Position numbers and translations under genes: made by a program. This document shows, piece after piece, positions 1-53,851 of a DNA stretch of 53,851 bases (positions are counted from its first letter, which is position 1; each line of letters opens with the position of its first letter). This DNA comes from Microcaldota archaeon (GTDB lineage Archaea; Micrarchaeota; Micrarchaeia; Anstonellales; Bilamarchaeaceae). The notes under the pieces were generated by a model, which did not search any database, was not told where the DNA came from, and saw nothing but the letters and a program-made list of their open reading frames with translations. The DNA lies in assembly GCA_014727975.1 (NCBI GenBank), contig WJMK01000032.1, forward strand, positions 1 through 53,851. Reading direction: 5' to 3'.

Positions 1-2
1 AC

Positions 3-122
3 GATGAAGAGAGGGCAAAAAAGGCGCTTGAGAAAGCAAAGGAGGAAAAGCCCGAAAAGGGCAAACCACCTTCAGAAAAAAAGCCTAAAGAAGAAGAGAA
101 AAAGGAAGAGAAATCTTCCTGA
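3..122 (+). CDS. C-terminal end of a CDS truncated by the window edge; K/E-rich tail (DEERAKKALEKAKEEKPEKGKPPSEKKPKEEEKKEEKSS*)
   Basis: Frame 3 is open from the window edge to TGA at 120-122 with strong K/E/P composition; the listed frame-1 ORF is R/K nonsense. Confidence 0.45.
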   Translation, partial: DEERAKKALEKAKEEKPEKGKPPSEKKPKEEEKKEEKSS

Positions 123-157
123 TAAATTTTTTATTGGTTCTATATTTGTTTTTGAAT

Positions 158-1297
158 TTAGCCGAACATCAGGAGGCAGTTTTCTTTTACTGCATCCCCT
201 TCTATGTAATTGCAGTACACCTTGCTGTCTTCAAGCCTTGCAAGCTCCTGGTAGCACTTGTCTTTCCATTCGGGCAGTATGATGCTGTTGCATTCGACCA
301 TTGTGAGTTCTTCTGCGCTGAAGATTAGGGCGGAATAGCAGATCTGGCGCACATACTCTGTATCTATTTCGTTGCATGCTGCAAGGTCATCATGAGCATA
401 GGCAAATTCCTTAAAGCAATCTTCCCTTGAAACCGGGGCGCGCGTATCTATTGCATAGCAGCCATCCTTGTCCCCTGTTTCAAGTGCATAGTCGGTATAG
501 CAATCCCAGCGCTTGAGCACTGCAACAGCCTCGCAAAGGGCAGGCTGCTCATTTTCTATTGCAAAATGCGTAAAGCACTGGTAGGCAATTTCAGTATCAT
601 AAAGGCCATTTATGTCATAGCAGTGGGTTGGGTTGCCGTCCCCAAGCGCATAGATATAGTAGCATTGATATTTGTAGGACTTTTCCTCAAGGTCCTGGCA
701 GTGGTCCTCATGCTCAAGTGAACTAAGGCACCCTTCCCGCTTTGCATACTCCAGCATTTCGCAGGCTCCGGGTTCTTCATATTCAAACGCATAATCAAGG
801 TAGCACTCTTCGTCCTTGCAGTAAGTGTAATTATTGTATTCAAATGCCAGGCACCTTCCCTTCTCTTCTTCATCAAGGACAAATGTGCATGGAGGGGAAA
901 GATATTCGATGCAATCGGCCTTGTCCTCCTGGCTCATCAGGTCACAGATTGAGATGTCCTCAGTTTCATATGCATGGTAGAAAAGGCACCCTCTCTTATT
1001 TTCATATTTTATGAGCTGGAGGCAATTGGAAAGGGAATCATTTGAAAGAGGGAGGATGCATTCGTCTCTTTCGCTTGAGGGAAGCTTGAGGCAGTAGGAA
1101 GTGTCGCGCTCTTCGAGTGCACTTTTCGACAGGCCCTGGCTTTCCTCTTCTTCAGAAGGCTCAACTTCCGCAACCCAGCCGCCAACTGAAATGCTTGGCT
1201 CTTCTTCTGAAGGGATAGGGGTTTCCTCTCCGCCGGGGCATCCGGCAATGAGCAAAAGTGATATCATTGCAGCAGCAAACAACAGGGCCCTGTTCAT
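158..1297 (-). CDS. Secreted lipoprotein with many tandem ~30-aa two-cysteine repeats
   Basis: ATG at 1297 gives MNRALLFAAAMISLLLIAGCPGG (signal peptide plus lipobox-like Cys), then repeated C..(I/L)...RxxC...A spacing to the C-terminus. Confidence 0.8.
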   Translation of the reverse strand: MNRALLFAAAMISLLLIAGCPGGEETPIPSEEEPSISVGGWVAEVEPSEEEESQGLSKSALEERDTSYCLKLPSSERDECILPLSNDSLSNCLQLIKYENKRGCLFYHAYETEDISICDLMSQEDKADCIEYLSPPCTFVLDEEEKGRCLAFEYNNYTYCKDEECYLDYAFEYEEPGACEMLEYAKREGCLSSLEHEDHCQDLEEKSYKYQCYYIYALGDGNPTHCYDINGLYDTEIAYQCFTHFAIENEQPALCEAVAVLKRWDCYTDYALETGDKDGCYAIDTRAPVSREDCFKEFAYAHDDLAACNEIDTEYVRQICYSALIFSAEELTMVECNSIILPEWKDKCYQELARLEDSKVYCNYIEGDAVKENCLLMFG

Positions 1298-1382
1298 GAC
1301 AGAAAATAGCAAGCAAGGAATATAAACATATTGGAATTTTCGTGGAAAAATGCGGATGAGTTTTTCTGAATAGAAACGATGG

Positions 1383-1470
1383 GTATATAAATCATGTGCG
1401 GAATAGTAGGGTGCCTGCTTTGCAGGTCGTGTGGGAGGTGAGATGGAGCCTCTTGGGTTTACCATCTCCC
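1383..1470 (+). ncRNA. Candidate structured 5' leader downstream of a TATA-like element
   Basis: GTATATAAAT at 1383-1392; hairpin CCTGC-TTT-GCAGG (1414-1426); hairpin GAGATGG...CCATCTC (1440-1468); followed by the 1544 CDS. Confidence 0.3.
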
Positions 1471-1543
1471 TTCTCTTTCTACTTATTGCTGGTTCCTGTG
1501 GGGAATCAAATGGTTTTAAAAAAGCAGTTTGAGTAGAGGGGGC

Positions 1544-2071
1544 ATGGAAGTTTACACTACCTTGCAAAAAAGGGAATATTCCTTTTCCGGGCAGAGGGAA
1601 TTTGTGCAGCTGGTTGTGGTTTCGTTTCTTGCATTTGCAATCCCCTTTGTGCTTCCGCACCCGCAAATCCTTACAGGGGTGCTGGTTAATGCGTTGCTTG
1701 TGTTTGCTGCGCTTGGAATGAGGGGGAATAGTGTGCTTCCTGTTGTGCTGCTCCCAAGCGTGGGGGCGGTTGCAAATGGATTGTTGTTTGGACCACTTAC
1801 GATTTTCCTTGTGTACCTGGTCCCGTTTATCTGGATTGGGAACTTCCTGCTTGTGTACGGAATAAAGCATTTCATGGAAATGGGCTTCTGGAAAGCAGGG
1901 GCAATCTCTTCATTCATTAAAGCAGGGGCAATTTTCCTGCCTGCGTACGGGCTCTATGCTGCGGGTGTGATTCCGGAGGCATTGCTGGCTTCGATGGGAG
2001 CGCTGCAGATTGGTACCGCGCTGGGCGGGATTGCAGCAGTGGGCGCCCTGAAAAAAATAGCAGGGAAATGA
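1544..2071 (+). CDS. Polytopic membrane protein (ECF S-component-like or hydrogenase-associated; family uncertain)
   Basis: MEVYTTLQKREYSFSG... with about 5 hydrophobic segments; purine-rich RBS (AGAGGGGGC) before ATG 1544. Confidence 0.7.
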   Translation: MEVYTTLQKREYSFSGQREFVQLVVVSFLAFAIPFVLPHPQILTGVLVNALLVFAALGMRGNSVLPVVLLPSVGAVANGLLFGPLTIFLVYLVPFIWIGNFLLVYGIKHFMEMGFWKAGAISSFIKAGAIFLPAYGLYAAGVIPEALLASMGALQIGTALGGIAAVGALKKIAGK

Positions 2072-2072
2072 A

Positions 2073-2414
2073 TTAGGGCTCGGTTTGGGCTGAAGTGAGC
2101 TCTTCCATCTCTTTATCTGTCAGGGGCCTGTTGTTGTCTCCCCAGCAGTTGCATGCTCCCTCAAAATCCACTTCTGAAACAAGTGGGTTTGTATCATCCA
2201 GCCTCCAAATCCTCTCCTTGGATTCCTTGGGCGGAGAATCATGGAAACTTCCTGGGAGGGGTTGCCTTGCTTTTAGCTCTGCAAGGCCGGATTTACTGTT
2301 CCTGTCCGGCCCGGGCTTTTTCCCAAGGGCTTTTGGGCGGGGCCTTGCTTTTGCTGGCCCGGGCATTTCCTGTTTTCCGGCTGCGGGCGGAACACTGCTT
2401 CTTGTAGTAGTCAT
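2073..2414 (-). CDS. Small P/K-rich, probably disordered hypothetical protein
   Basis: 113-aa ORF starting MTTTRSSVPPAAGK; no recognised domain. Confidence 0.45.
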   Translation of the reverse strand: MTTTRSSVPPAAGKQEMPGPAKARPRPKALGKKPGPDRNSKSGLAELKARQPLPGSFHDSPPKESKERIWRLDDTNPLVSEVDFEGACNCWGDNNRPLTDKEMEELTSAQTEP

Positions 2415-2472
2415 GTATGGATAGTTGTGCAGGAAAGAATATAAAGGTTAGGACTAGTGGGAAGACATGGAG

Positions 2473-2703
2473 TTATTCCATTTCAGGGTCCTTATCAGGA
2501 GGAGGGGAAAAAAGGACATCTCTTGTGTCTTTTGGCTCGCCAAAATCAACAGGCTCCCCCCTCATAAATGAAAGAATTCTTTTCACCCTTGGGTCAATCG
2601 GGGGCTCCAGGAGCTCCCGGTTTGAGAATTTTGGTTTTGTGGGCTTTCCTCCTGAGCCCTTTCCATCATCACGTTTATCCCTGAGAACCTTGCGCTTGAA
2701 CAC
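2473..2703 (-). CDS. Small hypothetical protein 15 bp downstream of the hydrogenase
   Basis: 76-aa ORF, GTG start, charged/proline-rich; same strand as the hydrogenase. Confidence 0.5.
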   Translation of the reverse strand: MFKRKVLRDKRDDGKGSGGKPTKPKFSNRELLEPPIDPRVKRILSFMRGEPVDFGEPKDTRDVLFSPPPDKDPEME

Positions 2704-2718
2704 TAAGCAGCACCCACA

Positions 2719-3834
2719 TTATAATTGCACCTTATGGAAATATAAGAGTTTGCGCGCGTTTTCCGAGCCAGGGCGGCCCAGGAGCTCCCTGTAGAGTTTC
2801 TTTACTGTAGGGTTTTCCTGGGGGACTGTGGCAAAGGTACGCTTGGAATCTGCTGCCTTGCGGAGCCCTGCGGCCCGTGCCTTGAGCTTCTCTTCAGTTA
2901 CCGGGAGGGGCTGGCCAGGTCCGCCAACGCAACCATATGGGCAATTCATTACTTCCACAAAATGTACCCTCTTCCCGTTCTGGATTTCCTTGAAGAGCTT
3001 TTCGAAATTTGCAAATCCGTGCACGGTTGCAACATTGATTGTGTATGGGCCAAGCTTTACAGTGCGCTCCTTGATTACATCATCCTTGCGGAAATACTCC
3101 TCATCCTGCTTTTCCACATCCAGGACATGGGCCATTGTAGTGAGGAGGGCTTCAACCAGGCCCCCTGTAACCCCAAAAACCACTCCGTCCTTGGAGGAGC
3201 CGGGGAGGAGCTCGGAGAACTCGGACTCGGGCGCGGTTTTGAGGTCCAGGCCCTTTTTGCGGGCGAATTGCGCGAGCTCCCTGGTTGTGAGTACATAGTC
3301 CACATATGGGTTTCCGTCCGGGAACCGCTCCATTGTTTCATATTTTTTCAGGGTGCAGGGCATCACGCTTACGGAAACTATATCCTTGCGGGGCTTGCCC
3401 AACTTCTTCTGGAGGTAATGGTTGATGATGCTGCCGGTAATCATGTGGGGTGAAGCGATGGGGGAGATGTGCTTGCAGAGTGATTCATGGGTGCGTGAGC
3501 AGTAAAGCCTCCAGCCAATGCAGCAGGAATTAAATACAGGGAAATAGCCTTCTTCGCCTCGCTCAAGGGCATGGAGGATTTCGTATGCTTCTTCATATAT
3601 GTTGATGTCTGCACCAAGAGGGGTGTCCACAACATGGTCGAACCCGAGTTGCTCCAGGAGCCCTATGGTTTTCCGGGTGAGGTCTTCGCCAGGGGAATAA
3701 TCAAATTCTTCCCCTATTGAAACCCGGACTGCCGGGGCAATCTGCACGGCAACTATTTTTTCCGGGTCTTCGAGCTCCTGCTCCAGGGCTTCAAATAATT
3801 CTTTTTCTTTATTGATATAGATATCATCAGGCAT
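2719..3834 (-). CDS. [FeFe]-hydrogenase catalytic (H-cluster) domain protein, no N-terminal ferredoxin domains
   Basis: VAVQIAPAVRVSIGEEF; L1 NSCCIGW; L2 VMPCTLKKYE; L3 EVMNCPYGCVGGPGQP; 371 aa from ATG 3834. Confidence 0.93.
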   Translation of the reverse strand: MPDDIYINKEKELFEALEQELEDPEKIVAVQIAPAVRVSIGEEFDYSPGEDLTRKTIGLLEQLGFDHVVDTPLGADINIYEEAYEILHALERGEEGYFPVFNSCCIGWRLYCSRTHESLCKHISPIASPHMITGSIINHYLQKKLGKPRKDIVSVSVMPCTLKKYETMERFPDGNPYVDYVLTTRELAQFARKKGLDLKTAPESEFSELLPGSSKDGVVFGVTGGLVEALLTTMAHVLDVEKQDEEYFRKDDVIKERTVKLGPYTINVATVHGFANFEKLFKEIQNGKRVHFVEVMNCPYGCVGGPGQPLPVTEEKLKARAAGLRKAADSKRTFATVPQENPTVKKLYRELLGRPGSENARKLLYFHKVQL

Positions 3835-4000
3835 GAGTGGAATAAGGAAAATAGAATTATAAGGGTGGCGGGAAAAACCGGCGGGGGAGCTGAAGAAACA
3901 TTTAAAAAAGTGTCTATTAATAACCATTATGCTTACTTTTCGTGCGACTGCACGGATAAGTTATGTGGATATAGAATAAGTTATATGTAGGTGAGTATGA

Positions 4001-5254
4001 ATGGCAGCAAAAGAACACATGAACATAGTGTTTATTGGCCACGTAGATGCAGGTAAATCAACCTGTGTGGGCAGGCTCCTCTATGAGACAGGAGCACTTT
4101 CTGAGCAGACCCTCAGGAAGTACAAGGAAGAAGCCGAGAAGCTCGGCAAAACTACATTTGAGTTTGCATTTGAGATGGACTCTCTCAAGGAAGAGCGTGA
4201 GAGGGGAGTTACCATTGATGTTGCACACAAGAAGTTCACTACTGACAAGTATGAATACACTATCATCGATGCACCTGGACACAGGGACTTCGTAAAGAAC
4301 ATGATTACTGGTGCAAGCCAGGCAGATGCGGCAGCACTTGTAGTTTCTGCAAAGGACGGAGTGCAGCCCCAGACAAAAGAGCATGGTTTCCTTGCAAAGG
4401 TGCTTGGAATCAGCCAGTTTGTTGTGCTCATCAACAAGATGGATGCAATCAACTATGATGAGAACAGGTTCAACGAAGTGAAGGGAGACCTTGAGAAGCT
4501 CCTTAAGGGGATGGGCTATGATGTAAGCAAGCTCACCTTTATCCCAACCTCCGGGTACAAGGGAGACAACATTTCAAAGAACTCCGAGAATACTCCATAC
4601 TACAAGGGCCCGACACTGCTCCAGATTCTGGATAGCTTTGAAGTGCCCCCAAAGCCTGGGGACAAACCACTCAGGCTCCCGATTCAGGACGTGTTCACAA
4701 TTACCGGGCACGGAACTGTGCCGGTTGGGCGTGTGGAAACAGGAAACATGAAGGTAAACGAGAAGGTTGTGTTCATGCCTTCCGGGGCATCCGGGGATGT
4801 AAAGAAAATCGAGATGCACCACCAGGAAATGAACGAGGCAAAGTGCGGAGACAACGTTGGGTTCAACGTGAAGGGCGTAGACAAGAAGGACATCAAGAGG
4901 GGAGACGTTCTTGGTGCATCTTCAAACCCGCCTACAGTTGCAGACGAGTTCACTGCACAGGTAGTTGTGCTGAACCACCCGACTGCAATTTCTGTGGGTT
5001 ACACCCCGGTATTGCACATCCACACTGCACAGTTTGCAGCTAAAATTACTGAGATTGTGGAGAAGAAGGGCCAGGAAGGAAAGGCGGACTTCATCAAGAC
5101 CGGTGATGTGGCAGTGGTTAAGTTCAAGCCGCTCAAGCCCATCGTGATTGAGAAATATGCAGAATTCCCTCCACTCGGAAGGTTCGCAATCAGGGACATG
5201 GGGCAGACAGTTGCGGCTGGTGTCGTGCTGGACGTAGTCCCGAAGAAGCAGTAG
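4001..5254 (+). CDS. tuf: Translation elongation factor EF-1 alpha
   Basis: [22 protein letters not shown]-motifs; archaeal EF-1A throughout. Confidence 0.98.
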
Positions 5255-5295
5255 CTTCTTCCCCTTTTTTCTTTTAATTTTGGAAACGTGGTATA

Positions 5296-5601
5296 ATGAC
5301 GAAGGCGAAAATAGTCCTCAAGGGCGAAACACCTGAAGACCTTGGCAAGGTAATCAGCCAGATAAAGGACCTTTCAAGGACCCTGAACATGAAGGTTACC
5401 GGCCCTGTGCCGATGCCGAGGAGGAGGCTGAAGATTAACACAAGGAGGACACCCTGCGGGGACGGCTCCGACACTTATGAGCACTGGGAAAAGAGAATTT
5501 CCAAGAGGCTCGTAATTGTGGAAGGCGATGAGAAGATGATTCGTCAGATTCTGCGTGTTAAAGTGCCGGATTCAGTCTTCGTTAAAATCTCCCTGGTTTA
5601 G
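5296..5601 (+). CDS. rps10: 30S ribosomal protein S10
   Basis: MTKAKIVLKGETPEDLGKVISQIK...PMPRRRLKINTRRTPCGDGSDTYEHWEKRISKRL; adjacent to tuf. Confidence 0.96.
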   Translation: MTKAKIVLKGETPEDLGKVISQIKDLSRTLNMKVTGPVPMPRRRLKINTRRTPCGDGSDTYEHWEKRISKRLVIVEGDEKMIRQILRVKVPDSVFVKISLV

Positions 5602-5691
5602 GCCCGGGAGAGCTTACCCTTTTTATCTTTTCCTTCCAATAAAACAAAAACATCCCAGTTGGGATAAGACAAAAAGGACGGAGCAAAGCTG

Positions 5692-5864
5692 TGTTTTTGG
5701 TGCGGCTTTTTGCCCCGGAGTAAACCAAAAAGGCAGCGTAAAACGGTGTTTTCTTGAGCGCATGCTCAAGAGAAGCGGCCGAATCGTGAACTTTGTTCAC
5801 GAGAAGAAAGCGAAGCTTTCTCAGAGGTCGCTAAGATTTGACGCAACTTTTTGGGTAGCGTAAC
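5692..5864 (+). ncRNA. Structured RNA element copy 1 (core 5727-5864, preceded by hairpin about 5692-5732)
   Basis: TCTTGAGC-GCAT-GCTCAAGA (5752-5771); AGCGGCC/GGTCGCT closing stem (5774-5780/5826-5832) enclosing CGTGAAC-TTT-GTTCACG and AGAAAGC-GAA-GCTTTCT; ACGC/GCGT terminal stem. Sequence shared with 36102-36199. Confidence 0.55.
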
Positions 5865-5882
5865 ACGTTTATAAAAAGTTGC

Positions 5883-5955
5883 GCCATGGTAGCTCAGTAG
5901 GTAGAGCGCGTGCTTGGTAAGCACGAGGTCGCGAGTTCGATTCTCGCTCATGGCT
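5883..5955 (+). tRNA. tRNA-Thr (anticodon GGT)
   Basis: GCCATGG/TCATGGC acceptor, D arm, CGTGC-TTGGTAA-GCACG anticodon arm, GCGAG-TTCGATT-CTCGC T arm. Confidence 0.95.
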
Positions 5956-6003
5956 TGAAGGCGTGAAATGGCTTTCTGATTTTAACTAATAGAATACTGG
6001 CTT

Positions 6004-6564
6004 TCAGTGGGTAAGCTGCATGGAAAGTTCCTGGTGCTCGAGCTCCCTGCGGTCTGGGCCATTTTGGGTAAAGCCGAATTTCTCGTAGTAAGCCCTGAGG
6101 GCCCTGTAAGAAGGAGGGAAATCCCTGGTTGGGATTATGGTGATGCGGGAGATTCCTGAATCCTCTGCAAGGGCGCGGGCGGATTCCAGGGCTATGGGGA
6201 GGACTCCGTAGCCACGGTCTTCTCCAGAGGGCCGTGCGAAACGGGGGCGGGGAGCGAATTCAGAGGAAGTATTGAGTTCGTGGACCTTTACGCAATTGCG
6301 GGCCTTGCTTACTACAAGGTAGATTTCCAGCTCTATGCGGCCAAGGGGGCGCGTGTGGTTCAGGAGGGTGATTTTGTAAAAGAGGTCGAGGGCGCCGGAG
6401 TAAAAGAACCCTCCCTGTGCCTGGAAGCGGTCCCCGCGGATGTTGCGCATCGTGCAGGGCGGCTCGTAGAATAAGCGTTTTCTTGTGAATGGCTTGGGGC
6501 AGGATTTCCTGCAGGGGACAGGAGCCTTGCGCACATGCCTCAAAACTCTTTGGAGTTCGTGCAT
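6004..6564 (-). CDS. GNAT-like acetyltransferase (C-terminal half)
   Basis: ...EDRGYGVLPIALESARALAEDSGISRITIIP...YRALRAYYEKFGFTQNG resembles a GNAT C-terminal pattern; Cys/Arg-rich N-terminus. Confidence 0.5.
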   Translation of the reverse strand: MHELQRVLRHVRKAPVPCRKSCPKPFTRKRLFYEPPCTMRNIRGDRFQAQGGFFYSGALDLFYKITLLNHTRPLGRIELEIYLVVSKARNCVKVHELNTSSEFAPRPRFARPSGEDRGYGVLPIALESARALAEDSGISRITIIPTRDFPPSYRALRAYYEKFGFTQNGPDRRELEHQELSMQLTH

Positions 6565-6658
6565 ACTGGAATGATATGTGGTAAATAGTTTAAAAAAAGC
6601 AGGGTTTTTACTGACGTGAGTTTATAAAGGTTCTCCAATACATAAATGATGGATTAAG

Positions 6659-7609
6659 ATGCAGGACAGCAAAGAGCAGCCACCGCCGGCACCTCCGGAA
6701 GATATTGTAAAAATGTCAAAGCACAAGCTATCTTCCGATGCAAACCCCCGTGAGATATTCTGGGCAATGGTAGAAGCATACAGGGAGAATGAAGGCTTCG
6801 GGGAGATGGTGGAAAAATATGCAGGGGTACGTGAGGCGCTGGTGAACATAGGGTGCAGCGTGCTCCAGGAGCACCCGAAGGCGCACAGGATGAGGGTGCC
6901 CAAAGCTACTCTTGCAAAATGCCTTTTCTCCATGATCGTGGTGGGAAAATGGGGAGATGTGCTAGAAAGGGCGCTGAGCAACCTTTATGAGAGGAAAAAG
7001 GGGCCGCACCTGAAAATGATGATGGCTTTTGGGGATGCATTTGAGAAAAACAAGGAGCTTGTGGGGGGATGGCTCAAGGGAATACTCAGCGAGGAGAGGC
7101 CACCTGAAGCTGTACTTGCTTACATAAGCGAGGTAGGGGACAAACAGCTTGTGAAATATTTGAGGGGGGAGCTGCTGAACATTGCGAGGACAGAGATAAA
7201 CGAGCCCCAGGTATTTGCAATGGAGGCCCTTGCGATTCTGCTTCCAGAAGATGCAGATGCGGCCAAGTTGTTTGTGGACATGATGGACGACTGGGACCTG
7301 GAAACAAAGAGAGTGGCGCTGGAAACACTTAAGGCGCACAAGATTGAGCCGGCTGCTAAGAAGGCAGTGGGGCTTTATGCATATGAGCCGGATGAAATAT
7401 TCAGGATGTCGCTAGAGCACATAATATCAAATTCAAAAGAAGCTGCCGGGGAGGAATTCACGAAAATGTTTTCCAGGCTCAGGGGGAGGGAGATGGAGGA
7501 AATTGGTGCGCTTGCAAGGAAAATATATGGAAAGAAAAGGGCAAAGGGGCTGATTCCGGAAAGCCTGCCACCTGAGGTGAAAAAGCAGGCGGAAACGGCG
7601 GTGGGGTAA
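6659..7609 (+). CDS. Hypothetical alpha-helical (HEAT-like) protein, first gene of the TopVI run
   Basis: 316-aa ORF, repeated helical pairs; stop abuts the KH-protein start. Confidence 0.65.
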   Translation: MQDSKEQPPPAPPEDIVKMSKHKLSSDANPREIFWAMVEAYRENEGFGEMVEKYAGVREALVNIGCSVLQEHPKAHRMRVPKATLAKCLFSMIVVGKWGDVLERALSNLYERKKGPHLKMMMAFGDAFEKNKELVGGWLKGILSEERPPEAVLAYISEVGDKQLVKYLRGELLNIARTEINEPQVFAMEALAILLPEDADAAKLFVDMMDDWDLETKRVALETLKAHKIEPAAKKAVGLYAYEPDEIFRMSLEHIISNSKEAAGEEFTKMFSRLRGREMEEIGALARKIYGKKRAKGLIPESLPPEVKKQAETAVG

Positions 7610-8134
7610 ATGATGGAGATGATAAGGATTCCGGAAGAGCGGGTTGGAGAGCTCATAGGTGAAGAGGGAAAAAACAAAAAACGAATCGAAGAGCACTTTG
7701 ATGTGAAAATTAGCGTTAAGGATGAGGGGGAAGTGACAATTGAGGGGGAAGGGGCAGATGCATTTTTTGCAAAAGATGTGGTGCATGCAATAGGGAGGGG
7801 CTTCAAGATGGGGGAAGCGGTTAAGCTTTTTAAAGATAATTATCTATTCCATGTGATAGATTTAAGGGACCAGTTTAACACCGACAATGCACGCAAGAGA
7901 ATGAAAGGGAGGGTAATAGGGGAGAAAGGAAAAATCAAGACCGAGATAGAGCAGTCCACGGACGCAGACCTCTGCATTTACGGGCACACAGTTGCCATAA
8001 TTGCTCCTGCGGAAATGATGGAATTTGCAAAAGAGGCAGTATTCAAGATCCTTGATGGGGCTCCGCACACAACGGTGCTCAACTACCTTAAAAAAGTGCG
8101 TGGGGTGAAGCTGGCCATTAAGCTCAAGGGGTAG
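7610..8134 (+). CDS. KH-domain RNA-binding protein, PNO1/Dim2-like
   Basis: RIPEERVGELIGEEGKNKKRIEEHF and RMKGRVIGEKGKIKTEIEQSTDADLCIYGHTVAIIAP: two KH GxxG motifs. Confidence 0.88.
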   Translation: MMEMIRIPEERVGELIGEEGKNKKRIEEHFDVKISVKDEGEVTIEGEGADAFFAKDVVHAIGRGFKMGEAVKLFKDNYLFHVIDLRDQFNTDNARKRMKGRVIGEKGKIKTEIEQSTDADLCIYGHTVAIIAPAEMMEFAKEAVFKILDGAPHTTVLNYLKKVRGVKLAIKLKG

Positions 8135-8137
8135 AAC

Positions 8138-9673
8138 ATGGCTGATATATTCGGAGGATTCAAGGAATATTCCGTTGCGGAATTTTTCAAGAAAAACAGG
8201 CAGATGCTTGGGTTTTCAGGGAAAGTGCGCTCGCTTACAACTATTGTGCATGAATATGTGACTAATTCGCTGGATGCGGCAGGTGAAGCGAGGATGCACC
8301 CTGAACTTGAGGTCTGGGTTGAAGAAGTTGAGAAAAACGAGAGATATAAGGTAAGGGTGAAGGACAACGGGCCAGGGATTCCGGAAAACATACTGGGCAA
8401 GGCCCTGGGGATGATGCTTGCGGGGACAAAATTCCACAGGTATGTGCAGCAGAGGGGGCAGCAGGGGATAGGGGCTGCGGGATGCACGATGTACTCACTT
8501 ATCAGCACAGGGCAGCCAATTAGCGTGGTTTCCAGGCACAAAGGAAAAAAAGTAAGCTGCAAGCTGGGGATTGACTTCAAGAAAAACAAGCCGGTGCTTA
8601 CGGATGTGGTGAGGGAGGACTGCGGCCCTGAAGAGCATGGGCTTGATGTAGAAGGAGTTTTTGCAGACACAAAATACGAGAAGGGGGGCTATGGGGTGGG
8701 GGAATACCTGAAACGCACCGCGATTGCAAATCCCCATGCAACAATCATTTTCAACAGCCCGGAAGGAGACAGGTTTGTCTATCCAAAATCCGTGGAAAGG
8801 CTTCCGGAAAAGGCAGAGGAAGTTAAACCTCACCCGCTGGGGGTGGGGGCAAATGACCTGCTGGACATTGCAAAGGCGGCGAAGGGATATACAAGGCTTT
8901 CCGCAATGCTGCAGAATGAGTTTACAAGAGTGAGCCTGAATAAGGTAAAGGAGCTAAGGGACCTTGTGCCGGATGTGAACCTGGACATGAGCCCCTCAAG
9001 GCTCACATGGGATGATGCGGAGAAGCTTGTGGTGGGGTTCAGGAAAGTGAAATGGATTGCCCCTGCTACTGATTCAGTGATTCCGATTGGGAAAGAGCAG
9101 ATTGAGAAATCCCTTGTAAACATACTAAACCCTGAACTGGTTTATGTCACGAGCAGGCCGCCCAAAATTTACAGGGGAGGAATCCCATTTGTGGTGGAAG
9201 TGGGGATTGCATATGGGGGTGACATCAACAAGGAGGGGAAAGGGGGAGTGGTTATGAGGTTTGCGAACAGGGCTCCCTTGCTATTTGATGCAGGAGGCTG
9301 CGCGATTACCCAGACTGCAAAAAGCGTGGAATGGAAGAGATATGAGATAAAGAAATTTGATGAGGAGCCAGTGGCCATACTTGTGAACCTTGCAAGCGTG
9401 CACGTTCCGTATACTTCTGCAGGGAAGCAGTCGGTATCTTCTGAGGATGATGTTGTTGAAGAGATAAAAAATGCGCTGATGGAGGCAGGGAGGCATGTGC
9501 AGAAGCACCTTTCAGGGAAGCGCAGGGAGCGGGAAAAGAGCACTAAAAAGAAGGCGATCCTGAGGTATGTGGGGCAGATAAGCGGGGACCTTGCAGAGCT
9601 TGCGGGGGAGGAAAAAAGCAAAAAAGAGATTGAGGCGGAGCTCCAGAAAATGATTTCGGAGAGGTTTGAGTAA
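8138..9673 (+). CDS. top6B: Type II DNA topoisomerase VI subunit B
   Basis: GHKL ATPase motifs: HEYVTNSLDAAGEA, VKDNGPGIP, RGQQGIGAAGCTMYS. Confidence 0.95.
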   Translation: MADIFGGFKEYSVAEFFKKNRQMLGFSGKVRSLTTIVHEYVTNSLDAAGEARMHPELEVWVEEVEKNERYKVRVKDNGPGIPENILGKALGMMLAGTKFHRYVQQRGQQGIGAAGCTMYSLISTGQPISVVSRHKGKKVSCKLGIDFKKNKPVLTDVVREDCGPEEHGLDVEGVFADTKYEKGGYGVGEYLKRTAIANPHATIIFNSPEGDRFVYPKSVERLPEKAEEVKPHPLGVGANDLLDIAKAAKGYTRLSAMLQNEFTRVSLNKVKELRDLVPDVNLDMSPSRLTWDDAEKLVVGFRKVKWIAPATDSVIPIGKEQIEKSLVNILNPELVYVTSRPPKIYRGGIPFVVEVGIAYGGDINKEGKGGVVMRFANRAPLLFDAGGCAITQTAKSVEWKRYEIKKFDEEPVAILVNLASVHVPYTSAGKQSVSSEDDVVEEIKNALMEAGRHVQKHLSGKRREREKSTKKKAILRYVGQISGDLAELAGEEKSKKEIEAELQKMISERFE

Positions 9674-9674
9674 G

Positions 9675-9875
9675 ATGTGCGGATTCGGATGCAATACGCC
9701 CCAAGATGCCGTTTGCCTTCCTAATGAAGATAGATATTTTGGTGTGTGGAAACACAGCAAAATATCTCCAGAAAGCTTCATGGGAATAATACCCATATTT
9801 TGGGGGGAGTCCGGAGGAACCGGAACTGGAGGGGGGTGCAACCCTCCTGCGGTTCAGATTAAGAGGTTTGAATAG
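9675..9875 (+). CDS. Possible small Cys/Gly-rich ORF in the TopVIB-TopVIA gap
   Basis: MCGFGCNTPQDAVC...GGGCNPPAVQIKRFE; gap flanked by 10-bp direct repeats. Confidence 0.3.
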   Translation: MCGFGCNTPQDAVCLPNEDRYFGVWKHSKISPESFMGIIPIFWGESGGTGTGGGCNPPAVQIKRFE

Positions 9876-10973
9876 ATGGGAGAGAAAGAAACAATTGAGA
9901 AGCTTGAAGGCCTTGGGAGAAAAATGGTTGGGCAGGTAAAGGAAAAGAAATCTCCCACTTTTGAAACCCCGCTGAGGAGCAGGGGAAACATAGAATATGA
10001 CAATGCTGTTGGGTTTCTGCGCCTGGGGGACAAAAGGGAAGAAAGGAGATTCCTGAATGTGGCCCAGGCAAGGACATTCATGCAGACTGTTGCAGTTGCA
10101 AACAAGACCAAGAAATTCCTGATTGAAGATTTGCATACGAGCATCAGGGGGCTTTACTACCAGCTGAAGTTCAGCCTGGGGGAAAACCTGGACGAAAGCC
10201 TTTTTGAAGAGCAGACTGAATCCAATGCGCTGATTGAGGACCTGGAAGTTGCGATGGGGATAAAGAGGGAAGACCTCCACCTTACCACGGACAGGAAGGG
10301 AGTTGTTGCAGGCAACATGATTGTGAAGGACAATTTTGCAGGAGAGGAGATTACCATAAACTGCGCAAAGCAGGGAAGAAGCGGGTGGATGATCCCCAGC
10401 GACGTGGACAACGGGATGGAATTTGTGGATGTGAAGGCGGACTATGTGCTGGTTGTGGAAAAGGACGCGCTCTGGCAGAGGCTCAATGAAGACAAATTCT
10501 GGAAAAAAGACAACTGCATACTCATCACGCCCAAAGGGCAGGCTTCCAGGGGGACCAGGAGGCTGATAAGGAGGCTGGCAGACAAGGGCATACCAGTATA
10601 TGTGTTTACGGACTGCGATGCATGGGGATGGTATATCTACTGGACAATTAAAACCGGAAGCATGAACCTTGCATACCTGGGAAGGGATTTCTCAATTCCG
10701 GAAGCAAGATTCCTGGGAGTAACTATGGCAGATATTGAGAAATTTGGTTTCCTCAAGAAGCTCACAATAAAGGCAAAGCCGATAGATATTAAAAGAGCGG
10801 AAGAGATGATGAGTTATCCGTGGATTAGTGCGCATCCAGAGTGGGTAAAAGAGCTCAAAAAAGTGGTAAAGGAAAAGAGGAAGATTGAGCAGGACGCACT
10901 CCAGGGCAAAAAACTTACATTCGTAGGAGAATACATACGAAAGAAAATAAACAACAAAGAGTGGTTGCCATGA
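9876..10973 (+). CDS. top6A: DNA topoisomerase VI subunit A (Spo11-like)
   Basis: SIRGLYYQLKF catalytic-Tyr region; Toprim VVEKDA and VFTDCDAWGWYIYWTIKTGSMNLAYL. Confidence 0.94.
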   Translation: MGEKETIEKLEGLGRKMVGQVKEKKSPTFETPLRSRGNIEYDNAVGFLRLGDKREERRFLNVAQARTFMQTVAVANKTKKFLIEDLHTSIRGLYYQLKFSLGENLDESLFEEQTESNALIEDLEVAMGIKREDLHLTTDRKGVVAGNMIVKDNFAGEEITINCAKQGRSGWMIPSDVDNGMEFVDVKADYVLVVEKDALWQRLNEDKFWKKDNCILITPKGQASRGTRRLIRRLADKGIPVYVFTDCDAWGWYIYWTIKTGSMNLAYLGRDFSIPEARFLGVTMADIEKFGFLKKLTIKAKPIDIKRAEEMMSYPWISAHPEWVKELKKVVKEKRKIEQDALQGKKLTFVGEYIRKKINNKEWLP

Positions 10974-12262
10974 ACCTTCCGTCAATGTCGCTTGTCCAGC
11001 AGCTCGAGGATGTACTAAAAGATGCAAGGCCTTTCAGGAAAGAAAATGAGGGGAAATTGGAGGAAGTGAGGGAAAGGATGATTACTGCGGGGTTCAATGC
11101 GCCTTTCAAGGGAATCCTGCAGAAGACCATGGAAGAAGCAAAGGACATGGATGAGGCTGAATGGACAGACCTGAAAAAGCAGATTTCTTATTTCAAGCAG
11201 ATTGCCAATTTGAAAAAATACAGCCTTGCGCGGGCAAGCGTTGCGCTTTCAGCCCACAGGCTTTCAGGGCACTTCCTGGAAATGGGGTATGCAGACATTG
11301 TGGAGCATACCCCCCTTGACGGCAACCATATAGGCATCCTGATGGAGGCCGGGGCAGAAGGGATACTTGCATACAGGACCATAATGGACAGGATGGACAT
11401 GATGGCAGATGTCAGCAGGTGCTTCCAGGTAAAAGTCAAAAGCGGAGGAGAAACCCACACCGTCCAGATCGAGGACAAGGAAAGGATAGATTACAAAGTG
11501 GCACGGATGTTTGGGATGGAGGCAGTTGTTACTGAAGTAAAGCCAAGCCTGAAAAGAAAGCCGATTATAGGGTCCAAGGGAACCAGGATATCGCTTGTCG
11601 CTGCGATAGTCAATTATATTTCAAAGAATGTTGAAGATGGGCTCCTGGGGAAAGAGCAGGGAAAGCTCAGGGAATATAACCAATACATGAGGGGGAAGGG
11701 GCTGAGGCCTGATGTACGCATAGACCAGGTAGAGGGGTATGAAGAGATAAAAAAAGAGCTTGCAAAAAAAGGGGTGCTTGAAAGCAAAGGAGGGGAATAC
11801 AGGATGGGCAAGGAGATGGCAAAAGAGATAGACCAGAGGAAAAAAGAGAGGAGGGACAAGATTCTGGAGAGGAGCACCATGCTGCTTCTCAGCCCGATGT
11901 TCAAATTTTACCTTACTACCCCAAGGGAGCAGAGAAAAAAGAGCAACCTTTACCCTGGGATGGCAGTGGTACCAAGCAACAGCCAGATAAGGGTCTTCAT
12001 GTTCCTGCACGAAGCTGATGAAGGCCTCCCTGCAACTTCAATACTCCGGAAGAAAATGGAGATGGAGGAGATGGGCGTGCGGGTGGACAACAGGAAACTG
12101 GCTGCTGCAATCCTTCTCCAGGAAAGCGAGAAAAGCCCGGAATGGATAGCGGAGTTCCTTGGGATGAGCACGGGAGAAGTAAATGCATCGAAAGTGCTGC
12201 TGAAATCAATGGAAAAGGAAGGAAAGGGAGGGGAATTCCTCAAAAGGATTAAAAAGGATTAG
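10970..12262 (+). CDS. Uncharacterised protein translationally coupled to TopVIA
   Basis: ATGA overlap with the top6A stop; 430-aa charged ORF with no recognised domain. Confidence 0.8.
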   Translation: MNLPSMSLVQQLEDVLKDARPFRKENEGKLEEVRERMITAGFNAPFKGILQKTMEEAKDMDEAEWTDLKKQISYFKQIANLKKYSLARASVALSAHRLSGHFLEMGYADIVEHTPLDGNHIGILMEAGAEGILAYRTIMDRMDMMADVSRCFQVKVKSGGETHTVQIEDKERIDYKVARMFGMEAVVTEVKPSLKRKPIIGSKGTRISLVAAIVNYISKNVEDGLLGKEQGKLREYNQYMRGKGLRPDVRIDQVEGYEEIKKELAKKGVLESKGGEYRMGKEMAKEIDQRKKERRDKILERSTMLLLSPMFKFYLTTPREQRKKSNLYPGMAVVPSNSQIRVFMFLHEADEGLPATSILRKKMEMEEMGVRVDNRKLAAAILLQESEKSPEWIAEFLGMSTGEVNASKVLLKSMEKEGKGGEFLKRIKKD

Positions 12263-12299
12263 TTCAAAAAAGATAAAATTCAGTCGCAGGTGAGAAGGC

Positions 12300-12704
12300 A
12301 TGCCAGATTATTCAAAAGAACCCAGTGCAATTGAGCTGAAAGGAACCAGGAATGAGATATACAGGACCATAACAGACAATAGGGAGGCAGAGGAATTCTT
12401 CCTAAAGACAAAGCCCAATGTGATGATGTTTGTTGTGCTGCTGAATGAAACAAAAATAAAAAAGCTCTATATAAGCGAGGGAATTTCCCGCACTATACCT
12501 CAAAAAGTTATGGGGAGCCTTGGCAAGAGCGTAAAAGTTGTTGTGAAAAAATGCAGGAGGGGACGGCCCCAGAAATACGATGAGAAAAAAATACGGAAAG
12601 TGCTTTCCAAGAAAACAAGCAACAAGGAGAAAATGGAGGAGCTGGGGATGCCTAGGAGGACATTCTTCTACTGGAAAAAGAAGCTTGGGTTCGGGAAAAA
12701 ATAG
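12300..12704 (+). CDS. Putative DNA-binding protein (AT-hook-like RRGRPQKY plus C-terminal HTH)
   Basis: KKCRRGRPQKYDEKKIRKVLSKKTSNKEKMEELGMPRRTFFYWKKKLGF. Confidence 0.6.
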   Translation: MPDYSKEPSAIELKGTRNEIYRTITDNREAEEFFLKTKPNVMMFVVLLNETKIKKLYISEGISRTIPQKVMGSLGKSVKVVVKKCRRGRPQKYDEKKIRKVLSKKTSNKEKMEELGMPRRTFFYWKKKLGFGKK

Positions 12705-12719
12705 GGCCGGAGTATTGCA

Positions 12720-15158
12720 TTATTCTTCTGTTTCTTCTTCCTCCAGGCCCTCTGCAGTCCCTTCCGGAGTGCTCTCCAGGGGGTCTTCCTGGGATTCCAG
12801 GTAATCTACCAGGTTCTGTTCATGCTCTGCCTCATCATACTTGTCGCATTCCAGGAGGGCTTTGTAGTGTCCTAGCAGGCGGAGGCCGTAGCCGGCTGCC
12901 TGCTGGTTTTGGAGCGAGGGAATCTTGCAGTACTGGTAGTAATCTATAAAGTTCTCCTGGTTGCAGCAGGGGTTGTTATCCTTCGCAGTTCCGTCGCTGT
13001 TGCAGCAGGGATGGGCGGTTGCGGATGCAACTGAACAGTAATCATCAGTTATACCAGTGCTGTCGGCATAATCATCTATCCAGCTGCGCCCTGCATCCGG
13101 ATCTACGCCATTCTGGAAAGCAGAGTATCCATTGTAGTAATAGGCTGCAAAAAATATTGCGTGTGCATACTTCATGTTTAGGTATTCTTCGCTGTCTTCT
13201 CCGTATTCGTTTTTTAAATAGGTGATTCCAAGGTCTCCCTCATTGGAACTCACTATGGATTTTCCTTTGCTTAACTTTTTCAGGAGGATTGCGGTTCCCA
13301 CACATGCGTTGTGGGCCTTGTTGAAGGGGTTGAACCCTGCTTCGGAATTTGCAGAGCACCAGAGGGCTTCATTTTCGATATCTGAATCAGGGGGATGGTC
13401 CAGCCAAATCTCCTCAGGATAAACATGCACCTGCATCAGGCCCATGGAATGCTTGCGATAGCCTGAAGGTGCGCACTGGTATCCGCAGATTCCTTCCGGG
13501 TCATCTACGCACTGGGGGAAGTTGTTGAGCCCAAAATCGACATTGGATGCTTCACACATGTCGCAGTTTGGGGGATTGGTGCAGACCCCATTTTCGTCCT
13601 GTGCATTGAAGCCTGTTTCTCCCCAGGTAATTGCACGGGCAAGAACAGGGTCGGAATCACGTAGCTCTGCAAAAATATCCAGCTCAGGGTACCATTCGCA
13701 CTGCGCCTCACCAGCGGAATAGGAAGGCAGGTCTATTTCATCCGGAACTTCAGTCATCAGCTGCCCTGTGCACCTGTAAAAGGCGGGAAACGGGGCAATG
13801 GTTTTGCCCTCGAGCTCCTCTGGAGTCGGAGGTTCCCCGAAATAGGACTCAAATAGCTGGAACATATTGTAGTTGTTTGAAAAAGAACAGTCTGCACAGG
13901 GGCTGGGTGAGAAAACAAGTGGGATAAGGCCCCTGGAGGTATAGTATGTCTGGCAGAGAGAAAACCACTGGGTGTGCTGGGGGTATGTGGTGCCATCTAC
14001 GTCCATCATTCCACAGGAGCTGCATTCAAGCGGGCCGGATCCTACACCATAAAGGGAGTAAGGGGCGAGGCCGATTACGCCGCTGTTTATGAATTCGGGG
14101 ATGAAGCGGTAGAGGTCCCCATAAGCCTGCACTGACTCCTTGGAAGTCCAGGTGCAGTAATCCGGGTTGCTGAAGAAACCTGCTGCATTGGACCCTCCTT
14201 CATCGAATAGCACATATGCCCAGAGGGTGGGCTTTCCATAATTCTCGAGTATGTAATCTGAGTAGGCTGCGCCGTCCCATAGGAGGGAGGTCCCTATGCA
14301 GTTTTTTGCATGGTGGGAATTCAGCCCTACTGCAACAAGGTCTATGCTCTGGGCAGCCTGCGGGTCGCTGAATATATAGTCTATCGCATCATAAGTGTGG
14401 TTGTAGCCATAAGGCTCCCCTTCCACTTCAGTAAAATCGTATTCAAGGCGGGGGCCGATTGCAATCAGGCAGTCCGGGCACTTGGAGTCCATTGCTATGG
14501 CCTGGTCTATCGCATTATCCATCTGGGTTATGTTCTTGGGGTCAAAATCAAATTCAGCGCTTATTATTACCGGGCCGGAATCTTCAAACTGCTCTGCTAT
14601 ATCCTCTGCCCGTGTGGTGCTTATGGCAGTGCCTCCACTATACAGAAGGTAGACAGGGAGCACGTCCTTTTCAAGGAAGCACTCCGCCCGGTCTGGCTGG
14701 GGTATTGGGTAATCATAGCCCTCGGGTGAAGAAAGCCAGCGCACAGCAAGCCTGAGGGAATTGTTGCAGTATCGGTTTGCATCCGCAAACTCTGCAAAAT
14801 TTGAGCCCTGGCCAAGCATGAAGTAATGGACCTGCTCCGGTCCAAAGAGCATTGCGCCCAGGCCAGGGGAAGAAGAATAGTCAAGGAACTTTTCCTCTGT
14901 GCAGCCTGATTCAAAGCGGCAGCTTCCCCCCTCCAGGTCGATGGAATAGAAGCGGTTGAAGGGATTGAGAAGCTCAAATCCTGAATTCTCGCAGACCATG
15001 CAGATGCAGTCCTCATCTGTAGGCTCGCAGGAGCCTCCTTCCAGGTCTATGGGGTCAGTGCGGTTAATGTCCCCTGCTTCTTCAGAATAGTACTCCTCCA
15101 TGGAGGAGCACCCAAACAGCAAAAGCGCTAGCAGTATAAATATGTGGTATTTGCTCAT
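12720..15158 (-). CDS. Lipoprotein with C-terminal SLT-like lytic transglycosylase domain and possible N-terminal glycosidase-like barrel
   Basis: MSKYHIFILLALLLFGCSS lipobox; ARAITWGETGFN...HSMGLMQVHVYPEEIW...NPFNKAHNACVGTAILLKKL...AIFFAAYYYNGYSAF match the order of SLT motifs. Confidence 0.82.
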   Translation of the reverse strand: MSKYHIFILLALLLFGCSSMEEYYSEEAGDINRTDPIDLEGGSCEPTDEDCICMVCENSGFELLNPFNRFYSIDLEGGSCRFESGCTEEKFLDYSSSPGLGAMLFGPEQVHYFMLGQGSNFAEFADANRYCNNSLRLAVRWLSSPEGYDYPIPQPDRAECFLEKDVLPVYLLYSGGTAISTTRAEDIAEQFEDSGPVIISAEFDFDPKNITQMDNAIDQAIAMDSKCPDCLIAIGPRLEYDFTEVEGEPYGYNHTYDAIDYIFSDPQAAQSIDLVAVGLNSHHAKNCIGTSLLWDGAAYSDYILENYGKPTLWAYVLFDEGGSNAAGFFSNPDYCTWTSKESVQAYGDLYRFIPEFINSGVIGLAPYSLYGVGSGPLECSSCGMMDVDGTTYPQHTQWFSLCQTYYTSRGLIPLVFSPSPCADCSFSNNYNMFQLFESYFGEPPTPEELEGKTIAPFPAFYRCTGQLMTEVPDEIDLPSYSAGEAQCEWYPELDIFAELRDSDPVLARAITWGETGFNAQDENGVCTNPPNCDMCEASNVDFGLNNFPQCVDDPEGICGYQCAPSGYRKHSMGLMQVHVYPEEIWLDHPPDSDIENEALWCSANSEAGFNPFNKAHNACVGTAILLKKLSKGKSIVSSNEGDLGITYLKNEYGEDSEEYLNMKYAHAIFFAAYYYNGYSAFQNGVDPDAGRSWIDDYADSTGITDDYCSVASATAHPCCNSDGTAKDNNPCCNQENFIDYYQYCKIPSLQNQQAAGYGLRLLGHYKALLECDKYDEAEHEQNLVDYLESQEDPLESTPEGTAEGLEEEETEE

Positions 15159-18100
15159 GGTTCTCTACCCCAGAGTGTTCCCCAGGCACGCTTCCTTAGG
15201 TAAACCCAGTTTTCCTTTCTTTCCCTCAGGACGCCCTTTGGGCCGCCCACTGAAGTGCCGCGCAACCCTGTGCCTGAGAGGTCTTCATTGAGCAGGTTGC
15301 GCTGGATTCCATGGGTGCAAGTGTGGTTCTGCCCCGGGTTCACTGTCTCGTGGCAGTAAGGGCACCTTGTTTTTCTTGCGCATGCGTGGCAGACTCCTCC
15401 CTCAACCATTGGGCTGCCGCAGGCCTGGCAGTAGCGGATGCTCTTCCTGAAACCAAGTTCCGCCTTCCTGTGGAGGAAGTTGCCGAGCCTCTCTGCGCCC
15501 CGTATCCCTACGTTCCCTATGCCCTGGCCGATATTTGCCATCCTGCCGCCGCGGTTTGTGGAGACATTGGTTGTGGCTTCGCGGAACATGTCCCTTGCCC
15601 CGAGTACTGTCCTTGAGAATCTGCCCATATAGGCTGCGCCTTTGTATGCAGCAAATGTTGCAGGGTTAAGGAACCTAAAGAGTGTGTTTTCCGGGAACTT
15701 ATAATGGCGGAGCTCTGAATTCCTTTCATTCATCAGGTTGAATGGGTTTATGTCCCTTTTAACAAGGCCTAGGTTGGCCTGCTTCCTGACATAATCATCG
15801 TATTCAAAGTAGGGGCGGAAGCGGGACTCGTAGCGGAGGTAATTTGCTGCGCGCGGGTCCATCTTTACATTATGGCTGAAATCCAGGTAAGTGGCGCCCG
15901 GGTTCGTGTTGCCCCAAATTGAATTCACCCCTGCCTGGTAGCCCCAGGTATCTTCATGGGACCTGGTAACACCGCTGATTATCTCTGAACCTCCATATCC
16001 CCTCTTGACCATCGGGCCTGCCATTTTTGTAAGCTGGGAGCGGACAGCCCCGGGGGAAACATAATAGGGGTTGGTATCTGAGCGGTTCATCGGGGTTGAA
16101 CCATTGCCCAGAATCTTGCTCTGTATCCAGCGGTTGGGGACGAATGATGCAAATGGTGCAATTGGGGAGCCCCCTGCAATCGCTGCAAAGCGCTTCCAGT
16201 TTGTTGCGGTGGGGTCAAATGAAGCATAGAACCAGTTGAGCATCGCTGCTGCAGCCTCGCTCTTCCTGGACGGAGTAAATGAGTAGGGGTTGAGTATGTT
16301 GCGCTCAAGCTCGAATGCAGGCGGCTCGGGCCTGTCCACTCCCATGGCCTTTAGGCGTTTTTCAGCTTCATTGCGGGCTGCTGTTGCTGAAAGCCCGTAA
16401 TCGCTTTTGTACTGGGAAACCAGGTTGTCGTAGCGGGCATTGTATGTGGAGACTTTTTGCGCATAATCCTCCATGACCTGTTTGGGCGGCTGCTGGTACT
16501 GGCGGTCATACTTGGACATGTAACCCCATCTGGAAGTCACGTAAGTCCTGTAGCCAACTCCAAGAGGGGTGCCTATTGCCCAGTTGAATGCCTGGGGGGC
16601 CCACTGGAGGCCCCACATGCGCTCGCGCACATTGGCCTTGAAGCCTTTCCAGGTTGTCCAGGGCTGCTGGTAGCCTGCATAAGTCCACCTCCTGTAGAGG
16701 CCCGGGCCGAAAGCCATTGCAGGCCCATGGTGGAAGAATGCTGAGAAGATGAAGCCTGAGCCTACTGCAGAAGAATTGCCCCTGGGGTCACGGGTGATTG
16801 TCTCGTCCCAGATGGCATGGTAGCGAGTAAATGAATCCATAAGCCGGTTGTACTCGCGCATCGCAGGGTCTTGGTTTACGCGCATGTCAGGGTTTCCGAA
16901 TTCCCCTGCTGCAAGCTTTGATGCGAACTTGCCCCCCACCTCACGGAAATAGCCGGAAACAAGGCTTCCTTCATATTCTGCCTTCATCTGCTTTCCAAAT
17001 GTATTGAGCATGAAATGCTCCAGGCCAAGGTTGGCATTCTTGAGTATTGGGTCCCAGACATTGCGCCCGGAGTTCACCGCATTCTTTACCCAACCTTTAA
17101 GGCCGGTGAGCTTTTCGTAATTCTGCACCTGGTCCACTTTGAGGTCTGCAGTTGCCCTGGGCATCATCTTAACTGCATCAAAAGAATTGAAATGTGTCCA
17201 GTCTCCTGTTTTCTGCGCAGAATTGTAGAGGAGCAGGGCAACCTTTACGTGCCTCTCTTCTCCTGGAGAACCCTCTTTGGCCCAGTCCATCAAAGACTTT
17301 GCGGCCCTTTCCTTCTGGTCCTTGTCTACTGCGCCCTGGAAATCCTTGAGCATAAGCTCCATCTTTACATCCTCACCGAACTTCCCGAACCTGGTGAGGT
17401 CAAGCTTGCTTAGCTGGGAGCCGGCATACTGCGGGAGGAAGAGGGGGCTGGAGCCATGGATAAGGTAGCCTGCCATTGCAGCGCAGGCTTCAGCTTTCTT
17501 GGGGTCTTTCTTTGCAAGGGAAGAAAGCTCGGAGAAGAGTGAATTGATATCGTTTGGCCCGTATTTGAGGGTGGCTTTCCCCTCCCGTACTCTGGCAAAA
17601 TTGTCAAGCATATTTTTGTAGTTGGAAATAAGTTTGTTTGGAACTCCGCGTATCTCGCCTTCGCCCAGCAGATAATCAACATCCCCGAGCATTTTGCGGA
17701 TTGCATTGTCCTTGCCCAAAGCCCCGTAAAGCACTTCCCGGAGGGGCTTCTGCTTCAGGAATTTTTCCGGGGCAAACTCCTCCCAGTATCCGCCGCGCCT
17801 TATGTAAAAGGCAGCATTCACTACACGGTCCCCCTGTGCAGTCCGGTAGATGTGCTCCTGGATAAAGGGGGCGTAAGAGCCTTCCCTGAGCCTTATCCAT
17901 TCGGATTCTGAAATCTCTTCCAGGGAATGTTTCCTGCCCATGAATTCCAGGACTTGCTTGTCCGTAATTTTAGTAGGGTCGATTTTGCCCCTGGCTAATC
18001 CCTTTTCCTTCTCTTCGCTGCGGGCAATGAAAGCGCGGTAGGACGCCATTATATTCTTGAAGCGGTCGTATTCGACCTGGGAAGTGAAATAGGTATTTGG

Positions 18101-20848
18101 GTTGTCCTGCTCGACTATTCCGCGGAGGCGCCTTAGGAGGTAGCTTGGGACAACAACATCATTCATGTAATGGTCTGCTGCCGCCTTGTAGCTGAGCTTT
18201 CCTCCTGATTGCTCAATAAGCTGCTGGACTGCAACAGGCACATTGTGGGCACGGTGAATTTCACCAAAAGCTTCGTTTTGCACTGAAGTCTGGGCTCCTC
18301 CTGTGGGCCCTCCCAGGACCCTCCAGTACCCCTTCATGTCCATGCGCCATTTTCCAGGGATGGGGCCATATTCCGGGCCATGGCCCATTACTCCCATTAG
18401 GTCCTCTTCCATTCCAACAACGCCTTGCTTCTTTGTGGGGCGGGCAGAAGGTGCATAGAGCGCACCTATTAAGTCAGAAAATGGGGCTTTTTTCAAGCTT
18501 GGGTCTGCAAGGGAGCGGAGCCAGAGCTCTGCATTCTTCATTACCTGGACCAGGCGCTTGTCAAGGCCTGGGGTATCCGGGTCCATTATCCCCCAACGTT
18601 CATTAACGACACGGAGGAATGCATAGTTTGCAACCTCCCGGATTGATAGGGGGCCCTGGCCGGACCGCGTGGGGGACTCGAGCGCCTCCCTGTACTTGGA
18701 GCGGAAAAGGGTGCCCAGGGTGAAATCAGCCTTTCCCTCTGAAACTGTGGTGCGCCCCACAGTAAAGAAGAACTTTCCATCAGGCTCAAATGCATTGAAA
18801 CTTTCCTTTAGGCCAATCGGCTCATCAACGGAAAACTGGTCCTTCAGGTATTCCTGGAGGCGGATAAGCTTCTGGCAGTCGATAGCATCATCATTGTCTT
18901 CATCTAATATGCCCGGGCCGGCAGCGGAGGAAGGCATTTCAGAATCTATTTCCTCAAGCATCCGTATTGCATTGGAAACCCCTGCCTTATCGTAGGCAAT
19001 TCCGGCGCTGTCCATAAGGGCCATAATCTGCTTGGCTTTTTCCAGGTCCCCGAGGCCCTTGTTTGAGAGGATTTTCCTTAATTCGGCTTCTATTTTTGCA
19101 AATTGCTTGGGCTTGAAGCCCTTGAACATCAGTTCTTCAGGGGTTTTGAAGCCTACTTCAAGGAGCTCCTTCTTGCTGAAATCCATTTTCCCCCCGTACT
19201 TTGCAATGATTGTGCCAAGGAGCCAGTTTACTACATCCCGCCTTGCTTCGGTCATCATGCGCTTATAGAGGGCTGCACCATACTCAAAATTATTGAAGAC
19301 CTGAACATTGCCCGCCTCGCTGATGTCCGTGGAAAGCCAGTTGTAGAGAGGGTTGGGCTTCTCCCCCTTCCTGCGGGCATCCCTTACTGCCTGGTTTACG
19401 AAATTGGTGAACCTGCCCTTCTTTGCCCCTTTTTCCTTGGGAAGGACGAGGTTGCCTGCGGTCCTTACAGCAGCTTTTGCAGAACTGGAATAGAATCTTT
19501 TTACATGCCTTGCCCCGTAGAAAAGGGAAGCGGTCCCCCCCATTATGTGTGTGCCTATGAATGGGAGCTTTCCAAGGGTTTTTCCAAGCGGGGACTTGAA
19601 CCAGGCAGGGATCTCCCCTGTAGAATCAACAAATGATTTCTGCTGCATTGCATTGAGCATGTTCATCTGGGAAAGAAGAACAACTGCATCATGGGAAGAT
19701 TTTTTCTTATTCAGCTCTTCCGCATCAGGGGATTGCTCGATGTCGCGGAGATATTGGGCATACGCTTTCTGGAGCTCCGGGTCAAGGAGGCTCTTGCCCT
19801 TCATTGAAAGCATGCCCTGGATATACCTTCGGCCTTTTCCGGCAATAACTGCGCGCAGGGCCATCATCTTGATGGTTTCGCTTGCGCCGGAATTCATTAT
19901 GAGGTTTACAAGGTGCTTGTTGTAGCCGCCTTTCTTGCGCAGGTAGCGGAGGAGGCGCTGGGATGTTGCTTTGGATGCGGCGGCGATGCCTCCTGCTTCT
20001 CCGCCCATAGCGCCCATCTCGCCCATGATCCTTCCAAAGCCGGTTCCCATCCTGAGGCCACTATAGGATATGGATTTTGCCTTGGGGAGGAGAGGTGTTG
20101 TTATGTCCAGGAGGGAGATTGGGCTCCTTCCTGCAAAGAACATTGATGCCAGGAGCAGGCCGCCCAGGAGCATGGAAATAAAGCAGAGCGGATTATCGTT
20201 TTCCGAAAGTGCCCCTTTTATCTGGTTGCGCATTACTCCGAGTGCAGTAGTGTTTTTGTCGCAAACCAGTATTCTCTCTTCCACATATGGATATACCTCG
20301 TCATCAACCTGGGTGCCAAAAACCGAATCACCAAAAGTTACAAAAACATCTGAGCAGGTTCCCGAATACACCTCTTCATATAAGGGGCATTCTGCAATCC
20401 CCTCCTCATCTGTTTCCACCTCTTCGCAGCCAAGTATCTCCTCTTCCACGTAAACAAATGCGCCTGTGTCATCCTCAACCTGTTTCATGTAGCGGAAAGA
20501 GAGGTAAGCTCCGGGGAGGGGCTTGGTTTCGGACTCGAGGTTGCCTACCAGGTCTTCGAACTCCGTAAGGCCGGATTCCTCAAGTATTTGCTCTGCGGCT
20601 TCCTGGTTGCCTTTTTCCGCTTCGCGGAATGCATCTGTAAGGTCGGGCAGGTCATGTGAAATGTCCCCTTCAACAGTGAGGTAAGTGAGCTTGGCAGTCA
20701 CTGTTCCATCGGCTGCAGAAACATCCAGGAAGGTTATCTTGTTGGAGAGGTCCTCGCTCGTGAAGCCCGCTGTGGAAGACAGGGAAACAAGCAAGGATAA
20801 TGCTAACAGTAATTTACACCAATTGCTCCTCACTACAACTGCCGCCAT
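15155..20848 (-). CDS. Giant (1897 aa) membrane-anchored protein: signal peptide, extracellular N-domain, TM, large body, C-terminal double zinc ribbon
   Basis: LLLALSLLVSLSSTAG signal; CFISMLLGGLLLASMFFAG TM; CQACGSPMVEGGVCHACARKTRCPYCHETVNPGQNHTC near the end; start of the SLT gene overlaps its stop. Confidence 0.88.
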   Translation of the reverse strand: MAAVVVRSNWCKLLLALSLLVSLSSTAGFTSEDLSNKITFLDVSAADGTVTAKLTYLTVEGDISHDLPDLTDAFREAEKGNQEAAEQILEESGLTEFEDLVGNLESETKPLPGAYLSFRYMKQVEDDTGAFVYVEEEILGCEEVETDEEGIAECPLYEEVYSGTCSDVFVTFGDSVFGTQVDDEVYPYVEERILVCDKNTTALGVMRNQIKGALSENDNPLCFISMLLGGLLLASMFFAGRSPISLLDITTPLLPKAKSISYSGLRMGTGFGRIMGEMGAMGGEAGGIAAASKATSQRLLRYLRKKGGYNKHLVNLIMNSGASETIKMMALRAVIAGKGRRYIQGMLSMKGKSLLDPELQKAYAQYLRDIEQSPDAEELNKKKSSHDAVVLLSQMNMLNAMQQKSFVDSTGEIPAWFKSPLGKTLGKLPFIGTHIMGGTASLFYGARHVKRFYSSSAKAAVRTAGNLVLPKEKGAKKGRFTNFVNQAVRDARRKGEKPNPLYNWLSTDISEAGNVQVFNNFEYGAALYKRMMTEARRDVVNWLLGTIIAKYGGKMDFSKKELLEVGFKTPEELMFKGFKPKQFAKIEAELRKILSNKGLGDLEKAKQIMALMDSAGIAYDKAGVSNAIRMLEEIDSEMPSSAAGPGILDEDNDDAIDCQKLIRLQEYLKDQFSVDEPIGLKESFNAFEPDGKFFFTVGRTTVSEGKADFTLGTLFRSKYREALESPTRSGQGPLSIREVANYAFLRVVNERWGIMDPDTPGLDKRLVQVMKNAELWLRSLADPSLKKAPFSDLIGALYAPSARPTKKQGVVGMEEDLMGVMGHGPEYGPIPGKWRMDMKGYWRVLGGPTGGAQTSVQNEAFGEIHRAHNVPVAVQQLIEQSGGKLSYKAAADHYMNDVVVPSYLLRRLRGIVEQDNPNTYFTSQVEYDRFKNIMASYRAFIARSEEKEKGLARGKIDPTKITDKQVLEFMGRKHSLEEISESEWIRLREGSYAPFIQEHIYRTAQGDRVVNAAFYIRRGGYWEEFAPEKFLKQKPLREVLYGALGKDNAIRKMLGDVDYLLGEGEIRGVPNKLISNYKNMLDNFARVREGKATLKYGPNDINSLFSELSSLAKKDPKKAEACAAMAGYLIHGSSPLFLPQYAGSQLSKLDLTRFGKFGEDVKMELMLKDFQGAVDKDQKERAAKSLMDWAKEGSPGEERHVKVALLLYNSAQKTGDWTHFNSFDAVKMMPRATADLKVDQVQNYEKLTGLKGWVKNAVNSGRNVWDPILKNANLGLEHFMLNTFGKQMKAEYEGSLVSGYFREVGGKFASKLAAGEFGNPDMRVNQDPAMREYNRLMDSFTRYHAIWDETITRDPRGNSSAVGSGFIFSAFFHHGPAMAFGPGLYRRWTYAGYQQPWTTWKGFKANVRERMWGLQWAPQAFNWAIGTPLGVGYRTYVTSRWGYMSKYDRQYQQPPKQVMEDYAQKVSTYNARYDNLVSQYKSDYGLSATAARNEAEKRLKAMGVDRPEPPAFELERNILNPYSFTPSRKSEAAAAMLNWFYASFDPTATNWKRFAAIAGGSPIAPFASFVPNRWIQSKILGNGSTPMNRSDTNPYYVSPGAVRSQLTKMAGPMVKRGYGGSEIISGVTRSHEDTWGYQAGVNSIWGNTNPGATYLDFSHNVKMDPRAANYLRYESRFRPYFEYDDYVRKQANLGLVKRDINPFNLMNERNSELRHYKFPENTLFRFLNPATFAAYKGAAYMGRFSRTVLGARDMFREATTNVSTNRGGRMANIGQGIGNVGIRGAERLGNFLHRKAELGFRKSIRYCQACGSPMVEGGVCHACARKTRCPYCHETVNPGQNHTCTHGIQRNLLNEDLSGTGLRGTSVGGPKGVLRERKENWVYLRKRAWGTLWGREP

Positions 20849-20865
20849 AATGATATTTTAGCAGA

Positions 20866-20880
20866 ATATATTTATAAGGC
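20866..20880 (-). promoter_or_regulatory. TATA-like promoter for the giant-protein/SLT operon
   Basis: Minus strand GCCTTATAAATATATT about 20 bp upstream of the 20848 start. Confidence 0.5.
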
Positions 20881-20901
20881 TTAGGAGGAACTCCGAGAGA
20901 A

Positions 20902-21411
20902 CTAAGGGAAAGCGCAGGCAGCCCAATCAGAATCAAAAAGGGAAATGAGGGCGGAAACTACATTGCCCTGCACAAGGAGGGAAATCTCACGGTTGGAATT
21001 GAGCGCGGAATTGGACAGGTTGTGGGAGCCTACCAGGGCTGCCTGGCTGTCCACGATTATTAGCTTGGGGTGGGAGAGCTTGTATGCATCAGAAGCCCAG
21101 CAGACCGAGGCGCCTGCCCCTTCCAGGCGGGAGAACGCGAGGTAATTTGCGCCTGTGCGCTCCTCAAGGATTACCTTTACATCAACACCGCGGTAGTGGG
21201 CGGAAACAAGGGAATCAACCACTTTTTCGGAAGTAAGAATGTACATGTCTATGTAGATGGAATGCCGGGCGGAATCAATAAGGGAGAGTATCTCGTCTTC
21301 TGCGCCAGGGGAGGAAACTACAGAAACAGAATAGGCAGGAAGAAACAGAAAAGCAAGAAGAAGAAATAGAAATGCACCGGCAAAAAGGCCGGCAAGAAAA
21401 TCCCTGTTCAT
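20902..21411 (-). CDS. Membrane-anchored phospholipase D-family (single HKD motif) nuclease-like protein
   Basis: N-terminal TM FLLLAFLFLPAYS; HPKLIIVDSQAALVGSHNLSNSALNSNRE. Confidence 0.88.
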   Translation of the reverse strand: MNRDFLAGLFAGAFLFLLLAFLFLPAYSVSVVSSPGAEDEILSLIDSARHSIYIDMYILTSEKVVDSLVSAHYRGVDVKVILEERTGANYLAFSRLEGAGASVCWASDAYKLSHPKLIIVDSQAALVGSHNLSNSALNSNREISLLVQGNVVSALISLFDSDWAACAFP

Positions 21412-21609
21412 CTAGTGCCTTCGGGAAAGTGCAAACGCACCAGCGGCAACAAGTGCAAATGCTGGCCCGCAGCAGCATGTGCCGTATTCATCATAATAAT
21501 ACTCATCGTCGTAATAATATTCGTCATCATAGCCGGTGTATGCCATTACTGTGCCTGCAAGGACGAGCATCAGGCATAATGCAAGATAGATTGCCTTCAT
21601 ATTCATCAC
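21412..21609 (-). CDS. Small exported protein with Y/D/E-rich segment and CGP-CTERM-like C-terminus
   Basis: Signal peptide; YDDEYYYDDEYYYDEYGTCCCGPAFALVAAGAFALSRRH. Confidence 0.7.
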   Translation of the reverse strand: MMNMKAIYLALCLMLVLAGTVMAYTGYDDEYYYDDEYYYDEYGTCCCGPAFALVAAGAFALSRRH

Positions 21610-21660
21610 GGAAAGATATCAACCAAAACCTATAAAAAACTCCCTTCTTTTATTGCAGGC

Positions 21661-22371
21661 ATGATTGGGATAATTGGGGGCAGCGGAATCTACTCCCTGG
21701 GGAACATGGAGAGGGAAACCATGGAAACCCCTTATGGAGAAATTGAATTGTATAGGGGCAGGAGCGGGGGGAAAGACATCCTTTTCATACCAAGGCATGG
21801 GGAAGAGCACGGGACCCCTCCTCATAAAGTTGATTACAAGGCAAATATCTGGGCGATGAAAGAGGAGGGGGTGGATGCGCTGGTCGTTTTTTATGCTGCA
21901 GGCAGCATTGGGGACTACAAGCCCGGGGAACTGGTTTTGCTTGAGGACTTTATTGGGTTTTATTCTCCGATTACGTATTATGATGAGTTTAAGGAGAAGA
22001 TAATGCATGCGGACATGAGCGAGCCTTACAGCAAAAAAGCCAGGAAAATTGTTGAGTGTGCTGCAAAAAAGGCCGGGATAGAGTTGAGGAGTGGAGGCGT
22101 TGTTGCTACCACTCACGGGCCAAGGTTTGAAACCCGGGCAGAGATTAAGGCGCTTGGGGGAATGGGGGCAAACCTGGTCAACATGACCAGTGCGTATGAG
22201 GCGACGCTTGCGGGGGAGCTTGGCATTCCTTTATGCGGGATTGCAGTTGCAACAAATTATGCTGCAGGAGTGAAGGGAAAAGAATCTCTTGGCCATGGGG
22301 AAGTGCTGGAAAAAATGCATGAAGCAAACAAGAAAATAAAAAAGATTGTGGAGGGAATTGAGGGATGCTAA
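21661..22371 (+). CDS. mtnP: S-methyl-5'-thioadenosine / purine nucleoside phosphorylase
   Basis: GIIGGSGIYSL, FIPRHGEEHGTPPHKVDYKANIWAMKE, TTHGPRFETRAEI, NLVNMTSAYEATLAGELGI. Confidence 0.93.
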   Translation: MIGIIGGSGIYSLGNMERETMETPYGEIELYRGRSGGKDILFIPRHGEEHGTPPHKVDYKANIWAMKEEGVDALVVFYAAGSIGDYKPGELVLLEDFIGFYSPITYYDEFKEKIMHADMSEPYSKKARKIVECAAKKAGIELRSGGVVATTHGPRFETRAEIKALGGMGANLVNMTSAYEATLAGELGIPLCGIAVATNYAAGVKGKESLGHGEVLEKMHEANKKIKKIVEGIEGC

Positions 22372-22386
22372 CGGCTCTGTGTGCTG

Positions 22387-23451
22387 CTACCTGGTTATTT
22401 TGATGTCTTCCAGCTCCTTGAGGTATTTGGGGTGCTTTTCGAAATATTCCCTGACTGGCTGCAGCATCTCAACCAGCTCTTTCCCTACTGCGTTCTTGAG
22501 GTCCATGGGATGGAGGGCTCCAGAAGTGTAGGCTTCACGTAGCTCTTTTGGGGTTGCATACTCCGTATCCCCCCCAAATTTTTCTGGGCGCTCAACTTGC
22601 AGTGGGCGGTCCCGCAAAATAAGGTTTTCAGCGTACTCAATCATCGGGTTGCCATCTGCAACTTTCTCCGGGCAATACGCTTTCTTTATCTTGCGGAGTA
22701 TTTCAGATTTGGGCTCATGCACGAAGATTGCAGAATCCGGCTTGGACTTGGACATCTTTGCATCAATCAGCTGGTCTTCAGTGGGATTCATGCGCTCCAC
22801 GCCCTGAAGGCTCGGGAGGAGCCTTCCATGGAGGGCAACCGGCTTTTCAAATCCGAGCTTTGGGGCAATCTCCCTTGCAAGCATGTGGACCTTGCGCTGG
22901 TCCATCCCTGAATGGGCAATCTGCACATTAAGCATGAAAATGTCTGCGGCCTGCATTGCCGGGTAGAGGATGGATGCCGAGGAAGAGGTGTCTGTTTCCT
23001 TGCGGCCCATTATTGTGATGCAGCGGAGCATCCTGTTGAGGGTGGTGGTGCGGGAAATGTCCAGGACAGTTTTCCAGTAATCGGAATCATAAAGGGTGCT
23101 CGCAAGGACATACTCCACCTTGGATTCGGGAAGGCCCAATGCGATAAAGCAGTGCTTGAAATATCCTTCTGCAACTGCCCGTATTTTATCCAAATCGCCA
23201 CCTAGCTTGCCGTTTATCCATGTGTGGTAGTCGGCCAGGAAAACCGTGGGCTTGCATCCTGCTTCCAGCAGGTCCTTTATCTTAAGCGCGGTTGCAAGCC
23301 CGGTCCCTATGTGGGCAAAGCCAGAGATTTCAAACCCAATATAGTGTTTTGGATGGGGATTTGACTCAAAAATTGAGCGGAGGCCATCTTCTGTTACGAG
23401 CTCCTGGGTGGGAGTCTTTTTCACAAGCCCGATTTTCTTTTCAATATCCAT
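22387..23451 (-). CDS. tyrS: Tyrosyl-tRNA synthetase
   Basis: YIGFEISGFAHIGTG (HIGH-like), KMSKSKP; archaeal TyrRS layout. Confidence 0.95.
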   Translation of the reverse strand: MDIEKKIGLVKKTPTQELVTEDGLRSIFESNPHPKHYIGFEISGFAHIGTGLATALKIKDLLEAGCKPTVFLADYHTWINGKLGGDLDKIRAVAEGYFKHCFIALGLPESKVEYVLASTLYDSDYWKTVLDISRTTTLNRMLRCITIMGRKETDTSSSASILYPAMQAADIFMLNVQIAHSGMDQRKVHMLAREIAPKLGFEKPVALHGRLLPSLQGVERMNPTEDQLIDAKMSKSKPDSAIFVHEPKSEILRKIKKAYCPEKVADGNPMIEYAENLILRDRPLQVERPEKFGGDTEYATPKELREAYTSGALHPMDLKNAVGKELVEMLQPVREYFEKHPKYLKELEDIKITR

Positions 23452-23455
23452 TTCA

Positions 23456-25213
23456 TCAACCTAAATTGTAGATTATCCAGAGTATTGCTATTATGCCCGA
23501 GATTATTATAATTGGTGCGGCAACCTTTGAGATTGCGACAATTGAATTCACAGTGGAAACTATCTCGATTGCCTGCTTTGCCCCGAGGGCACGGACATCA
23601 ATTGTGCGCTTTTCTGCATAGAATTCTGAGGGTTTCATGTCTTCGTGGGCATTCTTTGCAAGGAAAAGTATCTGGTTTAGGATGGCCTCGTCTTCTTCAA
23701 GCGGGTTGACTACTCCCCTTACAGTATTTACTTTGTGGGTATCCGTTGTATAGACTGCGGGGACTACCTCGCCCCAGCCCTCATTGCGGTAAAGCGACTC
23801 CACCGCAGTCATGATGCGCCTCCGGAAAATTGGAGTAATCCCATTTGCGTCGGGAAGGATCAGCAGGTATTCGGGTGCCGTTGAAAAGGCCGCAACCTTT
23901 ATCCCTGCAGGGCCTATCCGCTTTGAATCTGATTCCCCAAAAGCGAATCCTGCTTTGAGGCTTTTTTGCTTTGGCTTTTTGGAAAGGGCATCCTCAAGTG
24001 CTTCAAGATAATGGAAATACATCTTTGTGCCGGGATATACGTACTCTATTTCCCCTGTTTCTGCATTATGCTGGTCAGCAATTGTGGCAGAAGAGACATG
24101 CTTCTCCGCAGCATGGGCAAGGGCCATCCCGGTCCCAATAGACATGTCTTCTGTGGTTTTTGGTGCACGGCTCATACCCAGGAAAGAATGTCCTTTGAAG
24201 TTCAGGGATTCTGCAATTGCCTGCTCTGAATCAGAAGCTGAGAGGGAAACCTTTGATGGAGAAGTGCTTGCATTGGAAAAAATATCAGAGCAAGCGTCAG
24301 TTATCTTCCTGAGCTCAGAGGCGGACACAGGATTCAGGTCATGTGTTGCAGGCCCATGGAAAACAAAGGATTTTATGCCATGCTTCTTTTCCAGCTCTTC
24401 TGCAATCAGAAATGAAAAATTGCTGCCTCCCAGGTTTCCGAAAGGCCCGAAATGGACCCCCGGAACTATGAATGCAAAATCCCCATCCTTGCGCCGGAAA
24501 AGCAGAAAAGAGAGGTATGTGGTTACAGTCTCTCCTACTTTGCGGAAGGCTTTCTCTATATCCTTCTTTTCATAGAACCACTGTGAGAAAAACATGGAGA
24601 CTGCATCCGTGGAAGCAACACCGAATGTGCGCTTCATGGGCGCGTTTATGAGCAGGAAGAAAAGGTAGAGCCCCCCAAGGAGCACAAAGGAGGAAAGGTA
24701 AAACTTTATCAGGATGTTGAGGGGGTCTGTGCCTATGGGAAGGAGGCCATCGGCAATAAGGAAAATCGCATTGAAGAAAAGCTGGAGCACTGCGAATATG
24801 AGTGAGCGCCATTTATGCACAAAAATTATCCTTGCAACTATGTAGAAGATCACAAAAACAAGTGCGCTCCCTATAAAGATTGCACTGGTCCCTTCAGCAG
24901 AAAACAGCTGGAGCGAGAGGGCAAGAAGATAAGTGATGGCATAAATTGCGGCTCCTATGCAGGCAGTGGCAGCGAGGCGCCGTGCAGGGACCCTGGACAT
25001 CAGGGCCTTCCCCACAATAATCGTAAGGAAGCTGGGGATTGTGAGTATAAAAATGCCTGTGAAGACCGTCTCTACAATCGGGGCAGAGGTAAGGAATGAG
25101 ATTCCCAATCCAAGGATTAGGGAAAGAAGAAGTATGGAAAAGAGAATATAGGGGGTTTTCGGCAGGTTCACAAAATACTTTGTGAGGGAAACTGCCTTGT
25201 CTATATTGCTCAT
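23456..25213 (-). CDS. DUF2070-family archaeal membrane protein
   Basis: N-terminal TMs followed by FAFIVPGVHFGPFGNLGGSNFSFLIAEELE...FHGPATHDLNPVS. Confidence 0.8.
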   Translation of the reverse strand: MSNIDKAVSLTKYFVNLPKTPYILFSILLLSLILGLGISFLTSAPIVETVFTGIFILTIPSFLTIIVGKALMSRVPARRLAATACIGAAIYAITYLLALSLQLFSAEGTSAIFIGSALVFVIFYIVARIIFVHKWRSLIFAVLQLFFNAIFLIADGLLPIGTDPLNILIKFYLSSFVLLGGLYLFFLLINAPMKRTFGVASTDAVSMFFSQWFYEKKDIEKAFRKVGETVTTYLSFLLFRRKDGDFAFIVPGVHFGPFGNLGGSNFSFLIAEELEKKHGIKSFVFHGPATHDLNPVSASELRKITDACSDIFSNASTSPSKVSLSASDSEQAIAESLNFKGHSFLGMSRAPKTTEDMSIGTGMALAHAAEKHVSSATIADQHNAETGEIEYVYPGTKMYFHYLEALEDALSKKPKQKSLKAGFAFGESDSKRIGPAGIKVAAFSTAPEYLLILPDANGITPIFRRRIMTAVESLYRNEGWGEVVPAVYTTDTHKVNTVRGVVNPLEEDEAILNQILFLAKNAHEDMKPSEFYAEKRTIDVRALGAKQAIEIVSTVNSIVAISKVAAPIIIISGIIAILWIIYNLG

Positions 25214-25422
25214 GGATAACCGATTCCTTCTTTACTTTTTAAAGGCTTTTCAGGAAACTCGTTCTCCTCGATGAGCTTTTTTAGGTGGAATGTGTTCTTT
25301 ACATATTCCTGGGCCATCTGCTCAAACGTCACATTCTTTTTCTCCGCTAGGCGCATCAGCTCAAGGGTCATGTAGCGGAGTTCAGAGTTTGCTGCATATG
25401 GCTCATCTTCTTCAAATTCCAT
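25210..25422 (-). CDS. Small hypothetical protein overlapping the DUF2070 start
   Basis: 70-aa ORF, 4-bp overlap, charged helical. Confidence 0.6.
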   Translation of the reverse strand: MEFEEDEPYAANSELRYMTLELMRLAEKKNVTFEQMAQEYVKNTFHLKKLIEENEFPEKPLKSKEGIGYP

Positions 25423-25488
25423 CTGCTCACCTTTTGCAATCTATGGGTAGGAACCTATTTAAAGAAGGGGGGTAGCTAATTTAGCCGT

Positions 25489-26112
25489 ATGGAACTGAGA
25501 TGCCCAAAATGCGGTATTTCCAGCAGGGAGATTCCTTTTTCAGGCCCTTTTTGCATAAAATGCAAGCCGGTCAATATAAAGTGCCCAAAGCGAATGGAAT
25601 TCATCCGGTGCTCAAAATGCGGAAGGGTAAGGCTGAAAGGCAACTGGGTAAAGGCAGATGAATCCAGGCTATCGGAAGAAGTGATTTCAAAGTGCAAGGG
25701 AGAGTTCATCGGCGGAAGCTATGATTTCAGGAAACAGGAAGCAACATTCTTTGTGGGGGACAAAAACAGGATGTTCCCGGTGAAAAGGAGGATAAAGGTA
25801 TCCATTGTGAAAAATATCTGCCAAGAGTGCTCCAGGAAAAGCGGGGGATATTTTGAGGGGATCATCCAGCTGAGGGGGCCAAAAGGCAAAGTAATGAAAG
25901 CATGCCGGACAATCAAGAAGATGCTCGCAAAGACAACATTCATTACAAAAGAAGAGGCGAAAAAAGAGGGGCTGGATTTATATGTTGGCAGCTCAAAAGC
26001 AGTCGTGGAATTGCTTGCGGAACTGCACCTCCGGGCAAAAATGAGCAAGAAGCTTGCAGGTCAGAAAGAAGGAAAGAGGCTTTATAGGACTACATTTTTG
26101 ATTAGGCTATAG
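25489..26112 (+). CDS. NMD3-like zinc-finger ribosome export/assembly factor homologue
   Basis: CPKCGISSREIPFSGPFCIKC, IRCSKCGRVRLKGNW, CQECSRKSGGYFEGIIQLRG. Confidence 0.85.
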   Translation: MELRCPKCGISSREIPFSGPFCIKCKPVNIKCPKRMEFIRCSKCGRVRLKGNWVKADESRLSEEVISKCKGEFIGGSYDFRKQEATFFVGDKNRMFPVKRRIKVSIVKNICQECSRKSGGYFEGIIQLRGPKGKVMKACRTIKKMLAKTTFITKEEAKKEGLDLYVGSSKAVVELLAELHLRAKMSKKLAGQKEGKRLYRTTFLIRL

Positions 26113-27081
26113 CTACTTGATTAGCTTCAGTGCCTCCTCTATCCCCGGAAGGTTTACTATTGTGGTTTTAAAGCGGGCAACTAGCATGAAAGCGGTTGCC
26201 TGGGCTGCAGTTATCCCGAATAAGGACATTATTATGACTCCGCCGGCTTCGCTAAACCCTAGGCCTGCAAGGGTGGGGGTGGGGACGAACTCAAGCATTG
26301 TTGCAAGGGGCTGGAAAAAGAAATAGAATACTTCCTGGGGATATGCGAAGTTCCCTATTGTGATTCCCAGGGATAGGGCCACTGCATACCAGGAGAGTGC
26401 CTTGAAGATCCAGGTGACCAGGAGGAGAAGCAGGAGTATGGGGGTTTTCTTGACTACTACATCTGAGTGGTCCTGCACCCTGTGGAACATTGCATAAATT
26501 CTGCCGATGAATGGCCAGTTTTCTGAAAAGCTGAAGAAGTTAAGGAAGCGGCGTGAGTACATTAAAAGGAGCATTACCAGAAGGACAAAGGAGAGGCCAA
26601 CTACCCCTGCGTACATTATCCACCCATTTTCTATTCCTGCATATTCCAAGAGGAAAAGGAGGGCGAGTCCTCCAACCACTATCTTGAAAATGAAATCGTA
26701 TGCCTGGGGCCCGAGTATTGAGACCATTGCTTTTTCTGAAGGGACTTTGTAGTTCTTGTGCATCACCAGGGCGGTGGAGAGGTAGCCGCTTCGGGCCGGG
26801 GTTACATCGGAGAGGAGCATTCCGGTGAGGTGGCACTTGAATATTGAGAGCCAGGGGAGCGGGGATTTCATTTCCTCCAAAAGAATCTTCATCCTGTATG
26901 TCATCATCAGGTACATCCCTAACAGGAGAATGATGGAGACCAGAAGCCAGAAGAGGTCGATGCTGGCGAGCGCGTCTGTGAATTCGTTGAAGCCTGCAAA
27001 GTGGAGCAGGGCTGCAACTATTACCAGGGAGATGATTACATCGAGCGCAATCTGGTATTTATTGGTGATGAATTTTTTCAA
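26113..27081 (-). CDS. Lysylphosphatidylglycerol synthase TM / UPF0104-family membrane protein
   Basis: Polytopic; LTGMLLSDVTPARSGYLSTALVMHKN...GLGFSEAGGVIIMSLFG. Confidence 0.85.
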   Translation of the reverse strand: MKKFITNKYQIALDVIISLVIVAALLHFAGFNEFTDALASIDLFWLLVSIILLLGMYLMMTYRMKILLEEMKSPLPWLSIFKCHLTGMLLSDVTPARSGYLSTALVMHKNYKVPSEKAMVSILGPQAYDFIFKIVVGGLALLFLLEYAGIENGWIMYAGVVGLSFVLLVMLLLMYSRRFLNFFSFSENWPFIGRIYAMFHRVQDHSDVVVKKTPILLLLLLVTWIFKALSWYAVALSLGITIGNFAYPQEVFYFFFQPLATMLEFVPTPTLAGLGFSEAGGVIIMSLFGITAAQATAFMLVARFKTTIVNLPGIEEALKLIK

Positions 27082-27158
27082 GAGTGCTCACCTTGAGGGC
27101 TTTTTGCTTGAGATATTTTAAAGGCTTTTGATTGGAAAAAATGATGGTTTAAAAAGAA

Positions 27159-27431
27159 TTGGAAAGCTTTATGGGCATGAGAAAAAAACCAATTGTGGAA
27201 GTTGGCGAAAAAGTCCCGCGCAGCCTTAAATTCGGTATTATTGTGGCAGTGGCCATATTCTGGGCAGACTTCCTGAGGAGCCTGCTGGCGGAAAGGCTAA
27301 GCGAATTGTTTATACCATATTCCGAAGCAATGGTGGATCTTAGCATTGCTATAATCGTAACGACGATTGGATTAGTTATCCTGGCCACGTATCCAAAAAT
27401 AAGGAACATGATGAAAAAATTAAAGATTTGA
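27159..27431 (+). CDS. Small two-TM membrane protein
   Basis: 90-aa ORF with two hydrophobic segments and a basic tail. Confidence 0.65.
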   Translation: MESFMGMRKKPIVEVGEKVPRSLKFGIIVAVAIFWADFLRSLLAERLSELFIPYSEAMVDLSIAIIVTTIGLVILATYPKIRNMMKKLKI

Positions 27432-27432
27432 G

Positions 27433-27505
27433 GGCCACGACCGAGATTCGAACTCGGGTCTGGGGAGCCACAATCCCCCGTGCTGCCGACTACACTATCG
27501 TGGCC
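27433..27505 (-). tRNA. tRNA-His (anticodon GTG), G-1 encoded
   Basis: Minus strand G-GCCACGA...GGGGA-TTGTGGC-TCCCC...CCGAG-TTCGAAT-CTCGG-TCGTGGC-C. Confidence 0.94.
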
Positions 27506-27593
27506 ATTGTATGGGCACGGGCATTGAACTGAGTTCAATCCAATCGTGGCCATGAGGCAGGAGTATATTGAGCAGGGATAGATTAAAAAAGTA

Positions 27594-28511
27594 TTATGGG
27601 CTGCTTCCGCCAAGAGAAGCGAAGAGGGTCCCTTTTCTTTTATTGAGTGCGCGCATCAGATGGGAGCCGTCTCCATGCACAAACACCACTTCCTTTGGGT
27701 TTACAAGGTCGACATAAGATAGGATGTCGTTGAAGTCCGAGTGGTCGCTCAGCGGGAAGCCCGTATCCACATTAGAGCGGTACTTCTGGACCCAGCCGGA
27801 AATCAGTGCAGAATAGGCAGGACGGTTGAAAGCGCGGGAAAGCTTGGAAGCAAAAGAGCGCTTTGCGATTCTTGGGGTTGTGATTGCAACAAAGGGGCCG
27901 CGCATTTCTTCTTCTGCCTCTTCTGTACCTACCACTATGCGGTCGAGCTTTACTCCGTGCTTTTCGTAAACCTGGTTAAAGTGCTCTGATTCTTGGGCCA
28001 CTATGGGGGAAACCCCGCAGTATTCATTCAGGATTTTAACTAGCTCTTGCGCCTTTCCAAGATTATAGGCACCGAAAACAAGTATTGCGTTTGAATTGGA
28101 TTTTACCCAGCGTGAAATCTGGGAATATGTTTCTTCAAGAGGGGGAAAAGAGAAGGAGGGGTCTCCATAGGTGCACTCAATTATTAGGCGGTCGGCTTCC
28201 TTCGGAGTTGCGCCTTTTGTGTAGATTCCGTCCCGGACACGGAAATCCCCTGTGTAGAGAGTAGTGTAGCCGTCGGATTCTGCCCAGAGCTGGGTGGAGC
28301 CGAGGATGTGACCGGCATTGAGGAGTTCGGTTCCAGGGTGGGAAACTGCGGAGGCCTTGAGGCGGGCGAGCTCCAGGGTGGCCTCTGTTGAAATTATCTT
28401 TTCTTTTGATTTCATGCCACTTGTATGGTCCCCATGGGCATGCGAAAGGAAAGGGAGGTCGCATTTTCCCTTGTCCAGGCCGATAGATTTGCCTCTGACA
28501 GGAAGGAGCAT
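27594..28511 (-). CDS. MBL-fold RNA-processing exonuclease-like protein
   Basis: SHAHGDHTSG, AGHILGSTQL, LYTGDFRVRDG, SDHSDFNDILSYV. Confidence 0.88.
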   Translation of the reverse strand: MLLPVRGKSIGLDKGKCDLPFLSHAHGDHTSGMKSKEKIISTEATLELARLKASAVSHPGTELLNAGHILGSTQLWAESDGYTTLYTGDFRVRDGIYTKGATPKEADRLIIECTYGDPSFSFPPLEETYSQISRWVKSNSNAILVFGAYNLGKAQELVKILNEYCGVSPIVAQESEHFNQVYEKHGVKLDRIVVGTEEAEEEMRGPFVAITTPRIAKRSFASKLSRAFNRPAYSALISGWVQKYRSNVDTGFPLSDHSDFNDILSYVDLVNPKEVVFVHGDGSHLMRALNKRKGTLFASLGGSSP

Positions 28512-28541
28512 ATGGGCAATTCACAAATAAGGAATAAAAGT

Positions 28542-29210
28542 TTATTCATGGGTAGTTTCCAGTACATTCTCTTCTTCAGGCTCATATGGGGTGGAAAGCG
28601 CTGTGCGGATGGCTTTTGCTTTTTTCTTTCCAAGCCCTTCTACCTTAATGAGCTCTTCCTCCGGGGCATTGAAAAGGTTTTCAACCGTTCCGAAATTTTC
28701 TAAAAGAGTGCGGGCCATTTTCGGGCCTACGAGCGGGAGCATTTCAACTATTGCGAGCTGGTTTTGGGAAAGGGTTTTTCCTTTGGGCTTTCCTGTAATG
28801 CGGAGGGGGCGCTTCTCCATGAGCTGTTCGTGCTTTGCAATTGCGTAGATGAGTTCTGCAGTGGATTCGGGAGAGCGGGTGAAAAAGATTGCGGCTCCGT
28901 AATCCGTAAGCACAGAGGAATAGGCGCCCAGGAGGGAAGGTTTTTGGAGCATTCCGGGTGACTCTGTGCCTTCAACAACAAGGATTACGCGGGAGTAGGA
29001 AGAAGAAAGGCGGGAAAGCTGGTCAAAAAGGCGGCCATCGATTACAGAGGATTCAAAATCTGCCCGGGATTTGCGCTCTATTACTGTGCGGTCAGAGCAT
29101 ATGAAATCCCCTACAGGGAGGGGCGAGACCTGGGCTTCTGCACCCTGGGATTCAATGAGCTCATGGAAGAGAGGGGCCTCGCGCACATCTACTGCAATCA
29201 CTGCCTTCAT
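28542..29210 (-). CDS. ERCC4/XPF-type nuclease with HhH domain, no helicase domain
   Basis: VDVREAP...GDFICSDRTVIERKSRADFESSVIDGRL; C-terminal VEMLPLVGPKMARTLLENFGTVENLF...VEGLGKKKAKAI. Confidence 0.92.
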   Translation of the reverse strand: MKAVIAVDVREAPLFHELIESQGAEAQVSPLPVGDFICSDRTVIERKSRADFESSVIDGRLFDQLSRLSSSYSRVILVVEGTESPGMLQKPSLLGAYSSVLTDYGAAIFFTRSPESTAELIYAIAKHEQLMEKRPLRITGKPKGKTLSQNQLAIVEMLPLVGPKMARTLLENFGTVENLFNAPEEELIKVEGLGKKKAKAIRTALSTPYEPEEENVLETTHE

Positions 29211-29893
29211 TGAATCATCTTCGAGTATTCTTTTAGCTCCCCAAAACTAACTGCGCAGCCAGAATATTTGAGGGTGAACAGGGCGGCTTCTGCAGCCTGC
29301 TTTTCGAGTTTGTTGAAATGCTTAAAGAAATTATTTTCATATGCCAGGTAAAGGAGCTCTGTGCTTCGGATTACATCAAGGCCTTTTAGCTGGGCCGTGA
29401 AATCAAGAAGATTCTTTTTGTTCACCATTACATTGGTGCCGAATTCCTCCTGGAGGTGATTCTTCATTGAAATTGGATTCTCTACGAGCATGCGGGTTGT
29501 GCGCTCATCCATAAGGAGGGAGTTTACCTGCAGCTTTTTTGAGAGCACGAGCATCTCTGTTTCACCCAGGTGGATCAGCTTTACCGGGTTCCCCCTTGCA
29601 AAGAATATGCTGTTCCCAAGCTTCATTAATTTTTTTGTTTTCTCTTCCTCTTTCCCGGGAACAACGTCAATAATGCCGTCCTGTATAAGGTCTTTTATGC
29701 GCAGTGCGGAAAAATCATGTATCTTGCTCTTGAAAGAGAGGGGGCGCTCCACAGCTTCATACCGTACAGACTGCGGGATAATGAAGCGGGTGCTGAACCG
29801 CTCATGGAAAAAAGCAAGAAGATTTTCTAGGCAGGAGCTCGTGAGGGAAATCAGGGAGCTTGCATCACAAAGAACATATTTCTCTCCCATCAT
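29207..29893 (-). CDS. PIN-domain-like nuclease
   Basis: LCDASSLISL, GETEMLVLSKKL, LLMDERTTRMLVEN acidic motifs; 4-bp overlap with the ERCC4 gene. Confidence 0.8.
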   Translation of the reverse strand: MMGEKYVLCDASSLISLTSSCLENLLAFFHERFSTRFIIPQSVRYEAVERPLSFKSKIHDFSALRIKDLIQDGIIDVVPGKEEEKTKKLMKLGNSIFFARGNPVKLIHLGETEMLVLSKKLQVNSLLMDERTTRMLVENPISMKNHLQEEFGTNVMVNKKNLLDFTAQLKGLDVIRSTELLYLAYENNFFKHFNKLEKQAAEAALFTLKYSGCAVSFGELKEYSKMIQ

Positions 29894-30444
29894 TTTCCAC
29901 CTATGAGCATGTGCTTTGCATTCTTCAGGCGCTTTGAAAGCGGCTTTCCGTCTTCCATTCTGTCGAACATGAGGGTCTTTCCTGCATAATCCATTATCTC
30001 CTGTTTTTCCACCCCTGTTATCTCAGAAGCTGCGGAAAGAGAAAGGCCCTGTGCATAAAGGGTGGCTGCCGTTTTGAGCCTGCCTTTCTCGAACATGTTT
30101 TTTATGTAGCGTGCATCCGAGCTCTCTACATCCTTGATTGAAGACTTGAGCTTGGTCAGGGTCTTCATGAAAGTTCTCCTGTCCTCTTTTTCCGCAAGGG
30201 AAACAAGCTTTGAAAGCATGGAATCTATTTGCTTGTGCTTTTCTGCATAAGCACGGCCCATGAAGCGCGGCTTTGAAAGCACCTTAGAAAGGACATATGA
30301 ATATACCGAAAGCTGGTAAAGCTCTTTGGAATGGGAAAGGGCCCACTCCCTCATGATCTTGTCATTCGCCTTGCGCATCTTGCGCTGGTTCCTGGTTTTG
30401 AACGCATCTCGCATCAGCTTGGCTGCAGTCGGGAGGTCAAGCAT
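29890..30444 (-). CDS. Helical/HTH-like partner protein upstream of PIN
   Basis: ATG 30444 (MLDLPTAAKLMRDAF...); AATLYAQGLSLSAASEITGVEKQEIMDYAG HTH-like segment; 4-bp overlap with PIN. Confidence 0.7.
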   Translation of the reverse strand: MLDLPTAAKLMRDAFKTRNQRKMRKANDKIMREWALSHSKELYQLSVYSYVLSKVLSKPRFMGRAYAEKHKQIDSMLSKLVSLAEKEDRRTFMKTLTKLKSSIKDVESSDARYIKNMFEKGRLKTAATLYAQGLSLSAASEITGVEKQEIMDYAGKTLMFDRMEDGKPLSKRLKNAKHMLIGGK

Positions 30445-30512
30445 GCCTGGATATCTAAAGGAAATAATAAAAATTGAAGTATTTGGGGCAAAAAGGGGCA
30501 TTTTTGGGAATA

Positions 30513-30609
30513 GTCATGACACTTTTATCGAAGGAGAAGGGTAGGAAAAACGTGAGGCTTATAAAGCTATCATGATAATGTCATGACAGTTGCGAAGATT
30601 TGTCGCAAC
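30513..30609. promoter_or_regulatory. Cluster of palindromic operator-like sites in a divergent intergenic region
   Basis: GTCATGAC (30513-30520); TATCATGATA (30568-30577); TGTCATGACA (30579-30588); GTTGCGA-N7-TCGCAAC (30589-30609). Confidence 0.6.
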
Positions 30610-30638
30610 AACAGACATCCAAACGAGGCAAGTGAAAA

Positions 30639-31070
30639 ATGCCCGAGGAAACATCGAAGGAAAAGTTTAAAAGCGTGCCGTCCCCGTACCTCCAGAAAGA
30701 AATAGAAGAGGAGCTCAAGGAAAACCTTGACAAGTTCAAGGACCCTGTAGTGCTGGCGACCATAGCCTACAAGCTCCTGGAGGAAAGGGAAAACACAAAC
30801 CGGATATTGAAGAACGTCCTGGCGCGGCTGGATAAGCTAGAGGCTGGTAAGGAAGCGAGCGTACCTCCCCAAAACGCGTTCCTTTCGGAAATAGACCAGA
30901 AAATAGTAGACTTTGTTGCTAAGGCAGGGAAGTCCACCGCGCGGGATGTTCAAAAAGCATTCGGTTACAAGGGCAGCAATGCAGCGAGCTCGAGGCTGAA
31001 CAGGCTAGTGAAACAGGGTGTTCTGGAAAAAAAACAGGCAGGAAGGAAAGTATACTTCCTGTTGCGCTAA
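30639..31070 (+). CDS. Winged-helix transcriptional regulator
   Basis: FLSEIDQKIVDFVAKAGKSTARDVQKAFGYKGSNAASSRLNRLVKQGVLEKKQAGRKVYFLLR. Confidence 0.85.
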   Translation: MPEETSKEKFKSVPSPYLQKEIEEELKENLDKFKDPVVLATIAYKLLEERENTNRILKNVLARLDKLEAGKEASVPPQNAFLSEIDQKIVDFVAKAGKSTARDVQKAFGYKGSNAASSRLNRLVKQGVLEKKQAGRKVYFLLR

Positions 31071-31169
31071 TTTCCGCGAAAGCGGGCAAAATTAGGCGCG
31101 AGGCGACCGGAGAAGGGCAGCTCACCTCCCACCCACACAGTTGTTTGCTCTCTCCCCCTCCGCCTTTAA

Positions 31170-31721
31170 TTATCGTTTAGCTTTGCCTTTAAGGGCATTC
31201 GGAAGCCTATCGGGCAGGCGTTCCCGGGCTGGTTGCGGCCGGGGCCCCAAATCAAGAGCTTTTCCAGGATAAGGGAGTGTGTCCCTTTTGATAAAATCGG
31301 CGTCATGCTCAGAAGTGCTGCCGCGCCTAGAATCAAAAATCCGCCTTATTTTGCGCAGCTGCCCTGAAAATGCGCCGTCTTCATCCCTGTTGCGGTATGT
31401 GAGGATATCCAGTATCCTGCGCATATGTACAATCGTGCAGCCATCAGTTTCTGCAATATCTACAAGGGAATCTGCAGCGCAGTTCATTATCTCTTCGTTT
31501 CTGGTTTTGAAAAGGGATTCTTCAAGGTTTATCCTTTCTGTAAACGAGAGGTCTGTGGTCGGGGGCTGCTTATCCTCATCCTCTTTGGAAGGAGGGGGGA
31601 AAAGTGTAGGAGAATCAAAAATGGAAGTTGTGGGCGTGGAGGGAGTTTGGCCGTCCAGGGATGAGATTGCCTCTTCCAGGGTTCCTCCCGATGCCGGCAG
31701 TTTGTCTTTTTCCTCTTCCAT
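31170..31721 (-). CDS. Hypothetical protein
   Basis: ATG 31721 (MEEEKDKLPASGG...) downstream of a minus-strand TATA-like TTTATAA. Confidence 0.6.
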   Translation of the reverse strand: MEEEKDKLPASGGTLEEAISSLDGQTPSTPTTSIFDSPTLFPPPSKEDEDKQPPTTDLSFTERINLEESLFKTRNEEIMNCAADSLVDIAETDGCTIVHMRRILDILTYRNRDEDGAFSGQLRKIRRIFDSRRGSTSEHDADFIKRDTLPYPGKALDLGPRPQPARERLPDRLPNALKGKAKR

Positions 31722-31789
31722 AGTACCAGGTATATACTTGGGGAGGTAAAAAGTTATAAATATACGTTTATTCACATAAAGAGCAACAA

Positions 31790-33205
31790 TTATGCTGTCT
31801 CAGACCCTTTTTTGGAGCGGGCCCCATAATCTGCAAGGCCTGCGCTCCAGATATTTCCGTACTTTTCTTCAAGCTGCTCTTCTGCAGATTTTGCCTGCTT
31901 TATTGCCTGGCCCATGTGGGCAGAATCTATGAATTCGGATTCATTGAGTGAAGCAAAATCCCCTGCAAGCTTTATGATTCCGCTGAGTACGCGGAGGCGG
32001 AGGGTAAGCCCTGATTTATTGTCTGTAGCCCTGCATATCTTTCGGGATTCCTCCAGGATTTTCCCGAATGCATCTGCTGTTGCATGAGGTATGCGGCCGT
32101 CCATCTGGATTTCCTGGGCAACAAACTGGGCCATCTTCTCCTGGTTTGAGGGAGTGTCTTCCATATTGGTGTTGAGCACTATCTCGTATCCGCTGCCGCG
32201 GATCCTTGAGCGGAGCGCAGGTGAAAGTGAGGGGAGGTCATTTATGTTCATTGCGCCTACTAATATGAAATCACAGGGAACGGACTCTACCCTCACGGTT
32301 GAGCCTGCGCTTGAAGGGTTCCTGCCGGTAATCAGGAAATTCCTGTCCTGCATTGCAGTAAGGAGATATTTCTGGGCATCCCCAAGTGTGGTCATTTCAT
32401 CAACATAAAGCACTCCCTCATGTGCTTCATGGATTGCCCCTGCGGTTACACGGAGATATGCGGGGGTGCCGATTTCAGGGTGGCTCCCGTATGGGTCATG
32501 GCGCACATCTCCCAGCAGCTCGGTTTCATTGTTTCCGACCACCTGCACAAAATTAGGGCGGCTCAGGGAAACTATTACTTTTCTCAGTTTTTTGACTTTT
32601 GCTGCTGCCCTCTTCTTGAAATCAGAATGCGTGAGCTTTCGGATGCGGTCATCGTCAGTTTTTTCGTAAATGATTGGCTCTTCTTCCCCATCCTCATCTA
32701 TACGCACAGCGTGGACCCTGCCATCTCTTTGGTCATTGCTAGGGAGAAGGTCCCCGAATGGGGAGTATTTCTGGGGGTGCTTGTCTGCCCCGCAGGATGT
32801 GCAGTAAAGCGCGCGGGGGGTGGAAAGGTCTCCGCATCTCCTGCAGCGAAAACCAAGGCGCTCGGAAACAAAGGAAGGGACATCAGCAGGGTGTACGCTC
32901 TCCCCCCATTCTTTTTCTTTTTCCCCTTTCTCCATTTCAAGCATTTTGCTGGTCCGCACTGACAGGATTGGGCGCTCGGGGCGCTCGATATTGTGGAGGA
33001 CTGAGACTTCGTGCGTGGGAGGGGGGAGGAGGCTTGCAATTGCGCGCGCAATCATGCTTTTGCCCGTGCCTGGGGCGCCAACCATGAGGAGATGGCGCTT
33101 CTGGCTTGAGACTATCCGTGAAATATTTACTGCTTCCTCCTGCCCGATTACCCTTTCAAGCGGGTCTTTGGGAATCGGGATTTCCGCAGTTGTTTCAAAA
33201 TCCAT
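31790..33205 (-). CDS. LonB-like AAA+ ATPase with inserted zinc ribbon and no Lon protease domain
   Basis: VIGQEEAVNI, GAPGTGKSM, CRRCGDLSTPRALYCTSCGADKHP, ELLGDVRHDPYG, GVLYVDEMTTLG, SPALRSRIRGSGYE; ORF ends after the AAA lid. Confidence 0.88.
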   Translation of the reverse strand: MDFETTAEIPIPKDPLERVIGQEEAVNISRIVSSQKRHLLMVGAPGTGKSMIARAIASLLPPPTHEVSVLHNIERPERPILSVRTSKMLEMEKGEKEKEWGESVHPADVPSFVSERLGFRCRRCGDLSTPRALYCTSCGADKHPQKYSPFGDLLPSNDQRDGRVHAVRIDEDGEEEPIIYEKTDDDRIRKLTHSDFKKRAAAKVKKLRKVIVSLSRPNFVQVVGNNETELLGDVRHDPYGSHPEIGTPAYLRVTAGAIHEAHEGVLYVDEMTTLGDAQKYLLTAMQDRNFLITGRNPSSAGSTVRVESVPCDFILVGAMNINDLPSLSPALRSRIRGSGYEIVLNTNMEDTPSNQEKMAQFVAQEIQMDGRIPHATADAFGKILEESRKICRATDNKSGLTLRLRVLSGIIKLAGDFASLNESEFIDSAHMGQAIKQAKSAEEQLEEKYGNIWSAGLADYGARSKKGSETA

Positions 33206-33232
33206 ATTTGTTTATTCGGTCATAATAGGTAT

Positions 33233-33868
33233 TTAATGCTTTAGCCTTAGTATCTGCTCCAGGAGTTCACTGGGGGGCCTTGCACCAGTAAACTCAATCC
33301 TGTCATTGATTATCGTTTTGGGGACGCCCATCACGCGGTATTTCTGGCGAAGGGCAGGAAAAAGAGAGCCATCAACCATCTGTGCCTTTATGCTGGGGTT
33401 GATAAGGGAGAAATCATGAGCAGCCTTTACGGCGGGCGGGCAATAGGGGCAACTCTGGGAGCCGAATACAATGATTTTTACGGGGAAATCTATGGATTTT
33501 ACTTTTTCGAGCAGGTCTTTTGGCAGGTTCGGGGATCCTAGTGAGGCATCAACTATATCTTCCAGGAGAACCACGAAGAAATGTGAGCCGGGAGGGCCAC
33601 AGAAAATAGCGCTTGTTTTGTGTTCTTCTGAATAGATTACAAGGGAAGGTGCGGTATCTACCCCGTACTGCTCATGGGCATTGGCAGAAAAAGGAAAGCT
33701 TTCAAAAGAGAGCTTGTCGCTTAATGACGCCAGCTCCTCAACAAGTTCCCTGTACTCGCGGCAGTATGTGCAGTCATCTCCCTCCCCAAAAAGAAGGAGC
33801 TTTACATTGCCCTTAAGCTCTGAGGAGAATTTCTTCTTTATCTGTTCCTTGAGTTTTTCATCGAGCAT
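33233..33868 (-). CDS. Protein disulfide oxidoreductase / glutaredoxin-like tandem thioredoxin fold
   Basis: DDCTYCREYRELVEELA and SQSCPYCPPAVKAAHDF; cis-Pro MGVPKTIIND. Confidence 0.9.
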   Translation of the reverse strand: MLDEKLKEQIKKKFSSELKGNVKLLLFGEGDDCTYCREYRELVEELASLSDKLSFESFPFSANAHEQYGVDTAPSLVIYSEEHKTSAIFCGPPGSHFFVVLLEDIVDASLGSPNLPKDLLEKVKSIDFPVKIIVFGSQSCPYCPPAVKAAHDFSLINPSIKAQMVDGSLFPALRQKYRVMGVPKTIINDRIEFTGARPPSELLEQILRLKH

Positions 33869-33920
33869 AGTGTGAGAATGGAGGGAGCAAATTAAAAGGT
33901 TAGGGGAATAGTGAAGAAAC

Positions 33921-35105
33921 ATGCTGAGGAAAATCGGCACACTTAACTTTCTTAACCAGTTTGCATATGGGGCTCTTACCGTTACTCTGCCGCTTTACCT
34001 CATCAGCAGGGGGATAGATGTAGGGGAAATCGGGCTTGTGCTCTCTTTGCTCCCGCTTGCCTTTTTGCTTGTAAGAATTGTTTCTTCAGTATTTGCAGAT
34101 GTCCTGGGGGTAAAAAAGTTCTTTATTGCAAGCAACATCTTCAGCACAATTACAAGCGTTGTTTTTGCAGTTGCAGGGACCCCCCTGCAGTTTGGGATAG
34201 GCAGGATATGCGAAGGGGCCTCCTCAGCATTCTTCTGGGCAGTGGACCGGACTGCGATAATGGCAAGGTCACATGCAAGAAAATACCTTACTGTCATGGG
34301 GATTGTAAGGTCATTTGGTACTGCGCTTGGCCTTGTGGGGGCAGGGCTCCTTATAGCATACCTGTCTTTTGAGGCTGTATTTGCTTTGCTTTTTGTGCTT
34401 GGGATACTTGGGGTGGTTGTTGCGCTTGCGCTCGTAAACAGGGGGGCAACACTCAAGAAGCCGGACTGGAAAACCATGTTTAGCATACGGAAGAGGCAGC
34501 TGGACTTCTGGCATGTGTCTGCCGCGGTGGTGCTTGTGAACATTTCTTTCGTGCTTTTGTTTACCTTCCTGCTTCCAGTTATGATGGATATTGACATGGG
34601 GATGAGCTATCTGGAGATCGCAGTTATGCTTACTGCATTCTATGTCTCAATCGGCATGGGCGGGCTGCTGAGCGTGAGGATGAAGATGGATGAGAGGAGG
34701 CTTCTGTTTTTCCAGGCAATGGCGATTCCCATGATCATCGCCCTTCCTGTTTCAGGCCCGTATTTCAGTGCGGTGCTTATGCTTGCAGGTTTCGGGTTCG
34801 GAGTATGCTTTGGGCTTAATGAAGCAATGATTGGCTACCTGGTTGAATCGGGCCGGGGCGTATCTTCAAGAATAGCAATGCTGATGGCACCTCTCAACAT
34901 ATTCCAGTTTCTTGCGCTTGCAGGGGCAGGCTTTGCGCTGGAAGCATTCGGAAATGAAGCGATGTTTGTATTTTCTGCAATTCTGCTGGGAGGGTTTGTG
35001 ATTCTTGGGAAAAAGATAAATTCTGATTTTGATGGGAAAAAGAAAAAGGAGATTATTGAGTACCATCCGCATAGAGGGCCAGTATCAGCACAGGCAGCAA
35101 AATAA
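33921..35105 (+). CDS. MFS transporter
   Basis: About 12 TM; ISRGIDVGEIGLVLSLLPLAFLLVRIVSSVFADVLGVKK. Confidence 0.88.
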   Translation: MLRKIGTLNFLNQFAYGALTVTLPLYLISRGIDVGEIGLVLSLLPLAFLLVRIVSSVFADVLGVKKFFIASNIFSTITSVVFAVAGTPLQFGIGRICEGASSAFFWAVDRTAIMARSHARKYLTVMGIVRSFGTALGLVGAGLLIAYLSFEAVFALLFVLGILGVVVALALVNRGATLKKPDWKTMFSIRKRQLDFWHVSAAVVLVNISFVLLFTFLLPVMMDIDMGMSYLEIAVMLTAFYVSIGMGGLLSVRMKMDERRLLFFQAMAIPMIIALPVSGPYFSAVLMLAGFGFGVCFGLNEAMIGYLVESGRGVSSRIAMLMAPLNIFQFLALAGAGFALEAFGNEAMFVFSAILLGGFVILGKKINSDFDGKKKKEIIEYHPHRGPVSAQAAK

Positions 35106-35373
35106 AGACGGGGCCGCAGCAGGACATGTTTCTTACCACTCCGTCATTTTCCACGCAATAGCTGTAGTAGTAGTCGCAATTTTCGAGTTCTTCCTGGTAG
35201 CGGGCCTCATCAAATCCGCTTATCTTTATGCAAAAGCCTTGTGAATCCAGCTCGCCTCCTGCTTTTGTGCAGGCCTCCTGGATGCATAGGGATTTCAGTT
35301 CAGGGCACTGGCCACCCACTATGCTGAATGCAAAAGAGAGAAACAAGAATGAAAAGAAAACTTGCTTGAGCAT
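35053..35373 (-). CDS. Small exported Cys-rich protein with CCGP C-terminal hydrophobic tail
   Basis: Signal peptide; CVENDGVVRNMSCCGPVFILLPVLILALYADGTQ. Confidence 0.65.
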   Translation of the reverse strand: MLKQVFFSFLFLSFAFSIVGGQCPELKSLCIQEACTKAGGELDSQGFCIKISGFDEARYQEELENCDYYYSYCVENDGVVRNMSCCGPVFILLPVLILALYADGTQ

Positions 35374-35433
35374 ACCTGGATTTGGTTAAGCAAGGAATAT
35401 AAAACTTGAGATTGAAAATTCCGAAGGGAAAAG

Positions 35434-36087
35434 ATGGCAGAGGAAAAGAAAAGCGCTGCAGAGCGGAAATACGAAAAGGCTGAGAAAAAAGTAGAGCACT
35501 GGATAAGCAGTTCAAGGATACAGGCTCTTGCAGACGGAGTGTTTGCATTTGCAATGACCCTTCTTGTGCTGAACCTCATACTTCCCGACCCGATTAACCT
35601 CCCTCCTGAAGCACAGCTCAACCAGCTTTTGGTGGAGCAGACAAGGGCCTTTTTCAACTATGGGCTGAGCTTTATACTGCTCGCAATCTTCTGGACAGTG
35701 CATACCCAGCAGTTCCATGTGATAAAGGCAACAAACAGCACACATACATGGATAAACCTCATGATACTGATGTTTGTTGTTCTGATACCTTTCTCGACTT
35801 CTGTAATGGCAGATTACCCTAACGACACGGTTGCGAATGCACTCTTTGCTGCAAACCTCTTCATTGTTGGGAGCGCTTACTTCCTGAACTGGGCATATGC
35901 AACATCAAAGCACAGGCTTATTGACAAGGATATAGAAGAAAGGGCGATTGAAATTGCAAAAAGGAGGAGCCTGCTTACCCCTGCAGTTTCCATTATTGCC
36001 CTAGTAGTTGCGTTTATTGCTCCGGAATATGCTGCGCTTACTTTTCTGCTTATCCCTATAGTGAGCGTAATTATTAGCAGGCATTAG
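35434..36087 (+). CDS. TMEM175/DUF1211-family channel-like membrane protein
   Basis: RIQALADGVFAFAMTLLVLNL signature; about 6 TM. Confidence 0.87.
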   Translation: MAEEKKSAAERKYEKAEKKVEHWISSSRIQALADGVFAFAMTLLVLNLILPDPINLPPEAQLNQLLVEQTRAFFNYGLSFILLAIFWTVHTQQFHVIKATNSTHTWINLMILMFVVLIPFSTSVMADYPNDTVANALFAANLFIVGSAYFLNWAYATSKHRLIDKDIEERAIEIAKRRSLLTPAVSIIALVVAFIAPEYAALTFLLIPIVSVIISRH

Positions 36088-36101
36088 ATAAGGCAGAAAA
36101 T

Positions 36102-36199
36102 AAAAAGGCAGCGTAATAGGAGCCATGTTTTCTTGAGCTCTGTTCAAGAGAAGTGGCCAAATGCCACTAAGATTGCGGAAATTTGTACCGCAGCTTAAA
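36102..36199 (+). ncRNA. Structured RNA element copy 2
   Basis: AAAAAGGCAGCGTAAT...TGTTTTCTTGAGC-TCT-GTTCAAGAGAAG; AGTGGC/GCCACT; CTAAGATTGCGG-AAATTTGTA-CCGCA; homologous to 5727-5864. Confidence 0.55.
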
Positions 36200-36218
36200 A
36201 CAGCAGCAAAAATTTCAG

Positions 36219-36293
36219 TGCTCCCGCCGGGATTCGAACCCGGGCTACCGGAGTGAGAGTCCGGTGTCCTTGACCGGGCTAGACTACAGGAGC
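36219..36293 (-). tRNA. tRNA-Glu (anticodon CTC)
   Basis: Minus strand GCTCCTG...CCGGA-CTCTCAC-TCCGG...TTCGAAT...CGGGAGCA. Confidence 0.95.
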
Positions 36294-36388
36294 GGATTAA
36301 GTAGGAAATTGTATTTATGGAAATATATTAAAACAGTAGTGTTGGGGATTTAAAGATTTCTGAATAGAAATATGCAAAAGTGATACTC

Positions 36389-37663
36389 ATGATTGACAAG
36401 GAAGTGCTCAGGAAGGAGCCGGAAAAAATACGTAAGGCCATTGCGCTGAGAGGAGGTGACAAGACCGTAGTGGACAAGCTGCTGGAGCTGGATGAAGAAT
36501 GGAGGGAAGATAAGGGAGAGGCAGATGAGCTTCGGTCAGAGAGAAACAAGCTGGGCCCTAGGATAGCGGAAGCAAAAAAGAAGGGGGAAGATGCGGAAAA
36601 ATTGATTGGGGAAGGAGAGAAGATTGCGAAAAAGCTTGAGAAAATAGGGGAGAAGGAAAAAGAGTTTGAGGAAAAAAGGCTTGAGCTGATGCTGACTATT
36701 CCGAACCTCCCCCATGAAACTGTTCCGGAAGGGAAGGACGAGAATGACAATGTGGAGATTAGGAAGTGGGGGGAGGCTGAAAAAAAGAGCCGGGGCGTGG
36801 AGCCGCATTATGAGCTTGGGGCACGCCTTGGAGTAATTGATTTTGAAAGAGGAGTGAAATTAGGGGGGCACAGGTTTACGGTTATGAAAGGGTGGGCTGC
36901 AAAGCTGGAAAGGGCGCTTGCCCAATACATGCTTAAGATGGCGGAAAGTGCAGGCTATGTTGAGTTTGGGCTCCCTTATTTAGTTAGGGAAGAGTGCCTT
37001 TTCGGGACAGGGCAGCTTCCGAAATTTGGAGGGGATTTGTACAGGACTGAAGAAGAGGAAGAGCAGGACGAGCTTTGGCTAATCCCTACTGCGGAGGTGC
37101 CGCTGGTAAATGTGCACCGGGAGGAAGTGCTGGAGGAGGAGAAGCTTCCGCTTAAATATTGCGCATTTACCCAGTGCTTTAGGAGGGAAGCTGGGGAATA
37201 CGGAAGGGACATAAAGGGGCTTATGAGGCAGCACCAGTTCGGCAAGGTTGAGCTGGTGAAATTTGCAGCTCCGGAAGAGAGCTACAAGGAGCTCGAATCC
37301 CTTACTTTTGACGCGGAGAAGGTCCTGCAGGGGCTGGAGCTCCCGTACAGGGTTGTTGAGCTTTGCACCGGGGATTTGGGCTTCGGGGCAACTAAAACAT
37401 ATGATTTAGAAGTATGGATTCCTAGCCAGGAAAAGTATCGTGAGATTAGCTCCTGCTCGAATTGCGAAGCTTTCCAGGCCAGGAGGGCAGGAATCAAATT
37501 CAGGAGGGAAGGGAAGAACAAATTTGTGCATACGCTTAATGGGAGCGGGGTGGCGATTGGGCGTGCGTTTATCTCCCTTGTGGAGAACCACCAGGAGGAA
37601 GACGGCATTAGGGTTCCAAAGGGGCTTCAGGATTACATGGAAACAGACTGGATTGGGTTCTGA
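36389..37663 (+). CDS. serS: Seryl-tRNA synthetase
   Basis: Coiled-coil N-terminus, TAEVPLVNVHREEVLEEEKLPLKYCAFTQCFRREAGEYGRDIKGLMRQHQFGKVELV. Confidence 0.96.
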   Translation: MIDKEVLRKEPEKIRKAIALRGGDKTVVDKLLELDEEWREDKGEADELRSERNKLGPRIAEAKKKGEDAEKLIGEGEKIAKKLEKIGEKEKEFEEKRLELMLTIPNLPHETVPEGKDENDNVEIRKWGEAEKKSRGVEPHYELGARLGVIDFERGVKLGGHRFTVMKGWAAKLERALAQYMLKMAESAGYVEFGLPYLVREECLFGTGQLPKFGGDLYRTEEEEEQDELWLIPTAEVPLVNVHREEVLEEEKLPLKYCAFTQCFRREAGEYGRDIKGLMRQHQFGKVELVKFAAPEESYKELESLTFDAEKVLQGLELPYRVVELCTGDLGFGATKTYDLEVWIPSQEKYREISSCSNCEAFQARRAGIKFRREGKNKFVHTLNGSGVAIGRAFISLVENHQEEDGIRVPKGLQDYMETDWIGF

Positions 37664-37667
37664 TTGG

Positions 37668-38450
37668 ATGATTTACCTTACCAGGGAGCTTGTTGAGAAG
37701 TTCCAGAACGGAGAAAAGAAGCTTTCGCTTGATTTGGGGCGTTCTGTAACCATGGTTACAAATGAACTGGATGGTGTGCCCCTAGATGAGGTAAAAGGGG
37801 ATTTTGTTTATGCATGGGACGGGGAAGAGCTCTGGAAACTTGCTGTTTTTGATGATGGCCTGTACCGGCTGCGGATGATGAAAGGTAAGCCGATACTTGA
37901 GATAGATGGCCTGCGCATGCATTTGATCAAGGAATTCGGTGATGTTTTTGATTATTCTGAGTTGGTTGTGCGGGAGCTGAAGCTTAAGCAGAGCGATGTT
38001 GTGCTTGATACCTGTATGGGCCTGGGATATACTGCAATTGCTGCAAGCAGGAAAGCTGACAGGGTGGTTGCAATAGAACTCTCCCGGGCAGTGCTTGCGA
38101 TGGCTAAGTGGAATCCCTGGAGCAGGGAGCTTTTTGAGCTGGATCGGATTGAGGTAATTGAAGAAAAGAGCTGTTTTGATTATATAAGGGAGGCGGAGAA
38201 CGAGAAATTTACTAAAGTGATTCATGACCCTCCTCGTTTCAGCAATGCAGGGGAATTATATTCGCGCAGCTTTTACAGGGAATTGAAGAGAGTTTGCAAA
38301 AAGGATGCACTTCTTTTCCATTATGTGGGCAGCCTGGGGAAAAAGAAACGGAACATTATGGGAGAAGTTGCGAAGCGGCTGGAGGAGTGCGGGTGGAAAG
38401 TGCTGAAGAAGGATGCTCGGCTCCAGGGCATAGTTGCTAAAGCAGTGTGA
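37668..38450 (+). CDS. SAM-dependent methyltransferase (archaeal RsmD-like)
   Basis: VVLDTCMGLGYTAIAASRKADRVVAIELS...KVIHDPPRFS. Confidence 0.8.
   Translation: MIYLTRELVEKFQNGEKKLSLDLGRSVTMVTNELDGVPLDEVKGDFVYAWDGEELWKLAVFDDGLYRLRMMKGKPILEIDGLRMHLIKEFGDVFDYSELVVRELKLKQSDVVLDTCMGLGYTAIAASRKADRVVAIELSRAVLAMAKWNPWSRELFELDRIEVIEEKSCFDYIREAENEKFTKVIHDPPRFSNAGELYSRSFYRELKRVCKKDALLFHYVGSLGKKKRNIMGEVAKRLEECGWKVLKKDARLQGIVAKAV
37745..37760. repeat. 16-bp perfect palindrome TGTAACCATGGTTACA, copy 1
   Basis: Self-complementary; identical to 38465-38480. Confidence 0.9.
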
Positions 38451-38464
38451 AGGGATAGGGGCGT

Positions 38465-38480
38465 TGTAACCATGGTTACA
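38465..38480. repeat. 16-bp perfect palindrome TGTAACCATGGTTACA, copy 2
   Basis: Self-complementary; identical to 37745-37760. Confidence 0.9.
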
Positions 38481-38531
38481 CTCAATAAAAATAAAATTAA
38501 AAATAGATAAAAATGAAGAAGAAAAGGAAGC

Positions 38532-40736
38532 TCAGTCCATGAAGGTCTGGACTGTAGGCGGCTCCGGGTTCAGGCCCTTCCTCTCCCGTATCTGCCTCAC
38601 AATCTTGGAGACAAGGTCCCTTGGGACATTGTCATAGCCATGGTACTCCTGGTACCAGGTAGCCCTTCCCTGTGTAGAGCCGCGGAGCGCATTTGAGAAC
38701 CCGAAGAGCTCGGAAACAGGCAGGATTGTATGCACTGTTGAGGTTTCTCCTTCCTGCTCCATGTTCAGGAGCTGGCCCCGCCTTCCATTGGTCATGTTAA
38801 TTACCTCGCCCCCGTATTCCTGGGGAGATGTAATGAGAACTTTCTGCTTTGGCTCCATCAGGGAAACTCCTGCATCAATCATGCATGCGTAAATCGGCCT
38901 TTTTACTGCAGGAATTACCTGCGCAGGGCCCCTGTGCACGTTGTCTTCGTGGAGTGTGGCATCCGTAAGCATTACTTTCACGCCTGTTACGTTCTCCTGT
39001 GCAAGAGGCCCTTTTGTCATTGCTTCCTCAAATGCTTCTATTGCAAGCTCCTGCACTTCATTTAGGTACTGTACACCCTTTGTTGCATCCACAAACATGT
39101 TGCTTCCCTTGATGTCCCATATCCCCTTCGCTTCATCGCGGTCCATTCCAAGGTCAACAAGTGCCTGGATATGCTCTTTGCCCTTGGGCTTGCCCTGGGG
39201 GATATTCCCTGTCTCTATTGCATCAACAATTTTCTCGTCCAGCGGCTCAACATGTATCTTGAACTTGTTGTGCTTGTTGGGTGATTTTCCTTCCACTATA
39301 TTAGACTTCTTTGTAATTGTTTCCCTGTATACTACAATCGGGGGAGAGGTCATGATGTTGATGCCCTTCTCTTTGGAAATCTTGTATTCGATGATTTCAA
39401 GGTGCAGCTCACCCATGCCTGAAAGAAGGTGCTCCCCTGTTTCCTGGTTGATTGTAACTCTGAGGGTTGGGTCTTCCTTGGAAAGTCCCCTAAGCGCCTC
39501 AATGAGCTTTGCAAGGTCCTTGGATTCTTTTGCTTCGATGGATTTCGTAACCACCGGCTCAGAAACATGCTTAATGTCTTCAAATGGCTCCACTGCATCA
39601 GAGCTTGCAACTGTTTCCCCAATATAAATGTCCTTAAGCCCGACTATCGAGCCGATGTTCCCTGCTGAAAGGAAGTCTGCAGCAACCCTGTCAGGGCCCA
39701 TGTAAATGCCAACCTGCTGGACCTTGAAGAATTTCTTTTTAGAGAAGACATAAAGCTGGTCTCCTTTTGAAATTTTTCCGGAGAAAAGCCTAAGTACCCC
39801 GACTTCCCCTGCGTGCTCATCATAAACTACTCCAAAGCATACACCAACGGTCTTTCCATTCTGGTCGCAGAGGGCCATCTCCTTCGCCTGTTCGCTCTCC
39901 TTGTCTCCCTTCCAGATGGCAGGAATCCTGTATTTCTGGGATTCTACCGGGCTGGGGAGATTCTGGATTACCATTTCCAGGAGCACATCATCAACAGGGG
40001 ATTTCTCCACCAGAAACTGGTGGTCTTCGTCCCTGCATTTTTCATAGATGTCCTTGAAAGTAATATTGAAGCGCTTCATCGAGGCTGCGCTAACTGCCCA
40101 CTTGTGGAATGCGCTTCCGAATGCAATGTTTGCATTTTCAATCTTTACTTCCCATGTCTTCTTGAACTCCGGAGGGCAGTTTGCAAGTATAATCTTGTTG
40201 ATCCCGGTAATCACTTTTACTAGTTTCTCCTGCATTGCAGCCTGGTCGAGCTTCATCTCATTGATAAGCCTGTCAACTTTGTTGATGAAAACTATTGGCT
40301 TTGCACGCTCCTTCAATGCCTGCCTGAGCACAGTCTCTGTCTGTGGCATAACTCCCTCAACTGCATCTACTACAAGGCATACTCCATCTACTGCACGGAG
40401 CGCACGGGTAACGTGCCCTCCAAAGTCTACGTGCCCCGGAGTATCAATAAGGTTGATAAGATGGTCTTTGCCAGCATATTTGAATCCGAGGGAAATGTTT
40501 GCGGACTTGATTGTGATTCCCCTTGCCTGCTCCTGCTCATCAAAATCCATCATGCGCTGCTCTCCTGCAAGCTGCTTGGAAATGAGGCCTGCCCTTGCAA
40601 CAAGTGAATCTGTGAGGGTTGTTTTCCCGTGGTCAACGTGCGCAATGATTGCGATGTTCCTCACGTTTTCCGTATTTGCCATTATTCTCTGTACTTCATC
40701 TACAACAACTTCTTTCCTGACCATAATTTTCACCAA
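38532..40736 (-). CDS. fusA: Translation elongation factor EF-2
   Basis: IAHVDHGKTTLTDSL, DTPGHVDFGGHVTRALRAVDG, NKVDRL, LHEDNVHRGPAQVIPA. Confidence 0.97.
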   Translation of the reverse strand: MVKIMVRKEVVVDEVQRIMANTENVRNIAIIAHVDHGKTTLTDSLVARAGLISKQLAGEQRMMDFDEQEQARGITIKSANISLGFKYAGKDHLINLIDTPGHVDFGGHVTRALRAVDGVCLVVDAVEGVMPQTETVLRQALKERAKPIVFINKVDRLINEMKLDQAAMQEKLVKVITGINKIILANCPPEFKKTWEVKIENANIAFGSAFHKWAVSAASMKRFNITFKDIYEKCRDEDHQFLVEKSPVDDVLLEMVIQNLPSPVESQKYRIPAIWKGDKESEQAKEMALCDQNGKTVGVCFGVVYDEHAGEVGVLRLFSGKISKGDQLYVFSKKKFFKVQQVGIYMGPDRVAADFLSAGNIGSIVGLKDIYIGETVASSDAVEPFEDIKHVSEPVVTKSIEAKESKDLAKLIEALRGLSKEDPTLRVTINQETGEHLLSGMGELHLEIIEYKISKEKGINIMTSPPIVVYRETITKKSNIVEGKSPNKHNKFKIHVEPLDEKIVDAIETGNIPQGKPKGKEHIQALVDLGMDRDEAKGIWDIKGSNMFVDATKGVQYLNEVQELAIEAFEEAMTKGPLAQENVTGVKVMLTDATLHEDNVHRGPAQVIPAVKRPIYACMIDAGVSLMEPKQKVLITSPQEYGGEVINMTNGRRGQLLNMEQEGETSTVHTILPVSELFGFSNALRGSTQGRATWYQEYHGYDNVPRDLVSKIVRQIRERKGLNPEPPTVQTFMD

Positions 40737-40762
40737 ATAAAAATAATAAAAATAAATGAGCC

Positions 40763-41368
40763 CTATCTCGCGCTCCTTGCCATCCTTTCTGCTTCATCGC
40801 GTTTCTTGATTGCAAAGCTGCTCTGCACATCATTGTTCGCTGAATAGATAATCTCATCTGCAAGAGATTCAGAAAGCGAAACAGGCTTCTTGAATGAGCG
40901 CATCAGAGCTGCAAGAGTGATGTTCCTGAGGGCGAGATCCAGCCTTCTTGTGGAAGAGACATCCACTGCAATCTGGTAGCTTACGCCACCATAAGATACC
41001 CTGGTTACTTCTTCACGGGGGGCCGAATTCTCAAGGCCATCCACCAAAACCTGCACCGGGTTCTTCTTTGTTTTTTCAGCAACAATGTCAAATGCCTTTT
41101 CAACCACTCCAAGGGCTTGCTGCTTTTTTCCCTGCAGCCTTCCATGGGTGCGGATAACTTTCCCTGAGGTTTTTTCCCCTGTTCCGCCCCTCATGAGCTT
41201 GTTTGCAAGCCTTTCTACAACATTCACATTGGTTTTTGCATGCTGCTTTTTTGCGTGCCTGCCGAATGTGTGTGCGCGGTAATTGACTCCCTCGAAAGAA
41301 AGCGCACTCCTGAGGCTGGCATCCCTTACTTCAATACCGTCCAAATCATATTTTCCAAAGAGCTTCAT
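40763..41368 (-). CDS. rps7: 30S ribosomal protein S7
   Basis: Conserved S7 pattern; str operon context. Confidence 0.93.
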   Translation of the reverse strand: MKLFGKYDLDGIEVRDASLRSALSFEGVNYRAHTFGRHAKKQHAKTNVNVVERLANKLMRGGTGEKTSGKVIRTHGRLQGKKQQALGVVEKAFDIVAEKTKKNPVQVLVDGLENSAPREEVTRVSYGGVSYQIAVDVSSTRRLDLALRNITLAALMRSFKKPVSLSESLADEIIYSANNDVQSSFAIKKRDEAERMARSAR

Positions 41369-41374
41369 CTAAAT

Positions 41375-41803
41375 CTACCTCTTGGCCTTCTCCTTCTTCC
41401 CGTGCCTCATCGCCTGGAGGTCAGTGCCGTTTACGCTGACTACCTTGTACCTGACTCCGGGAATCGAGCCCATCTGGCCGCGCTGGGAGCCGCCCAGCCC
41501 TGCGATGACCACCGTATCGTGCTCATCTATAAATGTAATTGCCTTGTCCCTCGGGGGGAATGCCGTTACAACCTTCCCGTTCTTGATAAGCTGTACTTTC
41601 ACACACTTAATCAAACCTGAGTGGGGCTGCTTCTGCTCCAGCACTACTTTTTCCAGCACGATGCCGCTTGCCTGGGGTGCACCCTCGAGCGGGTCGTACT
41701 TTTCCTTTAGCTTGAGCGCTTTCCTTTTCCACTTCTTCCGGAGCCAGCGCTCCCTTTTCCTTTTCCTTTTTATGTTTCTTCCTGCAAATTCACCATTTCC
41801 CAT
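41375..41803 (-). CDS. rps12: 30S ribosomal protein S12
   Basis: [50 protein letters not shown]. Confidence 0.96.
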
Positions 41804-41863
41804 ATGATCACCAAAGAGAATATGACGGTGTTCTAGTTTTTAGCGTCGATTTATTTATAAACC

Positions 41864-42292
41864 TTATCCCACTCGCCTCGTCTTCAGCATAAGGTCAGTC
41901 CCGAACTTTTTCTTCAGGAAAGCCTTTGCTGCCTTTACCCTTATCCCTGCCCTGCCGATTGCAATCCCGCGCTGGGTATCCGGAACGGCAATGAATGCAA
42001 CCTTCTGGCCAGGGGCCTCCCTTATCTCGAAAGAGAGGATGTCTATGTTGTTGAAGAATCCCCGGATAAACTCCTCAGGGTCGTCCCCGTCTTTGGAGAC
42101 AAGGACATTTTTCCTGAGCTTTGTCCTGAGCTTCTGGATGTTGGCGCCTTTCTTTCCAATTGCCTTTCCAAGGTTGGCCTCATCCACAAGGAAAACAATG
42201 CCGTCTTCCACTGCCTCCATATCTGAAGGGATTACCCCTGTTACAGACTCAAATAGGTTTATCAGCTTCAGGTCTTCTCCGGTTATCTCCAC
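41864..42292 (-). CDS. nusA: NusA-like KH protein
   Basis: NLGKAIGKKGANIQKLR and GIAIGRAGIRVKAAK KH motifs; conserved position. Confidence 0.93.
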   Translation of the reverse strand: MEITGEDLKLINLFESVTGVIPSDMEAVEDGIVFLVDEANLGKAIGKKGANIQKLRTKLRKNVLVSKDGDDPEEFIRGFFNNIDILSFEIREAPGQKVAFIAVPDTQRGIAIGRAGIRVKAAKAFLKKKFGTDLMLKTRRVG

Positions 42293-42296
42293 ACTC

Positions 42297-42749
42297 TCAC
42301 TTCTTCTTTCCGAATTCCATTATGTTGGAAACACCAGGGTCATAAACTGCAAGCACTGAAACAGGGAAGGGCTTTCCGCAGATTGAGCCCAGTTCAAGGC
42401 TCGTCCCGGGGAATTCAACCAGGAGGATTTCTGAAAGCTGGCCATATCGCTTCACATCCTCTGCAAGCGCCGGGGGGACATTCCCTGCAAGCACGACGAG
42501 CTTGAGGTTTCCCAGAAGGATATCCTTTACCCCCTTCCTTGAGCCAAAGCCTACCTTTCCGCTCTCCACAGCAAGGCGGATTGCGCTTGAAAGCGGATTC
42601 TCCTTTTCCTTCTTGGATTTTCTCTTCCTGATTACTTTGTTCTTTGACTTCACTTGCTCTTTCACTTCTTTCTCAGGGGTTTCTCCAGCCATTTCCTCGG
42701 CTTTCTCAACCTTTTCTTCTTCCATATTCATTACCTCATTTAACAGCAT
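42297..42749 (-). CDS. rpl30e: 50S ribosomal protein L30e with acidic/basic N-terminal extension
   Basis: SGKVGFGSRKGVKDILLGNLKLVVLAGNVPP; true start probably 42731 or 42725. Confidence 0.88.
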   Translation of the reverse strand: MLLNEVMNMEEEKVEKAEEMAGETPEKEVKEQVKSKNKVIRKRKSKKEKENPLSSAIRLAVESGKVGFGSRKGVKDILLGNLKLVVLAGNVPPALAEDVKRYGQLSEILLVEFPGTSLELGSICGKPFPVSVLAVYDPGVSNIMEFGKKK

Positions 42750-42836
42750 TGCTGGTTGGGAAAAGGTTAGAGAAGAAATCTTTGATTTCTAAGATCTCAA
42801 CCTTTTCTTCTTCCATATTCATTACCTCATTTAACA
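42704..42836 (-). repeat. 42-bp perfect direct repeat (42704-42745 and 42795-42836) duplicating the L30e ribosome-binding site and N-terminal codons
   Basis: TCTCAACCTTTTCTTCTTCCATATTCATTACCTCATTTAACA at both sites; hairpin 42765-42802 between. Confidence 0.95.
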
Positions 42837-42848
42837 CTATCTGCTATC

Positions 42849-43877
42849 TTATTTCTTCTTGGCCTTCATCCCAAGCTTTATCCTTCCTGTCCCAATCGGG
42901 ATAGTCTGGCCAACTATTATGTTTTCGGTTACTCCAACGAGGTTATCGTCCTCTGCTACAATAGATGCGTGCACAAGGTGTTTTATAGTTTCCTCAAATG
43001 CAGCACGCCCCATCACGCCAGCCTTCTCACCGGAAAGGCCATGCCTGCCAATGGACTTTACTTTTCCGTCTGAGGTCATTGCATCCGCAAGGAGCATGAT
43101 ATGCCTGATGTCTATTGCAAGGCCCTGCAGCTCCATAACGCTGTGCATTTCCCTCACAATTGCATTCCTTGCAGCCTCAATCCCGAATGTCTTTTCAATT
43201 TCCATTACTGAATTTGTGTAAATTCTGGAAGGGTCGACTTTCTTGAGCTTCATTATATCTTTTATGTTACATCCGCTTGCGCGGATAAAATATTCTCCCT
43301 TCTCCTTTATTACAACGGAACGCTTGATGCCGGAAATCCCTTTTACCAGGGCCTTCCTCAGCTTAATCGTGAGCTTTCTTAGTTCCTTTAGCGGCTTCTC
43401 TTTTTCCTTGCTTTCTTTCAGCCTTACAGAAATCTTGTTGCCTCTCTGTTCAACCTTGTTCGCGCCTACTGTTTTCTTTACCGCTTCCTTCAGCATATCT
43501 ATACTTACTCCAAACAGCTTTGCATCTTCTTCGCGGAGCTTCAGGAGAATTCTTCCTGCAGCCATATCTTCCTGCAGCAATGCAACTTCTGAAAGGAGTA
43601 CAGATTCCATTTCCTTTGCAAGTGCCTTTGCATGGGATTCCTTTGAGGAATGCTCCTTGAGCAGCTTGACCTCAACAACAGACTTTTTTGGCTCCTTCTT
43701 TGCATCAACAAGCTCAATGAGCCTGGGCAGGCCGGTAGGGACATGTTCTGCAACACCTGCATAGTGGAATGTCCTCATTGTCATCTGCGTGCCGGGCTCC
43801 CCGAGGCTCTGTGCAGCAACAATGCCAACGGCGGAATAGGGGTTTATTTTTGCTGATGATTTTGCCATATTTAACAC
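42849..43877 (-). CDS. rpoA2: DNA-directed RNA polymerase subunit A''
   Basis: [42 protein letters not shown]. Confidence 0.97.
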
Positions 43878-43878
43878 C

Positions 43879-46356
43879 TCATACTGTATCTACGTCATCC
43901 TGCCTTGTGGACTCAAAATAATCCGCGCTTGTGGCGTACATCGGGTCCTTGCAGTCTCCTCCGTAAACAAACTGGACTATCTCGTCCCTTCCGTTCCTTA
44001 CCTCTCCTTTCTCTTCAACAACCAGGTCCTGGAGTGCGTGGATAAGCCTCCTCTGCATGTAGCCTGAGCGGGCTGTGCGGATAGCTGTGTTGACCAGTGA
44101 TTCCCTTCCTCCCATGGAAGCAAGGAAGAACTCGTCAGGATGCAGGCCGTCCCTGAAAGAACTGAACACAAAGCCGCGCTCCCTTGCAGTGAGCTGGCCC
44201 CTCAGGTAAAACGGAAGCACCCTCTTATAGTAACCACGTGAGGGCCTCTTGCTCCGGATTGCCTGCTGCCCTACAAGGGCCCCCATCTGGATTGCATTGA
44301 GCAGGCTTCCCCTGGCTCCGATTGTGGCCATGATTATTGAGGGGTTTGTGATTCCAAAATCATTTTCAACTACCTTGCCCGCATCATTCCTTGCCTTGGA
44401 AGTTGCCATCATGATGTTGGACTCAAGTGTTTCCCTGAGGCTGAGGCCGGGTGAGCGCTCAAGCTTCCCGTTCTTGTACTGGAGGATTAAGTTCTCTATT
44501 TCCCTCTTAACTTTGTCTCCTACTTCATGCACTTTCTTCTCTGCCTTGTCGCTCAGGGTATAGCTTTGCATTGAAACGCTAAAGCCATGCCATGCAAGCG
44601 CCTCAAGGCTCATCTGGGTTACGTCATCTATGAACTTCCTTGTAAAGGCAGAGCCATGCTTGATGAATAGCTTTTCAAGGAGCTCCTTCTCAATTGCCCT
44701 GCTTTCGATTGCACCCTTCTTGAGCTTCCCCTTGCTGATTACAATTTCCTCCTTGAGCTTTGACTTGATTTTGATGCTGAAATCATCCGGGAGCAGCATG
44801 GAAAAGAGAAGCTTCCCTGTGTAGTTCTTCCCCTTGTCCGGCTTCGGGAGCTTGGTGATACCTGCTATGTAGAGGAGGTTTGCTGCCTGCTCCTTTGTGA
44901 AAATTGCGTCATCCCTAGTAAAGAAATATGTTGCCGAGACATGGTCCTCCTGCGGCTTCACGATTGCATGCCCGTGCCTAGGTGAGATTATCTGGTCTTC
45001 CACCTTCATGAGAAGGCGTGCTTCTGCCTGAGACTCAGGAGTCTGGAGGATGTGCAGGTTCATTTCATCTCCATCAAAGTCCGCGTTGTACGGAGGGGTT
45101 GTTGTTGGGTTGAGCCTGAATGTCTTCCCGGGGAGAACCCTCACTTCATGTGCCATCATTGAAACCCTGTGCAGCGAAGGCTGCCTGTTGAATATTGAAA
45201 CATCCCCATCCACAATCTGCCTCTCAATTGTAGAGCCGATTTTGAGGTCTTCTGCAAGCTCATTCCTTATCTCTTCAGTTATCTTGATTTTGCGCCCGTC
45301 CGGGCGGAGGATATAGATTGCGCGGGGATAACCATCGGCAAGCACATATTTCTTGCACTGGTCTATATTCCATTCTGTAACTGCTATGGGCACGGTAAGC
45401 TCCTTTGCAATTGCATATGGGACCCCGATCTCATCAAGGCGGAGCTTGGGATCCGGGGAAATAACTGTCCTCGCAGAGAAATTTACCCTCTTCCCAAGGA
45501 GGTTGTACCTGAACCTGCCTTCCTTTCCCTTCAGCCTCTGGGCAAGCGTCTTGAGGGGCCTGCCGCTCCTGTGCCTTGCGGGCGGAATGTTTGCTGTTTC
45601 GTTATTCAAGTATGTAGTAATATGATACTGAAGGAGTTCCCAGAGGTCTTCTATAATAAGCTGGGGGGCGCCTGCATTGATGTTTGCCTCAAGCTTCTGG
45701 TTGATACGTATGATGTCCACAAGCTTGTGGGTAAGGTCATCCTCGCTCCTTTCACCGGACTCAAGGGTAATTGAAGGCCTTACCTTTACAGAAGAAACCA
45801 GCAGCACAGAAAGGATTGCCCATTCCGGCCTTGCATATTCTGTGTTCCAGCCAATCTTCCTAAGCTCTTCATCAGGGACAGACGCAAGCCAGTCCTGAAC
45901 TTCTGTGGGAAGCATTGAGTTGCCATCCCTGAAGAAAGTGCTTGGCTTGAGGTATTTAATGTCTGGGAGGCCTCCTCCGCAGTGCGGGCATTTTCCCTTA
46001 GGGGGCTTTTCTGATGGGCCTTCGATGGTTGCGCGGTGGCAGTGGGGGCAGCTTGCCCGCATCACTTCATACATGGATTTTGCAAATTCTACGTGTATTA
46101 CCGGGCGGACCAAATCGATATGCCCAAAGTGGCCAGGGCAGTCTTTTACATTCCCTCCGCAGGTCTTGCACCTCAGCCCCGGGTCAACAACCCCCAGCCT
46201 GGAATCCACAAGCCCTCCATCAATCGGGTACCCGTCATCATCGTAGGTATCCGGGATTACGACCCTTGCAGCCGAAAGCTCCCTCACCATTTCAGGCGAG
46301 AAGAGTGAGAAGCGAATCCTGTCGATTATTTTTTCTATATCCATCATAATAGCCAC
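43879..46356 (-). CDS. rpoA1: DNA-directed RNA polymerase subunit A'
   Basis: [13 protein letters not shown] catalytic loop; GHFGHIDL zinc region. Confidence 0.98.
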
Positions 46357-46357
46357 C

Positions 46358-48274
46358 TCATGCCTTATCCTTCAGGATAATGCGCGGGAAGATAAACATC
46401 GAGCGTATTTCCCCGAGCAAAAGCTTGAATGCATAGCTCATCTCGATTGGAGAGATGTCTTCGCTCCCGCAGAGCGGGCATACTTCCTTGTTCTTCACAA
46501 AATCATGGTAGGCAAACATGCCGCATTTATTGCAGACCAGCTGGATGGTTTTGTCGCTTTCCTCAAGCAGCCTTTCCCTGATTACCATGCTTGCACCGTA
46601 CCCAATAAGGCAGTCACGCTCCATCTCCCCGAACCTGAGGCCGCCTTCCCTTGCCCTTCCTTCAGTTGGCTGCAGGGTGAGCAGCTGGACCGGTCCCCTG
46701 CTCCTGACATGCATCTTGTTGGAAACGAGGTGGTGGAGCCTCTGGTAATACACCGGGCCGATAAAGAGCTTCACTTTCATTTTCTGGCCGCTAATTCCAT
46801 CATAAAGCCATTCTTCCCCGTGCTCATCAAAGCCGTTCTCCTTTAGCACTTTCTCATAATCCTGCTCAGTATTTCCGCTGAATGCGGTCCCGTCCATGAG
46901 CATGCCGCCAAGCGCGGATGCCTTCCCGCCCAGGGTTTCAAGAAGGTGTCCTGCAGTCATCCTTGAGGGGATTGCATGCGGGTTGAGTATAAGGTCGGGG
47001 ACGATTCCATCCTGGGTAAATGGCATATCCTCCTGCTTCAGGAGGAGCCCGATTACTCCCTTCTGCCCATGCCTTGAAGCAAACTTGTCTCCTACTTCAG
47101 GGACCTTGGGAGAGCGGACTTTAATTTTAACGAGCCTGTTTCCGCTTGGAGCTTCAGTGACCATTACTGAGTCAATGCAGCCCCTTTCCCCTGATTTAAG
47201 GGAAAGGGAACTCTCACGCTTCTTTTCCTCAACTACTCCAAACACAGAGATTTCCTCTAGGAACCTGGGGGGAGAGGTCTTGCCCACAAGGACATCCTTT
47301 CCGGTTACCTGGCTTTCCGGGAAAACAATCCCGTCTTCATCCAGGTATTTGTAAGCTTCTTCGCCCCTGTATCCAACTACATCGGGGGTTGGGACTTCAA
47401 TCTTGTCTTTCTGCCCCCCTGGGTAGAGGCGCTCTTCTGTTTCATAGGTCTTGAGCATCATTGCGCGCCCAAGGCCGCGGTCTATTGAATTGCGGTTTAC
47501 AACTGTGCCGTCACCCATGTTGTAGCCCTTGTATGCGGTGATTGCGACAACAAAGTTCTGCCCTGCTGCCTTGTTTTCCATATTAAGGGATTTGTAAAGG
47601 TCAGTGGACACAAGAGGCTTCTGCGGGTAATACATTATGTACGCGCGGGTATCAAACCTGTGGTTGAAGTTCACTGCATACAGCCCAAGGGACTGCTTGG
47701 CCATTGAGCAGGCCATCGTAATCCTTGGCGCAGAGTTGTGCTCAGGGTATGGGAGCACTGAAGAAGTTACTCCGAAAATAGTAGAGGAAAGCACTTCAAA
47801 ATGAGTATGCTCAGGGGTGATCTCCTCTTCGGTAAGTGCAATGAGCGCATTCTCTTCCTCTTCCGCATCAAGGTATTCGATTACTCCCATCTTCACAAGG
47901 TGCTCCCAGGAAAGCGCGCCTGATCGCACCCTGTTGAGGACTTCCGGGGTAAGCCTAGACTTCCCTTCTTCCACAACCACATATGGCTTGCGCACCCTCC
48001 CCCCATCTGTGCTGATGAAGACTTCGTTTGTGCGGTCATTAAAGAACACATTCACTTCATAATTGAGCTCGTTCATGCGCCTCTTTTCCCTGAGGCGGGC
48101 TGCGAGGGCTGCGCCATCCGGGTGGAAACCCTGGAGGTTCCCGTTTACATAAACAGCACTGTTTATTTTTTCTGTGCTTTTCTTTTTTGCAGATTTTTTC
48201 GTGCTCTTTTTGATGGCTGTTTTTGATTCCTTTTTTGAAGCCTTTTTCTTGGTGGCGGTTTTTTTCTTGGCCAT
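46358..48274 (-). CDS. rpoB1: DNA-directed RNA polymerase subunit B' with Lys-rich N-terminal extension
   Basis: GDKFASRHGQKGVIGLL; GLRFGEMERDCLIGYGA; CNKCGMFA...CPLCGS; N-terminus MAKKKTATKKKASKKESKTAIKKSTKKSAKKKS. Confidence 0.97.
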   Translation of the reverse strand: MAKKKTATKKKASKKESKTAIKKSTKKSAKKKSTEKINSAVYVNGNLQGFHPDGAALAARLREKRRMNELNYEVNVFFNDRTNEVFISTDGGRVRKPYVVVEEGKSRLTPEVLNRVRSGALSWEHLVKMGVIEYLDAEEEENALIALTEEEITPEHTHFEVLSSTIFGVTSSVLPYPEHNSAPRITMACSMAKQSLGLYAVNFNHRFDTRAYIMYYPQKPLVSTDLYKSLNMENKAAGQNFVVAITAYKGYNMGDGTVVNRNSIDRGLGRAMMLKTYETEERLYPGGQKDKIEVPTPDVVGYRGEEAYKYLDEDGIVFPESQVTGKDVLVGKTSPPRFLEEISVFGVVEEKKRESSLSLKSGERGCIDSVMVTEAPSGNRLVKIKVRSPKVPEVGDKFASRHGQKGVIGLLLKQEDMPFTQDGIVPDLILNPHAIPSRMTAGHLLETLGGKASALGGMLMDGTAFSGNTEQDYEKVLKENGFDEHGEEWLYDGISGQKMKVKLFIGPVYYQRLHHLVSNKMHVRSRGPVQLLTLQPTEGRAREGGLRFGEMERDCLIGYGASMVIRERLLEESDKTIQLVCNKCGMFAYHDFVKNKEVCPLCGSEDISPIEMSYAFKLLLGEIRSMFIFPRIILKDKA

Positions 48275-48279
48275 AAAAA

Positions 48280-49743
48280 TCACTTCCACTCCCTTTCAAG
48301 TCCGAACTTATTCACCAGCTCGATTACCTCCTCTTCCGGAGCGCCTTTTGTTACCTGTGCGAGTATTGCGAGGTTCTTTACAAGCGAACAGCTTGGCCCT
48401 TCAGGGGTTTCGCTCGGGCAGAGCTTTCCCCAGTGGGTCCCATGCAGGTCCCTTGCCTTGAAGTGCGGGTGCTTCTTGCTCAGTGGGGAAATCACCCTCC
48501 TGAGGTGGGACATCATTGCAAGGTTGCTTGTGCGGTCCAGGAGCTGGGAGACACCTGTCTGCCCTGCAATCCAGTTTCCTGTTGCCATTGCATAGCGTAT
48601 CCTGTCCACAAGGGTATCCTGGCGCACAAGGGTATGCACCTGGAGCTTCCTGCCCCTTGCATCTGCCCTGCTTGCCTGGTAGATTATATCTTTTGTAAGG
48701 AATTGGAATGCATACCTGAAAAGCTCGTCCATCAGGTTGCCTGCAAGCTTTACCCTCTTGTTTGCATAGTGGTCCTTGTCATCCGGCTTGAGCTTCTTGT
48801 TTGCAACCCTTATTGCCCTTTGGGCCATCCTGATAAGGTAGTATGACTTCTTTTTGCGGTCTTCCTTGGTTACTCCCAGGTGTGGGAGCAGGTATGTCTC
48901 GATGAGGTTGTCCAGCCTGGAGAGCCTGAATTCCTCGGGCTGCCCGGGCGAAATCCTCTTGCTCAGGGTCTGTACTGCTTCCTCCCTGGTCTTGCAGGAT
49001 TCATTTTCAAGGTTTACAAGTATGTCGTTCTGGATTATGCGGTCGCTGGAAAATGCATCAAGAATGTCTTTGTCTTTTTCCAGGCCAAGAATCCTGAGTA
49101 TCTGTATAAATGAAAGGTCAGGGGGAGTTGCAGGGAACTCCAGCTTCATCACCCCATCGTTTGTGCGGGTTACCACGCACCTTGCGCGGAACCCGTGCCT
49201 TGTGGAGAAGACCTTTGCAACGATTCCGCTGGTTTCCTCAGTAGTCATAATTTTGTTGGGGACAAGGTCCTCGATTCCCACAAGCACCCTTTCGCTTCCG
49301 TTTATGATGAAGTATCCTCCAGGGTCATCTGCGTCCTCCCCTGCCTCGATAAGCTCATCGGGCGTCATGTGGGAAAGGTAGCAAAGCTTTGACTTTACCA
49401 TTACCGGGATTTCCCCGATGAAAACATCAGAATAAGTCGGCCTTTCGATTCCATTGAAAAGCGGGATTATCTCAAGGAAAACAGGGGCGGCGTATGTAAT
49501 GTTGCGAAGCCTTGCTTCGGTTGGGGTAATCTGCCTGTATCCTCCCTTAACCTCATAAAATCTTGGGGGCTCTACCCGGATTTTCCCGAGCTTCAGCTCA
49601 AATCCTTCAACATTGGTCTCAATCTTCCCAACCCTGTCAACAACCTGCTGCATGCCTACTTCCACAAAGCGGTTGTAGGAATCCAGCTGCTGCTTCACAA
49701 GGCTATTCGTCTTAAAATATGAATCAAGAAGTGCGGTCCTCAT
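48280..49743 (-). CDS. rpoB2: DNA-directed RNA polymerase subunit B''
   Basis: GGYFIINGSERVLV; HWGKLCPSETPEGPSCSLVKNLA. Confidence 0.97.
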   Translation of the reverse strand: MRTALLDSYFKTNSLVKQQLDSYNRFVEVGMQQVVDRVGKIETNVEGFELKLGKIRVEPPRFYEVKGGYRQITPTEARLRNITYAAPVFLEIIPLFNGIERPTYSDVFIGEIPVMVKSKLCYLSHMTPDELIEAGEDADDPGGYFIINGSERVLVGIEDLVPNKIMTTEETSGIVAKVFSTRHGFRARCVVTRTNDGVMKLEFPATPPDLSFIQILRILGLEKDKDILDAFSSDRIIQNDILVNLENESCKTREEAVQTLSKRISPGQPEEFRLSRLDNLIETYLLPHLGVTKEDRKKKSYYLIRMAQRAIRVANKKLKPDDKDHYANKRVKLAGNLMDELFRYAFQFLTKDIIYQASRADARGRKLQVHTLVRQDTLVDRIRYAMATGNWIAGQTGVSQLLDRTSNLAMMSHLRRVISPLSKKHPHFKARDLHGTHWGKLCPSETPEGPSCSLVKNLAILAQVTKGAPEEEVIELVNKFGLEREWK

Positions 49744-49753
49744 GGCAAAACAC

Positions 49754-49999
49754 CTATTTGGCAACTACCAGGCGGTAGTATGGATTAGGCCCCGTGGGGT
49801 CTTCCCTTTTTATCTCGACGACATCTCCCGGATTTGCGCCAAGCGCTTTTGAAGCCGGGTCGTCTGCAAGCATTAGCGGGAGGTCCTTTTCAGAAATCCC
49901 GTATTTCTTAAGGAGCTTTTCTTTGTCCTTTTCCCCCAGTATCCTCATCTTGGGAACAAGATGGTGTTCCAAAACATCTATCTTCGTTTTTTTCTTCAA
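49754..49999 (-). CDS. rpoH: DNA-directed RNA polymerase subunit H
   Basis: TTG start after AGGTGG: (M)KKKTKIDVLEHHLVPKMRIL...KALGANPGDVVEIKREDPTGPNPYYRLVV. Confidence 0.94.
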   Translation of the reverse strand: MKKKTKIDVLEHHLVPKMRILGEKDKEKLLKKYGISEKDLPLMLADDPASKALGANPGDVVEIKREDPTGPNPYYRLVVAK

Positions 50000-50110
50000 G
50001 AGCCCACCTGGAAAACCAGCCCTATATGCTATATGGAGCACCCTGTGACGGAGAAGTCCGACGTTCGCGCAGAGATAAGGCTAGCAGTGCCTTCTTGTAT
50101 TAATAGGGAG

Positions 50111-50122
50111 TATTTATAAAGG
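50111..50122 (-). promoter_or_regulatory. TATA-like promoter of the rpo/str operon
   Basis: Minus strand CTTTATAAATACT upstream of rpoH; short hairpin AAGGC-N7-GCCTT (50077-50093) in the presumed leader. Confidence 0.5.
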
Positions 50123-50326
50123 TTCCGATAACTGGGAGAATTTCTGCGCTCTGCCCTTTGCAAAGAAAATTTAGGGAACTGTTACCTATACACAGTGAAG
50201 TGCATTTGGTAAAATTATTGCAGTAAAAACAGCATGGCCAGTTATATGGCTAAGGATATGCCTGAAAACTGCCAAAAGGAGGATACTACCTATAGTAGCT
50301 GGGATTGTTTTAGTAATATTATTACA

Positions 50327-50911
50327 CTAATATACGCTTCTCAGCGCCGTAAGAGTCCCGAATAATTCCTGCGGATTCCTTGCTTTTACTAAGAACCCGT
50401 GCTCGATTATTTTCACTACTGCTGCCTTTGCCTTTGCTGCTTCCCTTGCAAGGTCATGGCTCCCGCAGGGGAACGGGCCCACCGAGGGAAGGTGCTTTGC
50501 CTTTTCCATCAGATGCCCATCATGGAAATGCAATACTATATTTATTTCTGGATAGAATTTGTAGATATAATAATGCAGGAAGGACTCGGAGGAGGGGGTT
50601 TTCCCCTTTGATTTCAATGAGTATTCTTCCTCGCTCACATCGTACACAAATGAAACATCTTCCCCGGTGAGCTGAGTCATGGGCGCCCCTGCTGCCTTAA
50701 TGAGGAAACTGCCTGCCGCGCGCATGCTCATGTTCCCTTCATTGTTCCTGGGAGATAAGTAGTTCCTGAGTTTAGCGTCGATGGAGAGGTATTCCCCAAC
50801 CTGTGCATCCATGCCCTCAGGGGGGCCGGTGAGCGCGCACTCAAACTTCACTCCTTCGTATGGTTCTCCCACAGTGCAGAAATAGCAAAGAAACAATAAA
50901 AAAGTTTGCAA
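50327..50911 (-). CDS. Class II aldolase/adducin-family protein (start uncertain)
   Basis: RNNEGNMSMR...PSSESFLHYYIYKFYPEINIVLHFHDGHLM...IIEHGFLVKA metal-ligand histidines. Confidence 0.85.
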   Translation of the reverse strand: MQTFLLFLCYFCTVGEPYEGVKFECALTGPPEGMDAQVGEYLSIDAKLRNYLSPRNNEGNMSMRAAGSFLIKAAGAPMTQLTGEDVSFVYDVSEEEYSLKSKGKTPSSESFLHYYIYKFYPEINIVLHFHDGHLMEKAKHLPSVGPFPCGSHDLAREAAKAKAAVVKIIEHGFLVKARNPQELFGTLTALRSVY

Positions 50912-50929
50912 AATTTTTTAGCTGTGGAA

Positions 50930-51874
50930 CTACGGTTTTTTGCCCACGCCTTCTTCAGTAATGTAACCAGTAACCAAATCCGCAGGCGTAATGTCAAATG
51001 CATAATTCATTGCGCTGGAATCCCTGTTGTAAGCGCGCGCGCCCATGGGCTCAAGAACCTCACGCTCATCCCGCTTTTCAATTGGGATTTTTTCCCCTGT
51101 TTCCAGGGAAGGGTCCATCGTGGATGTGGGCGCTGCAACATAGAAAGGAATCCCGTGGTGCTTTGCAAGAACTGCAAGCGCATAAGTCCCGATTTTGTTC
51201 GCGAAATCCCCGTTTTTGCAAATCCGGTCTGCACCTACAACAACCAAATCCACTTCCTGCTTTTGCATGAGGAATCCTGCGCTTGAATCCGTAATTACCT
51301 TGTGCGGGATGTGCTCCTGGAGCAATTCCCAGCTGGTTAATGCTCCCTGGAAGCGCGGGCGGGTTTCATCTGCCCAAACAAACGGAGCTTTGCCTTTCTT
51401 GTGTGCCGTAATCAGCACCCCCAGTGCGGTTCCGTGCCTGCCTACTGCAAGCGGGCCTGTGTTGCAGTGCGTAAGTGCCCGCATATTCTCAGTAATTAGT
51501 TCTGCTCCGTGGCTGCAGAGATTAAAGCATTTTCCATAGATGGATTCTTCCCATTCCTTTGCAAGTTCTCCCGGGTCTTTTCCAGCATTTATCCCTTCAA
51601 GCATGAAAGAAACTGCATTGGAAAGGTCCACTGCTGTGGGCCTTGCGGCCAGTATCTCCTCTGCTGCACGCCCATAATCTTGGTCGCGCTGCTTTGCCTG
51701 GGCAAGCGCATAAGCTCCTGCGATTGAGATAGCTGGGGCGCCCCTTACAGCCATGTCCTTTATTGCGTGGATGGCTTCCCTGTAATCCCGGCATATTATA
51801 TAATCCTTAGAAAAGGGGAGCTTGCGCTGGTCAAGGAGCTTGAGCATTCCGTTCGAGAAGGAGAATACCTGCAT
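50930..51874 (-). CDS. mtnA: S-methyl-5-thioribose-1-phosphate isomerase-like protein
   Basis: AIKDMAVRGAPAISIAGAYALA, HCNTGPLAVGRHGTALGV, VGADRICKNGDFANKIGTYALAVLAKHHGIPFYVAAP. Confidence 0.92.
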   Translation of the reverse strand: MQVFSFSNGMLKLLDQRKLPFSKDYIICRDYREAIHAIKDMAVRGAPAISIAGAYALAQAKQRDQDYGRAAEEILAARPTAVDLSNAVSFMLEGINAGKDPGELAKEWEESIYGKCFNLCSHGAELITENMRALTHCNTGPLAVGRHGTALGVLITAHKKGKAPFVWADETRPRFQGALTSWELLQEHIPHKVITDSSAGFLMQKQEVDLVVVGADRICKNGDFANKIGTYALAVLAKHHGIPFYVAAPTSTMDPSLETGEKIPIEKRDEREVLEPMGARAYNRDSSAMNYAFDITPADLVTGYITEEGVGKKP

Positions 51875-51925
51875 GGATAGAAAGTACTCAGAAATGCTAA
51901 TAAGACTTATGAGGGAAATATTCCC

Positions 51926-52516
51926 ATGATTCTAATAGTGGATAACGGCTCACAGTATACGCACCTGATAAAAAGGAACATGCGGGACCTTGGTAAAACT
52001 GCAGAGATACTCCCGAACAAAGACAGCACGCTTCTGGAAGTTGCAGAAAAAAACCCTGAGGCAATTATCCTTAGCGGGGGGCCGTCTTCTGTTACTTCAG
52101 GGGAAAATTATGTGAGCGGGCAGATTGTAAACTGGATTTGGAAGGGGGACAAGAACTGGGCAAACACCCCTCTTCTCGGATTGTGCTGGGGGCACCAAGT
52201 AATTGCGCATACTTTGGGCGGAAAGGTAGGCAAAGGGAAGAGTGCAGAATATGGGCTGGGCAAAGTGTTTGTAGATGAAGAGGATTTGCTGTTTAAAGGC
52301 ATTCCAAAGGAATTCACTGCATGGGTTTCGCATTTTGATGAAGTTAAGGAGCTTCCTGGGGGCTTTTTGGCGCTTGCGCACTCAGAAACATGTGCAATCG
52401 AGGCAATGAGGCACAAAGAGAGGAAAATATTCGGGTGCCAGTTCCACCCTGAAGTCTGGCATACAGAGCACGGCGAAGAGATACTCAAAAATTTCTTATC
52501 ATCTATTGAAGTTTAA
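51926..52516 (+). CDS. guaAA: GMP synthase glutamine amidotransferase subunit A
   Basis: ILIVDNGSQYTHLI, GLCWGHQVIA, GCQFHPEVWHTEHGEEIL. Confidence 0.94.
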   Translation: MILIVDNGSQYTHLIKRNMRDLGKTAEILPNKDSTLLEVAEKNPEAIILSGGPSSVTSGENYVSGQIVNWIWKGDKNWANTPLLGLCWGHQVIAHTLGGKVGKGKSAEYGLGKVFVDEEDLLFKGIPKEFTAWVSHFDEVKELPGGFLALAHSETCAIEAMRHKERKIFGCQFHPEVWHTEHGEEILKNFLSSIEV

Positions 52517-53333
52517 AAGCGAAGCTGCCTTCAACCGGAAACCATTCCTCAGAAACAGCCAGGTCCCTGCAATATGCATCGTTTGCATTTTCCCCATCTG
52601 CATAGGTCCATGCAACATTCCCAAGGGAATGGTCCCTTTTGAGGACGAGCCAGTAACTGCCTGCGCCCATTTCCTTCCCTATTTCAAAGGAATGCCATTC
52701 TGGATTCTGCCCAACACCAGTTGCGGGCATTGATGATGTTGCAAGAGGCTCTCCCAGCCCCCCTGGCATTGCACCCTCTGCTGCACCATGTACCTCCAAG
52801 ATAACCAAGGTGCCTTTCTGTGTTGAGACCAGGGAGCGGAGCTGCAGGCCTGCCTCTTTTACCTGAATTGGGTTTTCAAGGGAAAACTTCTGCGCGCACC
52901 ACACGCCTTCCTCTACTGGGTGGTGCATACCCCCATTCTCAAAATCATAAAAACCCAATGGCTGCACAACAATAGCCATCTTTTTTTCTCCGGAAACCTG
53001 GTCATTGCTTGAATTGTAAACTGCTGTGGCAAAGGAATGGTTTCCCACCTCCCGGGCAAGCCATTCAAAATAAATTTGGTTTCCCCGGGGAGCTTCTCCT
53101 GTAAGGTTCCTCTCAAAAATTTTCTCATTGTTGTCAAAAACAAGCAGCTTGTTGCCCTCCTTGAATGAGCCCTCGCTCAGCTCCAAGAGAATTGCATAGC
53201 TTCCTGAAAAAGAGTGTTCTGTGCCCTCTATTGCAAGGGAATCCACCGAATATTTGTGGGGCTCTTCCTGCTGGGGGCAGCCGGGCACCATCAAGGCAAC
53301 TGCCATGATTAAGAGTAAACCTGCTTTCTCCAT
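52503..53333 (-). CDS. Predicted lipoprotein, hypothetical
   Basis: MEKAGLLLIMAVALMVPGCPQQ lipobox-like; beta-rich remainder. Confidence 0.75.
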   Translation of the reverse strand: MEKAGLLLIMAVALMVPGCPQQEEPHKYSVDSLAIEGTEHSFSGSYAILLELSEGSFKEGNKLLVFDNNEKIFERNLTGEAPRGNQIYFEWLAREVGNHSFATAVYNSSNDQVSGEKKMAIVVQPLGFYDFENGGMHHPVEEGVWCAQKFSLENPIQVKEAGLQLRSLVSTQKGTLVILEVHGAAEGAMPGGLGEPLATSSMPATGVGQNPEWHSFEIGKEMGAGSYWLVLKRDHSLGNVAWTYADGENANDAYCRDLAVSEEWFPVEGSFAFKLQ

Positions 53334-53363
53334 GCGGAAAAATCAGGAAGAAGAAATAAAAAA

Positions 53364-53851
53364 TCAGAGGTTGGGCAGCTCCAGGGTTACCTCGTTTCCG
53401 CTCTGAGAATAGATTACTGCTCCGCGTGTTGTGTATTCGGGGGGAAGGGTGATTCCGCTTACAAATGGGGGGATTGATGGTATCACTGGTGCTTCCATGG
53501 GATCGGATGCCTCCAGATCATCCTCATAAACAAGGTTGTATTCCATTCCCTGTGATGCTGAATCTGCTGTTGAGCGAAGCTGCAGATAATCTCCGTCCCT
53601 GAATGTCATGGAACCAAATGTTTCCTGGACCAGGCTGCTCTCATATTCCCCTGCAGGGCTGGAGATATATATCTCAAATTCCCCGGAAGCGGTTGGGTAA
53701 ATCTCATTATTCGTAACCCACACACTTCTCTCTATTCCATTGTGGAAATGGGGGATTTCCATGAGCCCTGAGCTGGTTTCCGAAAGTTCATATGCATAAT
53801 CATATCCATCGTTTGCCCTCAATATCAATATCCCTTTTGAAATGTCAAGGC
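53364..53851 (-). CDS. Partial CDS running off the window end; hypothetical beta-rich protein
   Basis: Frame open to the edge (LDISKGILILRANDGYD...TLELPNL*). Confidence 0.65.
   Translation of the reverse strand, partial: LDISKGILILRANDGYDYAYELSETSSGLMEIPHFHNGIERSVWVTNNEIYPTASGEFEIYISSPAGEYESSLVQETFGSMTFRDGDYLQLRSTADSASQGMEYNLVYEDDLEASDPMEAPVIPSIPPFVSGITLPPEYTTRGAVIYSQSGNEVTLELPNL

Follow-up and report, generated by a model that had tools for sequence, protein, structure and literature searches.

How might an [FeFe]-hydrogenase acquire its H-cluster in an archaeon with no recognisable maturation enzymes, given that HydE, HydF and HydG are, to our knowledge, considered indispensable for making an H-cluster in nature? 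The question is raised by a gene on the 53,851-nucleotide stretch of DNA that we analysed (hereafter the window), which belongs to a metagenome-assembled genome (MAG) of 1.07 Mb in 55 contigs, 88% complete. The original prediction had placed a minimal [FeFe]-hydrogenase at 2719-3834 and left its strand unsaid. These coordinates are correct and the strand is minus, the plus strand being interrupted by stops across the same positions. The gene and its parts are as follows.

3834..2719, minus strand: hydA, 371 aa, minimal stand-alone [FeFe]-hydrogenase
3511..3534, minus strand: L1 motif FNSCCIGW, residues 101-108
3337..3366, minus strand: L2 motif VMPCTLKKYE, residues 157-166, with ligand C160 and with M158, K163 and E166
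2908..2958, minus strand: L3 motif VEVMNCPYGCVGGPGQP, residues 293-309, with ligands C298 and C302
2743..2892, minus strand: fused Fe_hyd_SSU (small subunit) domain, residues 315-364

The start giving 371 residues agrees with an N-terminus that aligns genus-wide as Mxx(D/E)IYxN, while in-frame upstream extensions do not align. In Pfam searches, HydA matches PF02906 over its full length (E=1.3e-69) and ends in a fused PF02256 small-subunit domain (E=7.2e-10). Since it scores 264.9 bits against TIGR02512, the model for group A [FeFe]-hydrogenases with a curated cut-off of 406 bits, we call it a minimal H-domain protein and not a standard group A member. All the H-cluster ligands that had been claimed are present (C105, C160, C298 and C302), and the three motifs read as originally given. 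No Cys cluster lies upstream of the H-domain, again as predicted, and because five of the seven Cys in the protein are used at the H-cluster or proton relay (the four ligands and C104, leaving two others), HydA has no accessory FeS domain. We numbered residues after a CpI reference sequence whose key residues land on the published numbers. C104 and C105 correspond to CpI C299 (proton relay) and C300 (ligand), and E85, S124, E82 and C104 to the proton path formed in CpI by E282, S319, E279 and C299. In this numbering, HydA keeps the Cys ligands, C299, E279, E282, S319, M353, K358, E361 and M497, while R286 is replaced by Ala, T297 by Asn and P301 by Ile. The last two are the departures in L1 that had been noticed before; they are clade characters and not errors, and occur both in the genus and in the sister genera nearest to it. 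Within the genus, the dN/dS of hydA is ~0.05-0.11, with synonymous change far exceeding non-synonymous change, which shows that the ORF is not a chance one and encodes a real, maintained H-domain protein.

A profile search detected PF02906 in 38 of 148 relatives, including all six members of the genus. In the tree, the short forms without N-terminal Cys clusters, 22 in number, fall on one side of a branch with SH-aLRT support of 97, and most carry NSCC[IV]GW and GGPGQ. The best relative of HydA in the PDB is Thermoanaerobacter kivui HydA1 (8a6t, E=5.7e-70); with it, HydA2 of the hydrogen-dependent CO2 reductase and HydA1 of A. woodii are the nearest solved structures, followed by CpI. An AlphaFold check had been proposed along with the original prediction, and the model obtained (pLDDT 89, pTM 0.90) superimposes on CpI with a TM of ~0.89 over the query and on the nearest solved structures with a TM of ~0.9 over the query, at ~2 Å. 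This 22-member clade, the retained proton path, the CpI-like predicted fold and the strong purifying selection bear out the filing of HydA as a minimal archaeal [FeFe]-hydrogenase. A non-hydrogenase protein of the Narf/IOP1/Nar1 type was rejected on the [2Fe]-specific K163, M158 and C104, which are kept, in an analysis whose tree held no Narf sequence. As a separate observation, E279, E282 and S319 (CpI numbering) are intact in the genus of the window but differ in sister genera within the minimal clade, as in G017 (E279A) and G015 (E282Q and S319G). The loci compared (L021, L024, L029, L030 and L068 versus L001, L023, L025, L026, L028 and L061) offer a natural series for studies of proton transfer.

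How does this enzyme compare with known systems? Algal HydA1 (Chlamydomonas, M1 type) likewise consists of the H-domain only and takes electrons straight from ferredoxin; algae encode HydEF and HydG, whereas the genome studied here encodes neither. T. kivui HydA1 and CpI share with our HydA the H-domain fold, the ligands and most of the proton path. In contrast to it, they carry N-terminal FeS domains and read TSCCP instead of NSCCI in L1, and T. kivui HydA1 also has HydB and HydC, which are missing from our genome together with HydE, HydF and HydG. No HydB (PF01512) was found in the genome, which rules out a divergent HydABC partner, nor was a [NiFe]-hydrogenase large subunit (PF00374). Small stand-alone archaeal H-domains with a complete ligand set were reportedly described by Greening et al. 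in Cell in 2024, and HydA shares these two features. On its own, a minimal archaeal HydA is thus a known kind; in PMC11803613 and PMC11406978, archaeal [FeFe]-hydrogenases, minimal ones included, are credited to Greening et al. 2024. We found no published account of the missing maturases or of the membrane protein described below, the text of Greening et al. 2024 lying outside this search. Group A3 enzymes have also been published from Woesearchaeota (PMC8421398). These too are DPANN H-domains of group A type, and the long, HydB-accompanied forms among our relatives fit them; they are trimeric HydABC, whereas our HydA is monomeric. That paper mentions neither maturation nor HydE, HydF or HydG.

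The original prediction had found HydE/F/G and a redox partner absent from the window, and none is recognisable among the genes called there. It had also proposed to search the rest of the genome for the maturases, and profile searches found them absent genome-wide: HydG (TIGR03955) and HydE (TIGR03956) have no match, and HydF (TIGR03918) returns only weak GTPase matches far under the cut-off, like every control genome. Nor did the genome yield a radical SAM protein of the HydG/ThiH type at E<=0.001, which makes a divergent HydG unlikely. Maturases that are present and were simply missed, through 88% completeness or binning, would be a very improbable explanation. The MAG is in 55 contigs, and a single missing contig could take all of HydEFG with it; set against that, 36 of the 38 HydA-bearing relatives have no full HydEFG, some of them 90-97% complete, and genome incompleteness cannot explain the 35 absences among relatives. 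Complete HydEFG sets occur in only two of the 38 (G027 and G044), the only relatives with HydF over the cut-off, and a HydE/HydG fragment occurs in a third (G136). Mis-binning may have affected the G027 contig that carries HydEFG, whose tetranucleotide correlation with the HydA contig of G027 is 0.886, as compared with ~0.96 for other pairs of contigs from one genome or one genus. Mutual exclusion of HydG and HydA was considered and is not significant (p=0.56).

The missing maturases raise another reading, namely that HydA holds no [2Fe] unit, has lost its activity towards H2 and persists as a redox or sensory protein with a [4Fe-4S] cluster. The unusual L1 (N and I), the Ala in place of R286 and the changes to the proton path in several sister genera would fit. 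We nevertheless consider it quite unlikely, because the equivalents of C299, K358, M353, E279, E282 and S319, which serve the [2Fe] unit and proton transfer, are kept in the genus under strong constraint; in addition, the maturase-less group also holds long HydABC-type enzymes with canonical motifs.

Features flanking hydA are the following.

1544..2071, plus strand: A2, integral membrane protein of about 175-180 aa, ECF-S-component-like, tail-to-tail with hydA
3835..4000: 166-bp intergenic stretch separating the divergent hydA and EF-1A-like genes
4001-5254, plus strand: EF-1A-like gene, a neighbour of hydA common to the genus

The EF-1A-like gene and other translation and transcription genes, as read from their sequences, indicate that hydA lies on an archaeal chromosome and not on a contaminating contig. 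EF-1A was rejected as a functional partner, its adjacency to HydA being confined to the genus and G015. A Cys-rich lipoprotein-like protein (158-1267, minus strand; cluster 6) adjoins A2/HydA genus-wide. The most informative neighbour is A2, ~650 bp from hydA and overlooked in the original prediction. It is under purifying selection, as hydA is, and in a gene-order comparison it is the one recurrent neighbour near HydA in most loci, with varying orientation. An A2 profile matched 37 of the 148 genomes, 35 of which carry HydA; A2 is thus found in 35/38 genomes with HydA versus 2/110 without (Fisher 5e-28, uncorrected for phylogeny). Mere hitch-hiking was rejected: in several relatives A2 is elsewhere in the genome, on another contig or far from HydA (G013, G015, G021, G024, G029, G049, G050 and G145), so the pairing is not only linkage. 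Moreover, in all five genera in which HydA is variable (g3, g17, g18, g24 and g48), A2 varies alongside, G106 excepted. Three genomes have HydA but no A2, namely G027 and G044, which carry HydEFG, and G106 (Fisher 0.004 within HydA-bearing genomes), where HydA is near the end of a short contig. A survey of 303 genomes of the phylum found A2 in 38, the single newcomer (G344) having HydA and A2 in tandem.

Outside the phylum, we examined 50 HydA-bearing genomes, 34 of which have HydG over the cut-off. True A2 is found in two, a Coprothermobacteraceae bacterium (G148) and a Woesearchaeote (G150), neither of which has HydG or HydF over the cut-off. In the bacterium, A2 is the first gene of an A2-HydC-HydB-HydA operon (L249), where subunits are named by similarity to the Nuo-type order as read from sequence. 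Of 14 further bacterial HydA-bearing genomes without HydG over the cut-off, 13 also have no HydF over the cut-off and no true A2; either HydA occurs without maturases more widely than A2 does, or the MAGs in question have gaps. On a side note, eight bacterial genomes with a canonical HydA and neither HydG nor HydF over the cut-off (G152, G153, G154, G170, G173, G176, G190 and G196, at loci L072, L074, L076, L100, L107, L111, L133 and L143), one of which is the isolate Parabacteroides sp. ZJ-118, represent either assembly gaps or more maturase-less hydrogenases.

What might A2 be? The protein in the window has no match in Pfam or NCBIfam, PF12822 (ECF_trnsprt) included, and an hmmsearch against the PDB gave no match. 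Weaker homologues occur mostly in Clostridia (E 1e-17 to 1e-5), and of six distant homologues from bacteria, four score over the curated PF12822 cut-off. Profile-profile comparison relates A2 to these distant homologues with 99% probability, and the two sets share the conserved residues N49, P94, I96, N100, K126 and Q155. The AlphaFold model of A2 (four rows) is all-helical with a pLDDT of 79; its best PDB matches are RibU, ThiT and ECF S chains, all with E above 0.1, the top one being RibU 3p5n (prob 0.97, E=0.17, TM 0.48). Remote homology and a predicted fold of moderate similarity point to A2 being an S component of an ECF transporter. It resembles S components such as RibU and ThiT in size, in its predicted helical character in the membrane and in remote homology through its bacterial cousins; it differs from PF12822 members in having no Pfam or NCBIfam match and in being tied to HydA. 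An A2-like homologue directly follows HydA at one bacterial locus (L245), and at another (L241) the cluster reads TM1266-A2like-HydG-HydE-AspA-HydF, with TM1266 identified via TIGR03959. These two loci tie the A2 family to H-cluster biology, also in genomes that make the cofactor. Since distant A2-like bacterial proteins often occur in HydEFG-bearing genomes, the family need not be a substitute for the maturases.

We infer that HydA evolves H2 from ferredoxin, that its cofactor originates outside and that A2 has a role in acquiring it. HydA would act as a monomer made of the H-domain and the fused small-subunit domain. Since it has no accessory FeS clusters, electrons would reach the [4Fe-4S]H cluster directly from a soluble donor, with ferredoxin the probable one, and proton transfer would run through E85, S124, E82 and C104. 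In this cell the [2Fe] half of the H-cluster would not come from the HydE/F/G pathway, and A2, as the conserved partner of HydA, would most likely serve either to take up the [2Fe] unit, or a precursor of it, supplied by a host or by neighbours, or to deliver it to apo-HydA. That HydA is an active, ferredoxin-fed minimal enzyme obtaining [2Fe] without HydEFG, with A2 most likely in acquisition or delivery, is the reading that we tentatively prefer, at somewhat under an even chance. The [2Fe] unit as the natural A2 substrate is a guess, the alternatives being import of a vitamin or of a metal complex, or a role as a tether, and free [2Fe] units are not known to us to occur naturally in the environment. 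A role for A2 in cofactor acquisition is plausible because synthetic [2Fe]adt given to living Escherichia coli or Synechocystis activates apo-HydA without HydEFG (PMC6984386).

In a narrower form, which we regard as unlikely, HydEFG would have been dropped and a ready-made [2Fe] unit or late precursor would be scavenged from other cells via A2, as a membrane protein dedicated to this task, and passed to apo-HydA. This would span these archaea and at least one bacterium. If true, it would be the first case known to us in which H-cluster maturation in nature depends on a transporter.

There is also a substantial, if lesser than even, possibility that HydA is an ordinary minimal hydrogenase matured by an unrecognised internal route of unrelated enzymes, with A2 as a partner of HydA in the membrane, be it an anchor or a link to proton or redox coupling, or as an importer of some ordinary vitamin or metal that H2 metabolism requires, S components normally importing vitamins and metals. 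The intact active site would agree with this, as would the A2 cousins beside HydA or maturation genes in HydEFG-bearing bacteria (L241 and L245); the search at E<=0.001 for a HydG/ThiH-type radical SAM protein in the genome, which found none, and the lack of A2 in both HydEFG-bearing genomes among the HydA-bearing relatives count against it. A hydrogenase clade that is under strong selection and has one conserved membrane protein instead of HydEFG lends itself to a concrete test, whose outcome would be either a second natural cofactor route or cofactor sharing between cells, each of relevance to hydrogen exchange in symbiotic archaea and to simple heterologous hydrogenase production.

Some relatives present the converse situation, orphan HydE-HydG operons without HydF and without HydA, as in the first three entries below; the last two are HydE-HydG pairs of a second type.

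L151, 7186-8445, plus strand: orphan HydE-HydG operon
L153, 8145-9515, plus strand: orphan HydE-HydG operon
L157, 5660-6904, minus strand: orphan HydE-HydG operon
L155, 8892-11341, plus strand: HydE-HydG pair without HypC domain
L156, 6829-9274, plus strand: HydE-HydG pair without HypC domain

Further orphan loci are L152, L154, L158 and L163, and the genomes concerned include G032, G011, G092, G031, G102, G113, G026 and others. At its N-terminus, HydE of the orphan operons has a HypC/HupF domain (MCYAIPG...; PF01455 over the cut-off). No Hyp genes were recognised by motif near the [NiFe] loci, an uninformative negative since control genomes give the same picture. A [NiFe]-hydrogenase large subunit is present in 14 of the 15 HydG-bearing genomes without HydA, and in G026 (L163) the orphan operon is ~3 kb from it. 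These operons may belong to a hybrid route by which [NiFe] or some other Fe(CO)(CN) cofactor matures. The pairs at L155 and L156 (G064 and G060), also without HydF and HydA, are likewise in [NiFe]-bearing genomes.
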